A stretch of 64,000 nucleotides of DNA, from the NCBI GenBank assembly GCA_947631905.1, contig CANRND010000001.1, forward strand, positions 62,001 to 126,000, written 5' to 3'. This DNA is from an uncultured Clostridia bacterium (GTDB lineage: Bacteria; Bacillota; Clostridia; Christensenellales; Borkfalkiaceae). How positions within the stretch are numbered: position 1 is the first letter of the stretch; every line of letters begins with the position of its first letter. The notes beneath the pieces were generated by a model that made no database searches, was not told where the DNA came from, and worked only from the letters and a program-made list of their open reading frames with translations. Below, piece by piece: positions 1 to 64,000 of the stretch. The position numbers and the translations under genes were made by a program.

Positions 1-248
1 AGGACGTCATCTACATGTGGGCGAACGCGCTTGCCACACAGGAGAACTACAATGCGGACGACGACGTGGTACCCATCCATACTGCGAGCCGCGAACTCAA
101 CTTCCGTTGGTACATTCCCGTTCTCGTTGCGATAGACGTGATCGCGCTCGGCGGATGCGGCTTCTGGATCTTTAAGGTATTGCGGAAGAAAAAAGCGGCG
201 CCCGCGGAGACGGACGGCGGCGACAACGACGCTCCCGCACAAGAGTAA
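1..248 (+). CDS. C-terminal end of a membrane-anchored GH3-type glycosidase (5' truncated)
   Basis: The reading frame is already open at the left edge (codons from base 3, DVIYMWANALATQENYN...) and stops at 246-248, so only the last ~81 residues are present. They comprise a short helical segment, one transmembrane helix (around WYIPVLVAIDVIALGG) and a charged KKK/Asp-Glu tail. This matches the C-terminus of the 1034-aa GH3 protein encoded at 6830-9934, where ILYTYVDTYVAALEYQ is followed by a single helix and an acidic tail. I infer that it is a paralogous anchored beta-glucosidase-type enzyme. The catalytic part lies outside the window, so activity cannot be judged. It is the only plus-strand gene in the first 24 kb and ends in a strong terminator. 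Confidence 0.6.
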   Translation, partial: DVIYMWANALATQENYNADDDVVPIHTASRELNFRWYIPVLVAIDVIALGGCGFWIFKVLRKKKAAPAETDGGDNDAPAQE

Positions 249-257
249 ATCGAATTG

Positions 258-290
258 AAAAAAGCCTTCCCCTACGGGAAGGCTTTTTTC
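258..290 (+). terminator. Rho-independent terminator after the GH3 fragment
   Basis: A perfect 14-bp stem (AAAAAAGCCTTCCC / GGGAAGGCTTTTTT) with a CTAC loop starts 9 nt after the stop codon. The T-run is part of the 3' arm. Confidence 0.92.
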
Positions 291-900
291 ATGTCCCTAA
301 CTGCCCTATTTCTAATACGTCACCCCTGTTCTAAAATGTCATTTCGAGCTTGCCGAGAAATCTCTACCTTGTTCTAAAACGTCATTTCGCCCCGCCCGCA
401 CGTTCTATGTTGTCTAAGGGCGGCACGAGGAGCCTGCGACCGAAGTAGCGTAGTCGCCCCGCGCTGTTCTTAAACGTCATGTTGAGCGAAACGAAGTGAA
501 GTCGCCCCGCGCGCCGTTCTGTTTCTCTAAGCGCGGCACGAGCCCGCAGGGCGAAGTAAACATCTCTACCTTATTTTAATATTGTTGAGATTTCTCCACT
601 CCGCTCGCGTTGCTCGCTTCGGTCGAAATGACAAAAGAAAAACAGTTGCCCATCCCCTCCTCTCCCCCGCCTTCCTCGCTGTCCCCCGCTATGTGGGGGA
701 AAGTGGCGAACGCAGTGAGCCAAAAGGGGGGAGTCCCCCCCTCCCCTACCGTTTTGGCGGCAGGGACCGCCAAAATCCCGTCGCGCCCTTACAGCGCTCC
801 TGTCGCGGCGCAGTTCACAGCACACCGTGCTGTTGAACAGAATTGCGCCGCTCCTCCCCCGCGCGAATGCGCGGGGGAGGGCAAAAATGGTTGCGTGGGC

Positions 901-939
901 AATCTATAAAAGAACTGCCGCGCATTCCTGCGCGGCAGT
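901..939 (-). terminator. Terminator of the 1157-aa lipoprotein gene
   Basis: The 10-bp stem ACTGCCGCGC/GCGCGGCAGT (914-939) is followed on the minus strand by TTCTTTTATAG. It begins about 20 nt past the stop codon of the gene ending at 960. Confidence 0.85.
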
Positions 940-959
940 CCCATTTCGGAATTACCCGA

Positions 960-3900
960 TCATACGTCTTCGTACCATACAACGATCGAGTAGGAATCAT
1001 CTCCGCGATGGAGACGATAGGTCTTTTCCCCAACCGTCAAACTGTCTACGCCGACATCGGTATTGATATCACCGTTGTTGCCGTCATATCCCTTTCCTTC
1101 CGCGGTATAGAGGTGACTCCAATTCCAATCATTCCCGCTTGTACCTGTGATGTCAAAATACATCTTGAACACACCTGCGGAAATGTCCTCGATTTTGGTC
1201 GCTTGCACGGCGCTGCCGGCATCAGCTCCCATTTTGAAGGTCTTCAACTGATCCGCAGTATAACCGCTTACCGAGACATAGAGTACATAATATGCTTTTC
1301 CGTCCAGCTCTTCAAGGCTGACATACGCCATTTTCATACGCTGTTGCGGCTGAGCGTCTTTTTCTGTCACGATAAGTCCAACGCAGCCCCAGAAATGCGC
1401 GCCGTAAGTGGCTTTGGGATCGCTGAAAAGCGTATAGACTTTGTCGCCGCATTCCTTTGTGAGGTTCAAAGCTTTTGCGACTTTCAGATCGGTATTTTCG
1501 CCGCCGAAATGTGCGGTGTACGCATTCACGCCAAGGTTGGTCACGTCGTAACGGACCTCCCAAGTGCTTTCCGCGACAGTCACGGTGCCTGTAAGAACCT
1601 GTCTATCCCAAGCAGAACCGAATGCAACGTTATCATTCTGTTGCAGATCGAAATACTTGGACAGCTCGGTCGTCAAAGCCGCTTTTTCATATCCGCTGTA
1701 AGTTCCGCTGATGACGAAGTAAACCTTATTGCTTTCCGAAACAAGGTCCGCGCCTGTTGCGGTGTATTCGGGAGCGCCGACTTCCTTGATCGTAATGCAA
1801 GGAATGTCCCAAGTCTGATTCGCGCCCGTGCATTCAACGGTGTAAACGACGTTCCCAACCGTGATGCTTTTACCGTGGGAAGTATGCGCGGGGTCCTTGA
1901 TCTCGATCTTTTGGTTGCCTAAGAAGAGGTTGGACCAAAGTCTGCCGTCTTTGTCGACCGCGATTTGGGAAATATCGAACCAAAGGGTGTATTTGCCGTC
2001 CTCAACGGTTTCGATCTTTGCGCAAGGCGTTTTCCATTCAAAGTCGTCCTCTTCGCCCTCGTCGTGGGCGTCGAAGTTCCCGTACTGCACGCTGCTCTTG
2101 ATCTCATCCGCATTTGCAAAACCGTTTGCGCTGACGGTGACCTTGACGTAGGGCTTGCCGCCGTCCTCAACGAGCGTGAACGTCGTTGCGTCGATGACGA
2201 TCTCTTTCTTCACTGCCTCGGGATCGGTCTCGGGAGGGTTGGTCTCGCCGCTTTCGGGGGTACCCGTAACGAGGCAGGGACGCGCCCATGTGTCGCTGCT
2301 GCAAAGAATGGAATACTTCACGCCGTTCACGATCGCATAGAGGCCGTTCGTGGCGTATTTACTGTCGCCGCCGAACTCACCCATCTTGGTGTAGGTGCCG
2401 TCCTCTTCTTCGACATAGAGGTTGGGCCAAAGCTGGCTGCCGCTGTACGCCGTCACATCGAACCAAAGGGTGTAGACGTTGCCGGTGACGGAATTGCGCG
2501 CCGCGTCGCTCTTAAAGACGTTGACGTCGCCGTCGGTATTGCCGAGAAGGAGAGTATTGACCTCTTCTGCGGTGAGGTTCTCAATGGTGATCTTAATGAC
2601 GTAGTAGACCTTTGTGGGCGTTTCGAAATTGTCGACTTTGAGTTCAACCTGGCCGCTCGAAGTGAATTTGGGAGCTTTCGGGTTCAAACCGTAGATGACG
2701 ATCGCGTCCCAATTCGGAATACCGACATAGTACACGAGGGTGCCGTCCGCGTTGGAGACCATGAGGCTGACGCCGCCGAAATCGCTGTGCGGGACGTTGT
2801 GCTGTTCAAGGTCGTCGCGGTTGGTGAGGGTCCTCTCGTTGGCGAGAAGGTTGCCGTCCGAACCGTCCTTATAGAGGGTCGTACCGTTCTCATCGACGAT
2901 GCTGAAATGAGCGTAGCCGAGCGTATCGAGCACGAAGCCCTTTTCGGGCGAAAGCTCAAATTCAAACTTGAAAGAGCCATCCGCCGCAATCGTGGCGTCG
3001 GGCGCCGCGACCGTACTTGCGATCCACCAGTCCATCTTCGCGGTCTTGCCCGTGAACTTAGAAAGAAGTTTCTCGCGGATCTTGCCGTCGATCGTGAGGG
3101 TGAGTACGTCGTTCGCATTGTCAACGTGCATCTCATAGGTGTAGGGCGTGAGCATGGTGATGACCACTTTCAGCGCGCCCTCGTACTGCGCAAAGCCGAA
3201 TCTGTAAATCTCATCTTCGTCGGTCATGCTGACGGTTTCAAGAGAGTTGTCATAGGGAAGTTCCATCGATTCCGTTCTGCCGTCCACATCATAGCCGAAT
3301 CTGAGGTCGAGCCACGGGCCGACAAAGCTGCCGCCGTCCTGTGCCTCCGCCGTCGTAAGTGCCATGAGGTTGACTGCGAGAGTGAACTCCTGCCCGCGCG
3401 TACCGCTGACGGTCTCCTCTGCCTTGTAGGAGATCTTGCGGTTGCCCTCGGTGAAGAACATGTAGAGGCTCGTTGCGGCCCTATAAGTCCCCTTTACGAC
3501 GAGATGGGGCGCCTCGTCTTTCATTTCAAACCCGATGCTCGTAAAATCGAAGAGATGCGCAGACCAATCCGCCTCATACACAACGCTGACGGCATTCTCT
3601 TTGGAGAGCTTGCTGACCGCGTCGCCCTCGCCGTTGACTTTCCACGCAAGGAAAGTATAGTCGCCCTCTTCGCCTTTCGTGAGATCGGCGGCGACGGGGA
3701 GCGCAACGTCGGCGGTGAGTGCCTTCGCATAGGTGAACGAGAAAACGCCGTTTTCCGACTTCACGTTTTCAAGCTCGGTGTTGGCTTTGATCCCGTCCTG
3801 ATAGGTTTGGACAAGGGTGGCGCCGTTGAGATTGAGCGTTACCTGTACCGCAACCGCGGTATCGAGCATGACGTTGTCCGATTCCTTTCCGTCGTAAGAA

Positions 3901-4433
3901 ACTTTGAAATAGGTGTCGCCGAGGGCAAAGGCACCGGTGGCCGCGCCGCCCTGGTAAACAATGCGGTAATCGCTTTCTTTTAAGGTCTCTTCATCGCCGC
4001 CGAGATATTCCGCTTTTACGACCATGCCCGTTTTATCAAGCGTTTCGCCCGCATAGTAGGTGAGCTTGGTGGGCTTGGTGCTAACTTTTACGGCCTGGAC
4101 TTCCCGTTTCACCGTGACGGAAATGGTAACATCTTCTTTCTGGACGCCGACGGTATATTTGCCGTCCCGTGCGGTGACCATGCGGCCGCCGTTCTTTACG
4201 GTATCCACCGCATAGCCGGCGTCGCAGGTGACGGTGAATACGAGTTCGGTGCCTTCGTTTACCTTTTCGGGCAGGGCGTCGTACCCATCTACCTTGACCG
4301 TTGCATGTTCTGCGACTTCCCACGTAACGGTGCGCTGGGTCTCGTTTTTGCAGGCCGTAAAGCAGACTGCCGCACAGAGAACCGCAAGCATTGTCACGAT
4401 GAGATACCGCAAAATAGATGCCTTGTGTTTCAT
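960..4433 (-). CDS. Large repeat-containing surface lipoprotein (1157 aa)
   Basis: Exported lipoprotein of unknown function. I start at the ATG at 4433 because AGGAGG sits 7 nt upstream and the product then opens with a lipoprotein signal (MKHKASILRYL..., lipobox FTAC, Cys28); an upstream in-frame ATG lacks this. After the signal come an InlB-B-repeat-like segment (~35-108), a bacterial Ig-like group-3 type segment (~110-200, TKPTKLTYYAGETLDKTGMV), and a long beta-rich part. The C-terminal ~550 residues contain about four diverged copies of a ~130-residue module, recognisable by a 'vYxVixv' strand, YTLWFD/YKMYFD, a 'LW.NLY' or 'HLYT' motif, and a closing 'Y.i.' strand plus W or C. No catalytic signature was recognised. 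Its place beside GH16, GH3 and beta-helix lipoproteins suggests glycan binding, but that is inference from context only. Confidence 0.85.
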   Translation of the reverse strand: MKHKASILRYLIVTMLAVLCAAVCFTACKNETQRTVTWEVAEHATVKVDGYDALPEKVNEGTELVFTVTCDAGYAVDTVKNGGRMVTARDGKYTVGVQKEDVTISVTVKREVQAVKVSTKPTKLTYYAGETLDKTGMVVKAEYLGGDEETLKESDYRIVYQGGAATGAFALGDTYFKVSYDGKESDNVMLDTAVAVQVTLNLNGATLVQTYQDGIKANTELENVKSENGVFSFTYAKALTADVALPVAADLTKGEEGDYTFLAWKVNGEGDAVSKLSKENAVSVVYEADWSAHLFDFTSIGFEMKDEAPHLVVKGTYRAATSLYMFFTEGNRKISYKAEETVSGTRGQEFTLAVNLMALTTAEAQDGGSFVGPWLDLRFGYDVDGRTESMELPYDNSLETVSMTDEDEIYRFGFAQYEGALKVVITMLTPYTYEMHVDNANDVLTLTIDGKIREKLLSKFTGKTAKMDWWIASTVAAPDATIAADGSFKFEFELSPEKGFVLDTLGYAHFSIVDENGTTLYKDGSDGNLLANERTLTNRDDLEQHNVPHSDFGGVSLMVSNADGTLVYYVGIPNWDAIVIYGLNPKAPKFTSSGQVELKVDNFETPTKVYYVIKITIENLTAEEVNTLLLGNTDGDVNVFKSDAARNSVTGNVYTLWFDVTAYSGSQLWPNLYVEEEDGTYTKMGEFGGDSKYATNGLYAIVNGVKYSILCSSDTWARPCLVTGTPESGETNPPETDPEAVKKEIVIDATTFTLVEDGGKPYVKVTVSANGFANADEIKSSVQYGNFDAHDEGEEDDFEWKTPCAKIETVEDGKYTLWFDISQIAVDKDGRLWSNLFLGNQKIEIKDPAHTSHGKSITVGNVVYTVECTGANQTWDIPCITIKEVGAPEYTATGADLVSESNKVYFVISGTYSGYEKAALTTELSKYFDLQQNDNVAFGSAWDRQVLTGTVTVAESTWEVRYDVTNLGVNAYTAHFGGENTDLKVAKALNLTKECGDKVYTLFSDPKATYGAHFWGCVGLIVTEKDAQPQQRMKMAYVSLEELDGKAYYVLYVSVSGYTADQLKTFKMGADAGSAVQATKIEDISAGVFKMYFDITGTSGNDWNWSHLYTAEGKGYDGNNGDINTDVGVDSLTVGEKTYRLHRGDDSYSIVVWYEDV

Positions 4434-4508
4434 TGTTCTTCCTCCTAAAATAATTTTTGGATTTATTTCTCCTCGGCTTGCGCCGCAAGGGAACAAATAG
4501 ATGTTTTT

Positions 4509-4529
4509 GCTGTCTACTACGTAGACAGC
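4509..4529 (-). promoter_or_regulatory. Hairpin in the 5' leader of the 1157-aa lipoprotein gene
   Basis: Perfect inverted repeat GCTGTCTAC-TAC-GTAGACAGC, followed on the minus strand by AAAAACAT, about 75 nt before the start codon. A similar element (TGTCTGCACAC...GTGTGCAGACA followed by AAAAAACAT) lies in the leader of the GH16 gene at 15153-15177. Role unknown: leader hairpin or DNA operator. Confidence 0.45.
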
Positions 4530-4631
4530 GCCTTTGGCGTAGCAAAAGGCCGATTTTTTGGACGATATGCCCGCCCTTGTTATGCCCCCTCCTCAGGAGG
4601 GGGGGGGGTAGGGGGTGGTGTCCTTTTTCTC

Positions 4632-6668
4632 TTACAACGGATATTTTGCCACCAGACGGCGGAAAGCATTCGCCCCCACGCCGCCGCCGTAATCGTTAAT
4701 CACATTCGAGATCGAACTCGCGTTCTGCGTAAAGGCGCAGATCACGAGATGTTCCATTGCGATTCCCGCGCCCGCGGGCGTTTCGATTGCGGAAGCGAGG
4801 TTCACGCTGCTGTAATTCACCAGATAGATCCCGATCCCGTAAGCGCGGTGGGCCTTTACGTTCTCCCCCACCTTATAGCTCGCGCAACCGTTCTTGTCGC
4901 CGCTCATCCACTTGTCTTGCGAGGGAACGCGGTAGGGCGTTTCGCTCTGATACATCACGGTAAGCCCCCGCTCGCCCCGCCAGTCGGTCTGGTAGCCCTC
5001 GCAATGCTCCACCATTAGCGCATAACAGCTTACGTCGTCGCCCGTGACGAGCAAGCCCGTCTTTACGGGGTTTCCGTACTCCGTAACGAGGGTCCCCTCT
5101 TCGTTTTCGTAGGAGACGTCCTCCCACCCGACGCCCTGCGAGTGATCGGCGCGCCAGATCCAGAAGTTGTCGCCCAAGGTGCCGTCCGCATGGATGGCGA
5201 GCGCAACGTCCGTTTCGGTATGCACGTTTTTCACGCCGCCGATGCGCAGATACAGATCGCTCAAAACCACGGGGGCTATCTTCGGGGTGTGCTTCCCCTC
5301 TTCGCCCACAACCACCATGTTCTTGCTGTAACTGCCCGCATCCACGAGAAGTCCGGCGACCCGTACGCCGTCTACATCCGCAATGCGAAGCGCGCAGTCC
5401 TTGTTCTGTTCCGTAATTTCGAGGGTGGCGTATCCCGAGCCGAGCAGCACCGTTTCGGGCCACTCCACCTCGATGGGCCTTTCGAGGCGGTAATGCCCCG
5501 CGGGGAAATAGAGATGCTTACCCTTTCCGAGCGCGCGGTTGAGTTCTTCCGCGCCGTCCTCTTCGCTTGCGACCAAAAAATCGTCGAGGCTGAGAAATTG
5601 CCCTGTTTCCGTCTGCCAACTCAAACCCGCGGCATTTTCGCGCACGTCGGGTACGAACACACGGTAGCCGTTTGTTTCATCGTATACAAGGTAGGGCTTT
5701 TCCGCCATCCGTTCGGTGGCGGGAAGCACGGTGGAGCGCATGCCCTGTTCCGTCCATTCCCCCTGCGGGATGCTGCCCTCGCAGCCCGAAAACACATAGT
5801 TGTGCGACGTGCAGTGATCCCACTTGTTCCAGCGGTCGTTGCGGGACATCCATTGCTGTTGCGTACCGGGATAGACCGTACCCAAAACTTCGCTGTCGGC
5901 AAGGAACCCGCCCGACGACCAGCCGCTTTGATAGGAGAGGGACAGATCGCCCTCGATGCACATCCGTCTTAAACTCGTCGCCTGCGAAACCGCCCACAAA
6001 ACGTCGCCCGCTACGGTGAGGTTTTCCGCGCCCCGCCAAAAGGTGCAGGTGGCGTTGTTGTTCGCCAAAACGTTGGTGGAAACGGAGAGTTTCTTTACCC
6101 GCACGTCGTAGGGCGTTCTGCCCAGTCCGCTCACCGTGGTGTAGTAGCCGAGCTTGATGTCCAAATCGTATTCCCCGGGGAGCAGAAACACCGCCAGCCG
6201 CTCGGAGGAAAATTGCCCGTGATCCGCCGTTTCGAGGCGGGAATGCCGCTCGTCGAGATAGGTTTGCACCGTGCGCATGTCGTCCGTCGGGGCGACGATG
6301 AGGGTATTTTCGGAAAAGACGCTCGTCCTGCCGATCTCCTCCTCTTTTCCGTCCGCCACCGCGGTCACGGTGTACACGTCATAGAGATGTTCTTGCGTCT
6401 CATAGCGGCGCTCCGTAAGGGAAGTTGCGACCTGCTCCCGCTCGCCGAACGTACTTTTCGAGCGGTAGACGTTATATCCCTCCGCGCCCGTCCGCTCCGC
6501 CCAGAAAAGACGGGCCGTTCCGTCTGAGACGTCGATCGCCGCCCCCTCTTCAACTTCGGGGTCTTTGCGGGAGGGTTCCGCGGGGTCGCCCGCACAGCCC
6601 GCCGCGCAGGGCAGGAGAAAAGCCGAAATGATCAAAATGTTCAGAAAAATTGTCCCGATTTTCCCCAT
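4632..6668 (-). CDS. Lipoprotein with FnIII-like domain and right-handed beta-helix (GH55/pectate-lyase-like fold), 678 aa
   Basis: Signal peptide with lipobox AAGC (Cys25), then a fibronectin-III-like domain (~43-115, FWAERTGAEGYNVYRS). The rest (~120-678) resembles the exported proteins that databases often name 'adenylyl cyclase' or 'coagulation factor 5/8 type'. Shared landmarks as I recall them are a YDLDIKLGYYTTVSGLGR turn, FWRGAENLTV, WAVSQATSLRRM, GWSSGGF, QQQWMSRN, a repeated short-strand region with DFVV-type turns, and IS.VINDYG near the end. These belong to the pectate-lyase/GH55-type parallel beta-helix group, so a carbohydrate-active role (possibly beta-1,3-glucan) is plausible; the actual substrate cannot be read from the sequence. 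The ATG at 6668 has only a weak GGGGCG ribosome site. It follows its own promoter at 6713-6741. Confidence 0.8.
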   Translation of the reverse strand: MGKIGTIFLNILIISAFLLPCAAGCAGDPAEPSRKDPEVEEGAAIDVSDGTARLFWAERTGAEGYNVYRSKSTFGEREQVATSLTERRYETQEHLYDVYTVTAVADGKEEEIGRTSVFSENTLIVAPTDDMRTVQTYLDERHSRLETADHGQFSSERLAVFLLPGEYDLDIKLGYYTTVSGLGRTPYDVRVKKLSVSTNVLANNNATCTFWRGAENLTVAGDVLWAVSQATSLRRMCIEGDLSLSYQSGWSSGGFLADSEVLGTVYPGTQQQWMSRNDRWNKWDHCTSHNYVFSGCEGSIPQGEWTEQGMRSTVLPATERMAEKPYLVYDETNGYRVFVPDVRENAAGLSWQTETGQFLSLDDFLVASEEDGAEELNRALGKGKHLYFPAGHYRLERPIEVEWPETVLLGSGYATLEITEQNKDCALRIADVDGVRVAGLLVDAGSYSKNMVVVGEEGKHTPKIAPVVLSDLYLRIGGVKNVHTETDVALAIHADGTLGDNFWIWRADHSQGVGWEDVSYENEEGTLVTEYGNPVKTGLLVTGDDVSCYALMVEHCEGYQTDWRGERGLTVMYQSETPYRVPSQDKWMSGDKNGCASYKVGENVKAHRAYGIGIYLVNYSSVNLASAIETPAGAGIAMEHLVICAFTQNASSISNVINDYGGGVGANAFRRLVAKYPL

Positions 6669-6691
6669 TAACGCCCCAAAATTGAAAATAA

Positions 6692-6741
6692 TATAGTATG
6701 AGAGATGATACTATTATATAAATAATTCTGATCCTTGCCAA
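6692..6741 (-). promoter_or_regulatory. Promoter with overlapping operator-like dyad for the beta-helix lipoprotein
   Basis: On the minus strand: -35 TTGGCA (6736-6741), 17-bp spacer, -10 TATAAT (6713-6718). An inverted repeat ATAGTAT-N8-ATACTAT (6693-6714) begins inside the -10 and covers the expected transcription start, the usual place for a repressor site. The regulator is unknown. Confidence 0.7.
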
Positions 6742-6788
6742 CAGGGTCGGCACAATTTGACGAAAAAGACACACAACCTACGACGCGC

Positions 6789-6820
6789 AAAAAAAGACGG
6801 GGGATCCCCCGTCTTTTTTT
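6789..6820. terminator. Perfectly symmetric terminator
   Basis: A 32-bp perfect palindrome whose arms run from A7 through GACGGGGGA to TCCCCCGTC and T7. It ends the reversed GH3 gene (stop at 6830, minus) and would also stop plus-strand transcription. Confidence 0.93.
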
Positions 6821-6829
6821 GTTGTCCGG

Positions 6830-9800
6830 TTATTCGTCCGCGCCGCTTTCGGTGCTATCCGAAACTTCCGCGGGTTTCTTTTCCTTCGGCAGGAAGAGGA
6901 ACAGCACGCACGCGCCGATGCCGAGAACGAGAACGACGTCAATGATCGCCCAGAGCGCAACGAACAGCGGTGAGAAAGCCGCCGCCGTGGCGGTGGTGCT
7001 GCCGAGGGTGACGTTGTAGGGATCCTCGTAGTCGTCGCTTTGGCTCTTCTCCTGGTATTCGAGCGCGGCAACGTAGGTATCCACATAAGTGTAGAGAATG
7101 CCCTTTGCCGAGCGGCGTGCCGCATAGGCTTCGCCCGCTTTCGAGAAGTCGATGGACGCGCTTCCGTTGGTGCTGTTGAGCCAGAGGTCGTTGCCCGCTT
7201 TCACGGCCTTGCCGTACGTGTTCATATAGCCCTGATCCCAGTCGGTGATGACCGAGCCGTGGAAGCCCCATTCCGTTCTGAGAATGTCGGTGAGGAGCGC
7301 GTGGTTGTAGCCGCACCACACCGCGCCGAGCTTGTTGAACGCGCTCATCATGGCGTTTGCGCCGCCCTCTTTGACGACGATCTCAAACGCTTTGAGGTAG
7401 TTCTCGCGGAGGTTCTGCTCGGTGAGCCATTCGTACCAGTCGCAGGCGTTCTGCCCGTTGTCGCTGATGACAAAGTGCTTCACGTAGCAGTAGAGGTTAT
7501 TCTCCTTTGCGCCGCGCACGGTCTCCGCCGCGAGCTTGCCGGAGAGGATGCCGTCCTCACTGTAATACTCGTAGTTACGGGAGTTGTACACCGAACGGTG
7601 CAGGTTGACGCCGGGAGCGTACCAGCCCTGCCGTCCCGTGGCAACGCCGACCGCGCCCTGCGCGCGCCCGAGGTTGTAGGTGAGGCGTTGGCTCCACGAG
7701 CAACCCGTGAGCGTTTCAGCGGGGAACACCGTCCACTCGTTGTGCGCGTCGGAGTTAACGACGTTGGTATTGAACCCTGCGGGGCCGTCGCTGTCCTGGT
7801 TGCGGGGCTTGCCGATGCTCTCGATGGCGACCGTCTGGAACCCGCCCTTGCCGATGAGATCCTTGATGACGTTCTGGGAAAGGGAGTTGAGTACCTTGTC
7901 CCAGGCGGCGGTGTCGTCCCAATTTGCGAGCTTTTTGAAGAGTTCTTCGTTATAGGTGAGTTCGGCTCCGCCGTTGAGCTGGGAGAGCGTCGCTTTCTGT
8001 CCGCCTACGGTGAGAAGAAATTCATCGTTGCCCTGCTCGTATTGGTAAGAGGAGACGTCCTCGCTGTCGTATCCGCCGTATTCGTAGCCTGCGGCGTTTC
8101 TAGCGTCCGAGTTGGGCGTTCCGGCCGCCTTTGTGGGGAAGTTTGCGAACGCATTCGCGCGGGAGAGATAGTCCACGCCGCCCGAAATACCCGTAGAGCC
8201 GTCGATGGGCATGCCCGCATAGGCGGAGCTGTCCGTGAAGCGGTTCTCGACCTTTGCACCCGTCACCGGGTCGGTCTCATATTGCACACCCTCGCAATAC
8301 AGATTGACCGTATTGCTGTTTGTGCTGCCCTCGGGCAATTCATACAGCTCGTGCGCGTTTTGCATGAGTTTTACGGCATAGTCGCCCGTGTCGAGTTCAT
8401 AGCCGCGGAAGCCGTTCGTGTTCCTGTCGTAAGCGTCGTAAGACGCCATGTCGTAAGCGGTGAACGTGAGGGTGAGTTCCTGCGTCTTTTCTTCGGGAAT
8501 GGCGGGGTCGAGAACGGCGGTCTTATCGAACGCCAACAGATTGACGCTCGCCTTTTCGATACCGCCCTCGGTGTAGGGCGCGGTGTAGTAGAGCTGCACA
8601 ACGTCGCGGCCGGGGTAATTGCCAACGTTGGTAACGCGCACGGTGACCTCGTACTCTCTGCCCTTCACGAGGTCTGCGCCGTCTTCGAGTTCGACGAATT
8701 TGTCTCCGTCACGGTATCCGAATCTCACGATCTCCTGCGTGAAATCGGTATAAGATAATCCATAGCCAAAGGGGAATTGCACGACCTTATCGTAAGAGGT
8801 GCCGTTCGCCTCGAAGTAGCCCTCTTCGTCGGCGGTCTCATACCACTTGTAGCCGAAGTAAATGCCCTCCTGGTAGACGATACTGCTGTTTGAAGAGAGC
8901 GCGTTCGCATACACGGGGTTAAATTCCTGCCAGCTGTAAGCGTAGGTGTCCGACAGTCTGCCCGAGGGCGAAAGTTCGCCCGCAAATTCCGTTCCTTCGA
9001 TCTCGCGGGTGTCCTTGTTCCGTGTGAGCGTGTATTGCTGGCCGATGAGAAGTTCGGGGATCGCATATGCGCCCGACTGGCCGGGGATGCCCACATAGAG
9101 GCAGGCCTTGATGCAATCGTACTCATCAAGGAAAGCAAGCTCGATGGGGTTGGTGGTGTTGAGCAAAACGATGACGTTGAAGTTCTTCTGTTGAAGCGCT
9201 TCGAACATCGCTTTTTCTTCAGGCGTCAGTTCGAGGAACGCGCCCTTTTGGAAGTTGCCCGTGCCGCCGTTGTTGCCGCTGATGTTGACAAGCTCGCCGT
9301 TTCCGCCGTTTTCGCAGCCCCAGCGGGAGAGGGTGACGACCGCCGTGGACGAATAGTTATAGGCGCCGTCCATGAGTTCGGAGGTGTAGAAAGAAGCGGG
9401 CGGGTTGCGGAGACTCTCCACCGCGTTCGCGCCCGTGGACCCGTTTGCACGGTAGTCCGCGTCGAAATTCGAATACGCGCTGTATTTTTGTGTGAGGTCC
9501 TCGTTATAGGAGACCCCGATCGCGTCGAACGCCTCGGTGAGCGTGAGGTGGGTGGGGTTATCCGAAGTGATGTTGGTGCCGCCGCTGCCGCCGCCGACCA
9601 TCAGGAAGCCCTGATCGGTGGAAGCCCAGCCGAAGAGGTTGAACTTCTCGCTCTGATCGCGCGGGAGGAAAGCCTTTCCGTCCACCTCGTCGTTTTTGAG
9701 AAGAACGATGCTCTCTTCGGCGATCTCGCGCACAACGCCGTCTGCGGAGGAAAGCGCGTTTTTCGCCTCGGCGGTATTGGTATTCACCTGCTCATTGCTG

Positions 9801-9934
9801 AAAAAGCCGTGTAAGATGGGCGCAAAGGTGTTGAGGACGATGTTGCCCGCGATGAGTACCGCGACGAGAACAACGGCGACCGCCATGAGAACGATCCGTT
9901 TTATGCCTTTCTTCCCTGCGAAAAAGTTAGCCAT
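6830..9934 (-). CDS. Double-anchored GH3 beta-glucosidase-type enzyme with reversed domain order (1034 aa)
   Basis: Glycoside hydrolase family 3. The usual order (TIM barrel, alpha/beta sandwich, FnIII) is permuted. Residues ~65-400 look like the GH3 C-terminal sandwich (ESIVLLKNDE, FNLFGWAS, VVLLNTTNPIE, YGLSYTDF), ~420-540 like the FnIII-type domain, and ~650-930 like the barrel (SDGPAGFN, PAETLTGCSW, GVNLHRSVYNSRNYEYYSED, CYVKHFVISDN). The presumed nucleophile is Asp near residue 898 in SVITDWDQG. A helix at ~12-35 and another at ~990-1013 suggest both ends are membrane-anchored, with the enzyme outside. Reversed-order GH3 enzymes are known from ruminococci. Start ATG at 9934 follows AAAGGAG. 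It is 83 nt downstream of the Ig/CBM-like lipoprotein gene and probably co-transcribed with it. Likely role: trimming glucosidic or related oligosaccharides at the surface. Confidence 0.9.
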   Translation of the reverse strand: MANFFAGKKGIKRIVLMAVAVVLVAVLIAGNIVLNTFAPILHGFFSNEQVNTNTAEAKNALSSADGVVREIAEESIVLLKNDEVDGKAFLPRDQSEKFNLFGWASTDQGFLMVGGGSGGTNITSDNPTHLTLTEAFDAIGVSYNEDLTQKYSAYSNFDADYRANGSTGANAVESLRNPPASFYTSELMDGAYNYSSTAVVTLSRWGCENGGNGELVNISGNNGGTGNFQKGAFLELTPEEKAMFEALQQKNFNVIVLLNTTNPIELAFLDEYDCIKACLYVGIPGQSGAYAIPELLIGQQYTLTRNKDTREIEGTEFAGELSPSGRLSDTYAYSWQEFNPVYANALSSNSSIVYQEGIYFGYKWYETADEEGYFEANGTSYDKVVQFPFGYGLSYTDFTQEIVRFGYRDGDKFVELEDGADLVKGREYEVTVRVTNVGNYPGRDVVQLYYTAPYTEGGIEKASVNLLAFDKTAVLDPAIPEEKTQELTLTFTAYDMASYDAYDRNTNGFRGYELDTGDYAVKLMQNAHELYELPEGSTNSNTVNLYCEGVQYETDPVTGAKVENRFTDSSAYAGMPIDGSTGISGGVDYLSRANAFANFPTKAAGTPNSDARNAAGYEYGGYDSEDVSSYQYEQGNDEFLLTVGGQKATLSQLNGGAELTYNEELFKKLANWDDTAAWDKVLNSLSQNVIKDLIGKGGFQTVAIESIGKPRNQDSDGPAGFNTNVVNSDAHNEWTVFPAETLTGCSWSQRLTYNLGRAQGAVGVATGRQGWYAPGVNLHRSVYNSRNYEYYSEDGILSGKLAAETVRGAKENNLYCYVKHFVISDNGQNACDWYEWLTEQNLRENYLKAFEIVVKEGGANAMMSAFNKLGAVWCGYNHALLTDILRTEWGFHGSVITDWDQGYMNTYGKAVKAGNDLWLNSTNGSASIDFSKAGEAYAARRSAKGILYTYVDTYVAALEYQEKSQSDDYEDPYNVTLGSTTATAAAFSPLFVALWAIIDVVLVLGIGACVLFLFLPKEKKPAEVSDSTESGADE

Positions 9935-9980
9935 GTCATTTTCTCCTTTCTATCAAATTTTTAGCATGGGGATAACGTTC

Positions 9981-10004
9981 GGGGCGGCGGCAAGCCGCCG
10001 CCCC
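9981..10004 (-). other. Intercistronic GC hairpin
   Basis: Stem GGGGCGGCGG/CCGCCGCCCC with a 4-nt loop between the Ig/CBM lipoprotein gene and the GH3 gene. No T-run follows on the minus strand, so I read it as an mRNA-processing or differential-expression hairpin rather than a terminator. Confidence 0.5.
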
Positions 10005-10017
10005 TGCGCCGTTGCAG

Positions 10018-13000
10018 TTATGGAGCTACGTTTTCCACTTTCAACGTTAAGGTGACCTGACCTTGCGGATTTGCGACTTCGTCTTTGCCCAACGTCATCT
10101 GGAACATGGGAGAACCTGCATTCTTCGTAAAGCGGAAACCCTGTCCCGTAAACTCCTGCCCGCGGCCATAACCGGGGCAAGTGTTGCCGTTATCGTTGAG
10201 CGAAACGGTAAGCGCACCGGGTTCTCCCTCGTAATCGAATTTGATCGTGAGCAAGATCGTGCGCTGTTCCCCGTCGGGGACGTCTGCGGGCGTATAGAAA
10301 ATCTTTACGTCGTCCCAAGCGGTCGCGCCGCTGTAAACGAACGTGATCGTGCCGTCGGCGGCGACTTCCGCTTTGGTGACGGTGACGTTCTCTTTGGCGT
10401 AGTAATACCACTTGCCCGCTTCGGTCGCCTCGGCGGCGGAGCCGACTTTCGTCATCTGCGTTGCGCCTGCGGGAGGCTCGGGCTGCGTGCTGGCCGTAAC
10501 TTCCTGCCAAGCGACATCGGAGATCACGAACGTAAGCTGCGTGTCATGGCCGGGGAATTGAACGTCCAACGCCTGCATTGCGTCCGTAGAATTTCCCTTT
10601 GTGAATACGAGCGCGACGTTGTTTTCGCCCGCGGCAAGCGTATAAGCGACCCCGTTGATGGTGATCGTATACAGCTCGGAAGCGTTGATCTTCATCGAAA
10701 GGAAGTACTGCTTGCCCTCAATGACGGAGGGGTTGTTGTAGTAGAGCTGCACGCTGAAATCAACGCTGCCGCCCGTGTAAGAGATCGTGAGCGCGTTGTT
10801 CTCGATCTTGGTCTCATTCATCGTGACGACCGTGCCGCAATTCCAACTACTATCCGCAGTATGCCAAACGGCAAATTTGTTTTCCTCGGTGGTTCCTCTA
10901 TCGACATACGCTTCTTTATTCGCGTTTTGAAGCGTAAATTGGGCGTTCATCTTCGCGCCGAGCTGATAGTCCTCGGGATTTGCGGGGGTCGTAGGCGTAC
11001 TAGGCTGAGGCTGTTCGCCGCCCCCTACTTTTTCGAACTTGATGTTTTCGAGGGTAAGCTCATAGCTCTTGTCTGCCTCGCAATTTACGTTCATCGCAAA
11101 GAGGGTCTGACCCTGCCAGTCGCCCGTATAGTTGACGACGCGGGTCACTTCGATCTGTTGCGCCTCGCCCGCCGTCATGGTAACGTTCTTTCCGCAGAGG
11201 GAAATGGTGTCGTCGATATTCAGCGTCGCCGTGAGCGTGACCTTTACGTTGGTACCGTTGGGGAAGTTCGTCTTGTCGTTGTGGAAGAGCTGGAAGCCGT
11301 AGCTCAGCGTCGCTCCCGTTACCGAGAATTTTGCGGAGACGCTGATCGTCTCATCCTCGTTGATCGAGTACTTCGCCTCGGAAACGGCAACGTTGCAGCC
11401 CTGTTCGCCCGCAGACGCCCAATAGACCCAGTCGTCCTCGCAGGTATCCTCGCCGCCCGCGCCGAGTTCGAGATCGGTGGTGCCGTGTTCTACTTTGAAC
11501 TCTTCCACAAGAATGCTTGAAGGATCGGAATCGAGCCAGTCGATCTTGTCCCCCGCGGCGGCTACTTTCAGATAGTACGTGCCGTTGGGAATGGAGTTAA
11601 GGTTGATCTTGCCGCCGTTTGCAACAAGTTTGGTGCGCTTTACGTTCCCCTCTGCGTCGCAGAAGAAGACTTTATATTCGCTCACCTTGCCCTTATTTTC
11701 TTCGGCGTCGGTGATCGTCACGGTACCGTCTTCGGCAACTTCCAGTTTGGTGGGCGTTGCGAGTTTTGTCGCGGTCGCCGTCTCAAACGAGAAGCCTTTC
11801 AACGTGAACTTGCCTTTTGCGACCGCGGAAACGGTGTCTCGGTAGTCCGCGGTGGGTTCGCCCATCTGGATGCTGACCGTGGTAACGCCCGTATCCTGGT
11901 TGATACGGTATTCAATGGGGTTTTCGCCGTTCTTAATGGGGAATACTTTCCCGTTGATGTGGATATTTCCCTCGCCCTCCATTTCGGAAGCCACGATCGT
12001 GAACTTCACAACATATCTGCCTGCCGCAAGGCGGGAGTTGACAAAGAAGAACTGGTTGGAATACCATCTTCCGCCGTCCGTGATCTCAAAGGAAACTTCG
12101 CCGTAAGGGGTCTCCGCGGAGGAGGTGTTGCTCGCGTATTTCACGTCTTTGAGTCCGCCGTATTCGGAGCTGTAATACCAAAGTCCGGGGAACTGCTTCG
12201 CCTGCGGCTCGGTGCCTTCGATCACGTCGTACTCTGTCTTGCCGCCATGGGAGACGTTGAGTTTTACGTTGCCGTCCGACCATCCGGAGGTGACATAGCG
12301 CGCGTCGCCGCCGACCGCCTGCGCTTTCACGGTATATTCGCCCTCTTCGTACATGGAAAGGTCTACGGTGTTTTCGCCCTGCTTCGCGCCGGGAACGACA
12401 TAGATCTGCCGATCGCCGTCAAAGAGGCCGAGGTTATAGCTTGCAGCGTTCTCGCCGTTGTTGTCGGAGATCGTCACCTTGCCGCTACTTACCGTGACGG
12501 TGGGCGTTTCCAACGCTTGGGGAGTAAATTCTTCCCACTTAAAATCGGTGAGCGTGAGTTCCGCCGCGGGAAGTTTCTGCCCCGTGGTGAGGAACACCGC
12601 CGTGTAATAGATGTTGTCGTACTCGGTATCGCCGTAAACTCTCGTCGTATCGTTATGCTGGAAGTAAACGGTCACGCTGTTGTCGCCGACTTTGAGTTCC
12701 ACGTCCGTGCCGTTGAGGTTGACCGTCCCCGCAGCGTCCGAAGTGATCTTGCAGGTGAGCTTATAATAGCCCGCCGTTTTGAGTCCGTCGGGACGGGCCG
12801 TTTCGTCATAGAGATAGCGGTACGTGAGCTGAACGCAGCTATCGGGGTAATTGCCGAACGAGCTTGCGTTGTATTTGAAGTGGACGGTTCCTGCCTGGGA
12901 ACTCTCTTTTGCGCCGAGATATTCGGCCATTTGGATGTCGACCACGCCGCCGTTCCAACCCGTCATGTCCGCCCAGTAGGCCCACTTGCCCTGCTCGACC

Positions 13001-13656
13001 TTGTTCTGGCCGATCGAGCCGTTGTCGTTGGGACCCGTGAGATCGTAATATCCCTCGGGGGCGTTATTGAACGTAACGGTGATCGCAACTTCCGCGCGCG
13101 CGGAGCCGCTCGTTGCGTACACGGTGACGGGCGAGCCGTCGGGCGTCTTGTATTTGCCCGTGATCGTCGCCGCATTGTCCCCCGTCTCTTCGACAGTGGC
13201 GAACTTGGTATCCGAAACCGACCACGAAACTTTGGAGCCGTTGGAAGTCGTCGCTTTCACGTTGACGGTCGCGTTCCTGTCCACGGTGAGCGCTTTGACT
13301 TCTTTGCCCGCTTCGTCGGTGATCGTAACGGTGACGACCTCTTTCGCCTTGACGGAAACGGAGCAGGTTGCGGACTTACCCTTGTAAGTAGCCGTAACGG
13401 TGGCCGTTCCTGCCGCTCTGGCGGACACGTTGCCGCGGGTAGAGACGGTGACGACTTTCTCGTCGCTCGTTGTCCATTCCGCGTCTTTCGACACGTCCGT
13501 TTCGCCCTCTTTGAGGGTGAGCTGTTTGGTGTCGCCGACGGTAAGCGCAAGGCTTTCGTCGGAGATGGTCAGTTTGCCGCCGCCGCACGCGACAAGCGCG
13601 AATGCGAGAACAACGGCGAGCAGGCTGACGAGCAACATACTCAATTTCTTCTTCAT
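10018..13656 (-). CDS. Multi-domain Ig/CBM-like surface lipoprotein (1212 aa)
   Basis: Non-enzymatic exported lipoprotein, lipobox LVAC in a signal MKKKLSMLLVSLLAVVLAFA. ATG at 13656 lies 7 nt after AGGGAGG. N-terminal ~28-195: two bacterial Ig-like group-2 domains (LTVGDTKQLTL, WTTSDEKVVTVS..GNVSARAAGTATVTA; then VSWSVSDTKFATVEE). The remainder is a chain of jelly-roll-like modules of ~150-200 residues beginning near 225, 480, 730, 930 and 1095. Each has a W-x-Y/W element, a GTVHFKYN/SISYTGG strand and a closing LTLTDFKWEE or LTLENIKFEKV strand, reminiscent of CBM4/9/22-type modules, with FnIII-like linkers between. I recognise no catalytic site. The GH3 gene follows 83 nt downstream. Likely a glycan-capture protein of the same locus; ligand unknown. 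Confidence 0.85.
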   Translation of the reverse strand: MKKKLSMLLVSLLAVVLAFALVACGGGKLTISDESLALTVGDTKQLTLKEGETDVSKDAEWTTSDEKVVTVSTRGNVSARAAGTATVTATYKGKSATCSVSVKAKEVVTVTITDEAGKEVKALTVDRNATVNVKATTSNGSKVSWSVSDTKFATVEETGDNAATITGKYKTPDGSPVTVYATSGSARAEVAITVTFNNAPEGYYDLTGPNDNGSIGQNKVEQGKWAYWADMTGWNGGVVDIQMAEYLGAKESSQAGTVHFKYNASSFGNYPDSCVQLTYRYLYDETARPDGLKTAGYYKLTCKITSDAAGTVNLNGTDVELKVGDNSVTVYFQHNDTTRVYGDTEYDNIYYTAVFLTTGQKLPAAELTLTDFKWEEFTPQALETPTVTVSSGKVTISDNNGENAASYNLGLFDGDRQIYVVPGAKQGENTVDLSMYEEGEYTVKAQAVGGDARYVTSGWSDGNVKLNVSHGGKTEYDVIEGTEPQAKQFPGLWYYSSEYGGLKDVKYASNTSSAETPYGEVSFEITDGGRWYSNQFFFVNSRLAAGRYVVKFTIVASEMEGEGNIHINGKVFPIKNGENPIEYRINQDTGVTTVSIQMGEPTADYRDTVSAVAKGKFTLKGFSFETATATKLATPTKLEVAEDGTVTITDAEENKGKVSEYKVFFCDAEGNVKRTKLVANGGKINLNSIPNGTYYLKVAAAGDKIDWLDSDPSSILVEEFKVEHGTTDLELGAGGEDTCEDDWVYWASAGEQGCNVAVSEAKYSINEDETISVSAKFSVTGATLSYGFQLFHNDKTNFPNGTNVKVTLTATLNIDDTISLCGKNVTMTAGEAQQIEVTRVVNYTGDWQGQTLFAMNVNCEADKSYELTLENIKFEKVGGGEQPQPSTPTTPANPEDYQLGAKMNAQFTLQNANKEAYVDRGTTEENKFAVWHTADSSWNCGTVVTMNETKIENNALTISYTGGSVDFSVQLYYNNPSVIEGKQYFLSMKINASELYTITINGVAYTLAAGENNVALVFTKGNSTDAMQALDVQFPGHDTQLTFVISDVAWQEVTASTQPEPPAGATQMTKVGSAAEATEAGKWYYYAKENVTVTKAEVAADGTITFVYSGATAWDDVKIFYTPADVPDGEQRTILLTIKFDYEGEPGALTVSLNDNGNTCPGYGRGQEFTGQGFRFTKNAGSPMFQMTLGKDEVANPQGQVTLTLKVENVAP

Positions 13657-14019
13657 ACAATTTCCTCCCTAAATTTTTTATATAAATACGGTTTCCCGTA
13701 ATTTTTTAATGTCATTTCGAGCTTGTCGCCCTAATTTGTCGTCCCGAGCGCAGTTGCCCCGCGCGCTGTTCTGTTTCTCTAAGCGCGGCACGAGGAGCGT
13801 CAGCGACGAAGTAGGGATCTCTACCGCTTCTAAATGTCATTTCGAGCTTGTCGAGAAATCTCTACCGCATTATAATAATGTGAGATTTCTCCACTCCGCT
13901 CGCGTTGCTCGCTTCGGTCGAAATGACAAAAGAAAAACATGTGCGCGGGGCGAAATGACAATAGAAAGAATGAGGAGTGCGGGCGAAATGACAACAACAC
14001 AACGTCCTGCCGCTACAAA
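13657..14019. repeat. Intergenic repeat region with one complete main-family element (13836-13927)
   Basis: No gene. A dyad TACGG-TTTC-CCGTA near 13687-13700 sits upstream of the Ig/CBM gene. A truncated left half starts near 13710. The element at 13836-13927 is complete: left arm GTCATTTCGAGCTTGTCGAG..., a 20-bp AT-rich centre, and right arm GAGATTTCTCCACTCCGC...TCGAAATGAC. As RNA or single-stranded DNA it would fold into a long imperfect hairpin. Confidence 0.8.
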
Positions 14020-15132
14020 TCATTTCCATTCATACACCCGCACATAGTCCACATACATGGCGGCGGACGTAAAATCCGCGGGCGGCTCTCTCCCCCCGTC
14101 GTAGTTCCCCCCTACCGCCAAATCCAGAAGCAGATAAAAAGGAACGTCGAACGGCGCGTTGGGGTTCTCTTCCTTGCTCACCGCGCCCGTCCAATAGGTC
14201 TTGTTGTCGATACGGAACACTTCCTCGCCGTCGATATACCACGCGAGATAGCTCTCTTTGCGCTCCACGCCGTAGGTGTGCCACTCGTCGGTATCCGAAC
14301 TTAAAACGGTATCGCGGAAGAGGTAGGTGCTTTGGTACTGTCCCGCGCCGCCGCCGAAGTGCAGCGTGGTGCCGACAACGTTTTTGCGCCTGCCTTGCGC
14401 CTCCATGATGTCAATCTCGCCGCTCATCGGCCAGCCGCCGTATACGTTCCTCGTCGAAGAATGATCGGTCGGTTGCGGGAGCGCCCAAAAGGCGGGCCAC
14501 ATCCCCTCGATCGCGGGCGTTTTCATGCGCGCCTCGGCATAGCCGTAGGTGAAAGAAAACCTGTCTCTCGTCGTAATGCGCGCAGAGGAATAGTTTCTGC
14601 CCTCGGGCATATTCTCCCGCGCCGCCGTGATCACGAGCGCGCCGTTTTCCAACGAAACGGCTTCCCGCGTGTAATACTGCTGTTCGTTATTGCCCCAATA
14701 TTTTGGGCCTTTCGTGCCGAAATAATCGTCCTGCACGCCGAGCTGAAATTCCCACTTCTCGGGATCGAGCGCCTCGCCGCCGAACTCGTCCGAAAAGACG
14801 AGCTTCCACGGGCTTTCGGGGGCCTCCACCGTGATACGGCACTCCGCCATGGCCCCGCTCGCAGAGGCGTAAACGGAGGCTTGCCCCGCGCTGAGCGCGG
14901 TGACCGTCCCCGCTCCGTCCACCGAGACAACGGCGGGATTTTGCGAACTCCACGCTACGGGGGAACCGTCGGAGACGGTTGCCGTGAGCGTGCGGCTCTC
15001 CCCCACTTCCATGACCGCCGAATGGGGCGTTACATCTATGGTGACCGCGGGAGAGGCGGGTCCGCAAGCGGCGGACAGAAGCACGGCCGCCGTGAGTATC
15101 CCCGCAAGTTGTAAAAGAGCTTTCCTCTTCAA
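14020..15132 (-). CDS. GH16 endo-beta-1,3-glucanase (laminarinase-like) lipoprotein, 370 aa
   Basis: Secreted lipoprotein (lipobox SAAC) with one Ig-like group-2 domain (~30-105, VEVGESRTLTATVSDGSPVAWSS) followed by a full GH16 catalytic domain (~110-370). The hallmark EIDIME motif is at 239-244, giving nucleophile Glu239, Asp241 and acid/base Glu244, with GMWPAFWALP before it and WYIDGEEV after it. The EIDIME spacing with the extra residue is the beta-1,3-glucanase/laminarinase pattern, not lichenase. The start is a TTG at 15132 preceded by AGAGGA; it restores a normal MKRKALLQLAG signal peptide. Monocistronic, with its own promoter at 15245-15273. Together with the neighbouring GH3 and beta-helix proteins it supports a beta-glucan-degrading role for the region. 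Confidence 0.93.
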   Translation of the reverse strand: MKRKALLQLAGILTAAVLLSAACGPASPAVTIDVTPHSAVMEVGESRTLTATVSDGSPVAWSSQNPAVVSVDGAGTVTALSAGQASVYASASGAMAECRITVEAPESPWKLVFSDEFGGEALDPEKWEFQLGVQDDYFGTKGPKYWGNNEQQYYTREAVSLENGALVITAARENMPEGRNYSSARITTRDRFSFTYGYAEARMKTPAIEGMWPAFWALPQPTDHSSTRNVYGGWPMSGEIDIMEAQGRRKNVVGTTLHFGGGAGQYQSTYLFRDTVLSSDTDEWHTYGVERKESYLAWYIDGEEVFRIDNKTYWTGAVSKEENPNAPFDVPFYLLLDLAVGGNYDGGREPPADFTSAAMYVDYVRVYEWK

Positions 15133-15152
15133 CTGATCCTCTTAATGTTTTT

Positions 15153-15177
15153 TGTCTGCACACACAGTGTGCAGACA
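15153..15177 (-). promoter_or_regulatory. Leader hairpin of the GH16 gene
   Basis: Perfect 11-bp inverted repeat TGTCTGCACAC-ACA-GTGTGCAGACA within the ~110-nt 5' leader, followed on the minus strand by AAAAAACAT. It resembles the element at 4509-4529. Two more perfect palindromes, AGGGGACGTCCCCT and GCCGCCGCGGCGGC, lie just upstream (15177-15215). Confidence 0.45.
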
Positions 15178-15244
15178 GGGGACGTCCCCTGCTTCGCCGC
15201 CGCGGCGGCTTTTTCGTTCGCCTTACAGGCGATTTTGTGAAAGT

Positions 15245-15293
15245 ATTATACAGCGTTCTTTGACAAAATTCAAGCGTATTTTTGAATTTTGTC
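15245..15293 (-). promoter_or_regulatory. Promoter with 12-bp dyad over the -35 for the GH16 gene
   Basis: Minus strand: -35 TTGAAT (15268-15273), 17-bp spacer, -10 TATAAT (15245-15250). The inverted repeat GACAAAATTCAA (15262-15273) / TTGAATTTTGTC (15282-15293) covers the -35, consistent with a repressor or activator site. The regulator is not identified. Confidence 0.7.
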
Positions 15294-15294
15294 G

Positions 15295-15343
15295 AAAAAA
15301 ATGCACAGATTACCGTTCACAACACACAGTTTAAGCAATCTGT
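15295..15343 (-). terminator. Probable terminator of the seven-gene operon
   Basis: Minus-strand ACAGATT...AATCTGT (15305-15343) with a ~25-nt loop, followed by GCA and a run of seven T. The long loop makes it weaker than the other terminators here. Confidence 0.5.
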
Positions 15344-15350
15344 TACCATT

Positions 15351-16646
15351 TTATTGCGGGAGCGGGAGCAAAATGTTCAGGTTGAAGATCCCGCCCTCCG
15401 CGCGGACCGTGACCGACCCGTGATACTTTTCCGCGACCATGCGGATGGAGCGCATGCCGAAACCGTGGTTGGCGAAGTCCCCTTTGGTGGAGCGGGGCAG
15501 CCCGTCCTCAAAGGTGAGATCGGCGGAAAAGACGTTCTCCATATGGATGACCGCCATATCGAGCTGCCGCTTTACCGAGAGGGTGAAGATCCTGTCCTCC
15601 TCGGGGACGGAGGCGAGCGCCTCGATGGCGTTGTCGCAGGCGTTGCCGAACAGGGCGTAGATCTCGGAGGGTTTCAAAAACCCGATGCACCCGCCGTCTA
15701 CGATGCAGTTGAACTGCACCTTGTTCTTTTCAAAGAGCAAACTCTTTTCGGCAAGAAAGACGTCGATGACTTCGTTCCCCGTGTGATAGCTCGTCTCGTA
15801 CACCTTGATCTTGCTCGTGATCTCTTTCAGTTCCTCGGGTTCGATGCGGCTTTCGAGCAGGGCGATATGTTGCTTCATGTCGTGGCACTTCACGTTGATG
15901 ATGTCGATCGTCTCTTTGGAATGTTCGTATTGCTCTTTCTGCTTCTCGACGAGATGTTCGAGGACCGCCTTTTCCACGCTGAGCGCCTTGTTGCGGAACA
16001 GGCTGTATTCCAGCCCGAGGGTGAACAGACAGCACAAAATACCGTAGCAGGAAAATGCGGAGAGCAGGGAGGGGTCCGTCGAGAGAAAATCGTGCGTGCT
16101 TTCGTAGAGGTGCAAAATGATGGCGACGATGATGATCGCAAGCCCCAGCATGAGGCTCACCCGATCGGAAGAGCGCCGCCCCTCCTCCTCGCGCTCTTGC
16201 AGGGGCTTTTTGAAGAGGAAAAACACCGACACGTACACGACGATAAAGAGCGCCACCGTGATGACCATGCGGAACACGCTCTCATAGCCGAAGCGCGTAA
16301 AGGAGAGGATGAGCGAAATGCAGCGGAAGTAGAGATGTTGCGTGGCTACGCCGCCCACGAGGCAGAAAACGGCGTCCCACAGGTTGGAGCAGGTGCAAAA
16401 CAGCACGCCTCCCCCCGCGATGCCGATCATGACGATGTATTTGATCCACGTGAGCCACGGGGAGCTTACGTCGAACAGGTTCCAGATCATGGACGCGGAG
16501 AGGAGCAAAAAGAACACAAGCAAATAGCGCAGAACGAAGAACTTCCTGCGCTTATACCAGCATGCGAACACCGAAAACGCGGCGAGCAGCTCTACCGCAT
16601 AGCCGTTGTCATAGATGAAACCGAGAACCGCCTGCAACACGTTCAT
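15351..16646 (-). CDS. AgrC/ComD-like GHKL sensor histidine kinase (431 aa)
   Basis: Membrane sensor kinase. The N-terminal ~210 residues form about six transmembrane helices without an extracellular domain. A signalling helix follows with the phospho-acceptor His in NVKCHDMKQHI, then a GHKL ATPase with N-box FGNACDNAIEAL and a glycine-rich GFGMRSIR region. These are the features of the HPK10 class (AgrC, ComD, FsrC) that usually senses peptides. I use the ATG at 16646: it makes the ATGA overlap (16643-16646) with the response regulator and begins directly with the first helix. The longer reading frame merely extends through the regulator gene. Last gene of the operon. No pheromone precursor gene was found in the operon. 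Confidence 0.9.
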   Translation of the reverse strand: MNVLQAVLGFIYDNGYAVELLAAFSVFACWYKRRKFFVLRYLLVFFLLLSASMIWNLFDVSSPWLTWIKYIVMIGIAGGGVLFCTCSNLWDAVFCLVGGVATQHLYFRCISLILSFTRFGYESVFRMVITVALFIVVYVSVFFLFKKPLQEREEEGRRSSDRVSLMLGLAIIIVAIILHLYESTHDFLSTDPSLLSAFSCYGILCCLFTLGLEYSLFRNKALSVEKAVLEHLVEKQKEQYEHSKETIDIINVKCHDMKQHIALLESRIEPEELKEITSKIKVYETSYHTGNEVIDVFLAEKSLLFEKNKVQFNCIVDGGCIGFLKPSEIYALFGNACDNAIEALASVPEEDRIFTLSVKRQLDMAVIHMENVFSADLTFEDGLPRSTKGDFANHGFGMRSIRMVAEKYHGSVTVRAEGGIFNLNILLPLPQ

Positions 16647-17353
16647 TTCCCCTGCCCCAGATAATTTGCGAGGTCGTTCATAAATTCCTTGCGCTTGGGC
16701 TGGCTGATTTTGAGTTCGTCCCCGCTCTGCATGGTGAGGATAAAGCCTTTCACGCGGAAGATATATTTGAGGTTGACGAGATAGCACGCGTTGCAACAGG
16801 AGAAGTTGTAGGGCGCAAGCTCCTCCCTCAGCCCTTTGAGCGAACCGATCTCGGTGTATTCCCCGCGCGCGGTGTGGAAAGTGAGCTTATGCTTGCGGAT
16901 CTCGATGTAATAGATCTCGTTGGAGGAGACCTGCACGGGACCCTGCTTATCGCGGATCATGAGGAGTTTCCCCTCGTTGGCGCTCACGATGTGGAGCGCC
17001 TTTCTCAGCTTGAACACCACCCGCTTATAGGAGAGCGGCTTCACGATGTAGTCGAGCGCGTCCACCTCGTAGCTCTTGATCGCATAAGACGTCATGTTCG
17101 TCACAAAGATCAGCACCGTCTGCTGGTTGGCGCGGCGCATGCGGAGCGCCGCCTCCATGCCGTTGATACCGGGAAGCATGATGTCCATGAACACGATGTC
17201 GAACGTCCGTTCCCGCTCTTCGAGAAAGGAGTTCGCCTCGGTGTAGCGGTGATAGGAGAACTGTTCCCCGTTTTCCGCGGCATAGCGGTTGAGGCAATCG
17301 AGCAGTTTTTCCGCCTCCTCGTCGCTATCCTCTACGATTGCAATTCTGACCAT
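16643..17353 (-). CDS. LytTR-family response regulator (236 aa)
   Basis: Receiver domain (1-120) with acidic pocket VEDSDEE, phospho-acceptor Asp57 in FDIVFMDIMLPG and Lys105 in DYIVKP. It is followed by a LytTR DNA-binding domain (~135-236, ISSNEIYYIE-type start, RGEYTEIGSLKGLREEL, FSCCNACYLVNLKYI). Paired with the overlapping kinase; AgrA/VirR/ComE-type regulators bind pairs of direct repeats near promoters. RBS AGGTGAG upstream of ATG 17353, 12 nt after the ROK gene stop. Confidence 0.92.
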   Translation of the reverse strand: MVRIAIVEDSDEEAEKLLDCLNRYAAENGEQFSYHRYTEANSFLEERERTFDIVFMDIMLPGINGMEAALRMRRANQQTVLIFVTNMTSYAIKSYEVDALDYIVKPLSYKRVVFKLRKALHIVSANEGKLLMIRDKQGPVQVSSNEIYYIEIRKHKLTFHTARGEYTEIGSLKGLREELAPYNFSCCNACYLVNLKYIFRVKGFILTMQSGDELKISQPKRKEFMNDLANYLGQGK

Positions 17354-17365
17354 ATCTTTTTCCGC

Positions 17366-18343
17366 TCACCTTTCTTTCGCGGCGGAGAGGCTTCTCTCCA
17401 TCGCATAGGCGCAGGCGCCGTACATGCCCGCGTCGTTGCCGAGCGAAGCGCGCACGATGTCGAGCGGGGCGTAACTTTCGGGCGCGTAAATGTTCTCCGA
17501 CACGTATTTGCGCACGCGGGAGATAAGATATTCGCCCTCGTTGGAGACCCCGCCTCCCAAAATGACGACCTGCGGGCGAAGCAGATTGACGAGATTGACA
17601 ATGCCCTCGCCGAGGTTCTCCACATAATCTTTTACGATCTTTTTCGCGGGGGCGTCCCCCTCGCGTGCGGCGATAAAGGCGGTCTTTCCGTTCACCCCAT
17701 CGAGGTCCCGCGCGACTTTCCACATATAAGACGCGGGATGTTTTTGCATGGAGGCGCGCGTCTCGCGTTTGAGCGCCGTTGCCGAGGCGTAGCATTCGAG
17801 GCAGCCGCGCCGCCCGCAGGTGCAAAGGAGACCCTTGCGGCGGATGACGGTATGCCCCAGCTCTCCGCCCGCCGAGCGGTAGCCCTCGAAGAGCTTCCCC
17901 CCGATGACGATGCCGCCGCCCACGCCCGTGCCGAGGGTGATCATCACGCTGTCGCCGTATCCCCTGCCGCTGCCGTACTTCGCTTCGCCGAGCGCCGCCG
18001 CGTTGGCGTCGTTGGTGACGAAAACGGGCAGTTTCGCGCGCTCGGAGACGAGCCGCGCCAGCGGAACGTCCTTCCAACCGAAGTTGGACCACACGACCAC
18101 CGTGCCGCTGCCGCTGTCGATAACGCCGGGAGAACCGACGCCGATCGCCGCAACGTCCGAGACGGGGATCTCCTGCTCTTCCACGAGCTGTTTGGCAAGC
18201 CCCGCAAGGTGCGCGGCGGTGGTTTCGGCCGTATCGGAAGCGGCGGTCACACAGTGCGCGATACACAGAATGTTCCCCTCCTCGTTCATGAGTCCCGCTT
18301 TGGCGCTCATGCCCCCGAGATCGATGCCGATGTAATATTTCAT
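17366..18343 (-). CDS. ROK-family sugar kinase, glucokinase-like (325 aa)
   Basis: Cytosolic hexokinase-fold enzyme. ATP phosphate-1 motif GIDLGGMSAKAG at the N-terminus, catalytic region NDANAAALGEAKYG, GTGVGGG loop, and the ROK zinc motif CTCGRRGCLECYAS. Length and order match Gram-positive glucokinases, with GELGHTVI fitting the ROK consensus. It would phosphorylate glucose released by the GH3 enzyme of the same operon. RBS GGGAGGG before ATG 18343. Substrate specificity is inferred. Confidence 0.9.
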   Translation of the reverse strand: MKYYIGIDLGGMSAKAGLMNEEGNILCIAHCVTAASDTAETTAAHLAGLAKQLVEEQEIPVSDVAAIGVGSPGVIDSGSGTVVVWSNFGWKDVPLARLVSERAKLPVFVTNDANAAALGEAKYGSGRGYGDSVMITLGTGVGGGIVIGGKLFEGYRSAGGELGHTVIRRKGLLCTCGRRGCLECYASATALKRETRASMQKHPASYMWKVARDLDGVNGKTAFIAAREGDAPAKKIVKDYVENLGEGIVNLVNLLRPQVVILGGGVSNEGEYLISRVRKYVSENIYAPESYAPLDIVRASLGNDAGMYGACAYAMERSLSAAKER

Positions 18344-18371
18344 ATCCGTTCCCTCCCCTTGTTTGCGGATT

Positions 18372-19397
18372 TTAACCTAATTTCATTCTGCGGCAGAGCA
18401 TTTTATACCCGCCGACGAGATAAAGCCCCCTCAGCCTCCACGGGAGCAGGGTGGCCGAAAGCACATAGGTGCGGTAGCGCAATTTTTTGTAGAGCGCCGC
18501 GTCCTTTTCTTTGATGTGCGCCCACATCGCCTTATACGCCTCTTTCCGCTCGCGGGAATTTTCCGCGCAGAGAAAGAGCTGGGTCGTCATCATGTAGTTC
18601 GCAAGCGCATGGAACATATACCGTTTCAGCCCTTTTGGATTGCTCTTGATCTCCGCATACGTCCAGCGGTCGGTCATTGCGAGCATCACGCGCACCATCT
18701 GCTCGTACCGCTTCACCATGTTCACAAGGTTCACCGACTGGTCGGCCCTCCCGATGAAATAGCGGTAAAAGTCTACGTCGAGGTAGAAGAGGCTCTTCGC
18801 GTAGGGCAACGGGTTGTAGGAGAAAATGTCGTCCACGTAAAAGGTTTTCTCGGGCAGGGTAAGCCCGCTCTTTTTGAGAACGTCCGTCTTGTACACGAGG
18901 GAGTGCATGAGCAGCATGTGCGCGAAATGGAAAGTCTTGATCTTTTTCCAGTCCGTCCGCTTGCCGGCGGGGAACTGTTTCCCGTAGCGGTTGACGTGCG
19001 AGGTATTGTCGGAGACGTGTTCGTAGACGTAGTTTACGATGTAAAGGTCGGGCAACGTCCCCGTGGAGAAGTGGGTGCGGATCACCCCGAGCAACGTTTT
19101 GAGGGCGCGCGTATCCGCCCAGTCGTCCGAGTCCACCACTTTGTAATAAAGCCCGCGCGCAAGTTTGAGGCCCGCGTTCACGCCCGAGCCGTGTCCGCCG
19201 TTCTCCTTGTCCACAACGCGCACGATCTCGGGATAGCGCTCCTCATATTCCCTTGCGATGGCGAGGGTGTCGTCTTTGGAGCCGTCGTTCACGATGATGA
19301 TCTCCACGTCGTCGCCGCCTCTGAGCAGGCTATCCACGCACTTGCGCATGTAATGCTCGGAATTGTAGCACGGTACCGTAAAAGTAATGATCTTCAT
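18372..19397 (-). CDS. Family 2 glycosyltransferase (341 aa)
   Basis: GT-A fold: N-terminal TVPCYNSEHYMRKCVDSLL, VNDGSKDDT, and metal/nucleotide motif VVDSDDW (Asp89-Asp92). The C-terminal half is basic with amphipathic helices (RYTYVLSATLLPWRLRGLYLV), suggesting membrane association but no clear transmembrane anchor. GT2 enzymes next to GtrA-type proteins often transfer sugars to lipid carriers or surface polymers. It starts 3 nt after the phosphatase gene. Confidence 0.9.
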   Translation of the reverse strand: MKIITFTVPCYNSEHYMRKCVDSLLRGGDDVEIIIVNDGSKDDTLAIAREYEERYPEIVRVVDKENGGHGSGVNAGLKLARGLYYKVVDSDDWADTRALKTLLGVIRTHFSTGTLPDLYIVNYVYEHVSDNTSHVNRYGKQFPAGKRTDWKKIKTFHFAHMLLMHSLVYKTDVLKKSGLTLPEKTFYVDDIFSYNPLPYAKSLFYLDVDFYRYFIGRADQSVNLVNMVKRYEQMVRVMLAMTDRWTYAEIKSNPKGLKRYMFHALANYMMTTQLFLCAENSRERKEAYKAMWAHIKEKDAALYKKLRYRTYVLSATLLPWRLRGLYLVGGYKMLCRRMKLG

Positions 19398-19400
19398 AAG

Positions 19401-20219
19401 CTAAACCAAATATTTTTCTCTCAGCGCCGAAATCATGCCGTCGGTCATGCCGAGGCACGCTTTGCAATATCCGGCGACAGAGCCGTATTTTTCTTTCATT
19501 TCTCCCAGAATGCAGGAAAGATATTCCCGCCGCGTGCGCATCAGCCCGAAGAGGATGCGCTTTAAGCGCATGCTCGTGGGAACAAGCACGAGGGCGGCGC
19601 GGTTGATGAAGTAGCGGCGGCGGAGAAATTTCCCCGAGAGCAGATAGTCCTCGAAAATGGTCTTTTCGTCCACGCCGAGCAGGGCTTCTATAAGCATCGC
19701 GCAGATGCCCGCGCGGTCCTTGCCGCTCATGCAGTGCCACAGCACGCACCCGTCGCTTTCGAGTAAAATACCGAGGAATTTTTTCAGCCCGGCCTGTCCC
19801 TCGGGCGTAAACACGATGCTCCGGTAGGCGGCTTTCATATAGCCGTCGATGCTCCCGAACTCTTTCTTGATGCGCTCCCCCTCTTTTTTGATGCGGACGC
19901 GCTCTTTTTCGGTGGCATGAAAGACGTCGTACTCCCAGGTGACGCCGATGGTCGGAACGCACAAAACGGGCAGGTGGATATACCGGCTGCCCTCTATCTC
20001 CACGTCGGGGTGGGCGCTGCGTTCGTTTTCGATGCGCAGGTCCACCACCGTCCGCACGCCGAGACCGCGGAGGGCGAGAGCGGTTTTTTTCGGGATCTTG
20101 CTCAGATCGCCGCTTCGGATGAGTTTTCCGCTTGCGATGAGCTTCCCCTCTGCCGCCCTCATCCCGCCGAGGTCTCTGGTATTGATGAGTTTTTTGAGTT
20201 TTACCCGATGGACGATCAT
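19401..20219 (-). CDS. Tyrosine-phosphatase-like protein (Y_phosphatase3 type), 272 aa
   Basis: The P-loop HCMSGKDRAG (Cys163, Arg169) fits the CX5R signature, and the NTRDLGGM start and SGDLS/VDLR segments match bacterial PTP/phosphoinositide-phosphatase-like proteins. No signal peptide, so cytosolic. Such enzymes act on phosphotyrosine, phosphoserine or phosphoinositides; the substrate here is unknown. It lies between GtrA and GT2 genes with 3-34 nt gaps, so a role in regulating the surface-glycan module is plausible but unproven. Confidence 0.85.
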   Translation of the reverse strand: MIVHRVKLKKLINTRDLGGMRAAEGKLIASGKLIRSGDLSKIPKKTALALRGLGVRTVVDLRIENERSAHPDVEIEGSRYIHLPVLCVPTIGVTWEYDVFHATEKERVRIKKEGERIKKEFGSIDGYMKAAYRSIVFTPEGQAGLKKFLGILLESDGCVLWHCMSGKDRAGICAMLIEALLGVDEKTIFEDYLLSGKFLRRRYFINRAALVLVPTSMRLKRILFGLMRTRREYLSCILGEMKEKYGSVAGYCKACLGMTDGMISALREKYLV

Positions 20220-20252
20220 CCGAGCAAAGCCCCCCTCCTCCGTTGTGCCTTG

Positions 20253-21326
20253 TTATTTGACTTCCAGCCCGAGCCGCGCCATCACTTCGGAATAGACGCG
20301 GGTCTTTTCCTCTTTGGTATCGATGGCCTCGCATGCGGCTTCGAAATTGTGGGCGATGCGCGCTTTGAGTTCTTCCTCCGTCTTTTGCGCCTCGGCAAGC
20401 TCCGCGACTTTCTTTGCGAGTTTCGCTTCGGAAAGTTTCGCTCTCTTAGCGCTTTCAAACGCCTGTTGCGCGGCCTTTGTCTCCGCTTCCGCCGCGCCCG
20501 CTTTCTTGACCGTGGCGAAATATTTGAGCGCCTTGGAGTTCGCCTGCGTGAGCGCCTGGCGGTATTCCTTTTCGGAATTGGAACGGTCCGCCTTGTCCTG
20601 CGCCGCCTTGTAGGCCTTTTCCGCTTTGGCGATCTTCGCGGCGGGCGCTTTTGCCGCCACGAGCTTTTCATACTTCGCTTTCGCTTTCTTTGCGACCTTG
20701 TTATTGTCGGGGAAGATGACGAGGAAAATGAAGAAGAAGATCACCATCGAAACGCCGCCCGTGATCACCGTCTTGATGATCCCCGTAACCGCGTCGGGCC
20801 AGCCCCAGTGTACGAAGAACACGTTGCAGATGCCCCAAATGGCGTTGACGAACACGGAGACGAGGACCCAGCCGATGAAGTACCACATCGCCTGGTACCA
20901 CGGATTGCCGTGGGAACGGTAGGTGATGTTCCTTTGGAGGGGGAAGTTGATGCACTGCGCCGTAAAGACGGCGAGTTCGAACGCGATGAAGTAGCCGAGG
21001 CCCTGCACGTCGCCGAAGATCATGTAGGGCTGATCGCCCGCAATGGAGACGGGGATATTCGGCCAGCCCCACGCCCCGTTGTTGAGAGAGGCGAACGCAT
21101 AGGGCAGGAACGTCATCACGATGTACTGCCAGATCGTCACGCCCTCGGAGAACACGATGAAGAAAAACACCATGTATATGACGTTGGAAAGTTTGGGATG
21201 TTTATCCGCAAAGCCGTACCAGGCGGAGAGCCACCCCCGCCAGATCTTTTGGAAAAAGGCGAGAAACCCGTTTTGCGAATAGGGTTTGAGTTGCAGTTGC
21301 AGATCTTTTTCTGTATATTTGCTCAT
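20253..21326 (-). CDS. GtrA-like membrane protein with long coiled-coil tail (357 aa)
   Basis: Residues ~45-215 hold four transmembrane helices with the GtrA landmarks ELAVFTAQCINFPLQRNITYRS and a WYFIGWVLVSVFVNAIW helix. GtrA proteins are thought to flip lipid-linked sugars. The unusual part is residues ~220-357: Ala/Lys/Glu-rich, predicted cytoplasmic coiled coil (AKAPAAKIAKAEKAYKAAQD and similar). The ATG at 21326 follows the GH3 stop by one base (TAA-G-ATG), so translation is probably coupled. The downstream phosphatase gene begins 34 nt later. Confidence 0.8.
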   Translation of the reverse strand: MSKYTEKDLQLQLKPYSQNGFLAFFQKIWRGWLSAWYGFADKHPKLSNVIYMVFFFIVFSEGVTIWQYIVMTFLPYAFASLNNGAWGWPNIPVSIAGDQPYMIFGDVQGLGYFIAFELAVFTAQCINFPLQRNITYRSHGNPWYQAMWYFIGWVLVSVFVNAIWGICNVFFVHWGWPDAVTGIIKTVITGGVSMVIFFFIFLVIFPDNNKVAKKAKAKYEKLVAAKAPAAKIAKAEKAYKAAQDKADRSNSEKEYRQALTQANSKALKYFATVKKAGAAEAETKAAQQAFESAKRAKLSEAKLAKKVAELAEAQKTEEELKARIAHNFEAACEAIDTKEEKTRVYSEVMARLGLEVK

Positions 21327-21327
21327 C

Positions 21328-23787
21328 TTATTTCCCCTCCTTGTCTTGTTTTTCTTTCTTGCAGAACAGCCCGAGGCCCTTGAAGAAATGCCCGTTGAAC
21401 ATGGTGATGAGTCCCTCCATCTGGTTGCGCGTAAAGCCGCTGAACTTCGCCATACCGCGGATGGGTTGATGCACCATGCCCATGATGAGGGTGTTTTCGA
21501 GCGAGCGGTTGCCCGTCATCTTGCACCAGCCGACTGCCGCCGAGCAGATGACCCACGCAAAGAACCGCCCCGTCCAGCCTTTGGCGCACTTCAAGTCCTG
21601 TACGGTGGAGTTCTCTCCCGCCACGATCTTTTTCTTCTTGTCTGCGCTCTCCTTTGCGGGAACGTAGCCGAGCCGCGCATAAAATTCCTCGTCGGGAATG
21701 TTCTTTACGTCGCAACTTGCGTACACGGGGTATTTTTCCGCCTCGTTCTGGGGAACGGTCCCCTCCACTTCGACCGAAGCGGTGAGACGGATGTCCTCGG
21801 AGGACGCGCCGACCTTGATCTCGTATGCGCCCGCCTCCGTGCGCCAGCCTTTTTCGGCCGCGTCGTAATAAGCGAAAGTGCGTTCGTTGAATGCGATCCG
21901 CACCGTCTTGCTCTCGCCCGGTTGCAGGCTCACGCGCGCAAACCCGCGCAGTTCGATCGCGGGCCGCACGATCCTGCTGTCCTTTTTGGAGACGTAGACC
22001 TCCGCGATCTCATCGCCCGCACATTTGCCCGTGTTCTTTACGGTGAACGTCACGCCGTCTTTTTCCGCCTTGATTTCGGAATATTCGAACGTCGTATAGC
22101 TCAGGCCGTAGCCGAACGGATAGCGCGGCTTTACGCCCGCCGTTGCAAAATAGCGGTAGCCGACGAACAGCCCTTCGCGGTATTCCACATTGTCCCTGCC
22201 GCCGGGGAAGAGCGCCTCGGAAGCGGTGGGGAAATCTTCGTACCGCTTCGCCCATGTCTCGGCGAGCTTGCCCGAGGGATTGACGTTTCCGTAGAGGATA
22301 TTTGCGACCGCGTCCGCGCCCGCCTGTCCCGAAAGTCCCGCATAGAGAACGGCGGAAGCTCCTTTGAGCCACTCCGTCTCCACCACGGAACCGCAGGAGA
22401 GGACCACGACCACTTTCTTGCCCGTAGCGAGGAGGGCGCGCAAAAGATCCTTTTGGTTCTCGGGCATGCCGATCCCGCCGCGGTCGATCCCCTCGGCTTC
22501 GGAGAACTCGTCGAGTCCCGCGAAGAAGAGAACGACGTCGGCTTTGAGCGCGCCCTCGATCGCTTTCATATAGAGCTTCTTCTTTTCTTTGCCGAAGCGG
22601 TCGAAGCCCTGGCATTTTGCAACGACGTTCGCCCCGAGCGCGGAGACGGATTTCTCCGCCGTGGGGAACTCGCCCTTTTCGATGTCTTTGGAGGGGTTGA
22701 CGATGGAAGAACCCGCGCCTTGATAGCGGGGATGGAACGCAAAGTCCCCCACGATGGCGACTTTCGTTTTGAGATTAAGGGGAAGCACGCCGTCGTTTTC
22801 GAGCAACACGACCGACTTTTCCGCGGCCTCTTGCGCGAGCGCATGGTTGGCTTCGAGAAGCGCAAGACGCTCCTCGCTGTCGAGCTTGCTCCTACCCTTT
22901 TCGTCTTTGGGAAAGGCGGGTTTCTTGTCGCTGTATTCGATGAGTTCGAGGATGCGGACGATGCTCTCGTCGAGCAACGATTCGGGGATCTCGCCCGCCT
23001 GCACCGCCTTGTAAACGTCGTCCGCGCCGTATTTGCAGGGGGGCATTTCGAGCTCGTTGCCCGCCTTTAAGCCCTCTACGCGGCTGTTACAGCCCGCCCA
23101 GTCGGTGACGACAACGCCTTGATACCCCCACTCGCCGCGCAAAATATCCCGCAGCAGATGTTGGTTTTCGTTGGTAAACGTGCCGTTGAGGCGGTTGTAA
23201 GAGGTCATGACGGTGTTCGTTTTGCCCTCTTTCACCGCGATCTCGAAGCCCGTGAGATAAATTTCGCGCAGGGTGCGTTCGTCCACGATGGAATCCGAGG
23301 TCATTCTGCGGAACTCGCGGTTGTTGGCCGCAAAGTGCTTGATACAGGCGTTTACGTTCTGGGACTGGATGCCGCGCACGAACGAGGCCGCCATCTTGCC
23401 CGCAAGGAGGGGGTCTTCGGAGAAATACTCGAAGTCTCTGCCGCACAGCGGGCTGCGCTTAATGTTCAGCCCGGGGCCGAGGAGCATATCCACGTCGATG
23501 GAAGCGCACTCCTTGCCGAGCGCCTCGCCCACTCTCTCGCCGAGCGCCTCGTCCCAGCTGCACGCCATGACGGAAGCGGTGGGGAAGCAGGTGGACGGGA
23601 TACTCTTATGCAACCCGAGGTGGTCCGCCTCCTCCGCCTGTTTCCTCAGCCCGTGGGGGCCGTCGGAGAGATACATATCCCGCACGCCGAGCCGCGGCAG
23701 TGCGCGCGACTTGAAGAAAGCGCCGCCCGTGAGAAAATCCGCTTTTTCCCGCAGGGTCATTTTTGAGACGATCTCTTGCTTGTTCAT
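21328..23787 (-). CDS. GH3 beta-glucosidase-type enzyme, conventional order, cytosolic (819 aa)
   Basis: TIM barrel ~1-290 (SDGPHGLRK, GPGLNIKRSPLCGRDFEYFSED, IKHFAANNRE; nucleophile Asp in GVVVTDWAGCN), alpha/beta sandwich ~330-540 (VVLLENDGVLPL, GAGSSIVNPS, DRGGIGMPENQ), then an FnIII-type domain (~580-680) and a ~120-residue C-terminal extension rich in Met and Phe. No signal peptide. I choose ATG 23787 (AAGGAGT 7 nt upstream) over the ATG 51 nt earlier, which would place the ribosome site inside the gene. First gene of the operon. Probably hydrolyses imported beta-linked oligosaccharides; linkage specificity is not visible. Confidence 0.92.
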   Translation of the reverse strand: MNKQEIVSKMTLREKADFLTGGAFFKSRALPRLGVRDMYLSDGPHGLRKQAEEADHLGLHKSIPSTCFPTASVMACSWDEALGERVGEALGKECASIDVDMLLGPGLNIKRSPLCGRDFEYFSEDPLLAGKMAASFVRGIQSQNVNACIKHFAANNREFRRMTSDSIVDERTLREIYLTGFEIAVKEGKTNTVMTSYNRLNGTFTNENQHLLRDILRGEWGYQGVVVTDWAGCNSRVEGLKAGNELEMPPCKYGADDVYKAVQAGEIPESLLDESIVRILELIEYSDKKPAFPKDEKGRSKLDSEERLALLEANHALAQEAAEKSVVLLENDGVLPLNLKTKVAIVGDFAFHPRYQGAGSSIVNPSKDIEKGEFPTAEKSVSALGANVVAKCQGFDRFGKEKKKLYMKAIEGALKADVVLFFAGLDEFSEAEGIDRGGIGMPENQKDLLRALLATGKKVVVVLSCGSVVETEWLKGASAVLYAGLSGQAGADAVANILYGNVNPSGKLAETWAKRYEDFPTASEALFPGGRDNVEYREGLFVGYRYFATAGVKPRYPFGYGLSYTTFEYSEIKAEKDGVTFTVKNTGKCAGDEIAEVYVSKKDSRIVRPAIELRGFARVSLQPGESKTVRIAFNERTFAYYDAAEKGWRTEAGAYEIKVGASSEDIRLTASVEVEGTVPQNEAEKYPVYASCDVKNIPDEEFYARLGYVPAKESADKKKKIVAGENSTVQDLKCAKGWTGRFFAWVICSAAVGWCKMTGNRSLENTLIMGMVHQPIRGMAKFSGFTRNQMEGLITMFNGHFFKGLGLFCKKEKQDKEGK

Positions 23788-24295
23788 ATAGCACTCCTTA
23801 TCATAATATAGATTACACACAGTGTAGCACTTTTTCATTTGAAAGTGTAAAACGGAACATAATTTGTAAATTTAGCGACACAATTTGCCGATAAACGCAC
23901 GGAAAGAGCGCCTGCGGATGCCCGCAAGCGCTCTTATAGGGGGGGGAATTTGGATCGGCGCGGAGGTCCCCGCCGATCTTGCCTCTATTATACCTCCCCG
24001 CTCCGAAATGAAAACGCTTACGGCACAAATTCACATTGTAGCGGCATAAATTGTGATTTTGTTCGTTTTTCACACTTTTTCCCGCGCCTACGGATGTCCG
24101 AAACGCGCAAAACAAGCCGCCGCCCGCGGAAGTTTTCCCGAAAAAACTTTCCGCGGAATGATTATAGCACACTTTTTCCGTCATTTCAAGAGGGAATTTT
24201 CGTTTTGTAAATATTTTCCTGATGCGCCGCCCGCGCGGCATTTTATTTGACATCTTCCCCGCTTCTGTGCTACAATTTTCGCGCGGAGGATACCA
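23788..24295. other. 508-bp divergent intergenic region between the GH3 operon and the FNT gene
   Basis: No gene. On the GH3 side: dyads TACAC-ACA-GTGTA (near 23814-23826) and CACTTT-N8-AAAGTG (near 23828-23847) within 60 nt of the start codon, with AT-rich -10 candidates but no clear -35. In the middle: a bulged 32-nt hairpin AAGAGCGC...GCGCTCTT (23904-23935). The rest is AT-rich spacer up to the FNT promoter. The dyads suggest regulated transcription of the GH3 operon. Confidence 0.5.
24247..24276 (+). promoter_or_regulatory. Promoter of the FNT channel gene
   Basis: -35 TTGACA (24247-24252), 18-bp spacer, -10 TACAAT (24271-24276), then GGAGG 7 nt before the start codon. Confidence 0.75.
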
Positions 24296-24967
24296 ATGAA
24301 GAACAAATTACTCGCAATTTTGCAGAAGATCGCAAACGGGTTTCTCGCGGGCATGCTCATTTCCATCGGCGGGGCGGTGTTTCTCGCCTGCTATGCGAAA
24401 AATGCGGACGGGAGCCTCGCGTTTTCCTACTATGTGGGGGCGTTCCTCTTCCCCATCGCCCTCTTGTGCATCTGCATGAAAGGCTACTCCCTCTACACGG
24501 GCAAGATCGGCTATGTGCTTTCCGCCCACAAAAAAGAGGATATTTCCGTCCTGCTTTTGGGACTTTTGGGGAACGTCCTTGCAACCGCGGCGTTCGGGTA
24601 TCTGTGCGGGTGGGTGTTCCCCGGCACGATGAAAGCGGCGGCGGAGACGATCTGCCCCGCCAAGTTGGAGCAAGGGTATCTGTTCGGGCTTCTGCGCGCC
24701 TTTCTGTGCGGGATCCTCGTCTATCTCGCCGTGGATATTTACAAGAACAACGAACGGTCCGTCCTCGGCGTACTGATCGGCATTCCCGTGTTTATTCTGA
24801 GCAGCTACGAACACTCCATTGCGGACATGTTCTATTTCGCGGTGTACGGCGTTGCCACCTGGCAGAGCTTCGGCTACATCTGCATGATCCTCATCGGCAA
24901 CTCTCTGGGCGCGCTCATCATCCCCGCCCTGCAACTCATAAAACCCAAAAAGGAAGAAAACGCCTGA
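24296..24967 (+). CDS. Formate/nitrite transporter family channel (223 aa)
   Basis: Six predicted transmembrane helices and the FNT-family half-helix regions: SIGGAVFLAC near the N-terminus, LCGILVYLAVDIYKN in the middle, and SYEHSIADMFYF, equivalent to the FEHSVANMF-type segment. FNT channels move formate, nitrite, hydrosulfide, acetate or lactate with protons; which one cannot be told. Monocistronic: own promoter, ribosome site GGAGGA, terminator at 25259. For a fermenter, formate or acetate/lactate export is the natural guess. Confidence 0.88.
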   Translation: MKNKLLAILQKIANGFLAGMLISIGGAVFLACYAKNADGSLAFSYYVGAFLFPIALLCICMKGYSLYTGKIGYVLSAHKKEDISVLLLGLLGNVLATAAFGYLCGWVFPGTMKAAAETICPAKLEQGYLFGLLRAFLCGILVYLAVDIYKNNERSVLGVLIGIPVFILSSYEHSIADMFYFAVYGVATWQSFGYICMILIGNSLGALIIPALQLIKPKKEENA

Positions 24968-25035
24968 ACGCGCTCACACCTCATTACGTTTCCCCCTCCT
25001 GTGGAGGGGGTAATGCGGAACAGCGTTCCCCTTTT

Positions 25036-25224
25036 GTCATGTCGAGCGTAGTCGAGACATCTCCACCGCTCGTCGCCGCACGCACGCTTTTCACACTTTT
25101 CTTTACGAAAAGCTCCTTTTGCGTGCGGTGGCTCCTCTTCCCGAAAAATCTTGCTTTGCAATCTTTTTCGGGAGTCCTATTAAGATGAGATTTCTCGACT
25201 TCACTTCGTTCCGCTCGAAATGAC
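25036..25224. repeat. Long composite repeat, copy 1 (189 bp)
   Basis: Bounded by GTCATGTCGAGCGTAGTCGA... and ...GTTCCGCTCGAAATGAC, the inverted ends of the main repeat family. The core is AGCTCCTTTTGCGTGCGGTG-type sequence plus the hairpin at 25140-25172. Nearly identical to 27439-27625. No open reading frame of note. Confidence 0.85.
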
Positions 25225-25258
25225 ATAAACGACGGCTTGAAGTTGCCCTACCGTTTTC

Positions 25259-25302
25259 CGCCCGCCGCGGTTTTAATAAAACCGCGGCGGGCGTTCTTTT
25301 TG
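25259..25302 (+). terminator. Terminator after the FNT gene
   Basis: CGCCCGCCGCGGTTTT-AAT-AAAACCGCGGCGGGCG (25259-25293) then TTCTTTTTGC. The same stem recurs at 27720-27754 after the BspA-like gene. Confidence 0.9.
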
Positions 25303-25322
25303 CAAAAAATTTTTCCAAATGC

Positions 25323-25351
25323 TTGTAAAAACGTTTCGGTTATGCTATACT
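25323..25351 (+). promoter_or_regulatory. Promoter of the structured leader / BspA-like gene
   Basis: -35 TTGTAA (25323-25328), 17-bp spacer, -10 TATACT (25346-25351). The expected start (~25358) coincides with the first base of the 12-bp closing stem of the leader RNA. Confidence 0.7.
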
Positions 25352-25357
25352 GAAATC

Positions 25358-25521
25358 ACCACACACAAACACATAAACTTTGTTGAGTAGCGCAATTTAG
25401 GCATTGCGTATCTCTTTGCATGTCGCAACTTAACAGAGCTTATGCAATATACGATTTGTGTGTGGTAACCTGATCGGAGATACCAACGCAGTGTGTTTCC
25501 TTTCGGGAACACACTTTTTTT
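25358..25521 (+). ncRNA. Structured ~165-nt RNA with its own terminator: attenuator-type leader or small RNA, family not recognised
   Basis: A perfect 12-bp closing stem (ACCACACACAAA 25358-25369 / TTTGTGTGTGGT 25455-25466) encloses a rod. Inner helices are CATAA/TTATG and GTTGAGTAGCG/CGCAACTTAAC, topped by CGCAAT-TTAGGC-ATTGCG. A small hairpin (CTGATC..GG-AGATA-CC..CAG) follows, then a rho-independent terminator at 25490-25521. The downstream start codon is only 31 nt beyond the T-run and no second promoter fits in between, so the BspA-like gene is probably read through from here. CA- and GT-rich segments of the closing stem are complementary to the terminator arms, allowing alternative folds. 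It matches no riboswitch consensus I know. Confidence 0.6.
25490..25521 (+). terminator. Terminator ending the structured leader
   Basis: AGTGTGTTTCC-TTTC-GGGAACACACT with one G-U pair, then a T-run. It lies upstream of the BspA-like coding region, as in transcription attenuators. Confidence 0.88.
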
Positions 25522-25552
25522 ATGCAGAAAATAAAAAAGGAGATAGAAACTT

Positions 25553-27376
25553 ATGAAACACAAATTTTTGGCGGTCCTCTTGGCGGTTGTAGCCGCCCTC
25601 TGCATGGCGTTCGGCTCTGTTGGGTGCGGGGAAAAGAACCCCGATGAAACGGGCAACAACCCGCCCGTCACCGACCCGAGCGGCAATCAAGGCGGCACGC
25701 AAAAACCCGATGAGGGCGAACAAGGGACGCCAACTCCCCATGTGCATTCTTACGGCGAATGGGAAGTGACGAAAGAGGCGACCTGCAAAGAGGAAGGCAC
25801 AAAGGAGCGTTCCTGCTCCTGCGGAGAGAAAGAGACGGAAACGCTTCCGCTCGTGGGGCATGATTTTGAGGATATGTCTTGCAGATGGTGCGGACTCAAA
25901 GCAAGCCTCGGACTCGTATATGTTCTTTTCAATGGAAATAAGGAATATGCGGTCTCTGATATTGGTGAATGCACGGATACCGACCTCATCATCACAAACA
26001 ACTATCACGGCAAACCCGTGACTTCGATCGGAGTGGAGGCGTTCTATGGTTGTAGCGGGTTGATTTCGGTCACCATTCCCGAAAGCGTGACCTCGATCGG
26101 AAATTCGGCGTTCTCGGGTTGTAGCGGGTTGACTTCGGTTACCATTCCCGACAGTGTGACCTCGATCGGAGTGGAGGCGTTCTATGGGTGTAGCGGGTTG
26201 ACTTCGATTACCATTCCCGACAACGTGACTTTGATCGGATATGGGGCGTTCGCGGATACCGCTTATTATAATAACGATAGCAACTGGACGGGCGATGTCC
26301 TATACATCGGCAATTATTTGATCGAAGCAAAAGATACGATTTCGGGAAGTTATTCCATTCGCGGCGGCACAAAAACGATAGCGTATGATGCGTTCTGGGG
26401 TTGTAGTGGGTTGACTTCGATCGAAATTCCCGACAGCGTGACCTCGATCGGAGCGGAGGCGTTTGAAGGCACTGCTTACTATAATGATGATAACAATTGG
26501 ACGGATGATGTGCTTTACATTGGCAATCATTTAATTGAAGCAAAATATACGTCGGAAAGTTATTCCATTCGCGGTGGCACAAAAACAATAGCGGATGAGG
26601 CGTTCCAGGGTTGTTGGGATTTGATTTCGGTTACCATTCCGAACAGCGTGACCTCGATTGGAAGAATTGCGTTCTATGAGTGTATATATTTGACTTCGGT
26701 CACGATCGGAAGCGGTGTGACTTGGATTGGAGATGTGGCGTTTGTAGCTTGTAACGAGCTGGCAGAAATAAACGTGGACGAAAACAATCAAACCTATCAT
26801 GCGCAAGGGAATTGTTTGATTGAAACAAAGAGCAAAACTTTAATTGTCGGTTGCAAAACGAGCAAAATCCCCGATGACGGAAGCGTGACCTCCATCGGAT
26901 ATGGGGCGTTCTCGTGTCACAGCGTGACTTCGATTACCATTCCCGACAGCGTGACCGAAATCGGAGATCGTGCATTCGAGTGTTGCGACGAGTTGACTTC
27001 GGTCACGATTGGAAACGGTGTGACTTCGATTGGCGCGAGTGCGTTCGATCAATGTTACGATTTAACTTCGGTCACCATTCCCGATAGCGTGACCTCGATC
27101 GGATTTAAGGCGTTCTGTTCTTGTTGGGGGTTGACTTCGATTACCATTCCTGACAGCGTGACCTCGATCGGAGCGGAGGCGTTTGAATATTGTGACAATT
27201 TGGAAGAAGTGCATTTTGAAAACCCGAACGGGTGGAAAATGTCATGGCGTGAAGAATTGTCATGGCTTGAAGATATGTCGGGCGCGGAAGCAGTTTTGGG
27301 GCTGGAAGACCCCGCAACAGCCGCAAAGTATTTGACAAGTACTTACGCCAGTTTTAATTGGAAACGCGAGGGGTGA
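25553..27376 (+). CDS. BspA-like leucine-rich-repeat surface lipoprotein (607 aa)
   Basis: Lipoprotein signal with lipobox GSVGC, then a Pro/Gly-rich linker and a Cys/His-rich segment (HSYGEWEVTKEATCKEEG, CSCGEKETETLPLVGHDF, C..C) common in gut Bacillota surface proteins. From ~150 to ~580 run more than ten 23-residue LRR_5 units of the form 'GC.gLtSvtIPdSVTsIG..AF', interrupted by two longer inserts (AYYNNDSNWTGDVLYIGNYL and a near copy). BspA-like repeats of this type occur in adhesins of Treponema, Bacteroides and Trichomonas. The DNA of the repeats is close to identical, so slippage or recombination is likely. RBS AAGGAG 10 nt before the ATG. Expression probably depends on read-through of the terminator at 25490-25521. 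Confidence 0.9.
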   Translation: MKHKFLAVLLAVVAALCMAFGSVGCGEKNPDETGNNPPVTDPSGNQGGTQKPDEGEQGTPTPHVHSYGEWEVTKEATCKEEGTKERSCSCGEKETETLPLVGHDFEDMSCRWCGLKASLGLVYVLFNGNKEYAVSDIGECTDTDLIITNNYHGKPVTSIGVEAFYGCSGLISVTIPESVTSIGNSAFSGCSGLTSVTIPDSVTSIGVEAFYGCSGLTSITIPDNVTLIGYGAFADTAYYNNDSNWTGDVLYIGNYLIEAKDTISGSYSIRGGTKTIAYDAFWGCSGLTSIEIPDSVTSIGAEAFEGTAYYNDDNNWTDDVLYIGNHLIEAKYTSESYSIRGGTKTIADEAFQGCWDLISVTIPNSVTSIGRIAFYECIYLTSVTIGSGVTWIGDVAFVACNELAEINVDENNQTYHAQGNCLIETKSKTLIVGCKTSKIPDDGSVTSIGYGAFSCHSVTSITIPDSVTEIGDRAFECCDELTSVTIGNGVTSIGASAFDQCYDLTSVTIPDSVTSIGFKAFCSCWGLTSITIPDSVTSIGAEAFEYCDNLEEVHFENPNGWKMSWREELSWLEDMSGAEAVLGLEDPATAAKYLTSTYASFNWKREG

Positions 27377-27407
27377 GTGAAAATAAGGAAGCCCCCTTTC
27401 CTGCCCT

Positions 27408-27431
27408 CCCCCCAACGCGTTGGGGGGAGGC
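27408..27431. repeat. Palindrome CCCCCCAACGCGTTGGGGGG with flanks
   Basis: A perfect 20-bp palindrome just downstream of the BspA-like stop. The same palindrome and its flanking sequence recur in inverted orientation at 38541-38565, beside a fragment of a BspA-like gene. Confidence 0.8.
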
Positions 27432-27438
27432 AATTTAC

Positions 27439-27625
27439 GTCATGTCGAGCGTAGTCGAGACATCTCTACCTTGTTGCCGCACGCACGCTTTTCACACTTT
27501 TCTTTACGAAAAGCTCCTTTTGCGTGCGGTGGCTCCTCTTCCCGAAAAATCTTGCTGTGCAATCTTTTTCGGGAACCCTAATAAAGTGAGATTTCTCGAC
27601 TTCACTTCGTTCCGCTCGAAATGAC
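27439..27625. repeat. Long composite repeat, copy 2 (187 bp)
   Basis: Differs from 25036-25224 at only a handful of positions and two short indels. Same inverted ends and the same hairpin (27541-27573). The following 27626-27719 is a short palindromic spacer (CCCCCTCCTGTGGAGGGGG), also present at 24990-25010, so the two regions share a whole layout. Confidence 0.85.
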
Positions 27626-27719
27626 AAGGGGAAAGTGCGCGAAGCAATAGAACCCCCTCCTGTGGAGGGGGAATGAGGGGGTGGGCAACATTCCCAAATT
27701 ATCATGCCTCCTCCCCCAC

Positions 27720-27762
27720 CGCCCGCCGCGGTTTTGCAAAAACCGCGGCGGGCGTTCTTTTT
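27720..27762 (+). terminator. Terminator upstream of pgi
   Basis: CGCCCGCCGCGGTTTT-GCA-AAAACCGCGGCGGGCG-type stem with TTCTTTTT; closes the BspA-like transcription unit. Confidence 0.88.
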
Positions 27763-27783
27763 GCAAAAAATAGTCCTATCCCC

Positions 27784-27812
27784 TTGACTTTCGGCAAAAA
27801 GTATTCTAAAAT
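27784..27812 (+). promoter_or_regulatory. Promoter of pgi
   Basis: -35 TTGACT (27784-27789), 17-bp spacer, -10 TAAAAT (27807-27812); ribosome site GGAGGT before the ATG at 27841. Confidence 0.75.
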
Positions 27813-27840
27813 ATTTTAAGACAAATTTCGGAGGTAAAGT

Positions 27841-29268
27841 ATGAGATTGACGGAAGAACTCAAAAAGCAATTACGCGTCACGGTGGACTACACCAACATG
27901 ACGGACAAATATCTGGGCGGCAAGGGCTATTCGCAAAAGACCCTCGACGCGCACAAAAAACTCGCCAAAGCGGCGCACGCCTATGTGGCCGAAAACCGCG
28001 GCAAGGACGAGCTGTTTATGGGTTGGACGGAACTCCCCTATAACCAGAACGAAATTGTTGCCGATATCCTCGCAACGGCGAAAGACGTGCGCAAAAAGTT
28101 CGATTATTTTGTGGTACTCGGCATCGGCGGAAGCGCGCTCGGCCCCATTATGGCGTTTAACGCCCTCTGCCACCTGCACTATAACGACCTGCCCAAGAGC
28201 AAGCGCAAGGGTCCCAAGTTCTATGTGGAGGACAACGTGGACCCCGTCCGCATGAAAGAACTTTTGGACGTGATCGACATCAAAAAGACCTGCTTCAACG
28301 TCATTTCGAAGAGCGGCGCGACGAGCGAGACGATGACCCAATACCTCGTGATCGCCGACTTGCTCCAAAAGGCGGGCGAAAACGTGAAAGACCACCTCAT
28401 CTTTACGACGGACGCCTCCCGCGGCAATCTCGTGAAGATCTCCAAAGAACTCGGCGGCGTGAAGAGCTTTGTCCTCGGCGACGGCGTGGGCGGAAGATTT
28501 TCCGAGCTTTCCCCCGTGGGGCTGTTGCCCGCGGCGGTCCTCGGCATCGACATCAAGCTCCTTTTGAAAGGCGCGGCGTATATGGATAAGCTGTGCAAGT
28601 CCGCCGATCTCAAAAAGAACCCCGCGCTCCTCTGCGCCACCCTGCAATATATCGCCATGCAGGACGGCAAGAACATCGGCGTGATGCTCCCCTATTCGGA
28701 CAACCTCAAATATATCTCCGATTGGTACGCCCAGCTCTGGGCGGAATCCCTCGGCAAGAACGTCACCCTCGACGGCAAGCCCTGCAACGTGGGACAGACC
28801 CCCGTCAAGGCGCTCGGCGTCACCGACCAGCACTCGCAGGTACAGCTCTACACCGAGGGCCCTTACGATAAGGTGGTTACTTTCCTCTCCCTCGGCTCCT
28901 ATAAGGAGAAGTACCCCATCCCGCACGGATGCGAGAACATCCCCGACGTCGGGTTCCTCGGCGGACACACGATGGAAGAACTCATCCAGGCGGAAAACAA
29001 AGCGACGGCGTTTGCGCTCACCAAAGCGGGGCGGCTCAACTACACCATTACGCTCCCCGAACTCAACGAGTTCACGCTGGGCCAGCTCCTCTTCCTGTTT
29101 GAATTACAGACGGCCTACGCGGGCGCGATGCTCAACATCGACACGTTCAACCAGCCCGGGGTGGAAGCGGGCAAAAAGGCGACGTTCGCCCTCCTCGGCA
29201 AACCCGGCTACGAGGCGCAGAAAAAGGAACTTGCGGGTTCCGCGCCCGACCCCAACTATATTGTATAA
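27841..29268 (+). CDS. pgi: Glucose-6-phosphate isomerase (475 aa)
   Basis: Cytosolic glycolytic enzyme interconverting glucose-6-P and fructose-6-P. Two SIS subdomains: VVLGIGGSALGPIM binds phosphate, and VISKSGATSETM is the signature serine/threonine loop. Later landmarks are GGRFSELSPVGLLPAA, the catalytic Glu in LWAESLGKN, and the conserved His in TDQHSQVQLYTEGP. Size is normal for the Gram-positive form. Monocistronic with promoter, GGAGGT site and terminator. The last codons plus stop are tandemly duplicated (AACTATATTGTATAACTTC twice, ~29252-29290), leaving the coding frame intact. Confidence 0.97.
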   Translation: MRLTEELKKQLRVTVDYTNMTDKYLGGKGYSQKTLDAHKKLAKAAHAYVAENRGKDELFMGWTELPYNQNEIVADILATAKDVRKKFDYFVVLGIGGSALGPIMAFNALCHLHYNDLPKSKRKGPKFYVEDNVDPVRMKELLDVIDIKKTCFNVISKSGATSETMTQYLVIADLLQKAGENVKDHLIFTTDASRGNLVKISKELGGVKSFVLGDGVGGRFSELSPVGLLPAAVLGIDIKLLLKGAAYMDKLCKSADLKKNPALLCATLQYIAMQDGKNIGVMLPYSDNLKYISDWYAQLWAESLGKNVTLDGKPCNVGQTPVKALGVTDQHSQVQLYTEGPYDKVVTFLSLGSYKEKYPIPHGCENIPDVGFLGGHTMEELIQAENKATAFALTKAGRLNYTITLPELNEFTLGQLLFLFELQTAYAGAMLNIDTFNQPGVEAGKKATFALLGKPGYEAQKKELAGSAPDPNYIV

Positions 29269-29314
29269 CTTCAACTATATTGTATAACTTCATACGGTAT
29301 GAAACCTTTCGGCG

Positions 29315-29352
29315 AAAACGCCGCGGCGGGAAAGCCCGCCGCGGCGTTTTTT
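29315..29352. terminator. Bidirectional terminator between pgi and the TetR gene
   Basis: AAAACGCCGCGGCGGG-AAAG-CCCGCCGCGGCGTTTT followed by TT. It serves both convergent genes. Confidence 0.9.
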
Positions 29353-29900
29353 CAATCTCCGAAATTGATCGACCCGACAAAGATCTCCGCGAGCCGGTCG
29401 ATCGGTTCCGCACAGCCGCCGTCCAGCCATGCCATGGAAACGTTGAAGATCATTCCCGCAAAAAGATAGGGTTTATAAAGGTTTTCTTCGGGATATTCTT
29501 TTTGAAACATTTCGGCCATCTTTCTGTTGAGAAAGCCGAGGTACAGATATTCCAGATGCGCGCGGCGGATCAGATGAAAGCACGCCTCGTTCCTTAAAAA
29601 TTTTTCGAAAACGTCCCGCACGATCCGCAGATAATCGGCTTTGCAACGGGGGTAGTACCGCTGTTCGGACATAAATTCTTTCGTATTGTGGTTGAAGTAA
29701 AACTCGATCACGTCCTCTTTGCGCTTGAAGTAGCGGTAGAACGTCGCCCTGCCCACGCCCGCCTTTGCGGCGATGTCGGTAACGCCGATCTTCTCGTATT
29801 CGTACTCGTTCATGAGCTTAAAAAGAGCCTGCACGATGTAGTGCCTCGTATATTCTTCGGGCGCGTATTCCACGATACAAAATCCCCCTTTCCGTTTCAT
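29352..29900 (-). CDS. TetR-family transcriptional regulator (182 aa)
   Basis: N-terminal TetR helix-turn-helix (~25-70: IVQALFKLMNEYEYEKIGVTDIAAKAGVGRATFYRYFKRKEDV) followed by an all-alpha ligand domain of ordinary length with no recognised ligand pocket. Start is ambiguous: the ATG at 29900 lacks a ribosome site, whereas an in-frame GTG at 29873 has GGGGGA 9 nt upstream and would give 173 aa. Divergent from the membrane protein gene at 30056 with overlapping promoters between them, so it probably represses that gene and itself. Confidence 0.88.
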   Translation of the reverse strand: MKRKGGFCIVEYAPEEYTRHYIVQALFKLMNEYEYEKIGVTDIAAKAGVGRATFYRYFKRKEDVIEFYFNHNTKEFMSEQRYYPRCKADYLRIVRDVFEKFLRNEACFHLIRRAHLEYLYLGFLNRKMAEMFQKEYPEENLYKPYLFAGMIFNVSMAWLDGGCAEPIDRLAEIFVGSINFGD

Positions 29901-29947
29901 TTCAGCGGACGTTTTCCCCGAAAGCGTCTCATTGCCCTTTCAGGGGC

Positions 29948-30000
29948 TTGCATTCCCGCCGATGATAGTATATGATACACTTGTCTTACGAAAAAGTCAA
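29948..30000. promoter_or_regulatory. Overlapping divergent promoters sharing one -10 region
   Basis: Plus: TTGCAT (29948-29953), 17 bp, TATGAT (29971-29976). Minus: TTGACT (29995-30000), 17 bp, TATCAT (29972-29977). The two -10 boxes occupy the same seven base pairs on opposite strands, with a dyad GTAT-N3-ATAC across them, an expected TetR operator position. Confidence 0.7.
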
Positions 30001-30055
30001 CCGAAACGCGCGTCGGGCGGCTCACGGTGAGATAATTCTTTTAAGGAGCGGAAAC

Positions 30056-30592
30056 ATGCAAGAAAAAGATTTTGTATCTTATGAGTACAGAACGGTTTCG
30101 GTCAAGGCGAAAGACCAAACGAAAGCGATGGACCTGTACGAAGCGTTCGGTTGGGAGATCGCGGGGACTTCCGCGTCGGTAGCGGGGGGCGTTACCCTCT
30201 CTCTCAAACGGGACAGAAAACAACGGCACAAACAGGAACTCAACAAGCTCGAACGGCAGGCGGAGGAAACGCTCGGCACGATCGGCGGGCTGGAACGTTC
30301 CAAAACGGCGGGCGCAAGCGTATTCGCCTATCTCTTCGGGATCGTTGCGGCGCTCATGCTCGGCGGCGGGATGTGCCTCACTATGCTCGTGGAAAACAGC
30401 TTGCCCGCCCTCGTCGGCGGCATCCTCCTCGGCGTGATCGGGATCGCCCTCTGCGGCGTCAACTATGTTATCTACCAAAAACTCGTCGCAAAGAAGACGA
30501 AAGAAGTTCTGCCCGTTATCGACCAGACGGAAGAAAAGCTCGCAAACATCCTCGAAAAAGGGAACGACCTGCTGAAAACGGAAGTCCTTTGA
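30056..30592 (+). CDS. Small membrane protein with two helices, TetR neighbour (178 aa)
   Basis: Function not recognised. Start ATG 30056 has AAGGAG 7 nt upstream; an earlier in-frame ATG at 29972 lies in the promoter and is rejected. Residues 1-60 are soluble, with a segment TVSVKAKDQTKAMDLYEAFGWE. Residues ~60-95 are basic and helical, and two transmembrane helices lie at ~105-130 and ~135-155, followed by a charged coiled-coil-like tail (TKEVLPVIDQTEEKLANILE). Regulated by the divergent TetR gene in all likelihood. It could be a stress- or drug-responsive membrane protein, but nothing in the sequence fixes that. Confidence 0.8.
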   Translation: MQEKDFVSYEYRTVSVKAKDQTKAMDLYEAFGWEIAGTSASVAGGVTLSLKRDRKQRHKQELNKLERQAEETLGTIGGLERSKTAGASVFAYLFGIVAALMLGGGMCLTMLVENSLPALVGGILLGVIGIALCGVNYVIYQKLVAKKTKEVLPVIDQTEEKLANILEKGNDLLKTEVL

Positions 30593-30624
30593 AAAAGGTT
30601 ATAAACATTTGAAACGCCTGAAAC

Positions 30625-30662
30625 GCCGCCCGCGCAAACTTGCGCGGGCGGCTCTTTTTTTA
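30625..30662. terminator. Terminator after the small membrane protein gene
   Basis: GCCGCCCGCGCA/TGCGCGGGCGGC stem (30625-30652) then TCTTTTTTTAT on the plus strand. It sits just beyond the convergent DegV gene. Confidence 0.88.
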
Positions 30663-30669
30663 TCCGTTT

Positions 30670-31563
30670 TCAGAATTCGTTTCTCTCGCTCTTGCTGATG
30701 TACCCGAGCGCAAACGCCCCGGGGCCGACGTGAGAGCCGATGACGGGGCCCATGATCTGGGTGTGCGGCTCTATGCCGAATTTCTCGCGCACGAACGCGG
30801 TGAGTTCCTCGGCGGCGGGTTCGTTGCCCGTATGCACGATGAACACGTAGTTATAATCGGGATCGGGACCCTCTTTCATGAGTTTTTCTTTGATGAACGC
30901 GAGCGCTTTCTTTGCGCCGCGGACCTTGCCGATCGGTTCGAGCTTTCCCTCTTTGTTGAAAGAGAGAATAGGCTTTACGTTGAGTACGCCGCCGATCGCC
31001 GCCACCGCCGCGGAGATACGCCCCCCCCTTTTGAGGTATTGCAGATCGTCCGCCACGATGAAGTGCTGGATATGGAGCCGCAGGGAATTGCAAAGATCGA
31101 GGGTCTCTTTCGCCGTCATGCCCTTGTTCCTGCAACCGCAGGCGATGCGCACGAGGCACCCCTGCCCCACCGTCGCCGTGAGCGGGTCGCACACGTACAC
31201 GTTGAAGTCGGGATAGTCCTTTTTCACGTCCGCCGCCGCCTGCGCCGCGACTTCGCGGGTGCGGGCAAGCCCCGAGGAGATCGTAAAATGCAACACATCT
31301 TTCGCGCCTTCTTTTGCAAGGCGGGTGAAGTGTTCCATGTGCGCCTCGTAGTTGAGCATCGCCGTCTTGGAGAACGCTCCCGCGCGCAATTCGTTATAAA
31401 AGTCCACATACTGCGCATAGGAGGAAAACTCGTCGAGCCGCTCGCTCATCACACCGTTTTTTTCCACGTTGAACGTGAGCGGCACATGCTTGATGTCGTT
31501 TTCTTCGTACTCGCTCTGATAGAGGTCGCAAGTCGAATCGGTAGACAAGGTAAACTGATACAT
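30670..31563 (-). CDS. DegV-family fatty-acid-binding protein, copy 1 (297 aa)
   Basis: DegV proteins (FakB class) bind a fatty acid for phosphorylation by FakA. Landmarks: STDSTCDLYQ at the N-terminus, FTISSGL, PLTATVGQG, GGRISAAVAAIGGVLNVKPIL, HTGN and MGPVIGSHVGPGA near the C-terminus, the usual lipid-cleft and head-group positions. Start ATG 31563: an ATG six codons earlier lies inside the GGGAG ribosome site. Tandem with the next DegV gene and clearly paralogous. No fakA-type kinase gene is in the window. Confidence 0.92.
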   Translation of the reverse strand: MYQFTLSTDSTCDLYQSEYEENDIKHVPLTFNVEKNGVMSERLDEFSSYAQYVDFYNELRAGAFSKTAMLNYEAHMEHFTRLAKEGAKDVLHFTISSGLARTREVAAQAAADVKKDYPDFNVYVCDPLTATVGQGCLVRIACGCRNKGMTAKETLDLCNSLRLHIQHFIVADDLQYLKRGGRISAAVAAIGGVLNVKPILSFNKEGKLEPIGKVRGAKKALAFIKEKLMKEGPDPDYNYVFIVHTGNEPAAEELTAFVREKFGIEPHTQIMGPVIGSHVGPGAFALGYISKSERNEF

Positions 31564-31604
31564 TTTTTTATACTCTCCCAAGTAAAAAAGATACGGTTTT
31601 GCGG

Positions 31605-32495
31605 TCAGAACGTATTCCGTTCGCTCTTTGAAATATAGCCCAGTGCGAACGCGTTCGGGCCGACGTGCGAGCCGATGACGGGTCCCATGATGGAAACATG
31701 GGGTTCTATCCCGAATTTTTGCCGCACAAACTCCGCCAGTTCTTCGGCGGCGGGCCTGTTGCCCGTGTGAACGATGTAGACGATCCCCTTTTCGTCCGGC
31801 CCCTCCGTTTCGAGCTTATGCTTGATGAAAGAGATCGCTTTGCGCGTCCCGCGGACCTTTCCGAGCAGGAAGAGCTTGCCCTCCCTGTCAAAGGAGACGA
31901 TCGGCTTGATGTCGAGGAGTCCGCCGATCACCGCCGTGGCGGCGGAGATGCGCCCTCCCTTTTTGAGATAGTTGAGATCATCCGCAACGATAAAGTGCTG
32001 GATATGCAGCCGCAGCGCGTTGACGTATTCTAAGGTCTCGTTAAGGCTCTTGCCCTCGTCGCGGCATTTCACCGCCTGCATCACGAGCGCTCCCTGCCCC
32101 ACCGTTGCCGTGAGCGGGTCGCAAACCGCGACGTTGAACTTCGGGAAGTCCCGCTTCACGTCCTCCGCGGCCTTTGCCGCAACGTTTTTGGTGGGCGAAA
32201 GCCCCGAGGAAATGGTAAAGTGGATCACGTCCTCCGCGCCCTCTTTTGCGAGCGCGAGAAAATGCGCGTAATGCTTCTCGTAGTTGAGCATGGACGTATG
32301 GGAGAACGCCCCCGCGCGAAGCTCATTGTAAAAACTCTCGTATTCATCATACGAGGCAAACGAGTCGGTCCGCTCCTCCATTTCCCCGTTCTTTTCCACG
32401 GTAAAGGTATGCGGCACGACTTTCACGTTATATTTTACGAGATCGTCATGATACAGATCGCAGGTAGAATCGGACGATACGGTAAACAGCGGCAT
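31605..32495 (-). CDS. DegV-family fatty-acid-binding protein, copy 2 (296 aa)
   Basis: Same family and motifs as its neighbour (SSDSTCDLYHDDL, FTISSGLSPTK, PLTATVGQGALV, GGRISAATAVIGGLLDIKPIV, MGPVIGSHVGPNA). I use ATG 32495 with GGGAG 5 nt upstream; ATG 32510 is inside the leader. First gene of the two-gene unit, gap 41 nt. Two copies probably differ in fatty-acid preference (saturated or unsaturated), as shown for FakB1/FakB2 elsewhere; which is which is not visible. Confidence 0.92.
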   Translation of the reverse strand: MPLFTVSSDSTCDLYHDDLVKYNVKVVPHTFTVEKNGEMEERTDSFASYDEYESFYNELRAGAFSHTSMLNYEKHYAHFLALAKEGAEDVIHFTISSGLSPTKNVAAKAAEDVKRDFPKFNVAVCDPLTATVGQGALVMQAVKCRDEGKSLNETLEYVNALRLHIQHFIVADDLNYLKKGGRISAATAVIGGLLDIKPIVSFDREGKLFLLGKVRGTRKAISFIKHKLETEGPDEKGIVYIVHTGNRPAAEELAEFVRQKFGIEPHVSIMGPVIGSHVGPNAFALGYISKSERNTF

Positions 32496-32558
32496 GGCAA
32501 CTCCCGGCATAGTAGGGCTTCGCGGTACATTTATGCAAAAAAATTACACGATATTTAT

Positions 32559-32587
32559 ATTATAACATAAAATAACGCGACTTGCAA
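32559..32587 (-). promoter_or_regulatory. Promoter of the DegV pair
   Basis: Minus strand -35 TTGCAA (32582-32587), 17 bp, -10 TATAAT (32559-32564). Confidence 0.75.
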
Positions 32588-32636
32588 GGACATTTTTCAA
32601 CTTCGCGGAATTTTCGGGGATTTTTTTGTAAAACCC

Positions 32637-32665
32637 TTGAAAAAAAAGCGCGATACCGATATAAT
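32637..32665 (+). promoter_or_regulatory. Promoter of the phosphohexomutase gene
   Basis: -35 TTGAAA (32637-32642), 17-bp spacer, -10 TATAAT (32660-32665), 39 nt before the start codon. Confidence 0.78.
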
Positions 32666-32704
32666 AGTGCTGTATGGGAAAAATTTCCATACAGGGGGGA
32701 AGAA

Positions 32705-34198
32705 ATGGCGGATTATCTGCATCTCAAAAACGGGACGGACGTGCGCGGGACGGCGATTGCGGGCGTTAAAGGCGATCCCGTCACCCTGACGGACAGCGCG
32801 GTGCTTTCGATCGCCGCGGGTTTTTGTATTTGGGTGAAAGAAAAACTCGGCAAAACGCCGACGATCGCCGTGGGACACGACTCCCGCCTTTCCGCGGAGC
32901 GGCTCTCCGCTCTCACGGCGCGGGGGATCACCTCGCAGGGCGGCAAAGTCATCTTTACGGGGCTTTCGTCCACGCCCTCGATGTTCATGCTTTTGCAAGA
33001 CAACTTCGGCGCGGACGCCTCGGTCATGATCACGGCGAGCCACCTGCCCTACCAGAAGAACGGGCTGAAATTCTTCGTGAAAGAGGGAGGCCTCGAAAGC
33101 GGGGAAGTGACGGAAGTCTTGCAGATCGCGGGCAAATCAGAACTTCCAGAAACCGCGGGCAAGGCGGAGGGCGAAACGCGCCCCTATCTCGAAACGTATG
33201 CCGCGGGCCTCGTGGAAAAGGTGCGCAAGGCGACGGGCGAGGACAGGCCCCTTGCGGGCAAACGGATCGTCGTGGACGCGGGAAACGGCGCGGGCGGCTT
33301 TTACGAGAACCTCGTCTTAAAGCCCCTCGGCGCGGACACCACGGGTTCGCAGTTTCTTGAACCCGACGGCAATTTCCCCAACCACATCCCCAACCCCGAG
33401 AACGAGGCCGCGATGAACGCGGTGTGCGAGGCGGTGAAGCGCAACAAGGCCGACTTCGGCGTGATCTTCGATACCGACGTGGATCGCGCGGGGGCCGTCT
33501 CCTCCACGGGGGAAGAGATCAACCGCAACCGCCTTATCGCGCTTATTTCCGCGATCCTGCTCGAAGAGCAAAAGGGCGCGTACATCGTGACGGACAGCGT
33601 CACGAGCGACGGGCTGACCCAATTCATCGAGAAGCGCGGCGGCGTGCATCGCCGCTTTAAGCGGGGATACAAGAATGTGATCAACGAGAGCAAGCGGCTG
33701 AACGCCGAGGGAAAATACTCCCCTCTCGCCATCGAGACGAGCGGGCATGCCGCCCTCAAAGAGAACTACTTTCTCGACGACGGCGCCTACCTTATCACCC
33801 GTCTTCTGATCGCCCTTTCAAAGGCGGCAAAGCAGGGGAAAGACCTCATGGAACTCATCTCCGATCTGCCCGAACCCGCCGAGGCGAAAGAGGTCAGGCT
33901 GAATTTTGCCGCGGGCGTGGACTTTAAGACGCTGGGCGGCGGGGTGATCGAGGACATAAAACGGGCGGCGGAGACGTCCTGCCGCTTCTCGCTTGCGCCC
34001 GAAAACTGCGAGGGCGTGCGCCTGAACTTCGGAAAGGAATACGGCGACGGCTGGGCGCTCGTCCGCATGAGCCTGCACGAGCCGATCATGCCCATCAACG
34101 CAGAGAGCAATTCCGCGGGCGGCGTTGCGCTCATTCTGAAAGAACTGCATACGCTCCTGCAAAAATACGCGTTTTTGGACGCGGAGAAACTTCTTTGA
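32705..34198 (+). CDS. Phosphoglucomutase/phosphomannomutase-type alpha-D-phosphohexomutase (497 aa)
   Basis: Interconverts hexose-1- and hexose-6-phosphates. Four-domain family motifs are present: VGHDSRLSAE, phosphoserine loop VMITASHLPYQKNG (Ser112), metal loop IFDTDVDRAG, sugar loop ETSGHAALKENYFLDDGAY, and a C-terminal phosphate-binding region NFGKEYGDGWALVRMSLHEP. Start ATG 32705 directly follows AGGGGGGAAGA; the open frame upstream has no initiation site. Whether glucose or mannose forms are preferred cannot be told. Next gene is transketolase, 59 nt on, possibly co-transcribed. Confidence 0.92.
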   Translation: MADYLHLKNGTDVRGTAIAGVKGDPVTLTDSAVLSIAAGFCIWVKEKLGKTPTIAVGHDSRLSAERLSALTARGITSQGGKVIFTGLSSTPSMFMLLQDNFGADASVMITASHLPYQKNGLKFFVKEGGLESGEVTEVLQIAGKSELPETAGKAEGETRPYLETYAAGLVEKVRKATGEDRPLAGKRIVVDAGNGAGGFYENLVLKPLGADTTGSQFLEPDGNFPNHIPNPENEAAMNAVCEAVKRNKADFGVIFDTDVDRAGAVSSTGEEINRNRLIALISAILLEEQKGAYIVTDSVTSDGLTQFIEKRGGVHRRFKRGYKNVINESKRLNAEGKYSPLAIETSGHAALKENYFLDDGAYLITRLLIALSKAAKQGKDLMELISDLPEPAEAKEVRLNFAAGVDFKTLGGGVIEDIKRAAETSCRFSLAPENCEGVRLNFGKEYGDGWALVRMSLHEPIMPINAESNSAGGVALILKELHTLLQKYAFLDAEKLL

Positions 34199-34257
34199 CC
34201 ACACACGGCTCCACGGCGGGCCACGCAAACCCATAAAAAAATAAGGAGAAAATAGAT

Positions 34258-36246
34258 ATGAAACAAACGACCATCAACGCGATCCGCATCCTTTCGGCGG
34301 AAGCGATCCAAAAGGCAAACTCGGGACATCCCGGACTTCCGCTCGGCTCCGCGCCCATTGCGTACACCCTGTGGCAGAACTTTTTGAAGTTCAACAACAA
34401 GGACCCCAAGTGGGACGATCGGGACCGCTTCGTCCTCTCCGCGGGACACGGCTCCATGCTCAACTATTCCCTGCTGTATCTCTACGGCTTCGGGCTGACG
34501 GTGGAGGACCTCCAAAACTTCCGCCAGCTCGGAAGCAAGACCCCCGGCCACCCCGAATACGGCCACACGGTGGGCATTGAAACGACCACGGGTCCTTTGG
34601 GACAGGGCATTGCCAACGCCGTGGGTATGGCGGTCGCCGAGGCGCACCTCGCCGCGAAATTCAACCGCGAGGGCTTCCCCGTGGTCGATCACTACACCTA
34701 CGCGCTCGTCGGGGACGGGTGCTTAGAGGAGGGCATCTCCTATGAGGCATGCTCGTTTGCGGGGACGCACGAACTCGGAAAACTCATCGTCTTTTACGAC
34801 GACAACGACATCACCATCGAGGGCAACACCGACATCACGTTCAAAGAGGACGTCGCCGCCCGCTTCAAGGCGCAGAACTGGCAGGTCCTGAAAGTAGACC
34901 TCGTCGCCAACCCCGACAACGTGCAGATGATCGCAAACGCCATCAAAAAGGCGCAGAAAGAGACGAAAAAGCCCTCGATCATCATCTGCAAGACGAAGAT
35001 CGGCTACGGCACCCCGCTCGAAGGGAGCCACAAGTGCCACGGTTCCCCTCTCGGCGCCGAAAACCTGCAAAAGACGAAAGAAAAGCTCGGCTGGACGTGG
35101 GCGCCGTTCGAAGTTCCCGCGGAAGTGTTGAAGCACACCGCCACGGCGGGCAGAAGAGGCGCAAAGCGCGAGAGAGAATGGAAAGCGATGTTCGCGGAAT
35201 ACGAAAAGGCTTACCCCGAACTCGCCGCAGAATACAAGTCCGCGATGAAAGGCGAGCTTCCCGATCTTGCGCACTGCGAGGAGCTGTTCGCGTTTGAAAA
35301 GCCGATGGCGACCCGCCAGACTTCGGCGCAGGTATTGCAGAAGATCGCGGCGCGCGTTCCCTCCCTCATGGGCGGCAGCGCAGACCTCGCGCCCTCCAAC
35401 CTCTCCGACATGAAGAACACCGATACGATCACCTACGGCGACTTCCAGCCCGGCCACTACGAGGGCAGAAATATGCACTTCGGCATCCGCGAACACGCGA
35501 TGGCGGCGATCACGAACGGCATGCAGCTCCATGGCGGTTTGCGCGCATACTGCTCCACGTTCTTCATCTTCTCCGACTACTGCAAGCATGCGATGCGCCT
35601 CTCCGCGCTCATGAACATCCCCGTGACCTATATTCTGACGCACGACTCGATCGGCGTCGGCGAGGACGGCCCCACCCACGAACCCGTGGAACAGCTCATC
35701 GCCCTCCGCTCCATTCCCAACATGAAAGTGTACCGCCCCGCAGACGGCAAGGAGACGGCGGCGGCGTGGATATCCGCGCTCACAGGCACCGCGCCCACCG
35801 CGCTCGTTTTGACAAGGCAGAACCTGCCCCAATACGAAAACAGCGGGCTTGACGCGCTCAAAGGCGGCTATATCCTCGAAGATTGCGCGGGAACGCCCGA
35901 CGTGTTGCTCATTGCGAGCGGCTCGGAGGTGGAACTCTGCGTCAAGGCAAAGGCCGCGCTCGCGGAAGAGAACATCAAGGCGCGCGTTGTCTCCATGCCC
36001 TGCATCGAGGAGTTTGAAAAACAGTGCGACTGCTACAAGGAGAGCGTGCTTCCCAAGGCCGTCAAGGCGCGCGTGTGCGTGGAAGCGGGCAGCCCTTACA
36101 GCTGGTATAAATACGCGGGCGACAACGGCGAGATCGTGGCGATGACCACGTTCGGCGCGAGCGGCCCCGCGCCCAAGCTGTTTGAAAAGTTCGGCTTCAC
36201 GGTGGAAAACGTCGTCGCCAAAGCAAAGGCTTCCCTCAACAAATAA
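34258..36246 (+). CDS. tkt: Transketolase (662 aa)
   Basis: Thiamine-diphosphate enzyme of the non-oxidative pentose phosphate pathway. N-terminal SGHPGLPLGSAP, RFVLSAGHGSMLNYSLLYL, TTTGPLGQGIANAVGMA, and ThDP/Mg motif GDGCLEEGISYEA...FYDDN; the central pyrimidine domain holds MHFGIREHAMAAITNGM and THDSIGVGEDGPTHEPVEQ; a C-terminal domain follows. Length and order are those of complete bacterial transketolases. RBS AAGGAG before ATG 34258. Confidence 0.97.
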   Translation: MKQTTINAIRILSAEAIQKANSGHPGLPLGSAPIAYTLWQNFLKFNNKDPKWDDRDRFVLSAGHGSMLNYSLLYLYGFGLTVEDLQNFRQLGSKTPGHPEYGHTVGIETTTGPLGQGIANAVGMAVAEAHLAAKFNREGFPVVDHYTYALVGDGCLEEGISYEACSFAGTHELGKLIVFYDDNDITIEGNTDITFKEDVAARFKAQNWQVLKVDLVANPDNVQMIANAIKKAQKETKKPSIIICKTKIGYGTPLEGSHKCHGSPLGAENLQKTKEKLGWTWAPFEVPAEVLKHTATAGRRGAKREREWKAMFAEYEKAYPELAAEYKSAMKGELPDLAHCEELFAFEKPMATRQTSAQVLQKIAARVPSLMGGSADLAPSNLSDMKNTDTITYGDFQPGHYEGRNMHFGIREHAMAAITNGMQLHGGLRAYCSTFFIFSDYCKHAMRLSALMNIPVTYILTHDSIGVGEDGPTHEPVEQLIALRSIPNMKVYRPADGKETAAAWISALTGTAPTALVLTRQNLPQYENSGLDALKGGYILEDCAGTPDVLLIASGSEVELCVKAKAALAEENIKARVVSMPCIEEFEKQCDCYKESVLPKAVKARVCVEAGSPYSWYKYAGDNGEIVAMTTFGASGPAPKLFEKFGFTVENVVAKAKASLNK

Positions 36247-36316
36247 ATTTTGTCCCTCGCGTGTTCCGCGCGGGGGTATATGGCGCGTATGCGCCGAAAG
36301 GGGTGTCCCCCATTAC

Positions 36317-36356
36317 GTCATTTCGAGCGGAGCCGCAGGCGCAGCCGAGAAATCTC
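36317..36356. repeat. Main-family palindromic repeat, short copy
   Basis: GTCATTTCGAGCGGAGCC...GCCGAGAAATCTC between tkt and the nitroreductase gene, in a 200-bp spacer that also carries two copies of GGAAAGGGGTGTCCCCC-type sequence. Confidence 0.75.
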
Positions 36357-36449
36357 ACCACATACTTGCCCACCCCTTGAGGGGTGGGTGGCTTGCCGCC
36401 AATGGCGGCAAAACGGAAAGGGGTGTCCCCCAAAAAAAAGGAGCGTAAT

Positions 36450-36992
36450 ATGGATCTCAACGACATTGAAACTTTGTATCTGCACCGCCAGAGCTGCCGC
36501 GAATTTTCCGGCAAGCCCGTGACGGAAGAACTCATCCAAAAGATCTGCGAACTTGCCCTGCTCTCCCCCTCCGCCGTGAACGCCCAGCCGTGGCGGCTCA
36601 TCGCCGTAATGGGCGAGAAGAAAAACGAGTTCGTGAAAGCCGTCCAGCCGATGGGCATGAACAAGTTTGCTTCCAAAGCGCAGGCGCTCATTGTCGTCGC
36701 ACAGGACAAGAGCGGCGGCATGATGAAAGTGGGAGAAGTGTTCAAAGAAAACCCCTATGTGAAGAACGATCTGGGGCTTTTGACGGCGCATCTCATTTTG
36801 GCGGCAGAAGCGGCGGGCCTCGGCAGCTGCATTTTGGGCGGCCGCGACGAGGACAAACTGCGCGCGCTTTTGGATTTTAAGAAAGACGTCCACATTCCGC
36901 ACGTGGTGGCGGTGGGCTACCCCGCCGAGGGCTACGAAGTGCGCCCCAAAAAGCGCAAGCCTCTCAAAGACACATTCTGCTTGCTGAAATAA
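36450..36992 (+). CDS. Nitroreductase-family flavoprotein (180 aa)
   Basis: FMN-binding nitroreductase fold. N-terminal HRQSCREFSGKPV and LALLSPSAVNAQPWRLIAV match the R-S-x-R-x-F and SPS...Q-x-W landmarks; C-terminal AAGLGSCILGG and VAVGYPAEG close the FMN site. Short class, acting on unknown quinone, nitro or flavin-type substrates with NAD(P)H. ATG 36450 has AAGGAG 6 nt upstream. Ends in a terminator at 37002. Confidence 0.9.
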   Translation: MDLNDIETLYLHRQSCREFSGKPVTEELIQKICELALLSPSAVNAQPWRLIAVMGEKKNEFVKAVQPMGMNKFASKAQALIVVAQDKSGGMMKVGEVFKENPYVKNDLGLLTAHLILAAEAAGLGSCILGGRDEDKLRALLDFKKDVHIPHVVAVGYPAEGYEVRPKKRKPLKDTFCLLK

Positions 36993-37001
36993 TTTTACGG
37001 G

Positions 37002-37029
37002 AAAGGCGGGAACTCCCGCCTTTTTGTTT
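37002..37029 (+). terminator. Terminator of the nitroreductase gene
   Basis: AAAGGCGGG-AACT-CCCGCCTTT with TTGTTTT following. Confidence 0.88.
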
Positions 37030-37084
37030 TCGCCCCGCGTGGCGCGGAAGAATGGCAAAAGTGCTTTCAAACGGCGGGAAGAGA

Positions 37085-37113
37085 TTGACAGCGCGCCCGC
37101 CTTTTCATATAAT
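37085..37113 (+). promoter_or_regulatory. Exact-consensus promoter of the CDF gene
   Basis: TTGACA (37085-37090), 17-bp spacer, TATAAT (37108-37113). The A of the ATG at 37120 is where transcription would be expected to begin, leaving no leader. Confidence 0.85.
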
Positions 37114-37119
37114 AACGGT

Positions 37120-38223
37120 ATGGGAACGCTTTCTTTCCGTGAAAACAAGGGCGCGGCGGTCTGCGCGGTCGGCATCGTGTGCAATCTTCTCCTTTGCGCA
37201 GGGAAGATCGCCGTGGGTCTGATCGTCGGCTCCGTTGCGGTCACCGCGGACGGTTTCAACAACCTGAGCGACTGCGGCGGCGGAGTTGTCGCGCTGGTCT
37301 CGCTCTTCATCGCGGGGAAGCCCGCCGACAAAAAGCATCCGTTCGGCCACCGCCGCGCGGAATACATTGCCGCGATGATCACGGCGTTTTTCGTCCTCTT
37401 TTTGGCGGCGGAACTTGTGCGGGAGTCCGCCCAAAGCATTATGCAAGGCGGAGCGCCCGCGGGGGGCCTCCTCGTCTACCTCGTTCTCGGCGTTTCGGTC
37501 GCCGTCAAGCTCGGCATGTTTGCGCTCTACCGCATTTCGGCAACGAAGTTCGACTCCGACGCATTGAAAGCGGCGGCAACGGACAGCTTGTGCGACAGCG
37601 CGGCAACGGCGGCGGTGATTGCGGGGACGGCCCTCTCGGCGGTCGTTCCGTCCGCGGACGGCTGGGCGGGCGTTGTCGTCTCCCTCTTCATCGTGTGGCA
37701 GGGGATCGAAATTTTAGCGGAGGCAAGCTCGAAATTGCTCGGGCAGGCCCCCGACCCCTCTCTCGCGGAGCGCATAAAGGCGCTTCTCCTCTCTGCGGAC
37801 GGGATCCTCGGCGTTCACGATCTGCAAATCTACAACTACGGAAAGGGCGTGTCTTTCGCCACGATCCATGCCGAAATGGACGCGCGCCTTCCCATGCTCG
37901 ACGCGCATACCGTGATCGACGAGATGGAGATGAAAGTCAAAAAGGAGACGGGGGTGCTTCTCACCATCCATCTCGACCCCGTCGATCTTACAAACAGAGA
38001 GGAATCGACCCTCAGGCTGAAAATATGGGAAGCGGCGCGGGAGCTTGCCGAGGGGTTGGAACTGCACGATCTTCGGCTCGTGCCGGGGACAGACAAGGTG
38101 GAATTTGACGTAGGCGTCCCCTATGCCTGCAAACGGACCGACAGCGAGCTTTACGAGGCGCTTTTCGGCATTGTGAAAGACCTCGGCGATTACGAGCCGA
38201 TCATACGGATCGAACGGGAGTAA
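37120..38223 (+). CDS. Cation diffusion facilitator family metal exporter (367 aa)
   Basis: Six transmembrane helices in ~12-205, metal-site motifs VTADGFNNLSDCGGG and HPFGHRRAEYIAAM, then a cytoplasmic ferredoxin-like domain (HDLQIYNYGKGVSFATIHAEMDA) and an extra C-terminal segment. CDF proteins export Zn, Mn, Fe, Co or Cd using the proton gradient; the metal cannot be deduced. Start ATG 37120 has no ribosome site and lies 6 nt after the -10, so a leaderless mRNA is likely. Earlier in-frame codons would precede the promoter. Confidence 0.9.
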   Translation: MGTLSFRENKGAAVCAVGIVCNLLLCAGKIAVGLIVGSVAVTADGFNNLSDCGGGVVALVSLFIAGKPADKKHPFGHRRAEYIAAMITAFFVLFLAAELVRESAQSIMQGGAPAGGLLVYLVLGVSVAVKLGMFALYRISATKFDSDALKAAATDSLCDSAATAAVIAGTALSAVVPSADGWAGVVVSLFIVWQGIEILAEASSKLLGQAPDPSLAERIKALLLSADGILGVHDLQIYNYGKGVSFATIHAEMDARLPMLDAHTVIDEMEMKVKKETGVLLTIHLDPVDLTNREESTLRLKIWEAARELAEGLELHDLRLVPGTDKVEFDVGVPYACKRTDSELYEALFGIVKDLGDYEPIIRIERE

Positions 38224-38237
38224 CGGCCTTTCGGAAA

Positions 38238-38272
38238 GCGCCGCTTTGCGTTTGCAAAGCGGCGCATTATTT
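38238..38272 (+). terminator. Terminator of the CDF gene
   Basis: GCGCCGCTTTGC-GTTT-GCAAAGCGGCGC, followed by ATTATTTATT (weak T-run). Confidence 0.7.
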
Positions 38273-38593
38273 ATTGTCCTTTCGCCCCGCGCACTCCCAA
38301 TATGTCATTTCGACCAAGCCGCTTTCAGCGGCGCGTGGAGAAATCTCAACTACTTTACCCTCTCCGTGGGAGAGGGGTAGGGGTGTGGGACGGATTCAAA
38401 ATACGTCACCCTGAGCCTACTCTCTCTCAATACGTCACCCTGAGCCTACTCTCTCTCAATACGTCACCCTGAGCCTGTCGAAGGGTGTCCGCATTATCAT
38501 AAGGACATGTTTCTCCTACGCTCAACATGACGTAAATTGCCTCCCCCCAACGCGTTGGGGGGAGGGTAGGAAAGGGGGCTTCTTTATTTTCAC
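38273..38593. repeat. Repeat cluster: main-family copy, hairpin and three 29-bp tandem units
   Basis: 38304-38347 is a main-family copy (GTCATTTCGACC...GAGAAATCTC) with inner stem GCCGC/GCGGC. 38356-38380 is the hairpin ACCCTCTCC/GGAGAGGGGT. 38400-38486 holds a 29-bp unit, AATACGTCACCCTGAGCC plus TACTCTCTCTC, two whole copies and a third that diverges. 38541-38565 is the palindrome shared with 27408-27431. No gene. Confidence 0.75.
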
Positions 38594-38695
38594 TCACCCC
38601 TCCCGTTTCCAGTAGTAACCGCAGTAAGTATTTGTCAAATATTGCGCTGCTTGTGCGGCGTCATCAAGCTCCGAAACGGCTTCCGCGCTCACCCT
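38594..38695 (-). pseudogene. C-terminal fragment of a second BspA-like lipoprotein gene
   Basis: Reading the minus strand, the codons before the TGA at 38594-38596 give ...AEAVSELDDAAQAAQYLTNT then YCGYYWKREG, closely matching the last residues of the intact protein at 25553-27376 (AEAVLGLEDPATAAKYLTST, then YASFNWKREG). Homology continues past the stop for ~80 bp (GTGAGTGAAAATAA, CCCCCTTTCCT, the 20-bp palindrome). Upstream of ~38695 the frame is closed and no LRR sequence is found. I read it as the remnant of an inverted duplicate. Confidence 0.75.
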
Positions 38696-38729
38696 CTACA
38701 TCGAAGCCATGAATAGCCGCCACTGATCC

Positions 38730-38764
38730 AAAAAGGTCGGAGAAATTTTCTCTCCGACCTTTTT
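38730..38764. terminator. Symmetric terminator upstream of the AT-rich islet
   Basis: AAAAAGGTCGGAGA / TCTCCGACCTTTTT with a short A/T-rich loop; T-runs on both strands. Confidence 0.8.
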
Positions 38765-38845
38765 GTGCCTCCCCATGTGCGATTGTCGGGGAAAGGATTG
38801 TTTATAATCATTTCTTATGAATAAATAAGTATATATTATTTAAGG

Positions 38846-38989
38846 GTGCTATTGACATTTCTCATTATTTGTGGTATCATTATTTACAAGTTGTTTTATG
38901 AACTAAGAGATGGGCATTCAATAGATCCGAGATTCTTTGATATTTCGGGACATGTAGGATTTAGTGCAATTATCTCGTTGGAGGTTTAA
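38846..38989 (+). CDS. Small membrane peptide (~47 aa), first gene of the AT-rich islet
   Basis: Short open frame ending TAA at 38987-38989, one base before the next ATG. From the GTG at 38846 it reads one hydrophobic helix (VLLTFLIICGIIIYKLFYEL) followed by RDGHSIDPRFFDISGHVGFS and a short end. The composition, with helix then soluble tail, looks genuine, but the start is uncertain: GTG 38846 or TTG 38852 behind AAGG, or a codon lost upstream. The GGAGG of the following lipoprotein gene lies inside its last codons, suggesting coupled translation. A promoter-like TTGACA-17-TATCAT (38852-38880) lies within it and could instead serve the lipoprotein alone. Function unknown. Confidence 0.4.
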   Translation: MLLTFLIICGIIIYKLFYELRDGHSIDPRFFDISGHVGFSAIISLEV

Positions 38990-38990
38990 C

Positions 38991-39458
38991 ATGAAAACTA
39001 CTGTAAAAATGCTTATTGGTGTTATACTTCTCTCATTATTATTGTTTGCTGGGTGCTATTCCAATGAAACACCTCAAGTAGTCTATTCAATAGGAAAAGA
39101 ATATGTTTTTGACACAATTAAAGTGATTGTAGAGCATGATGAGACACAAGAGATGTTCGTTTTATACTATGATGTTTTGGAACAAGAAGTAGGTACTCAT
39201 TATTTTTCCTTTTCATTTCATTATGACACGGAAACGCTGAGGAATAGCGATCAGTTCGAATATTATGATGATTTTGATTCTACGGTAGAATTTGACGAAA
39301 ACGGATATTATGTCTTTGATACAAGCAAAACATTTTACATATCCTATCAAAATGCAACTTCAGACGTCAAGAGCATTATAAATAGTAAAAATTGCACCTT
39401 GGAATTTCCAATAGGAACATTTGCATTTAATACGATAGATAATGATTTAGACGATTAA
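38991..39458 (+). CDS. AT-rich small lipoprotein of unknown function (155 aa)
   Basis: ATG 38991 with GGAGG 6 nt upstream. Signal peptide MKTTVKMLIGVILLSLLLFA with lipobox FAGC. The mature part is acidic, rich in Tyr/Asp/Phe and predicted beta (YVFDTIKVIVEHDETQEMFV, FSFSFHYDTETL), with no recognised domain. Base composition and codon choice (ATA, AAA, TTA, AGA) are clearly poorer in GC than the neighbours, pointing to recent acquisition. It shares a TAATG overlap with the next small frame. Confidence 0.75.
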   Translation: MKTTVKMLIGVILLSLLLFAGCYSNETPQVVYSIGKEYVFDTIKVIVEHDETQEMFVLYYDVLEQEVGTHYFSFSFHYDTETLRNSDQFEYYDDFDSTVEFDENGYYVFDTSKTFYISYQNATSDVKSIINSKNCTLEFPIGTFAFNTIDNDLDD

Positions 39459-39673
39459 TGCCACAGAAATTTAGTGGTTATGATTACTGTTTCTTTCTGT
39501 TGACGAAGCTCCTCATTGCCGCGGCAGACAAATTGTTCTTCTTGGGCGGTTTGGGCATCACTTTGGCGGAATTTTTTAATGTTTCCGAAATGCAGGATAC
39601 GTTTTCAGACGTCACGGCAAAATTTACGCCCAAACAAAAACAGCTTTTAACGGAATTTTTGAAAAGTATTTAA
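39458..39673 (+). CDS. Small hypothetical protein (71 aa), possibly a gene remnant
   Basis: Begins at the ATG overlapping the lipoprotein stop (TAATG) and ends just before a strong terminator. One hydrophobic helix (KLLIAAADKLFFLGGLGITLAE) is followed by a polar tail ending FTPKQKQLLTEFLKSI. Composition returns to the GC-rich host style from about 39500, and the frame has no ribosome site of its own, so it may be the 3' end of an older host gene fused by the insertion of the AT-rich pair. Function unknown. Confidence 0.45.
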   Translation: MPQKFSGYDYCFFLLTKLLIAAADKLFFLGGLGITLAEFFNVSEMQDTFSDVTAKFTPKQKQLLTEFLKSI

Positions 39674-39679
39674 GTATAC

Positions 39680-39725
39680 AAAAAGCGCCCGCCCGCGGAC
39701 GAGAGTCCGCGGGCGGGCGCTTTTT
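39680..39725. terminator. Strong bidirectional terminator
   Basis: A 21-bp perfect stem (AAAAAGCGCCCGCCC... / ...GGGCGGGCGCTTTTT) with loop GAGA between the 71-aa gene and the convergent rubrerythrin gene. Confidence 0.93.
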
Positions 39726-39740
39726 CAAGCAAGATATGTT

Positions 39741-40283
39741 TTAATAATTTTCAGCCGTGATCTCGAAGAAGCTCTTCGGATGGGCGCAGACGGGGCAGAC
39801 CTCGGGCGCTTTCGTGCCGACGATGATATGTCCGCAGTTGCGGCATTCCCAAACCTTTACCTCGCTCCGCTCGAACACCTGCGCGGTTTCGAGGTTATGC
39901 AGCAGTGCGCGGTAGCGCTCTTCATGATGTTTTTCGATGGCGGCGACCATGCGGAACTTGGCTGCGAGCGCCGTAAAGCCCTCCTCTTCGGCGGTCTTGG
40001 CAAAACCCTCGTACATATCCGTCCATTCATAGTTTTCGCCGTCCGCCGCTTCCTTTAAGTTGGTCGCGGTGTCGCCGATGCCGCACAGTTCTTTCAGCCA
40101 AAGTTTGGCGTGTTCCTTTTCGTTGTCCGCCGTCTTCAAAAAGAGCGCAGACATCTGCTCGTAGCCCTCTTTCTTTGCGACCGAGGCAAAATAGGTATAC
40201 TTGTTGCGCGCCTGCGATTCTCCCGCGAACGCCGCCTGCAAATTCTTTTCGGTCTGCGTACCCGCATATTTGTTTTCCGCCAT
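39741..40283 (-). CDS. Rubrerythrin (180 aa)
   Basis: Oxidative-stress peroxidase of anaerobes. Ferritin-like di-iron domain (~1-140) with helices [20 protein letters not shown] and [16 protein letters not shown] and a second pair containing [11 protein letters not shown]...[10 protein letters not shown]-terminal rubredoxin-like domain has two CxxC knuckles ([12 protein letters not shown] and [12 protein letters not shown]). Reduces hydrogen peroxide with electrons from NAD(P)H via redox partners. ATG 40283 lies 8 nt after AAGGAG; the longer frame upstream runs through the promoter. Confidence 0.96.
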
Positions 40284-40311
40284 TGTTTTATCTCCTTTTG
40301 TGATTTTCTTC

Positions 40312-40339
40312 ATTATACCATAACGGAAAATTTTGTCAA
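40312..40339 (-). promoter_or_regulatory. Promoter of the rubrerythrin gene
   Basis: -35 TTGACA (40334-40339), 16-bp spacer, -10 TATAAT (40312-40317), in the 79-bp gap after the epimerase gene. Confidence 0.78.
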
Positions 40340-40362
40340 GCGGCAGAGCCGATTTCGCCGCC

Positions 40363-41208
40363 TCATATCCCGAAATAATCGATCTTTTGCACGGCCGTAG
40401 CGCGCTCCCCGCCCGCAAGCGTGCGGATCCCCGCCTTTTGGGGAAAAGCCCTCTCTTCGCCGACTGTATCGGGCAAATTTGCCCACGGCTCCACGCAGAG
40501 CATCTCCGCCCCCTCGGGCCGCCACAAAAGCAGATAGGGAAAGTCCCCGAACTCTACGCGGGCGAGCGGTTTTCCCGCGCGGTGCAATGTCACGGCGCGG
40601 GAACGCGGGGCAAAGATCAACGTATTTCCGTGTTGAAGTTCCTCTTCGGGGAGGGGAAATTCTCTCCCCTCGCCGTAAAATTTGCGCTCCCCTGTGAGCC
40701 GCCCCTCGCCGTCGTGGACGAACGCGAGAAAGCTCTCTTCCTCCTCAAAACGCAACCCGTATTCGGAAATCGGCGCAAAGAGCGCGTGCGAAAGATGTCC
40801 GCCCCACGAAAAATACAGCGGCTCCTCCGACGGATTTTCCGCTTCGTAACAAATGAATAGGCTGTTCCCGTCCAAACGGTAGGTCACGGTGAACCGAAAC
40901 GCAAAGGGAAACTGCTTTAAGGTCTCCGCGTCGGAGCGCAACACAAACGAGGCGCTGTTTTCCGTCTGCGCCGCGAGCGCAAACCGCGACCGCCGCGCAA
41001 AGCCGTGGCGGGGCAAGGGATATCGCGCGCCGTTCCGAAAAAGCCCGCAATTCCCGCAGACGGGAAAGAGGACGGGAGCATGTCCCTCCCAGCTGCCGTT
41101 TTGGTTCTGCCAGAGCCGCTCCCGCCCCTGAAAGACGAGGCTCACGGGTTCCGCGCCGAGATCGTCGATGACGGCGGTTATTACGCCGTTTTCGAGCTTA
41201 TACCGCAT
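40363..41208 (-). CDS. Aldose-1-epimerase-like protein (LacX type), 281 aa
   Basis: Galactose-mutarotase-like beta-sandwich. [17 protein letters not shown] and [10 protein letters not shown] are typical of the LacX branch; [11 protein letters not shown] supplies one conserved His, [11 protein letters not shown] the second (usual form GGHPAF) and [10 protein letters not shown] the acidic residue. It equilibrates sugar anomers or hexose-6-phosphate anomers. Its 5' end overlaps the 3' end of nagA by 11 nt, so it belongs to the amino-sugar operon as its last gene. Confidence 0.85.
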
Positions 41209-42361
41209 GGCGGTAGACGACCTCGCCGTTGATTACGGTCATCAGCACCTCGAAATCGGGGCTCAGCACCGTGAAGTCCGCCCGCTTGCCGGGGGCGACG
41301 CTCCCGAGTTCCCTGTCAACGCCGAGCGCTTTTGCAGGGTTCCACGAGGCGCAATCTGCGGCCTCGGCAAGGGAAAGCCCCACCTTTTCCACCATGTTTT
41401 GCACGGCGCGGTTCATTTGAAGCACGCTCCCCGCAAGGGTGCCGTCTTCAAGCCGCGCCTCGCCGTTCCGCACGTAGACGGTCTGCCCGCCGAGTTCGCT
41501 CACGCCGTCCCCGAGGCCTTTGGCGCGGATCGCGTCGGTGATGAGAATGACATTTTTCGGCGTCTTGCACTTCACGAGCAGTTTCATGGCGGGAACGCTC
41601 ACATGGATGGTATCGGCAATAAGTTCGCATACAAGTTCCTCCATCAAAAGCGCGCTCCCCACCGTGCCGATCTCCCTGTGGTGCAGAGGAGACTGCGCGT
41701 TATAGGTATGCGTGACGTGCCGCGCGCCGAGGGACACCGCCCGCGCGACGTCGGCGTATTTCGCTCCCGTATGCCCCACGGACGTGACGACCCCCGTTTC
41801 GGTGAGATGGGAGACCAACTCGTCCGCGCCCGCTTCTTCGGGCGCGAGGGTGACGATCCTGATATTCCCGCCGCTCGCGGACTGATATTCTTCGAACTGT
41901 CCGACGGACGGCGCGGCGACGTATTCGAGCGGTTGCGCCCCCTTGTGCGCCGCGGCAATGAACGGACCTTCAAGGTGCGCGCCCAAAAGACGCGCGCCTG
42001 TCAAGTGATTTCCCTTGACAGCCATGCCGTCTGTCAAGCATTTTTCCTTGACAGCCGCAAGCGCCCGCCCGATATTCTGGGGGGATTGCGTCATGGTGGT
42101 GGCGAGGAAAGAGGTGGTTCCCTCCTTTACGAGCGTCTGCGAAATGGTCGTGAGCGCCTCCGTTGTGCCGTCCATCGCGTCGGCGCCGCCCGCGCCGTGG
42201 ATGTGTTCGTCGATGAAGCCGGGGAGTACGACCGCGCGCTCGGGAAGCTCGATTTTTTCCTCCCCGCATGAAAATCCGACGATCTTTTCGCCGAAACAAA
42301 CGTTGCTTTTAACGATCCCCGTGCCACGGATATAGACGGGGACATTTTCAAAATATTTCAT
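41198..42361 (-). CDS. nagA: N-acetylglucosamine-6-phosphate deacetylase (387 aa)
   Basis: Amidohydrolase converting GlcNAc-6-P to glucosamine-6-P. Metal and substrate motifs: PGFIDEHIHG, HLEGPF, SVGHTGA, VTHTYNAQSPLHHRE, ITDAIRAKGLGDG. The segment AVKEKCLTDGMAVKGNHLTG between the first repeats and GARLLGAHLEGP looks like an insertion relative to typical NagA. Its DNA (about 42000-42060) contains three copies of TTGACAG or its complement. nagB ends 4 nt upstream of this gene's ATG at 42361. Confidence 0.95.
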   Translation of the reverse strand: MKYFENVPVYIRGTGIVKSNVCFGEKIVGFSCGEEKIELPERAVVLPGFIDEHIHGAGGADAMDGTTEALTTISQTLVKEGTTSFLATTMTQSPQNIGRALAAVKEKCLTDGMAVKGNHLTGARLLGAHLEGPFIAAAHKGAQPLEYVAAPSVGQFEEYQSASGGNIRIVTLAPEEAGADELVSHLTETGVVTSVGHTGAKYADVARAVSLGARHVTHTYNAQSPLHHREIGTVGSALLMEELVCELIADTIHVSVPAMKLLVKCKTPKNVILITDAIRAKGLGDGVSELGGQTVYVRNGEARLEDGTLAGSVLQMNRAVQNMVEKVGLSLAEAADCASWNPAKALGVDRELGSVAPGKRADFTVLSPDFEVLMTVINGEVVYRHAV

Positions 42362-42365
42362 CTTT

Positions 42366-43088
42366 TTATAAGAGGGAAGCCGCGGCTTCGTCGCACACGA
42401 GAGTGCAGTCGGGATGGCGCTGTAACACGCTTGCGGGGAGCTGTTCGGTGACCTCGCCCTTTACGAGACCGTAAACCGCTTTCGCTTTGTTCGCGCCGTT
42501 TGCGAGGATCAGGATCTTTTTCGCGTTCATGATGTTCTTTGGACCCATTGTGAACGCGCGGCGGGGAACGTCCTCGATCCGCGCGAAGAGACGGGAGTTA
42601 TCCTTGATGGTGCTTTCGGTGAGTTCGACGACGTGCGTCTGCGCGTCGAAAGGCGTACCCGGTTCGTTGAACGCGATATGGCCGTTGGAGCCGATGCCGA
42701 GGACTTGAAGGTCCTGCCGCATGACTTCGAGGAGCGCGTTGTAGCGGGCGCACTCCTTTTCGGGGTCCTGCGCCCTGCCGTTTTCGATGTTGGTGTTTTT
42801 GAGGTCGATGTCGAGGTGGCGGAAGAGATTTTCGCGCATGAAATAGACGTAGCTCTGGTCGCTCGTGACGTCCAGCCCCTCGTACTCGTCGAGGTTGACC
42901 GTTTTCACGTCGCGGTAAGACGTGCCGTTTTCGCGGTGGTCGCGCGCCATTTCCCCGTACAGGCCGAGCGGCGTACTGCCCGTAGCGAGCCCCAGCACCG
43001 CGGAAGGGTTCTCGGTGACGACTTTTTTCACCAGCTCGAACGCCTTCATGCTCATCTCTTGATAGTCCTTTGTAACGATAACGTTCAT
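42366..43088 (-). CDS. nagB: Glucosamine-6-phosphate deaminase (240 aa)
   Basis: Converts glucosamine-6-P to fructose-6-P and ammonia. Motifs: GLATGSTPLGLYGEM phosphate loop, TVNLDEYEGL with the catalytic Asp, LGIGSNGHIAFNEPG, and MGPKNIMNAKKILILANG. The length matches the short Gram-positive NagB, which lacks the allosteric C-terminal extension. ATG 43088 follows AAGGAG by 7 nt; longer frames upstream overlap the preceding kinase gene. Confidence 0.96.
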   Translation of the reverse strand: MNVIVTKDYQEMSMKAFELVKKVVTENPSAVLGLATGSTPLGLYGEMARDHRENGTSYRDVKTVNLDEYEGLDVTSDQSYVYFMRENLFRHLDIDLKNTNIENGRAQDPEKECARYNALLEVMRQDLQVLGIGSNGHIAFNEPGTPFDAQTHVVELTESTIKDNSRLFARIEDVPRRAFTMGPKNIMNAKKILILANGANKAKAVYGLVKGEVTEQLPASVLQRHPDCTLVCDEAAASLL

Positions 43089-43099
43089 GGTTTCTCCTT

Positions 43100-44455
43100 T
43101 TATTTGCCGGCGGGAAGGCTCGCCGCGGCGATGCTCTGTCCCACTCTTCTGCTGTTTTCGTCGGGCAACGTAAGATCGAGGTCCGCAAGCGCGGGGAAGC
43201 GCTCTTTCAAGACCTGCCTGCAATTTGCGAGGATGAGCGCGCCTCCTTTGCCGCTCATCACCCTGCCGAGGAGCAATACGTGCTTCATATCGTAAAAGCG
43301 CGCGTAAAAAGGCAACGTATAGCCGAGATAGACGCCGATGTCGGCAAAGACCCGCTCCGCAAGGGAGTTCCCCTCTTCCGCGAGCTTCTGGATCTCTTTG
43401 AGCTTTTCGGCGGGCGTCTCTTCGGGGAAACGGTATCCGCCCGCTTCCGCGAGTTTGATGACCGCATCCTGCGAAAAATATTTGCAGCCCACGCCGCGGT
43501 CGCCGCTCCACTCGTCTTGCATCGCCTCGGGATTGAGGTCCACGGGGGCGAACGCAAGCTCGGAGAGCCAGCCGTTGAGTCCTCCCTCGGCGTTGATGTA
43601 GCCCCCCGCCTCGCTCGTACCCATTGCGAGGCCGAGGACCCGTCCCTCGCCCAGTTCCATGCTCCCCGCGAGCGCGGTGACGTCGCCGTCGTTGGCAACT
43701 TCCACGGGCGCGCCGATCTCCCGCGCGACGTTGAGATACATATTTTTCACATAGTCCCCGTACTTTTCCTTGTCCACTTTGAGGAAGAGGGACGCCGTCA
43801 TGATCTTATTGTCGATATACACCCCCGCCGAGGAGACGCCGATCGCGTCCACGCGGGGCATCTTGCTCGCCGCCGTCTTCATGGCGGTGAGAATTTCGTT
43901 GTAGTGGTAGCGGGGGTCGCTCTGCGTTTTGGGATGCCAGACGACCTCTTCGGAATAGACGGCCTCGCCGTCGACGACGGCGCTCACTTTGCGGTCGCTT
44001 CCGCCCGCGTCGAAGCCGATACGGCATCCTTTGAGATGCCCGCCCACCTGATAGGACGCGGCTTTGCGGCTCGGTTCTTCCGCCAGTTTTTCCACGGTAA
44101 AGGGCTGTTCGTACACCCCCTGCATGAAGTCAAAATCGAACGCCCGCGCGCCCTCCGCGCAGTAGCGTCCGCGCAGATATTCGAAGACCGTTTCGCTGCC
44201 GTAAACGCCGATCCTGTGTCCGCCGTACAGCCACAGGAGGGTTTTGGCGAGCCGCTCCGCAAGGAAGCAGTTGCGCGCGTCGTCCTCGCCGTCGCGGAAC
44301 GCCCAATAGGCATAAACTTCCTGCTTGCCGCCGTGGGAAACGCTCAGCGATATGCGGTTGCGCTTCTTAGCGGGGAGCGCCGCAACGTCGCGCTCAAACG
44401 TTTCGAGAAATTCGATCATGGGATAAAAGTGCGGATCCAAAACGGGAACTGTCAT
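43100..44455 (-). CDS. ROK-like sugar kinase with ~150-residue N-terminal extension (451 aa)
   Basis: Residues ~145-451 carry the hexokinase/ROK fold: IGFDAGGSDRKVSAVVDG as phosphate-1, VEVANDGDVTALAGSM (equivalent of the NDANAAA segment), and GLAMGTSEAGGYI. The zinc cysteine cluster of canonical ROK proteins is absent. The first ~140 residues are a separate alpha/beta region (ISLSVSHGGKQEVYAYWAF) of unknown role. Start ATG 44455 has GAGGAG 9 nt upstream. In the nag cluster it is the natural candidate for phosphorylating GlcNAc or a related sugar, but substrate is inferred from context only. Confidence 0.8.
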   Translation of the reverse strand: MTVPVLDPHFYPMIEFLETFERDVAALPAKKRNRISLSVSHGGKQEVYAYWAFRDGEDDARNCFLAERLAKTLLWLYGGHRIGVYGSETVFEYLRGRYCAEGARAFDFDFMQGVYEQPFTVEKLAEEPSRKAASYQVGGHLKGCRIGFDAGGSDRKVSAVVDGEAVYSEEVVWHPKTQSDPRYHYNEILTAMKTAASKMPRVDAIGVSSAGVYIDNKIMTASLFLKVDKEKYGDYVKNMYLNVAREIGAPVEVANDGDVTALAGSMELGEGRVLGLAMGTSEAGGYINAEGGLNGWLSELAFAPVDLNPEAMQDEWSGDRGVGCKYFSQDAVIKLAEAGGYRFPEETPAEKLKEIQKLAEEGNSLAERVFADIGVYLGYTLPFYARFYDMKHVLLLGRVMSGKGGALILANCRQVLKERFPALADLDLTLPDENSRRVGQSIAAASLPAGK

Positions 44456-44521
44456 TCTTTTTTTCTCCTCTTTCATCATAACATTTTTTCTTGATATTTG
44501 TCAACCGTGAACATAAAACAT

Positions 44522-44545
44522 CACCCGAAGGCGCCCTCCGGGTGT
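44522..44545 (-). terminator. Intercistronic hairpin after the DUF4127 gene
   Basis: CACCCG...CGGGTG with inner AGG/CCT pairs, followed on the minus strand by ATGTTTTATG. Weak; it may only attenuate transcription into the kinase-nagB-nagA genes. Confidence 0.4.
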
Positions 44546-44549
44546 CGGC

Positions 44550-46058
44550 TCAGTCCAACGTTTCAAACGTAAATTCCATTTCGAACGTGCGGTTCCACGG
44601 GGAACTCATGTCCACGTCTTTCACCTTTTCCGCAATCAGCGGGAAATTCTCTTTCATGTAGCGGAGCAACTCCTCTTTCGCCGCCGCCACGCATTTGCCG
44701 CGCTCCCCGTCCATGACAAACACCGTACAACCGTTTTCGGGAACAGGGTGGGTGTCCGTCCAGAAGCGGGTGTGGGAGCAGTAGCCCACGTCGTCGTAGT
44801 AGCGGTGCAACAAAAAGTCGCGGTTGCCGCGCACGTCTTTCCCGAGGAAAAAGAGACAGCTCTCGCAGATGACCGTTCCGAGCGTGTTGCTCGACGTGTT
44901 CCAGCCCGCGTAGGCATGAATTTTGAACGCCAACCCCTCGTCGTAGAGAAGTTTGAAAAGTTCGAGGTCGTTCTGCGTGGGATACGCCACGTCCGCGACC
45001 GCCGCGAGCTTGCCCTCCGAGAGCGCGTACTTGATACAGTCGATATATTCGGGCAGACTGCGCTCGATCTGGTAGGCCTCGTTCATCTGCTCTTCGCTTG
45101 CAAGATACATCATCTCGGACCCGATATTGACGGCGAGCAAAATGTCGCACTCGGGCAGGCTGTATACTCTCCTGCACCCCGCCGCCAAAATCTGGTTCTT
45201 GACGGTGGCGTCGATGGAGCGGTCCTCGAACGAGGGAGTGACGAAAGGCCCCTTTGCCGAGGCGTAATAGACGTAAATTTTGGGAGTGACCCCGTTGAGT
45301 TCGTTGACGGCGCGGCAGAGCATGGTCATGCCCGTGTCGTCCGCGGCGGGATAGACGGGAACTTTGAGAAGAAGCCCCAGCTCGCGGATACGGGTCTTAA
45401 CCTCCCGCTGGTCGAGGGCGGTAAAGCCGTAGGGCGCGCTGTCGTCCTGCGGGACGACAAACGAGTCGATCACGCCCTCTTTCACCAATTCCAGCGTGCG
45501 GAAGAGGACTCTGAGATTGACGGCCCTCCGCTCCGTATAATCGCGGAGCGCCTCCTGCGGGATCTCCGCCTTGACGCGGGCAAAGTCCCGTTCCTCCTCT
45601 GCGGAAAGGATCCCCAACTGCTGTTTGTGGGTGTATTTGCCGAAGAGGTGGATCGCGGCGCCGCACTGCGCGTAATAGTCCGGCTCCTCTTCGGAGAGGG
45701 AGTAGAACGGACAGCGCATGATCGTTTGAAAGGCGTAAATTTTGCAGGACGGGTTTTGCGCTTTGAGTTGCCCGACGAGGGCGGCGCGGGCGGAGAGCGC
45801 CTCTTCCGTCTCATGGTGCAGGCGGGAGGGAATGAGTCCGCCGTAAACGAGCGTATCGAGCGAGAGGATCACGGCGTCCGCCGTTCTCCCCTCTCCGAGA
45901 AGCCACTGCGCGAGTTTGTCGCGGTCCGCGGGACGCTTTTTGAGGCCCATCAGCGCTTTGGGCGGCTCGATCAGCTCGAAGCCCGCTCTGGGCATGATGC
46001 GCGGAAAGGTGTAATTGCAGGGCCGCTCGTCGAGCGGTAAAAGCACAATACGGTGCAT
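44550..46058 (-). CDS. DUF4127 family protein (502 aa)
   Basis: Matches the DUF4127 family by its start (IVLLPLDERPCNYTFPRIM), ILSLDTLVYGGLIPSR, VVPQDDSAPYGFTALDQR and GWNTSSNTLGTVI. No signal peptide or transmembrane helix. Biochemical function is not established to my knowledge. The conserved Asp/Arg start and D-D-S-A-P segments suggest an enzyme, and the position at the head of the amino-sugar operon suggests sugar metabolism; both are inference. RBS GGAGGAG just before ATG 46058. Confidence 0.85.
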   Translation of the reverse strand: MHRIVLLPLDERPCNYTFPRIMPRAGFELIEPPKALMGLKKRPADRDKLAQWLLGEGRTADAVILSLDTLVYGGLIPSRLHHETEEALSARAALVGQLKAQNPSCKIYAFQTIMRCPFYSLSEEEPDYYAQCGAAIHLFGKYTHKQQLGILSAEEERDFARVKAEIPQEALRDYTERRAVNLRVLFRTLELVKEGVIDSFVVPQDDSAPYGFTALDQREVKTRIRELGLLLKVPVYPAADDTGMTMLCRAVNELNGVTPKIYVYYASAKGPFVTPSFEDRSIDATVKNQILAAGCRRVYSLPECDILLAVNIGSEMMYLASEEQMNEAYQIERSLPEYIDCIKYALSEGKLAAVADVAYPTQNDLELFKLLYDEGLAFKIHAYAGWNTSSNTLGTVICESCLFFLGKDVRGNRDFLLHRYYDDVGYCSHTRFWTDTHPVPENGCTVFVMDGERGKCVAAAKEELLRYMKENFPLIAEKVKDVDMSSPWNRTFEMEFTFETLD

Positions 46059-46458
46059 GCTCCTCCTCTCTGCGGAACGGGATGGGACCTCTTCCGCTCT
46101 TGACGGGAAATGTAGATGCCGCGGGCGGGACTTCCCATGCGGGGACCGCGGCGGAAAAAAGAAAATCCCCTTTCTATGGTCTCTCCCGCTTATTAGGGGG
46201 GGAAAGCGGGAGAGAAGTCATAGGAGAAAAAACGTATGAGCGATGTTAAATTTTACCGTGGCGCCCCAAACCCGAGAAATTGTATCCACCCGCCGCTCGC
46301 GCCCGTTGAAGAAGAGACAGACGGAGCGGCTGAGTGGAATTTAGGGGGGCTGATTGATACGGCTCCCGCGGCGCTTTGCGCGGGGAGACCTTGAAAAGAC
46401 CCTGCCGCGCGGGAGTACTTACCGCCCGCAACGGAGGAACTTTCCTTTTTGTATTTTC
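46059..46458 (-). promoter_or_regulatory. ~395-nt structured leader of the DUF4127-nag operon
   Basis: From the promoter at 46459-46487, transcription to the first start codon crosses nearly 400 nt with several strong hairpins: CTCCCGCG.../...CGCGGGAG (~46370-46410), CTCTCCCGCTT/AAGCGGGAGAG (46181-46214), and GCCGCGG/CCGCGGC with inner pairs (46118-46153). No riboswitch or T-box consensus was recognised. A small plus-strand reading frame lies antisense to it (46236-46394). Confidence 0.5.
46236..46394 (+). CDS. Candidate 52-aa small protein antisense to the nag leader
   Basis: ATG 46236 is preceded by AGGAG at 9 nt, and the frame MSDVKFYRGAPNPRNCIHPP runs to TGA 46392-46394, with an acidic middle (VEEETDGAAEW) and a C-terminal AALCAGRP. 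A hairpin (46181-46214) stands just upstream. I found no good plus-strand promoter, and the same DNA is probably transcribed on the minus strand as a leader, so this may be chance. No modifying enzymes for a peptide product are nearby. No family recognised. Confidence 0.3.
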   Translation: MSDVKFYRGAPNPRNCIHPPLAPVEEETDGAAEWNLGGLIDTAPAALCAGRP

Positions 46459-46487
46459 ATTGTACTCCTAAATTTCCGCTTTGTCAA
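46459..46487 (-). promoter_or_regulatory. Promoter of the amino-sugar operon
   Basis: Minus strand TTGACA (46482-46487), 17-bp spacer, TACAAT (46459-46464). It lies in an AT-rich 180-bp stretch that separates the operon from the RpiR-type regulator gene. Confidence 0.8.
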
Positions 46488-46642
46488 TAGATTTTGAAAA
46501 AAATTTTTATTATTTTCTTTGTTTTTGTTGAAATTTCAGTAAATTCATGAAAATTTTTCTCTTTTGAAAAATTTTTTTTGCTTTTCAGGCGTTTTTTGAC
46601 TATAACGTTGAGATTTCTCCACTCCGCTCATATGGCAATAAG

Positions 46643-46668
46643 AAAAACCCCGCCGAAAAAAGGCGGGG
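46643..46668 (-). terminator. Terminator of the RpiR-family regulator gene
   Basis: CCCCGCC/GGCGGGG followed on the minus strand by TTTTTC. A truncated right half of the main repeat (about 46609-46630) follows. Confidence 0.85.
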
Positions 46669-46695
46669 CGGAAATTCGGAAGAAATGCGCGGGCG

Positions 46696-47526
46696 TTAAA
46701 TGAGCTTGCTGACCGTCGCGCGGCTGCTGCGGGCGACGAACCCGTCGAACCGCGCCTTGTCGGACAGGTGGATCCCCGTGCAGAGGACGTCCACCATAAA
46801 GAGTTGCATGATCTTTCCCGTCATGGCGCCGGGCTGGTTGGGCGCCTCCATCGGCGCCGCGGAAAGCACCAGGTCCGCATACCGCGTGAGCGGGGACTTT
46901 TCGTAGCTTGTGATGACGAGGACTTTCATGCCGCACGCGCGCGCAAGCTCGGCGGCCTCCACCGTATCTTTGGAACTGCCCGATACGCTGAAAATGATCA
47001 TGAGGTCCTTGGAACTGCGCGAGGAGATCAGGACGTTTTGCAGGTGGGTATCCCGCTCGCAATAGGTGAGGATCCCCATCATCATGAGGCGGTTGTGCAA
47101 TTCGAGCGCGGCGAGATAGGAATGCCCCACGCCGAAACAGCACACCGTTTCCGCTTCGAAGATCATATCGTATGCGGTCTGCAAGCGGTCGCCCTTCAAA
47201 ATTTTGCGGCAGTTTTTCATCGCCTCTTCGTAGGCCTCGGCGATGTCGTCCACGTAATCGATCCCATCCTGCTCCTTGCGCCCGATGTCGATCACGCCCT
47301 GCGCCAGATTGAGACGGAACTCCTGATAGCCGTTGAATCCCAGCGAACGGCAAAAGCGAAGCACCGTCGCCTCGGCAACGCCCGTTGCCGCCGCGAGATC
47401 GGTGATGGACATATAGATGACCCGCTTATGGTCCACCGTCTCGAAATAATCGAGCAATTTGCGCTGGCTCTTTGTAAGTTTTCCCTCGCGCATCTGCGCG
47501 ATCTTACTGTTGATACTGTTCGGCAT
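46696..47526 (-). CDS. MurR/RpiR-family transcriptional regulator with SIS domain (276 aa)
   Basis: N-terminal HTH_6 domain (~1-75: KLTKSQRKLLDYFETVD, SITDLAAATGVAEATVLRFCRSLGF) and C-terminal SIS sugar-phosphate domain (~110-250: CCFGVGHSYLAALELHNRLMMMG, IIFSVSGSSKDTVEAAELARACG, VLVITSYEKSPLT). Members sense phosphosugars, often MurNAc-6-P or amino-sugar phosphates. It lies immediately upstream of, and in the same direction as, the nag cluster, so I infer it controls that operon in response to an amino-sugar phosphate. Confidence 0.92.
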   Translation of the reverse strand: MPNSINSKIAQMREGKLTKSQRKLLDYFETVDHKRVIYMSITDLAAATGVAEATVLRFCRSLGFNGYQEFRLNLAQGVIDIGRKEQDGIDYVDDIAEAYEEAMKNCRKILKGDRLQTAYDMIFEAETVCCFGVGHSYLAALELHNRLMMMGILTYCERDTHLQNVLISSRSSKDLMIIFSVSGSSKDTVEAAELARACGMKVLVITSYEKSPLTRYADLVLSAAPMEAPNQPGAMTGKIMQLFMVDVLCTGIHLSDKARFDGFVARSSRATVSKLI

Positions 47527-47607
47527 ATCTCTCCTCCTATGCTGTTTCAGCTTGCATTTTCGGTTTCTATTCCTATTTTAATAGTTTACCCTATTTAATA
47601 CGTTGTT

Positions 47608-47636
47608 ATTGTAAAGCGTTTGAAACGTCTTGTCAA
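47608..47636 (-). promoter_or_regulatory. Promoter of the RpiR-family gene with internal dyad
   Basis: Minus strand TTGACA (47631-47636), 17-bp spacer, TACAAT (47608-47613). The spacer contains ACGTTT-C-AAACGC, a short near-palindrome that could be an autoregulatory site. Confidence 0.78.
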
Positions 47637-47672
47637 GCGTTCTCGATTTATTGCATGACCTAACAACTTTTT

Positions 47673-47694
47673 GCAAATTTTCGTCAAAATTTGC
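47673..47694. promoter_or_regulatory. 22-bp inverted repeat at the 3' end of the acyltransferase-like gene
   Basis: GCAAATTTT-CGTC-AAAATTTGC, perfect 9-bp arms. No T-run follows on either strand, so it is not an obvious terminator. It sits ~37 bp upstream of the RpiR-gene -35. Confidence 0.4.
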
Positions 47695-48460
47695 GCAAAA
47701 AACCGTAAGACGCTCCCACTTTTCCGCCATGAAGTACGAAAATTTTCATGTTTTTTTGCAAAGTGGTGTCCTCGGGGAAATCCGCGGGGAGCAGATCGGG
47801 GTTCTTGAACACCCACAAACGGTAGCCCGTATCGTCGGGAAAATACTCGAAACCGCGGAACAGGGTGCGGAATTTCCTGACGTTCGAAGTTTCGGGCAGG
47901 AGTTTTTTCAGCTTGTGTGAAAGCAGCCACGAGCGGCAGTAATACGTTCCGTCCCCGAGCAGGTTTTTTGCGGCATGCACCGAGCCGACCACGGCTTCCG
48001 TACTCAGGTCCGCGTCAGACGGAATGTGGATCGAGAACCCCTCGTCCGTCTTTTCGTATTCGAGCGAACCGATCCTGACGATCAGTCCCGAGGTCTGCCG
48101 CCACGTCCAGAACCAGCGGTCGAACCCGTACCGCCCGAAACTTTCGAGATGCTCCCTGACGAACCTGCCGAAAACGCGCATGGTGGAAAAATATACATCT
48201 TCGGGAAAGGTTTCGGGGAAAGGAGCCGTTGCCGCGGCGCGCAACATGGCGGAAAGCATGCGGTACCCGTCCTCGTCGGGCTGCAACTTTTCGTGCAGTT
48301 CATCCGTCCCCTCTTCGGCGCGGAGCGGGTCGTTGAGAAGGGGGACCAGTTCCCCGATCCCCGCCTCGTATCCGAGTTTTTCCGCCGCTTCGCGCGGGAC
48401 GTCCAGTTGAAGCGCGAACGCAAAAAGCTCCTCGGTTGTTGTGATTGCGGCTACTTTCAT
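47684..48460 (-). CDS. DUF5596-type protein with GNAT-like acyltransferase C-terminal domain (258 aa)
   Basis: Resembles the two-domain family in which an N-terminal helical DUF5596 part (~1-120, ELFAFALQLDVPREAAEKLG) precedes a GNAT-like C-terminal region (~120-258, GFDRWFWTWRQTSGLIVRIGSLEYE, FSIHIPSDADLSTEAV, YYCRSWLLSHKLKKLLPETSN, GFEYFPDD). The substrate is unknown. Monocistronic. The start codon lies only 11 nt from the -10, giving a leader of a few nucleotides without a clear ribosome site. Confidence 0.8.
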   Translation of the reverse strand: MKVAAITTTEELFAFALQLDVPREAAEKLGYEAGIGELVPLLNDPLRAEEGTDELHEKLQPDEDGYRMLSAMLRAAATAPFPETFPEDVYFSTMRVFGRFVREHLESFGRYGFDRWFWTWRQTSGLIVRIGSLEYEKTDEGFSIHIPSDADLSTEAVVGSVHAAKNLLGDGTYYCRSWLLSHKLKKLLPETSNVRKFRTLFRGFEYFPDDTGYRLWVFKNPDLLPADFPEDTTLQKNMKIFVLHGGKVGASYGFLRKF

Positions 48461-48471
48461 ATTTCGCCTAA

Positions 48472-48500
48472 ATTTTAATACGTAAAGCGTTTTTTGTCAA
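48472..48500 (-). promoter_or_regulatory. Promoter of the DUF5596-type gene, nearly leaderless
   Basis: Minus strand TTGACA (48495-48500), 17-bp spacer, TAAAAT (48472-48477); ATG at 48460. Confidence 0.78.
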
Positions 48501-48596
48501 CAGTTCTGAAAAAAATTTTCTTTATAATATAGTGATTATTGCATATATCCCGTATATTTTATTGAAAAATTCATTTTTTTATACGATGGTTGCGGG

Positions 48597-48643
48597 GAAA
48601 AAGCCGCCCGCCCGCGCCGCAAAAGCGCGGCGCGGGCGGGCGG
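48597..48643 (-). terminator. Terminator of the DUF368 gene
   Basis: A 17-bp GC stem (CCGCCCGCCCGCGCCGC / its complement) with a short loop, then GC and TTTTT on the minus strand. Confidence 0.85.
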
Positions 48644-48685
48644 TTACGTTCGGAACGCTTTCCGAAAACGGAGGTACGGATCCGT

Positions 48686-49597
48686 TTATTTCTTTTTCTT
48701 CGACCACAGGACCAGCGCAAACGAGAGCGCGAAGCCGACAAGAAGCATGGCGGCGGCAACGACCCAATACCACGGGTTCGAGAACAAAATGCGACCCGTT
48801 TCGCGCAAAACGGAGGCGTACACCGCGGGAACGCTCCCGATGATGAAGCCGAAGATCGCAAAATAGGTGCCGCGGGGGAACTTTTTCAAAAGGAATTTCA
48901 TCAACACGGAGATGCCGAAAAAGCCGATGACAAGCCCCACCGCGAGGCAGGCAAGCACGAGGATGCAGATCCCGACCTGTTGCCCGTGCAGTAAATTTTC
49001 CGTGATGAGCCGAACGACGGGGTTATAATAGCCGAAGATGAGAAGAAGCATGGACCCCGAAATGCCGGGGACGACGAGCGCCGCCGAGCCGACGATCCCG
49101 ATGAGAACGAGCAGAAGATATCCGCCGAAATTGAGGTGAAAGAGATCGACTTCCTTTCCGAGTGGCAAAAAGCAGAGCGAAGCCGCCGCCGCGAGCGGAA
49201 GAATGCAGGCGAGCAGGTGCTTCCATGTGGGCTTTGACGGCGGTTCCCCTCGCATTTTGTCGGTTACGGAGGGAAGCCCGCCGAGCGCAAGCCCCACGAA
49301 CAGCGTGACGGTGGGCATGGGATAGTGTTTCAGCCCCCACTGGATGGGCAGAATGAGCGCCGCCACGCCGAGGAGCATTCCCAGAACAATGGGAAGCAGA
49401 ATGAAAAAGCTCGATTTGAAATGCTTGAAAAAGTCTGCGATCGCCCCGACGAGTTTTTCGTACACGCCGAGAATGGCCGCGACCGACCCGCCCGAAAAAC
49501 CGGGGATGATGAACGCCACGCCGATCGCCACCCCGCGCAGAACGTCGAGGAGAAACGAGACGAGCTTATTCTGTTTTGCCGTGTTTTGCTGTTCCAT
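48686..49597 (-). CDS. popT: DUF368 polyprenyl-phosphate transporter (PopT-like), 303 aa
   Basis: About eight transmembrane helices with the two family signatures: RGVAIGVAFIIPGFSGGSVAAILGVYEKL at the N-terminus and ALVVPGISGSMLLLIFGYYNPV in the middle, an inverted-repeat arrangement. DUF368 proteins were recently shown to recycle undecaprenyl phosphate across the membrane (PopT). That function is taken from the family; no local evidence adds to it. ATG at 49597. Confidence 0.88.
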   Translation of the reverse strand: MEQQNTAKQNKLVSFLLDVLRGVAIGVAFIIPGFSGGSVAAILGVYEKLVGAIADFFKHFKSSFFILLPIVLGMLLGVAALILPIQWGLKHYPMPTVTLFVGLALGGLPSVTDKMRGEPPSKPTWKHLLACILPLAAAASLCFLPLGKEVDLFHLNFGGYLLLVLIGIVGSAALVVPGISGSMLLLIFGYYNPVVRLITENLLHGQQVGICILVLACLAVGLVIGFFGISVLMKFLLKKFPRGTYFAIFGFIIGSVPAVYASVLRETGRILFSNPWYWVVAAAMLLVGFALSFALVLWSKKKK

Positions 49598-49942
49598 GGT
49601 TTATGATTATTGCCTACGGTCGCAAAAAATGACTTTTTCTGCAAGGGGGAGCAACCCCCTCCCCTACCCCTCCCCCGCGCGAATGCGCGGGGGAGGGCAA
49701 ATATCGGTCTTTCCTGCGCGGAGCAGGGTTCCCCTGCTCCGCGCACACAATTTGCCGTATACTTACGGCTTAATATAATCCCCTTGCCTTAGGCGGAATT
49801 CACTTCCGCCGTGGGCGACCCAATTTGCCGCATACCTGCGGCTTGTTGTTTAAGCCGAGCGAATGAGAGAACGACCCAGTTGATGCACGAGGAAGGTTTC
49901 CTCGCGGAAAAGATTGCGAAGCAAGATTTTCCGCGAAACTCT
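49598..49942. repeat. Hairpin-rich intergenic region between popT and plsY
   Basis: No gene. It contains the hairpin CCTCCCCCGCGC-GAAT-GCGCGGGGGAGG (same as 853-880), GCGCGGAGCAGGG/CCCTGCTCCGCGC (about 49717-49745), GGCGGAA-TTCAC-TTCCGCC, two related CAATTTGCCG..TAC..CGGCTT units, and the GA-mismatch hairpin at 49903-49935. Confidence 0.75.
49903..49935. repeat. 33-bp hairpin repeat with opposed GA dinucleotides (copy C)
   Basis: CGCGGAAAAGATTGC-GAA-GCAAGATTTTCCGCG. Same inner sequence as 25140-25172, 27541-27573 (both inverted) and 59073-59106, with a different but still self-complementary outer stem. Confidence 0.8.
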
Positions 49943-50845
49943 TTACATATTTTTCATCCCTCTCTTGCCGTGGGAGAGCTTGCGCACCGAGGTGCGGTGT
50001 TCCTCGCCCGCAAAGAGACGCACCAAATTCTTCCGATGGGCGAACCACGTCAGCACATTCAGCGCAAAGAGCATCATGAAACAGGCAATGACCCAGCCGC
50101 CCGTAATCTCCGCCTCGTAGCGGAAGAAGAACATCAGCCCCTGCCAGACGGAAAAACCCGTAACGCCCAAAAGCGAACCCATGCTCCCCCATTCGGTGAA
50201 CGCGATGTAACCGACGACCCCGAACAGCAAGAGGGCGAGCATCACAAAGAAATACCACCACTCTTCGCAGGAAATGCAGAACCAGAACAGCCCCAACGTG
50301 GAAGCAATGCCCTTGCCGCCTTTGAACTTCATGGTGACGGGCCAGATATGCCCGATGATGACGCACACGCCGCAAAAATAGCGCGTGAAGTCGGAGATAA
50401 CCACGTTTGTCCCCGCAAACACATAGTTGCGGAAGATGAAATAGCTGATGAGCGCGGGAACGCCCCCCTTGCAGGCGTCGAGCAGGAAATTGAGCAGCCC
50501 CACTTTTAAGCCGAACTCACGGGAGATGTTCATCGTGCCGGGGTTGCCGCTCCCGATTTTATGAACGTCCTTATGCTTGAACCGCGCGATGAGGACCGCG
50601 AAGTTGAAACAGCCGATGAAATAGCACACGACCGCCATTAAAAGAAACCAATACCAGAGTTGGGAAAAGGCAAGAGATTTCTCGACTGCGGCTACGCCTC
50701 CGCTCGAAATGACAGAGGAGAGCGTTGCGGTCCCGCTCGAAATGACAGAGGAGAGCGTTGCGGTTCCGCTCGAAATGACAGAGGAGAGCGTTGCGGTTCC
50801 GCTCGAAATGACGTTGGGAAAAGCGGCGGATAGAAGCGAGAGCAT
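49943..50845 (-). CDS. plsY: Glycerol-3-phosphate acyltransferase PlsY with repeat-derived N-terminal extension (300 aa)
   Basis: Membrane enzyme transferring acyl from acyl-phosphate to glycerol-3-phosphate. All three PlsY motifs are intact: KIGSGNPGTMN, GHIWPVTMKFKGGKGIASTLG and HRKNLVRLFAGEEHR. Normal PlsY begins about where SQLWYWFLLMAVVCYFIG starts. Here ~58 residues precede it, including the 11-residue unit ISSGTATLSSV three times, encoded by the genomic palindromic repeat. The ATG at 50845 overlaps the der stop (TAATG) and has AGGAGG 8 nt upstream, so initiation there is well supported. The insertion therefore seems translated, or removed later by processing. Confidence 0.93.
   Translation of the reverse strand: MLSLLSAAFPNVISSGTATLSSVISSGTATLSSVISSGTATLSSVISSGGVAAVEKSLAFSQLWYWFLLMAVVCYFIGCFNFAVLIARFKHKDVHKIGSGNPGTMNISREFGLKVGLLNFLLDACKGGVPALISYFIFRNYVFAGTNVVISDFTRYFCGVCVIIGHIWPVTMKFKGGKGIASTLGLFWFCISCEEWWYFFVMLALLLFGVVGYIAFTEWGSMGSLLGVTGFSVWQGLMFFFRYEAEITGGWVIACFMMLFALNVLTWFAHRKNLVRLFAGEEHRTSVRKLSHGKRGMKNM
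50674..50812. repeat. Main-family repeat plus three 33-bp tandem units inside plsY
   Basis: 50674-50713 is a complete short copy (GAGATTTCTCGACTGC...CGCTCGAAATGAC). The unit CGCTCGAAATGACAGAGGAG plus AGCGTTGCGGTYC (33 bp) is then repeated at 50701-50733, 50734-50766 and 50767-50799, with a fourth start at 50800. Thirty-three is a multiple of three, so each unit adds 11 codons without shifting the frame. Confidence 0.9.
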
Positions 50846-52155
50846 TATGCGTCCTCCTTTTTACTGCGCACCTGGATGCGGATGGGCGTTCCCGAAAAAT
50901 CGTACGCCTCGCGGATGACGTTTTCGAGATACCGCGCATAGGAGAAGTGCAACAGCGTTTCGTCGTTTACCATCAGCACGAACAGCGGGGGCTTCACGGA
51001 GACCTGCGAAGCGTAGTAGAGCTTCATTCTTCTGCCCTGGTAGCTCGGCGGTTCGGAGATACGCATTGCGTCCATCAGAAGATCGTTGAGCGCACCCGTC
51101 GGAATGCGGAAGTTCGCATGGGCGTAGACTTCCTCGGCAAGCGCGAGCAACTTTTCCACCCGCTGGCCCGTCTTTGCCGAGATATACACGGACTTGTAAT
51201 AGTCCATGAATTTGAGGTCCTCTTTGAGTTTTTCTTCAAATTTTTCAATGGTGTGCGCGTCTTTTTCGACCGCGTCCCACTTGTTCATGACGATGACCGA
51301 GGGCTTGCCCTCTTCGTGGATCCTGCCGATGATGCGCACATCCTGTTCGGTAAGCCCGACGGTGCAGTCGACCACGAGAAGCACGACGTCCGCCCGCCCG
51401 ATCGCGTCGAACGCGCGAAGCACGGAATAGTACTCCACGTCGTCCTCCACCGACCGCTTGCGGCGGATGCCCGCCGTGTCGATGATGGTGTATTTCTTGT
51501 CCCCGCGCGTAAAGGGCGTGTCGATCGCGTCCCGCGTGGTGCCTGCGATCTCGGTGACGATGGTGCGTTCCTGCCCCAAAATTTTGTTGACGAGGGAGCT
51601 TTTGCCCGCGTTGGGCTTGCCCACGACCGCGATCTTTAAGGAATCGTCCTCGGCGGTCTCCCCGCTTTCAAACCACTCCACCGCCTTATCGAGAACGTCG
51701 CCGATGCCGCGGGAATGCTCCGAGGACACGGCGAACGGCTCCCCCAAACCGAGAGAGTAAAACTCGAACACCTTGTCGGGAGAGTAGTCGTCGATCTTGT
51801 TGACGACGAGGATCACGGGTTTTTTACTGCGGCGGAGATAGTCCGCAACATCGTAATCCGAGCTTGTGAGGCCCTCCCTGCCGTCCGTAAAAAAGAGGAT
51901 GACGTCGGCGGTCTCCACGGCGAGCCTGGCTTGCAGGGCGATCTGTTTCCACATGACGTCCTCGCTTTTGAGTTCGATGCCGCCCGTATCGACGAGGGTA
52001 AAGGGCTTGCCGCGCCACTCGCTCGTGACGTACACCCGGTCCCGCGTGACCCCAGGGCGGTCCTCCGTGATGGAAATTTTTCGTCCTGCGACCTTGTTGA
52101 AAAAGGTGCTTTTGCCCACATTGGGCCTGCCGACGATTGCGATCAAAGGTATCAT
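50845..52155 (-). CDS. der: Ribosome-assembly GTPase Der/EngA (436 aa)
   Basis: Two tandem G domains and a C-terminal KH-like domain. First: GRPNVGKSTFFNK, DTGG, NKID; second: GKPNAGKSSLVNK, DTAGIRRK, NKWD. The KH-like end is IRIQVRSKKEDA. Needed for 50S maturation. Upstream of plsY with TAATG overlap. The ATG at 52155 is 9 nt past the -10 of its promoter, giving a leader of about 3 nt. Confidence 0.97.
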   Translation of the reverse strand: MIPLIAIVGRPNVGKSTFFNKVAGRKISITEDRPGVTRDRVYVTSEWRGKPFTLVDTGGIELKSEDVMWKQIALQARLAVETADVILFFTDGREGLTSSDYDVADYLRRSKKPVILVVNKIDDYSPDKVFEFYSLGLGEPFAVSSEHSRGIGDVLDKAVEWFESGETAEDDSLKIAVVGKPNAGKSSLVNKILGQERTIVTEIAGTTRDAIDTPFTRGDKKYTIIDTAGIRRKRSVEDDVEYYSVLRAFDAIGRADVVLLVVDCTVGLTEQDVRIIGRIHEEGKPSVIVMNKWDAVEKDAHTIEKFEEKLKEDLKFMDYYKSVYISAKTGQRVEKLLALAEEVYAHANFRIPTGALNDLLMDAMRISEPPSYQGRRMKLYYASQVSVKPPLFVLMVNDETLLHFSYARYLENVIREAYDFSGTPIRIQVRSKKEDA

Positions 52156-52164
52156 AATACCCTT

Positions 52165-52193
52165 ATTATAAAAAAATTCCCGCCCTTTGTAAA
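52165..52193 (-). promoter_or_regulatory. Promoter of der-plsY, nearly leaderless
   Basis: Minus strand TTTACA (52188-52193), 17-bp spacer, TATAAT (52165-52170), start codon at 52155. Confidence 0.75.
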
Positions 52194-52297
52194 GAAAAAA
52201 CGTGCAGAAAAATCAAAAACAGCAGGAACGCCGCATATCAGCGCAGTCTCCTCAGGCGAGACTTTCCCCATTTACGGGTGCGGGTGATTTTCTAAAT

Positions 52298-52453
52298 GTC
52301 ATTTCGAGCTTGTCGAGAAATCTCTACCTTGTTTTTTTGTAATGCGGTAAAGACCCATTCGACTCCACTTCGTTCCGCTCAGGGTGACGTATTGCTGTAA
52401 TGCGGTAGAGACCCATTCGACTCCACTCCGTTCTGCTCAGGGTGACGTATTGT
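52298..52453. repeat. Main-family half copy and two 57-bp tandem units
   Basis: 52298-52324 is the left half (GTCATTTCGAGCTTGTCGAG...). From about 52340 a 57-bp unit, AATGCGGTARAGACCCATTC...GCTCAGGGTGACGTATTG, is present twice in tandem. No gene in 52156-52465. Confidence 0.75.
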
Positions 52454-52465
52454 TGTAATGCGGCC

Positions 52466-53371
52466 TCAGTCTTTTCTTACGATTTCCAGAATGCGGGTGA
52501 AATAGTCGGGGAGGGGGGCGGTGAACGTCATCCGCTCGCCGCTTGTGGGATGGGTGAGTTCGAGCTTGAATGCGTGCAGAAGCTGGCCTTCGAGCGCAAA
52601 GCGCTGGTTTTTGTAGCCGTACAGCTTGTCCCCCACCACGGGGTGGCCGATGTACTTTGCGTGCACCCTGATCTGGTGCGTTCTGCCCGTCTTTAAGACA
52701 AAGCGCACGAGGGAGTTCTTCGCAAACGTCTCCTCGGCAAAGAACTCCGTTTCGGCGTATCTCCCCTGCCCCGCGGGCAAAACCGCCATCTTCAACCTGT
52801 CTTTCGGGTCCCGCCCGATCTGCGTAATGATGCGGCCCGTTTGCTCTTTTAACACGCCTTCGAGGAGGGCGAGGTATTCCCTGCGGCAGGTTTTATTCTG
52901 GATTTGCGCCGAGAGGGAGAGGTGCGCCCGATCGTTTTTGGCGACGACCAAAAGCCCCGACGTATCCTTGTCGATCCTGTGGACGATGCCGGGGCGGAGT
53001 TCCCCGTTGATACCGCTTAAATTTTCCAAACGGTACAAAAGCGCGTTGACGAGGGTCCCCTCGTAGTTGCCCGCGCCCGCGTGGACCGTCATGCCCTGCG
53101 CCTTGTTGACGACGGCAAGATCGGCGTCCTCATAGACAATGTCGATGGGAATGTCCTCGGGCTTTGCCGCAATGGGCGCGGGGTCGGGGATCTCCACCGA
53201 GACCGTTTGCCCTGCCTTGACCGTTTCCCCCGCCTTTGCGGGCCTGCCTTCCAGAAAAACCTTTCCCTCTTCCGAGAGCTTTTTCACGGCGGAACGGGTC
53301 AGCCCCGATTTTTCGCTCAAAAAAACATCGACGCGGAAAGAGCTTTCCGCGACGAATTGTTTAATCTCCAT
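52466..53371 (-). CDS. RluD-family 23S rRNA pseudouridine synthase (301 aa)
   Basis: N-terminal S4 RNA-binding domain (~10-75: FRVDVFLSEKSGLTRSAVKKLSEEGKVFLEG) and RluA/RluD catalytic domain with HRIDKDTSGLLVVAKN, where Asp is the nucleophile, plus KTGRTHQIRVHAKYIGHPVVGD and LHAFKLELTHP. Most similar to RluD-type enzymes next to lspA in Bacillota. ATG 53371 overlaps the lspA stop by 11 nt (GGAG inside lspA). Longer frames upstream run through lspA in another frame. Confidence 0.95.
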   Translation of the reverse strand: MEIKQFVAESSFRVDVFLSEKSGLTRSAVKKLSEEGKVFLEGRPAKAGETVKAGQTVSVEIPDPAPIAAKPEDIPIDIVYEDADLAVVNKAQGMTVHAGAGNYEGTLVNALLYRLENLSGINGELRPGIVHRIDKDTSGLLVVAKNDRAHLSLSAQIQNKTCRREYLALLEGVLKEQTGRIITQIGRDPKDRLKMAVLPAGQGRYAETEFFAEETFAKNSLVRFVLKTGRTHQIRVHAKYIGHPVVGDKLYGYKNQRFALEGQLLHAFKLELTHPTSGERMTFTAPLPDYFTRILEIVRKD

Positions 53372-53912
53372 TTTGTTCGTCCCCGTGCGCTTCCGTCTCC
53401 TGCGTTTCCTCTTCCGCCCGTTTGCGGTTCTTGCCGAGCGGGACGACCGCCTCTTTCCCCACAAACAGAATGACGATGAGGAGGGCGACCGCGCCGAACG
53501 TGATGTAGAAATCCGCAAAATTGCAGATGCCGAACCCGATCGACGACACGTCCACAAAATCGCGCACATATTGGAGACAGAGCCTGTCGACAAGGTTCCC
53601 GATCGCGCCCGCTTCGATGACGGCAAGGCAGACCCGCGCGGGCGTGTTCTTTTTGAATACGGTGAAAAAGAGAACGGCGATCGCAACGATCATGACGACA
53701 GTAAGAATGGTAATGACGACCATAACGGCGGGGGTGTTGCCGAACATCCCCCATGCAATGCCCGTGTTTTCGGTATAATTCAAGCCGATGAAGTGCGGGA
53801 TGATCGGGATGGCGGCATGCCCTTTGAGGAAACAGACCGCAAGCATTTTCAAGACGAGGTCGAGCGCGAGCAAGGCGAGCATCACGATCCCGCAGACGAT
53901 GGAGGCGATCAT
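53361..53912 (-). CDS. lspA: Lipoprotein signal peptidase II (183 aa)
   Basis: Membrane aspartyl protease cutting prolipoproteins at the lipobox Cys. Four helices with conserved blocks NYTENTGIAWGMF, IEAGAIGNLVDRL (first catalytic Asp) and FGICNFADFYITFG (second Asp). The C-terminus has a charged extension. ATG 53912 has GGAGGAGG upstream and makes an ATGA overlap with the DivIVA-like gene. It would process the lipoproteins encoded at 960, 4632, 10018, 14020, 25553 and 38991. Confidence 0.96.
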   Translation of the reverse strand: MIASIVCGIVMLALLALDLVLKMLAVCFLKGHAAIPIIPHFIGLNYTENTGIAWGMFGNTPAVMVVITILTVVMIVAIAVLFFTVFKKNTPARVCLAVIEAGAIGNLVDRLCLQYVRDFVDVSSIGFGICNFADFYITFGAVALLIVILFVGKEAVVPLGKNRKRAEEETQETEAHGDEQNGD

Positions 53913-54409
53913 GAATCCTCCTCCATCAGCCCGAGTTCCTTGCACAGATTGCCGAGATCGAGAGGCTCTTTGGGATTGAGAACGTCGTCTAAATTAAAGC
54001 CCGTGTTCTCTTCTTCCTCTTCCTCCTCCGTCTTTTCGCCCAAATGGGAGCGGAGCGCGTCCGTAAACGTCTTGAAGTCGGCGCAGTCCTCTTCGTCGGG
54101 ATATTTTTGGAGCAGACGTTCGGAGAGCAGGCGGCACTTTTCGGCGAGGAGCAAAAGTTCCTTGCGCTCCCCCTCCGCCTCCGCGGAACTCTCTTCCTTG
54201 ATGCGCTCCCCCTCTTTGACGGCGCGCATGAGCGCCACGGAGACCTCGCTCCGCTGGGATTCGAGAACGGACAGCCGCGCGCGGAGTAGCCTGTTTTCCT
54301 CTTTCAGCTCCTCCTGCGCTTCGCGCAGATTGCGCACGATCCCCTCGTATTCCTCTTTGAGGCGGGTAACGAGCGCCTGCACTTCCTTTTCTTTATAGCG
54401 TTTGAACAT
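53909..54409 (-). CDS. DivIVA-like coiled-coil protein (166 aa)
   Basis: Mostly coiled coil from residue ~8 to ~110 (EVQALVTRLKEEYEGIVRNL, EELKEENRLLRARLSVLESQ), then an acidic linker and a short conserved-looking end (LDLGNLCKELGLME). The N-terminal FKRYKEKEV lacks the full membrane-binding DivIVA motif, so assignment to DivIVA/GpsB-like cell-division or envelope scaffolds rests on shape and on its place before lspA. RBS AAAGGAGAG 5 nt before ATG 54409. Confidence 0.65.
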   Translation of the reverse strand: MFKRYKEKEVQALVTRLKEEYEGIVRNLREAQEELKEENRLLRARLSVLESQRSEVSVALMRAVKEGERIKEESSAEAEGERKELLLLAEKCRLLSERLLQKYPDEEDCADFKTFTDALRSHLGEKTEEEEEEENTGFNLDDVLNPKEPLDLGNLCKELGLMEEDS

Positions 54410-54410
54410 A

Positions 54411-55838
54411 TTACTCTCCTTTATATCTGCGGACGAGTTCCGTCTTTAAGCCGTAAAGCTCTTCGGAGAGGTCCACTTTATAGATATGCGGCACGTCGAG
54501 ACGGGTGTATTCTTCCCAGAACCGCCCGTATTCCGCGCTGAAATAGGCGTTGATCTCCTTTAAGGGCTTGGGCGGGTTTACCCGCTTGCCGCCCTCGATG
54601 AGGGCCTCGCGCAGCTTCCGCGCGCGGAAATTCGTGAGCGTCATGCGCTTCCACGTCTCCACGGGGTGGAAGATTTCGAGCGGCTTACCCTCGTCGATCT
54701 GCTCCCCCGCCCTTGTGACGAGGTCTGCGATCGCTTTATCCGTATTCTTGTCGTAAAGGCGGTAGACCTCTTTCATACCGGGATTTGTGATCTTTTCCGT
54801 CGTATCCGACAATTTGATCTTGGGGATCTCCTCCCCGTTTTCAAACACGGCGCAGAGCTTATACACCCCGCCGAGGGCGGGCATATCCGCGCTCGTGATG
54901 AGTTTGGTTCCGATGCCCCAGCTGTCGATCTTCGCCCCTTGCTGTTTGAGCGAGGTGACGGAGTATTCGTCGAGATCGCCCGAGGCGCAGATGATCGCAT
55001 CGGGGAAGCCCGCTTGATCGAGCATCTTCCGCGCCTCTTTGGAAAGATAGGCGAGGTCGCCCGAGTCGAGGCGGATCCCTTTGGGTTCATGCCCCGCGGC
55101 GCGGAGTTCCTTAAAGACTTGGATCGCATGGGGAACGCCGCTGTGCAGGGTATCATAGGTATCCACGAGCAAGAGACAGCCGTCGGGAAAGCTCCTCGCA
55201 TAGGCGCGGAAGGCTTCGAGTTCGGAGGAAAAATTCATCACCCAGCTGTGCGCCATCGTTCCCGAAACGGGAACGGAGAACATCTTGCCCGCCAAAACGT
55301 TGGAAGTTCCCACACAGCCGCCGATCATCGCCGCCCGCGCGCCGTAGATCCCCGCGTCCGCGCCCTGCGCACGGCGCAAACCGAACTCCATGACGCCGCC
55401 GCCCGCCGCCGCGCAGATCTTTGCCGCCTTGCTTGCGATGAGAGTCTGGTGGTTGACAAACGTGAGAAGCGCCGTTTCGACGAGTTGCGCCTGCAACATG
55501 GGCGCTTTTACGGTCAAGATCGGCTCGTAGGGAAAGACGATCTCCCCCTCCCTTACCGCCGTCACGTCCCCCGTAAAGCGCAAATCTTTGAGATAGGCGA
55601 GGAAGTCCTCACCGAAGATGCCGAGGGAGCGGAGATAGGCGAGGTCCTCCTCCGAAAAATGCAGGTTTTCGAGATATTCCGCCGCCTGCTCCATGCCCGC
55701 CGCGACCGAATAGGTGATGAGTTTGTTGGGGCGGAAGAAGATGTCGAACGCGGCGAGCTGTTCGTGCTTGCCCTCGTTGAAATATCCCTGCCCCATCGTG
55801 AGCTGATATAAATCGGTCAAAAGAGTTAAATTTCTCAT
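54411..55838 (-). CDS. pncB: Nicotinate phosphoribosyltransferase (475 aa)
   Basis: Salvages nicotinate to nicotinate mononucleotide. Landmarks: N-terminal LLTDLYQLTMGQGYF, EFGLRRAQG, GTSNVLAGKMFSVPVSGTMAHSWVM (active-site His loop), LLVDTYDTLHSGVPHAI, GIRLDSGDLAYLSKEARKML and SWGIGTKLITS. Length is that of the Gram-positive class. ATG 55838 makes an ATGA overlap with lgt (GAGGAG upstream), so it is translationally coupled. Confidence 0.95.
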   Translation of the reverse strand: MRNLTLLTDLYQLTMGQGYFNEGKHEQLAAFDIFFRPNKLITYSVAAGMEQAAEYLENLHFSEEDLAYLRSLGIFGEDFLAYLKDLRFTGDVTAVREGEIVFPYEPILTVKAPMLQAQLVETALLTFVNHQTLIASKAAKICAAAGGGVMEFGLRRAQGADAGIYGARAAMIGGCVGTSNVLAGKMFSVPVSGTMAHSWVMNFSSELEAFRAYARSFPDGCLLLVDTYDTLHSGVPHAIQVFKELRAAGHEPKGIRLDSGDLAYLSKEARKMLDQAGFPDAIICASGDLDEYSVTSLKQQGAKIDSWGIGTKLITSADMPALGGVYKLCAVFENGEEIPKIKLSDTTEKITNPGMKEVYRLYDKNTDKAIADLVTRAGEQIDEGKPLEIFHPVETWKRMTLTNFRARKLREALIEGGKRVNPPKPLKEINAYFSAEYGRFWEEYTRLDVPHIYKVDLSEELYGLKTELVRRYKGE

Positions 55839-56965
55839 TTTTTCTCCTCGTCCTCCGTTTGCTCTCTTTTGGGCTGTTCCGTCGGCTCGGCCGGCTGTTC
55901 GTTTTCGGTCGGCTGTTCCGTCGGCTCAGTCGGCTTTTCATCCGTCTTGTCCTTTGCGAACCACCCTTTCACTTTTGCCGTAAAACGCTCCCATTTATAG
56001 CGGAACGTCTCCTCTTCGGGCATGGGCGGATAGTTCCCGCCGAGCATGTTGATCTTGCTGAAATAGGGCTGTTCGCCCTTATAGGCGGGGATAAAATCGG
56101 TAATGCCGCAGGGATCGCCGTTTTTACTGCCGAGGGCCGCGCCCTCCTTGCGGTAGTTGAAATAGAGCAAGACGCCTATGCCCGCAAGCCCGCCGACGAT
56201 CATGAGAATGGAAAAGACGAGCGACCACGGCACGCCGCCGCCCTGTAAAATGTACCCCGCGTCGCGCAACGGCTCCATGACCGAGCGCACCAGACCATAC
56301 CAGACGAAATAGGCGCACACGAACAGCCCGTTCGGCTTGTTCGCCCACTTCCACGCGAGGGTGTAGAGGATGGCAAAGCCCGTGGCGTTGACAACGCTCT
56401 CATAGAAGAAGAACGCATAGTGCCATGTGGCGTTGGGATCGGAGAACGCGGCGACGCCGTTATCGGGGTAAAGTTTGCTCACGGGGACCGCGAACGGGAA
56501 CCACTCCATTGAGGGACTTGACACGGCGTGGCCGTACACCTCTTCGTTAAAGAAATTCCCCCACCGCCCGATCGCCTGCGCGATGAGAATGGTGATGACG
56601 ACGCAATCCGCCGCGCGCAGAAAGCTGACTTTCTTTACCTTACACACGATAAACCCCATGCCGACGCCGCCCAAAGCGCCGCCGACGATGGACAGCCCCC
56701 CCTCGCGGATGCTCTCCCACGAGAACCATCTCGAAATGGGCATGCCGTCCGTAATGCAATAAAAGAGCCGCGTGCAGATAAGCGCCGCGGGAATGCAGAA
56801 GATAAAGAGGGTAAAAATAAAGTCGGGCGACATGTTCCGCCGCTTCATGAGGAGGGCGGAAAGAGAGGTTGCCACGATGATACCCGTTACGATGCAGATC
56901 GCATAGTAATAGATCCGAAAGTTGAAAATATCGATCCCGGGATGATCAAGCAATAACGACGTCAT
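55835..56965 (-). CDS. lgt: Prolipoprotein diacylglyceryl transferase with extended acidic tail (376 aa)
   Basis: Adds diacylglycerol to the lipobox Cys of prolipoproteins in the membrane. Seven helices; family signature IAQAIGRWGNFFNEEVYG and the YYAICIVTGIIVATSLSAL start are present. Residues ~335-376 add a low-complexity tail (TEPTEQPTENEQPAEPTEQP) not needed in typical Lgt. Start ATG 56965 with GAGGAAAA; the upstream extension lies in the promoter. First gene of the lgt-pncB-divIVA-lspA-rluD chain. Confidence 0.95.
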   Translation of the reverse strand: MTSLLLDHPGIDIFNFRIYYYAICIVTGIIVATSLSALLMKRRNMSPDFIFTLFIFCIPAALICTRLFYCITDGMPISRWFSWESIREGGLSIVGGALGGVGMGFIVCKVKKVSFLRAADCVVITILIAQAIGRWGNFFNEEVYGHAVSSPSMEWFPFAVPVSKLYPDNGVAAFSDPNATWHYAFFFYESVVNATGFAILYTLAWKWANKPNGLFVCAYFVWYGLVRSVMEPLRDAGYILQGGGVPWSLVFSILMIVGGLAGIGVLLYFNYRKEGAALGSKNGDPCGITDFIPAYKGEQPYFSKINMLGGNYPPMPEEETFRYKWERFTAKVKGWFAKDKTDEKPTEPTEQPTENEQPAEPTEQPKREQTEDEEKK

Positions 56966-56992
56966 GATTTTCCTCGTTTTTATGGTGAACCC

Positions 56993-57022
56993 ATTATAGC
57001 ACGTTATAAAAAGGAAAGTCAA
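56993..57022 (-). promoter_or_regulatory. Promoter of the lgt operon
   Basis: Minus strand TTGACT (57017-57022), 18-bp spacer, TATAAT (56993-56998). A hairpin CAACCG/CGGTTG, possibly the end of the ECF gene transcript, overlaps the -35. Confidence 0.75.
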
Positions 57023-57049
57023 CCGCTAAACGGTTGGCTCGGGGAAATT

Positions 57050-57700
57050 TCACTCGATTTTGAGTTTGAGGGGCTTTACCGCTTTGAGCAGAGGCACCGC
57101 GGCAAAGAGAAGCGCGTAGTTGAAAGCGCTGTTGATGAGCTGTCCCATAAACACGAGACGGACGAGCGCATACGTCCAGTACATATTGGCGCCGCCGAAA
57201 TAGTCGCTGAGATAGCCGAGCGCTTTCGTCGAAAACCCGACGCGCGTATAGTAGAAGTAGAAGCCCGTGGTGTTGATCCCCACCGAGCAGACGAGGAGGG
57301 ACAAAATGCAGATGATCGCAAGTTTTGCGTAGCAACTCCCCTTAAAATGAAACGGGAGTTTCATCACAAGCCCCGCGATGAGCGCCATCGCCGCCACCGA
57401 AAGCCCCACCCACGGCATGTATAAAAATCCGCCCGAATTTGCCAGAAAGCCGATGGCGTCCCCCAAAAAGACCGCGATAAACCCGAATACGGGTCCCAAA
57501 AGCATGCCCGCGAGAATGCTTGCGAATACGGTAAAGGAGAACTGCGTATCTGCAAGTTTGAACTCGTAAAAATTCACCGCGATGCAGAGCGCCGTAACAA
57601 CGCCGATGTAGGCGATCTGCCGCGCGTCGGAAAGCCCGAGCATGAGGTCGGAGTAGAGAAACCGTTTCCACTTTCCCGTCTGTTTTGCCGTTTCCTGCAT
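57050..57700 (-). CDS. folT: ECF transporter S component, folate type (216 aa)
   Basis: Six-helix substrate-binding subunit of an energy-coupling factor importer. IAYIGVVTALCIAVNFYEFKL with an early Ala/Gly-rich helix for EcfT contact, FSFTVFASILAGMLLGPVFGFIAVFLGDAIGF and GGANMYWTYALVRLVF fit the FolT/QueT-like group. The THF riboswitch directly upstream strongly supports folate as substrate. ATG 57700 has GGGAGG 8 nt upstream; longer frames run into the leader. EcfA/EcfT genes are not in the window. Confidence 0.9.
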   Translation of the reverse strand: MQETAKQTGKWKRFLYSDLMLGLSDARQIAYIGVVTALCIAVNFYEFKLADTQFSFTVFASILAGMLLGPVFGFIAVFLGDAIGFLANSGGFLYMPWVGLSVAAMALIAGLVMKLPFHFKGSCYAKLAIICILSLLVCSVGINTTGFYFYYTRVGFSTKALGYLSDYFGGANMYWTYALVRLVFMGQLINSAFNYALLFAAVPLLKAVKPLKLKIE

Positions 57701-57845
57701 AAAAAATAACCTCCCTGTTGAGAGGTCCGTCGTCGGCACACAGCCAAAAACACTCGCAAAAAAGATTTCTGCGAAAAGATGGCGCAACGGAGCTTGTTTG
57801 CCATTGGGACTTTCACAAATGGCTCGAAGCGGAGTTCACGCCGAC

Positions 57846-57957
57846 GAGAGCGGACGCGCCGCGGCACCGCAGGACGCAGGGAGAAAAATTTCCCCCGCCC
57901 TTTCGTTTGCGAACAACGTCCCGTTTCGCAACACTTAACGCGCCTTGGCTACTCTTC
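57846..57957 (-). promoter_or_regulatory. Tetrahydrofolate (THF) riboswitch upstream of the ECF S component
   Basis: The minus strand carries the conserved blocks of the THF riboswitch in order: AGAGTAG, GCGCGTTAAGTGT, GCGAA..GGGA.GTTGTTCGC..AACGAA, then a variable stem (GGGGGAAATTTTTCTCCC) and GCGGTGCC...GCGTCCGCTCTC closing P1. Downstream sequences include long-range complements (TCGTCGGC/GCCGACGA) and a T-rich hairpin, plausible parts of an expression platform. Named from known members such as that of Eubacterium siraeum. Confidence 0.88.
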
Positions 57958-57965
57958 TTGTGTTC

Positions 57966-57994
57966 ATCATAACACATTCCCCCGAAAAGCGCAA
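57966..57994 (-). promoter_or_regulatory. Promoter of the THF-riboswitch leader
   Basis: Minus strand TTGCGC (57989-57994), 17-bp spacer, TATGAT (57966-57971), placed a few nt before the aptamer. Confidence 0.7.
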
Positions 57995-58017
57995 CGGTTT
58001 TACATACATTTTCCCAA

Positions 58018-58725
58018 ATGAACAAAACTATCAATATGGTACTCGTCATGATCCGGACGGCGGTCATCTTCGTCGTTCTTCTCATTATCATGCGGCTCAT
58101 GGGCAAGCGGCAGATCGGAGAAATGCAACCGTTCGAACTCGTCATCACCCTGCTCATCGCGGAACTCGCCTGCATTCCGATGGCGGACGCCTCTATCCCC
58201 CTTTTATACGGGGTAATCTCGGTGATCACGATCTATGTTCTGCACGAGATCATGACTCTTCTCGACCTCAAAGTGAAGCCGTGGAAGAGCTTTATCAGCG
58301 GCAAGCCCTCCGTCGTCATCAACAAGAACGGCATCGACGACTACCAGCTCAAACGCAACAATTTGGACGTTTCCGACCTCATCGAGAGCCTGCGCTCGGC
58401 AGGTTATTTCTCCCTCGACTGCGTGGACTACGCCCTCTACGAGGCGAACGGCACCTTTTCCGCCCTGCCGAAGCAGGACTACGAACAGATGCAGAACTCC
58501 CTCCCCCTCGTCATCATCGACAACGGCAATTACGATGAAAAAAATCTGGAACTGACAGGGCTTTCCAAGTCCTTTTTCGATGACATTTTGAAAAAGCAAA
58601 AGGTGCAAAACGTAAAACGGGTGCTTGTTTTGACCGCCGACGGCAACGGGAAGCTCTATTTGCAGGCGAAAGGAAAAAAGTTTGAAACGTTGCAGGTGAC
58701 CTACCCCGAACATAAAGTTTGGTGA
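58018..58725 (+). CDS. YetF/DUF421 membrane protein (235 aa)
   Basis: N-terminal three-helix membrane part (~5-80, TAVIFVVLLIIMRLMGKRQIGEMQPFELVITLLIAELACIPMAD) and soluble YetF domain (GKPSVVINKNGIDDYQLKRNNLDVSDLIESLRSAGYFSLDCVDYALYEANG). Function unknown in general. No ribosome site precedes ATG 58018; the preceding AT-rich bases (TACATACATTTT) may include a -10, which would make it another short-leader gene. A DUF4363 gene follows at 59125; the two families often occur together in Clostridia. Confidence 0.9.
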   Translation: MNKTINMVLVMIRTAVIFVVLLIIMRLMGKRQIGEMQPFELVITLLIAELACIPMADASIPLLYGVISVITIYVLHEIMTLLDLKVKPWKSFISGKPSVVINKNGIDDYQLKRNNLDVSDLIESLRSAGYFSLDCVDYALYEANGTFSALPKQDYEQMQNSLPLVIIDNGNYDEKNLELTGLSKSFFDDILKKQKVQNVKRVLVLTADGNGKLYLQAKGKKFETLQVTYPEHKVW

Positions 58726-58796
58726 AAAAAAACACAATAAAGGGGAGCATCTCGGCGCCCCTTGCAGGTGGAGCATTGCGTACCATTATCCAAATT

Positions 58797-58941
58797 GTCA
58801 TTCCGAGCGTAGTCGAGGAATCTCTACCGCATTATAATAAGGTTGAGATTTCTCCACTTCGTTCACTTCGCTCACTTCGGTACTTCGCCTTCGGCTCGTG
58901 CCGCGCTTAGAGAAATAGAACAGCGCGCGGGGCGACATGAC
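58797..58941. repeat. Main-family palindromic element, full-length variant
   Basis: Left arm GTCATTCCGAGCGTAGTCGAGG, AT centre, right arm GAGATTTCTCCACTTCGTTC extended by CTTCGCTCACTTCGG... to ACATGAC. 58726-59124 contains no gene apart from this and the hairpin at 59073. Confidence 0.8.
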
Positions 58942-59072
58942 ATTTTAGAATACTTGCGCGAGAAGAACCACGCTTCTTCGCTGCGCGACTCAATTTGGCA
59001 ATTACTTTTGCCTTATTGTCCGATGAAACAAATAAGAGGTTGAGTAAATTAAGGCGCGGAAGCATGTTTCCT

Positions 59073-59106
59073 CACGGAAAAAGATTGCGAAGCAAGATTT
59101 TTCGTG
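59073..59106. repeat. 34-bp hairpin repeat with opposed GA dinucleotides (copy D)
   Basis: CACGGAAAAAGATTGC-GAA-GCAAGATTTTTCGTG. About 20 bp after it comes TACATAT, as in copy C (49903), so the conserved stretch is ~70 bp. Confidence 0.8.
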
Positions 59107-59124
59107 AATGAATACCCTCTACAT

Positions 59125-59502
59125 ATGGTCAAATCTTTAACGGCGATCGGGGTTGCGCTGTTGCTTCTCTTCGGCGCGGGACTGTTTGAATGGTATTACG
59201 TGACAAACCAGTTTGACGCGTTCGGGGAAGAATTGCACGCCCTCTATCTCAAAGCGGACGACGGGACCGCAAACGGCGAGGACGCGAAAGCGGTGCAGGC
59301 CTCGTGGGAGACCCGCAAGGAAAAACTGCACGTCTGGATCCCCCACAACGACATTTCGCGCGTGGACGACTACATGTCCGAAACGGTGCGGCTCATTGCG
59401 GAAAAAGATTACGATCTCGCGCTTGCGAAGCTCGAAATCATGATCCATTTGACGAAGTGCCTGCCCGACACCTACAAACCCGCCGTGGAAAATATCTTTT
59501 AA
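59125..59502 (+). CDS. DUF4363-type membrane protein (125 aa)
   Basis: One N-terminal transmembrane helix (LTAIGVALLLLFGAGLFEWYY) and a helical extracytoplasmic domain with the family features W..RKEKLHVWIPHNDISRVDDYM and an ENIF C-terminus. Function unknown; found near DUF421/YetF genes. ATG 59125 lacks a ribosome site; an ATG seven codons upstream (59104) lies in the hairpin repeat's flank and is no better supported. Confidence 0.75.
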   Translation: MVKSLTAIGVALLLLFGAGLFEWYYVTNQFDAFGEELHALYLKADDGTANGEDAKAVQASWETRKEKLHVWIPHNDISRVDDYMSETVRLIAEKDYDLALAKLEIMIHLTKCLPDTYKPAVENIF

Positions 59503-59902
59503 GGACGGTTTTACCCCCTCCATCGGAGAGGGAATACAAGGGGGTGGGCAATCCCCCCACTCACGTCATATTGAGCGAGCGGAGGCGTTAGCCGAAGTCG
59601 CCCCGCGCGCTGTTCTAAAATGTCATTTTGAGCTTGTCGAAAAATCTCTACCGCACTTGGCACCCCTTGCAGAGGAGCTGTCACGAACAAAGTGAGTGAC
59701 TGAGGGGTTCTCAAAAACCCTTTCCCCCGCTTCGCTGGTACTTTCCCTTTTAGAGACAGCAAGAGCGAGATTTCTCCACTTCGCTCATTGCATTCGCTTC
59801 GGTCGAAATGACGAAAAAAGAATGTACGGCTTGGTACTTCGCTTGCGGTTCGTGCCGCGCTTAGAGAAACAGAACAGCGCACGGGGCGGCAATTCGATAT
59901 AC
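59503..59902. repeat. Intergenic repeat region
   Basis: No gene. Left halves of the main repeat at 59567 and 59622-59648 (GTCATTTTGAGCTTGTCG...), a right half at 59767-59812 (GAGATTTCTCCACTTCGC...TCGAAATGAC), and a C/T-rich spacer with small hairpins. Confidence 0.7.
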
Positions 59903-59930
59903 AAAAAACCGCCCGACAAAATCGGGCGGT
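59903..59930 (-). terminator. Terminator of the XRE gene
   Basis: ACCGCCCGA-TTTTG-TCGGGCGGT with TTTTTT on the minus strand; it begins at the stop codon. Confidence 0.88.
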
Positions 59931-60187
59931 CAGTCGATTGTAAAAATCTCATTCGGTGTCACTTCGTATAATTTACAGATCGTCAATATTTGTTCGTAGT
60001 TTAACTCGAAAATTCCGTTCTCAAAGCGGCTGTATTGCTGTTGGGTCATGCGTAGCACACCCGCAACTTCCTTTTGCGTATATCCTTTTTCTTTGCGCGC
60101 TTGCTTGATATTGCTTCCTATTTTCTTTGCGATATTCACATTTATTTTTATATCACAAAATGACGTAAAACGTTTGACATACATCAT
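59930..60187 (-). CDS. XRE-family transcriptional regulator (up to 85 aa)
   Basis: A single HTH_3 domain (IGSNIKQARKEKGYTQKEVA, MTQQQYSRFENG, ILTICKLYEVTPNEIFTI) and little else. The ATG at 60187 falls inside the palindrome of the divergent promoter and has no ribosome site. An in-frame GTG at 60139 with TATAAA 7 nt before it would give a typical 68-aa protein and a leaderless mRNA, so I suspect that is the real start. Divergent from the small membrane protein it probably represses. Confidence 0.85.
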   Translation of the reverse strand: MMYVKRFTSFCDIKINVNIAKKIGSNIKQARKEKGYTQKEVAGVLRMTQQQYSRFENGIFELNYEQILTICKLYEVTPNEIFTID

Positions 60188-60202
60188 AATATGATGTATA
60201 AT
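60174..60202 (+). promoter_or_regulatory. Consensus promoter with operator palindrome between -35 and -10
   Basis: TTGACA (60174-60179), 17 bp, TATAAT (60197-60202). A perfect palindrome with 10-bp arms, ATACATCATA and TATGATGTAT around one A (60179-60199), fills the spacer. Binding there would block RNA polymerase; the adjacent XRE protein is the obvious candidate. Confidence 0.88.
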
Positions 60203-60234
60203 GCCTCTAATAAATATACTTGGAGGAAGTACTG

Positions 60235-60669
60235 ATGCGCAGAATGAATTTCGGGCAGAGAATTTTGGAGATATTTATCCAAATTGGTCTATTGTTTTAT
60301 TCTGCATTTATATGTGGAGCTGCTTGGTCTCTTCTCTTTTCTGGACTCGGATATATGCTGGAAGGAGAATTTTTAGAAGAATGGAAAAATTTCAAAGAAA
60401 AAGAGGGAACTACATATTATGTAAGCCCTTCCTATAAAACCGAGGAAGATGTTTTTGGCAATGTAAAAGTGGTATATGATAATGGGGAGCGTCATGATAT
60501 TAGCGCCAGTGAATTTGCTATATGGTGCTTGGCATTATTCGCACTTCCGTTGCGTTGCATATCGCTACTGTTTTCAGTTTTGGCCCTTATTATTCCGCCG
60601 TTGAATATCAAAGTTAAAAATAACCTAAATAGCCGTGCAAATATCGCATTGGATCTTTATTGGTACTAA
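60235..60669 (+). CDS. Small membrane protein under XRE control (144 aa)
   Basis: ATG 60235 with GGAGG 8 nt upstream. Two hydrophobic helices (~10-38, QRILEIFIQIGLLFYSAFIC; ~92-120, FAIWCLALFALPLRCISLLF) flank an acidic loop (LEEWKNFKEKEGTTYYVSPS, EDVFGNVKVVYDNGE). AT-rich relative to neighbours, like the islet at 38770-39480. No family recognised. It could be a toxin-like or phage-defence membrane effector held down by the XRE protein, or an ordinary regulated membrane protein. Confidence 0.8.
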   Translation: MRRMNFGQRILEIFIQIGLLFYSAFICGAAWSLLFSGLGYMLEGEFLEEWKNFKEKEGTTYYVSPSYKTEEDVFGNVKVVYDNGERHDISASEFAIWCLALFALPLRCISLLFSVLALIIPPLNIKVKNNLNSRANIALDLYWY

Positions 60670-60693
60670 ATCTTGTTTATACTTATATCGAAC

Positions 60694-60735
60694 GCCGCCC
60701 CGCGCTGAGTTTCAGCGCGGGGCGGCTTCTCTTTA
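60694..60735. terminator. Terminator between the small membrane gene and tnaA
   Basis: GCCGCCCCGCGCTGA-GTT-TCAGCGCGGGGCGGC (60694-60726) followed by TTCTCTTTAT; the two genes converge here. Confidence 0.8.
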
Positions 60736-60762
60736 TCCGATTTTCCGTCTTTATCCGATCTC

Positions 60763-62142
60763 TTATTCGAGCGGGGCGAGCTTTGCCGTAAAGTGCCGCA
60801 AAATGGGCGGCTCCTCCACGATTTTATAGCCCTTGATCGAAGAAGCGCGCTCCTTGATGTTGATGAGGGCGTCGGCGATGACGTCGAGGTGGCTCTGCGT
60901 GTACACCCTGCGCGGAATGGCAAGACGGGTGAACTCGAAGTCCGCTTCGAGCTGTTTGCCCGTGTCGGGGTCGTTGCCGAGCATGTACGAGCCGATGTCG
61001 CACGCGCGGATGCCCGCTTCCTTATACAGCTCGATCGCAAGCGCCTGCGCGGGGAATTGGTAATACGGAATGTGCGGCAGGAGCTTTTTCGCGTCCACAA
61101 ACACGGCGTGGCCGCCGACGGGGCTTTGGTAGGCAATGCCCGCCTCGTCCAGACGCGCCGCGAGATACTCCATCTGCCCAATGCGGTAGCGGAGATAGTT
61201 CTCGTCGATCCCCTCTTTGAGGCCGCGGGCGAGCGCCTCGATGTCCCGCCCCGACATGCCGCCGTAGGTGACGAACCCCTCGAACGAAATGCAACGCTGC
61301 TTGACAAGCTCGAAAATCGCCTTGTCGCGGCAGCCGATCAGCCCGCCCATGTTGACGATCGCGTCCTTTTTGGCGCTCATCGTGAAGCAGTCCGCGCCCT
61401 CGAACGTGGCCTTTACGATCTCACGGATCGACTGATCCTTGAACTCGGGTTCACGCTGTTTGACGAAATAGGAGTTCTCGGCATAGCGCGCCGCATCGAT
61501 CATGAACTTGATGCCGTATTTGTGCGCGAGGTCGCGGGTCTTGCGGATGTTCTCCACCGAAACGGGCTGGCCGCCCGCGGAGTTGTTGGTGATCGTCATG
61601 ATGACAACGCCGATGTTTTCCGCGCCCAAATCGTGAATGTACTGTTCAAGCTTTGCAACGTCCATATTGCCCTTGAAGTCGAAATATTTCGTCGTATCGA
61701 GCGCCTCGGGGACGGTGCAGTCAATCGCCCGCGCGCCCGCCAGCTCGACGTGCGCCCGCGTCGTATCGAAGTGCATATTTGCGATCGCATATTTCTTTCC
61801 CTGCAAAAGCACGGGGAGAAGTACTTTCTCCGCCGCCCGCCCCTGATGGACGAGCTGGATATAAGGGAGACCGAAAATTTCTTTTGCGTTTTCCTGTACA
61901 TGGTAGTAGCAGTCCGCGCCCGCGTAAGATTCGTCGCCGAGCATGACCCCCGCCCACTGGTCGGAACTCATCGCGCCCGTGCCGCTGTCCGTCAAAAGGT
62001 CGATGTACACATCCTGAGAGGCAAGCGAAAAGACGTTATAGCCCGCCTCTTTGATCTTTTGCTCCCGTTCCTCGCGGGTGAGGATCCTGAGAGGCTCCAC
62101 GCTCTTGATGCGGAAAGGCTCGGGGAAATAGATAGATTTCAT
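60763..62142 (-). CDS. tnaA: Tryptophanase (459 aa)
   Basis: PLP-dependent beta-eliminating lyase: L-tryptophan to indole, pyruvate and ammonia. [45 protein letters not shown]-type [31 protein letters not shown] with the PLP lysine, [10 protein letters not shown] and the C-terminal [23 protein letters not shown] plus RHFTAKL. The [16 protein letters not shown] segment matches tryptophanase better than tyrosine phenol-lyase, though the two are hard to separate by eye. ATG 62142 has AAGGAG 7 nt upstream. No TnaC-like leader peptide was seen. Confidence 0.9.
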
Positions 62143-62176
62143 GTTAAGGCTCCTTTGGAAATTTTTTCCGTTTTTT

Positions 62177-62205
62177 ATTATAAAGGCTCACACCCCGCTT
62201 GTCAA
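62177..62205 (-). promoter_or_regulatory. Exact-consensus promoter of tnaA
   Basis: Minus strand TTGACA (62200-62205), 17-bp spacer, TATAAT (62177-62182). The leader is only ~28 nt, too short for tna-type attenuation. Confidence 0.85.
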
Positions 62206-62268
62206 GACGCCTTTCGGAAAATGTTTCGGGAAAAAGCGCGCCGCCACACGGCAGATGTGAGCAGGCGC

Positions 62269-62298
62269 AAAAATCCCTCCGAGACTTTCGGAGGGATT
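62269..62298 (-). terminator. Terminator of the nuclease-like gene
   Basis: ATCCCTCCGA/TCGGAGGGAT with TTTTT on the minus strand, 36 nt after the stop. Confidence 0.88.
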
Positions 62299-62333
62299 GC
62301 AAAATTTTTATGCTCTAAAAGAGGGCGAAATTT

Positions 62334-63068
62334 TTATGCGGTCTTTCCGCAGGCGGCGATCCTTATGAAGCTTTCCGAAAGTTTGCTTTCAAGGATCTTG
62401 CGTTCGTTCATCTGTGCAAAGAGATCTTCTCTTCCCCATATCCCGTTTTGTTTGGCGAACAGAACGACGCGCACCATATCGTTCGAGTAACCTTTGTCAA
62501 CGTGTTCTTTGATATAGATAGTTCCCGGGAAGAGGATGAGAAGAATGGGCGTATCGGTGATGTCGTTGTAACCCGCCGTTTCATGTTCGATAAGAGTCTC
62601 TTGGCAAAGTTGCAGTCTGGCTTCTGTCTCTGCATTGAACAGATCATAGCCGATGATTACGCGCGCCTTTGCACATTTGATCGGAAGTAGTTTGCAAAAT
62701 TCATCAAACCAACCCTGATTGCTTTTATCAATCGTTTCTTCCTTGCTCTTCCACGCGAATTTCTCGTTCTCGTGTTCGATGGCGTAGTCGAGCTGCCACC
62801 AATGATATTGGGGATTTCGGTACCGATACAGGATAAAGTCTATCCTATAATATTCTTTCTCCATGACTTCGCGCGGTTCTGATCTGTACAATTCATTTTG
62901 TCCCGTTTGCGCGTTAATCTTGTCCGACAAGGGGACGAGTACATTTTTTTCGTGAAAGTTCGTCCAATCGTCTTTCCATTTCGATGCACCGCCTTTCTCT
63001 ATTATAGCGTCCGTCCAACATTCCAAATAATCCTCCGCGAAATTTATGAGTTCTTCTTTTTTATTCAT
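62334..63068 (-). CDS. Hypothetical protein, possibly PD-(D/E)XK nuclease-like (244 aa)
   Basis: No signal or transmembrane segment. The core YYRIDFILYRYRNPQYHWWQLDYAIEHENE has an Asp strand followed by an E-H-E-N element, and CAKARVIIGYDLFNAETEARL follows, an arrangement that reminds me of small PD-(D/E)XK-type proteins. The C-terminal half is alpha/beta with no clear match. The proposal rests on pattern only. AGGGAAAAG precedes ATG 63068. Monocistronic, ends in its own terminator. Confidence 0.7.
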   Translation of the reverse strand: MNKKEELINFAEDYLECWTDAIIEKGGASKWKDDWTNFHEKNVLVPLSDKINAQTGQNELYRSEPREVMEKEYYRIDFILYRYRNPQYHWWQLDYAIEHENEKFAWKSKEETIDKSNQGWFDEFCKLLPIKCAKARVIIGYDLFNAETEARLQLCQETLIEHETAGYNDITDTPILLILFPGTIYIKEHVDKGYSNDMVRVVLFAKQNGIWGREDLFAQMNERKILESKLSESFIRIAACGKTA

Positions 63069-63378
63069 TTTCTTTTCCCTTTCGGTTTTCTTTTATCCTA
63101 TCACAACCTTGCGGCGCGGTGCAAATTCCTCATAATTCTTCCGCATCTCTTCGGCCTAACCGAGCGCAAGCGCAAGAAGATGCGCCCTCGGAGACGGGAA
63201 CTCTGTCTCTTCGGAGATGAATTTTTAGCGCGCGGACGTCCTATCCCCGATGCTTCAATGAGTGCGCGCCTACCGAAAATCAAGCGGAAGTTCCGTTCCT
63301 TTTTTTCAGGGAAAACGCTCGGAGGGCAAGCCGTATTTGAATGCGTCCACCTTTGAAAACACACCCGGGGCGACCCGC
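63069..63378. other. 310-bp gap without recognised feature
   Basis: I see no credible gene, repeat of the main family or strong hairpin apart from CGGAAGTTCCG followed by a T-run (about 63283-63308), which has too small a loop for a normal terminator. The open frames in this stretch have unnatural Arg/Ser-rich composition. Confidence 0.5.
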
Positions 63379-64000
63379 TTACCCCTGAGCCGCCTTATAT
63401 GCGTCGATACGCGCCCGCACGTTCTCTTCGAGATTTTTATAGAAGAACTGGTAGTCATAGTAATGATATACCCCCACGCCGACAAAACCGCCCAACCTGT
63501 TGTTATAGACCGAGGGATCGATATCCTCGGACGGAACTTTCAGCGTGCCGCGCGCTTCATCGATATACGCCCCCGTGAGGTGTTCCTTTTCCTCCAACAA
63601 ATTCCCGTTGGTGTCGAAGAAACACGCGCCCTTGTTCGCGTTCTTGTCCGCTTTCGCATTGTCCGTTTTCCAATTAAGCGGATTGATGCAGAGCGCTCTC
63701 ATGCCGTTTGGAACGGTAAGAGAATCCGTTACGTTTACAGCTTCGGTGTTGAAAGAGACGATGACGCCCGTATCCTTTTCTCCCTCGGCAAATTTCAAGT
63801 TATATGCCGCAAGTTCTTCCTGCGTGACGCGCCAACCGATGGCATAGCACGCAACGAGGCGGCCGTTGCTTTTCAGCGGATCCGACCCGTTGAAAAATTC
63901 TTTCATGAGGCGGATGCAGTGGTCCGCACCCTGCGAAAATCCCGCGAGAATGACGGGACGTCCTCCGTTCCAGTGGTCCATATAGTAGAGAAACGCATTA
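63379..64000 (-). CDS. DUF3089-type alpha/beta hydrolase (5' end beyond the window)
   Basis: The frame is open to the right edge (NAFLYYMDHWNGGRPVILAG...), so the N-terminus lies outside. GRPVILAGFSQGADHCIRL contains the G-x-S-x-G nucleophile elbow, and LVACYAIGWRV, GVIVSFNTEA and CINPLNWKTDN match the DUF3089 hydrolase family. The His of the triad should lie in GVGVYHYYDYQFFY near the end. Substrate unknown; members are often exported, which cannot be checked here. Confidence 0.85.
   Translation of the reverse strand, partial: NAFLYYMDHWNGGRPVILAGFSQGADHCIRLMKEFFNGSDPLKSNGRLVACYAIGWRVTQEELAAYNLKFAEGEKDTGVIVSFNTEAVNVTDSLTVPNGMRALCINPLNWKTDNAKADKNANKGACFFDTNGNLLEEKEHLTGAYIDEARGTLKVPSEDIDPSVYNNRLGGFVGVGVYHYYDYQFFYKNLEENVRARIDAYKAAQG

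Follow-up and report, generated by a model that had tools for sequence, protein, structure and literature searches.

Transcription-terminating riboswitches with a pseudoknotted aptamer include the preQ1, SAM-II and c-di-GMP-II classes, and c-di-GMP riboswitches precede adhesin genes in clostridia. The T-box is represented by a model in Rfam, and in the BglG/LicT systems the antiterminator overlaps the 5' arm of the terminator. Here we describe a leader found in the window, that is, the whole 64,000-nucleotide stretch analysed from contig CANRND010000001.1 of an uncultured Clostridia bacterium (GCA_947631905.1), where it lies upstream of a BspA-like lipoprotein gene. As in the pseudoknotted riboswitches, the predicted pseudoknot strand is common with the expression platform, a choice between terminator and antiterminator is indicated, and a ribosome site stands just downstream; in contrast to them, the leader has no Rfam match, and its genes encode surface and accessory proteins rather than a metabolic pathway. 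It resembles the c-di-GMP riboswitches as a putative attenuator ahead of surface-protein genes in Clostridia, and the BglG/LicT elements in the overlap of its antiterminator with the 5' arm of the terminator, although it is longer than the latter and appears to be pseudoknotted. We propose, with a probability of about 0.83, that the leader attenuates transcription in cis and forms, with its promoter, a cassette with a pseudoknot/antiterminator switch that represents an RNA family of the Clostridia, and that it may work like the terminator/antiterminator riboswitches with a pseudoknotted aptamer.

None of the described systems that were tested accounts for the locus. No T-box match was obtained in the window or in 40 related loci. 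The RNA-binding domain of the BglG/LicT antiterminators (CAT_RBD, PF03123) was present in 0 of 12 leader-bearing genomes, with 4 of 14 control genomes positive. The leader has no match to the c-di-GMP riboswitches in Rfam, and c-di-GMP is improbable as its signal, since GGDEF, the c-di-GMP synthase domain, was found in 5 of the 12 leader-bearing genomes and was not found in the window's own genome, which is about 95% complete. At the gathering cut-off, no Rfam 15 family lay over the leader in the window or in two sets of 20 related loci each; the three matches in class-level loci were tRNAs elsewhere in one of them (L230). A permissive search gave 11 matches near the leader of the window, all far below the cut-offs, and four matches in 16 loci, none of them on a leader. 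The Clostridia RNA family to which the leader belongs thus has no Rfam entry, in agreement with the preliminary description, which could place it in no known class. In passages retrieved by term from the main texts of five surveys (PMC8040213, PMC11109978, PMC8632094, PMC6429828, PMC2864571), no such leader was found; an unnamed earlier entry is possible in supplementary lists of candidate RNAs, such as those of PMC8040213 and similar surveys, because a main-text search does not cover these lists, in which the motif might stand anonymously. Preprints and most subscription papers aside, nothing was found in the literature on Christensenellales riboswitches, on Borkfalkiaceae noncoding RNA, or on BspA-like proteins in connection with riboswitches or transcription attenuation, and among the titles and abstract openings listed by broader searches none concerned the leader motif.

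Anatomy of the leader

All elements of the leader lie on the forward (+) strand. A sigma-70-type promoter (TTGTAA, 17 nt, TATACT, with an extended TG; 25323..25351) precedes it, for which the match in the window alone is at chance level (one found, 1.2 expected). Across the family, 101 of 102 order-level and all 66 class-level members have a -10 box whose distance to the aligned leader is 3-13 nt, compared with 20% at random positions, and this distance is exactly 5 nt in 84 and 56 members, respectively; the extended TG is seen in 89 of the 102 and 60 of the 66. The promoter is present as first described, with the position of its -10 box kept across the family. The first base of helix P1 is the seventh after the -10 box, which is the expected transcript start. 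Here begins the perfect 12-bp stem P1 (ACCACACACAAA, 25358..25369, with TTTGTGTGTGGT, 25455..25466; evident in sequence, fold and covariation), which closes a rod of about 110 nt, again in accordance with the preliminary description. The rod contains the predicted helix P2 (25372..25388, with one bulge, and 25428..25444), kept as a helix in most members with varying letters; a conserved ATA at the P1/P2 junction (25373..25375); and the hairpin P3 (CGCAAT/ATTGCG, with GGC on the 3' side of the loop; 25391..25408), recognized by comparison of 23 genus sequences. Comparative pairing places the 5' strand of the pseudoknot (GTATCTCT, 25408..25415) directly after P3, with which its first G is in common.

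Downstream of P1 lies a 24-nt switching strand, J (25467..25490), predicted from comparative pairing to pair either back, in the pseudoknot, or forward, in the antiterminator; the 3' strand of the pseudoknot (GGAGATAC, 25476..25483) is also contained in the 5' strand of the antiterminator. A separate small hairpin had been proposed between the closing stem and the terminator; it was not found, and the segment is strand J. The intrinsic terminator (25490..25521) is as textbook-like as first stated, with an 11-bp stem (25490-25500/25505-25515), a 4-nt loop and a T run to 25521, and the 3' strand of the antiterminator (25491..25504; comparative pairing and fold) corresponds to the terminator 5' arm and loop. 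An ATG follows 31 nt past the terminator at 25553, with AAGGAG upstream, as previously noted. Throughout the family the order of elements is P1 (at least 12 bp), the ATA junction, P2, P3, a bulge directly after P3, the return strands of P2 and P1, J and the terminator.

The RNA 25358-25530 folds at -56.9 kcal/mol, compared with -36.4 for its shuffles (sd 3.6, z -5.7; none of 200 as good). In the 23 genus sequences, whose alignment was fitted by script to P1, P3 and the terminator, so that the pairing counts lean towards the structure, 96.4% of the cells of P1, P3, the pseudoknot and the terminator are paired and 16 of 35 pairs are changed on both sides (for P3, 90.6% and 3 of 6). Neither of the first two figures was equalled by any of 500 shuffles, and slid versions of the structure reached at most 56.5% paired; one of the five measures, further pair types, was reached by 21 of the 500. 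Covariation among homologues, a check set out in the preliminary description, is seen. As a direct MAFFT alignment misplaced the variable P2, this element was cut or padded with N before realignment. A stricter row-by-row parse, which sometimes took the other half of the pseudoknot, was used for P2, for counting failures and for the letters of L113; it found at least 6 pairs of P2 around the pseudoknot strand in 94 of 102 order-level members and failed in the other 8, four without a contiguous pseudoknot helix and four without a clear P2. The minimum-energy fold of the window lacks P3, which is known from comparison.

Where P1 is complete (156 members), its outer pairs vary in a compensatory way, and there is hardly any variation at positions 5, 6 and 9 (A in 148, C in 151 and A in 149); positions 7 and 8 are less constant (A in 133; C in 114 with T in 40). 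ATA is present near the P1/P2 junction in 138 of the 156, as against 26% expected from shuffled interiors, and J opens with AAC or AGC in 144. The ATA of the window is predicted to be paired at the base of P2, and the predicted folds of many further members leave it single-stranded. Three groups of conserved letters that the pairings do not obviously explain are clustered in one place: the core of P1, the ATA and the A(A/G)C that opens J. For a metabolite pocket, the letters conserved outside the pairings are few.

Distribution and linked genes

A BLAST search over 61 genomes returned close copies and several weaker paralogues of the leader. Titled records that contain close copies are those of uncultured Clostridia, Firmicutes or Eubacteriales bacteria and of Candidatus Coproplasma (Bacillota, Clostridia at NCBI), and the assignment of the sampled class to Clostridia follows these titles. 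A first covariance model, R1, built from 23 leaders including that of the window and without pseudoknot or antiterminator pairs, found members at E <=0.01 in 64 of 396 genomes and 26 of 142 genera of the order. A second, R2, built from 102 members with the pairs of P1 and the terminator only, found members at E <=1e-4 in 76 of 391 genomes and 47 of 222 genera of the class, and 69 of these 76 genomes are outside the window's order. In the phylum sample, which doubles as a check on false positives, the leader occurred in 1 of 398 genomes, the window's own; among 20 empty genomes listed from this sample (377 are further ones), 14 are members of the class that were also empty in the class search. 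Up to 8 leaders were found per genome, and such copy numbers are floors, since the order and class searches scored no more than 8 candidates in each genome. Tandem promoter-leader units with their own -10 boxes were observed at L278, L244, L257, L243 and L260, and two leader matches in series at L101 and L137. Two exact patterns matched no viral contig, and one class-level leader as query matched no phage or plasmid; both searches are narrow and say little on diverged copies.

The gene downstream of the window's leader (25553..27376) encodes a protein of 607 aa with a lipoprotein-like start, in which BspA-type leucine-rich repeats were recognized (LRR_5, E 2e-89); the repeats bear out the earlier assignment of the gene as BspA-like. 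An open reading frame was accepted if it had a Shine-Dalgarno-like motif, at least 35 codons and a start no more than 160 nt away. On this rule one follows in 103 of 111 order-level members and in 57 of 66 at the class level; the conserved RNA domain thus stands as a cis leader before a reading frame. The rule finds none behind 8 and 9 members, respectively; of the class-level 9, four open a tandem and another lies where its contig ends. From the model end to the start codon the median distance is 25 nt (order) or 21 nt (class), which is close for a separate promoter in most members, and there is little room for the second promoter that the preliminary description had failed to find after the terminator. 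LRR_5 repeats were detected in 40 of 97 order-level and 19 of 53 class-level downstream proteins scanned, a Zn_Ribbon_1 domain in 9 and 1, respectively, and the Listeria-Bacteroides repeat in 7 of the 97; by a crude pattern, 58 of 103 look like lipoproteins. As other downstream genes encode small proteins (for example, 82 aa without a Pfam match at L214), the regulon, besides its surface proteins, is not one pathway. The downstream genes themselves suggest no pathway. In the window genome, the leader stands ahead of four of 16 LRR_5 loci, counted with neighbouring matches grouped (leaders C1, C22, C3 and C15), and two further leaders, C2 and C14, precede genes outside the LRR_5 list; C15 scored a weak 29.6 bits in the genome search and 52.7 bits on the locus itself.

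Pairing partners of the switching strand

Both pairings of J were compared with duplexes in which partners were swapped between members. For the pseudoknot, own and swapped partners gave -16.0 and -12.9 kcal/mol in the 102 order-level members (sd 0.26) and -16.3 and -13.1 in the 66 members from other orders (sd 0.34); for the antiterminator, the corresponding values were -13.9 and -9.2 (sd 0.29) and -14.7 and -10.9 (sd 0.39). In a thinned set of 60 dissimilar members out of all 168, which drops near relatives only (the swap and shuffle controls ignore the tree), own partners gave -16.2 against -11.8 (sd 0.34) for the pseudoknot and -13.9 against -8.8 (sd 0.33) for the antiterminator, with 0 of 60 swaps as low in either case. 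A member's own J beat shuffled J in 164 of the 168 for the pseudoknot and in 166 for the antiterminator. Pseudoknots with changed letters were recognized by eye, including GTATCTC/GAGATAC, GTACCTC/GAGGTAC and GCGTCTC/GAGACGC, as well as GTGTTTC/GAAACAC, CTTCTC/GAGAAG and TAGTAC/GTACTG; among the genus sequences only one side of the pseudoknot varies, and the two-sided changes are those between subfamilies. The pseudoknot duplex is weak in two members, L110 (-3.8; its limits are probably misplaced) and L072 (-9.0). The pseudoknot would require the rod to be bent back.

In all 168 members (102 of 102 and 66 of 66) the pseudoknot and the antiterminator use common bases of J, and they are therefore mutually exclusive, at least in part. 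In the window, the minimum-energy fold pairs J with the 5' arm of the terminator, its loop and the first bases of its 3' arm, and the centroid fold has the terminator instead, so that a mixture of both is predicted for the free RNA. When both pseudoknot strands are blocked in the window fold, the terminator forms. With the 3' arm held unpaired, the antiterminator of the window (-10.7) is weaker than the terminator (-13.8). Over the 102 members the antiterminator averages -13.4 and the terminator -14.6; in 57 they differ by no more than 3 kcal/mol, and in 38 the antiterminator has the lower energy. Shuffling J weakens the antiterminator to -6.6.

The comparative evidence supports both pairings, their overlap, the position of the promoter and the coupling to a gene, in agreement with the attenuator-type cis leader first suggested. 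That a signal exists, and which fold is ON, we infer. In particular, we propose that P1, P2 and P3 would form the rod as the polymerase leaves the promoter. J would then pair back with the bulge and loop by P3, leaving the terminator 5' arm free, so that the terminator forms and transcription stops (OFF); where the pseudoknot fails, J would pair with the terminator 5' arm and loop and the polymerase would read into the gene (ON). On the most economical reading, termination would be the default, the pseudoknot being able to form while the terminator arm has yet to be transcribed. A signal would shift the balance by strengthening or weakening the pseudoknot: a ligand that strengthens it would be a repressor signal and one of opposite effect an inducer, and the comparative data fit either. 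The clustered conserved letters in and beside P1 (its core, ATA and A(A/G)C) are a candidate recognition site.

Alternative readings and possible signal

As a first guess, held tentatively and at slightly under even odds, the signal may be a small molecule. A riboswitch is favoured because the cassettes are self-contained with their own promoter, precede unrelated genes, occur as tandem units and have clustered conserved letters. The main rival is a protein-controlled attenuator, in which a regulator would bind P1 or the rod and fix one fold. The nearly fixed P1 positions 5, 6 and 9 are kept as sequence, as a helix-binding protein could require, and the many unlinked targets fit a protein regulator; the domain of one protein type, BglG/LicT (PF03123), was however found in none of the 12 leader-bearing genomes searched, and we regard an RNA-binding protein as unlikely to be the signal. 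Temperature, an ion or an unregulated bistability is rather less likely again, and a trans-acting RNA is improbable.

The preliminary description had proposed two exclusive folds, in which each P1 arm leaves its partner to pair with an arm of the terminator. Two exclusive folds of domain and terminator are indeed found, on comparative evidence, but this particular exchange is very unlikely to be the switch. In the window the P1-arm pairings amount to -8.3 and -8.5 kcal/mol, about half of the -18.1 of P1, which would need undoing. The AAACACA/TGTGTTT pairing occurs in none of the three closest relatives, which keep a six-base CACACA-type pairing (-8.3, -6.4 and -8.3), whereas GTGTGT/ACACAC is found in all three (-8.5 each); six-base complementarities are thus shared by the window and these relatives, and the P1 core is conserved as sequence. 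Own and swapped P1-arm pairs gave -5.5 and -5.0, and -5.4 and -4.9, in the 102 members (sd 0.12), and -6.9 and -6.4 (sd 0.20), and -8.1 and -7.4 (sd 0.17), in the 66; in the thinned set none of 60 swaps reached the value of the own pairs. This excess is steady (2-5 sd), but amounts to about 0.5-0.8 kcal/mol as against 3-5 for the pseudoknot and antiterminator, and for this reason the pairings that share 25467-25490 are preferred as the better-supported alternatives.

Ribosome-mediated attenuation via a short upstream reading frame is comparably doubtful. Some ATG frame of at least 5 codons is present in 136 of 168 leaders, and in 61 a start with a Shine-Dalgarno-like site opens such a frame inside the leader, 32 of them at about one place, often GGAGATACCATGC in J. 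This combination of site and start is nevertheless missing in 107 leaders, the GGAG and ATGC in J serve the pseudoknot and the antiterminator, and the listed frames differ widely in length, so that among these predicted frames a conserved translated one was not found. Least probable is the independent trans-acting small RNA raised in the preliminary description, for although the leader has its own promoter and terminator and the letters of P2 vary between copies, it is hard to see what a free small RNA would gain from a conserved antiterminator, and reading frames with a ribosome-site-like motif follow in 103 of 111 and 57 of 66 members.

Returning to the riboswitch reading of the attenuator, it is possible, with the balance of probability somewhat against it, that the leader represents a new Clostridia riboswitch class, built as an autonomous cassette of promoter, aptamer and terminator with at least 8 copies in some genomes, through which one small molecule sets BspA-type adhesins together with other surface and accessory proteins; strand J would then belong to both the aptamer pseudoknot and the antiterminator. 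An RNA family without an Rfam entry that occurs in 47 of 222 sampled genera of a class is rare. The pseudoknot/antiterminator scheme leads to precise, testable mutations. As the window's genus is known from metagenome-assembled genomes, the leader may offer a handle on the choice of the large surface proteins that are displayed, and, should a ligand exist, it could point to a signal that these bacteria monitor.

Repeats around the cassette and a known RNA elsewhere in the window

Two kinds of repeated sequence enclose the cassette formed by the leader and the BspA gene in the window. A repeat of ~190 nt lies on one side at 25036-25225 and again on the opposite side at 27439-27626, and the pieces shared by these two flanking copies are 95% and 97% identical. 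The same repeat gave 54 matches across the window's genome (E up to 0.001), including a copy (96%) at C22:29769-29962, ~300 nt behind the other BspA gene that bears this leader, and it looks like a MITE-type interspersed repeat. In addition, a GC-rich, strong terminator-like palindrome is found before the leader's promoter (25258-25310) and behind the BspA gene (27719-27771), the two copies agreeing at 94%. The sole Rfam match in the window at gathering score was a THF riboswitch (RF01831; 57847-57958, reverse strand, 60.2 bits).

Tandem leaders and opposite-strand matches

At five class-level loci (L278, L244, L257, L243 and L260) the leader occurs in tandem copies, with unit 2 lying 48-66 nt behind unit 1 and a -10-like box present for every unit. 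Two leader matches in series, wider apart than in these five loci, were observed in L101 and L137. As the covariance models of the leader family also weakly match the reverse strand at some leaders (L104, L106, L093, L115, L107 and others), the rod (P1/P2/P3) is suggested to be nearly palindromic.

Leaders before an AbrB/MazE-like gene

In L271 (1792-2031) and L239 (1841-2080), the leader is positioned upstream of a gene whose 80-aa product begins like AbrB/MazE and is rich in Cys at its end. MazE_antitoxin was matched by 2 of the 53 class-level downstream proteins, presumably these two 80-aa proteins.
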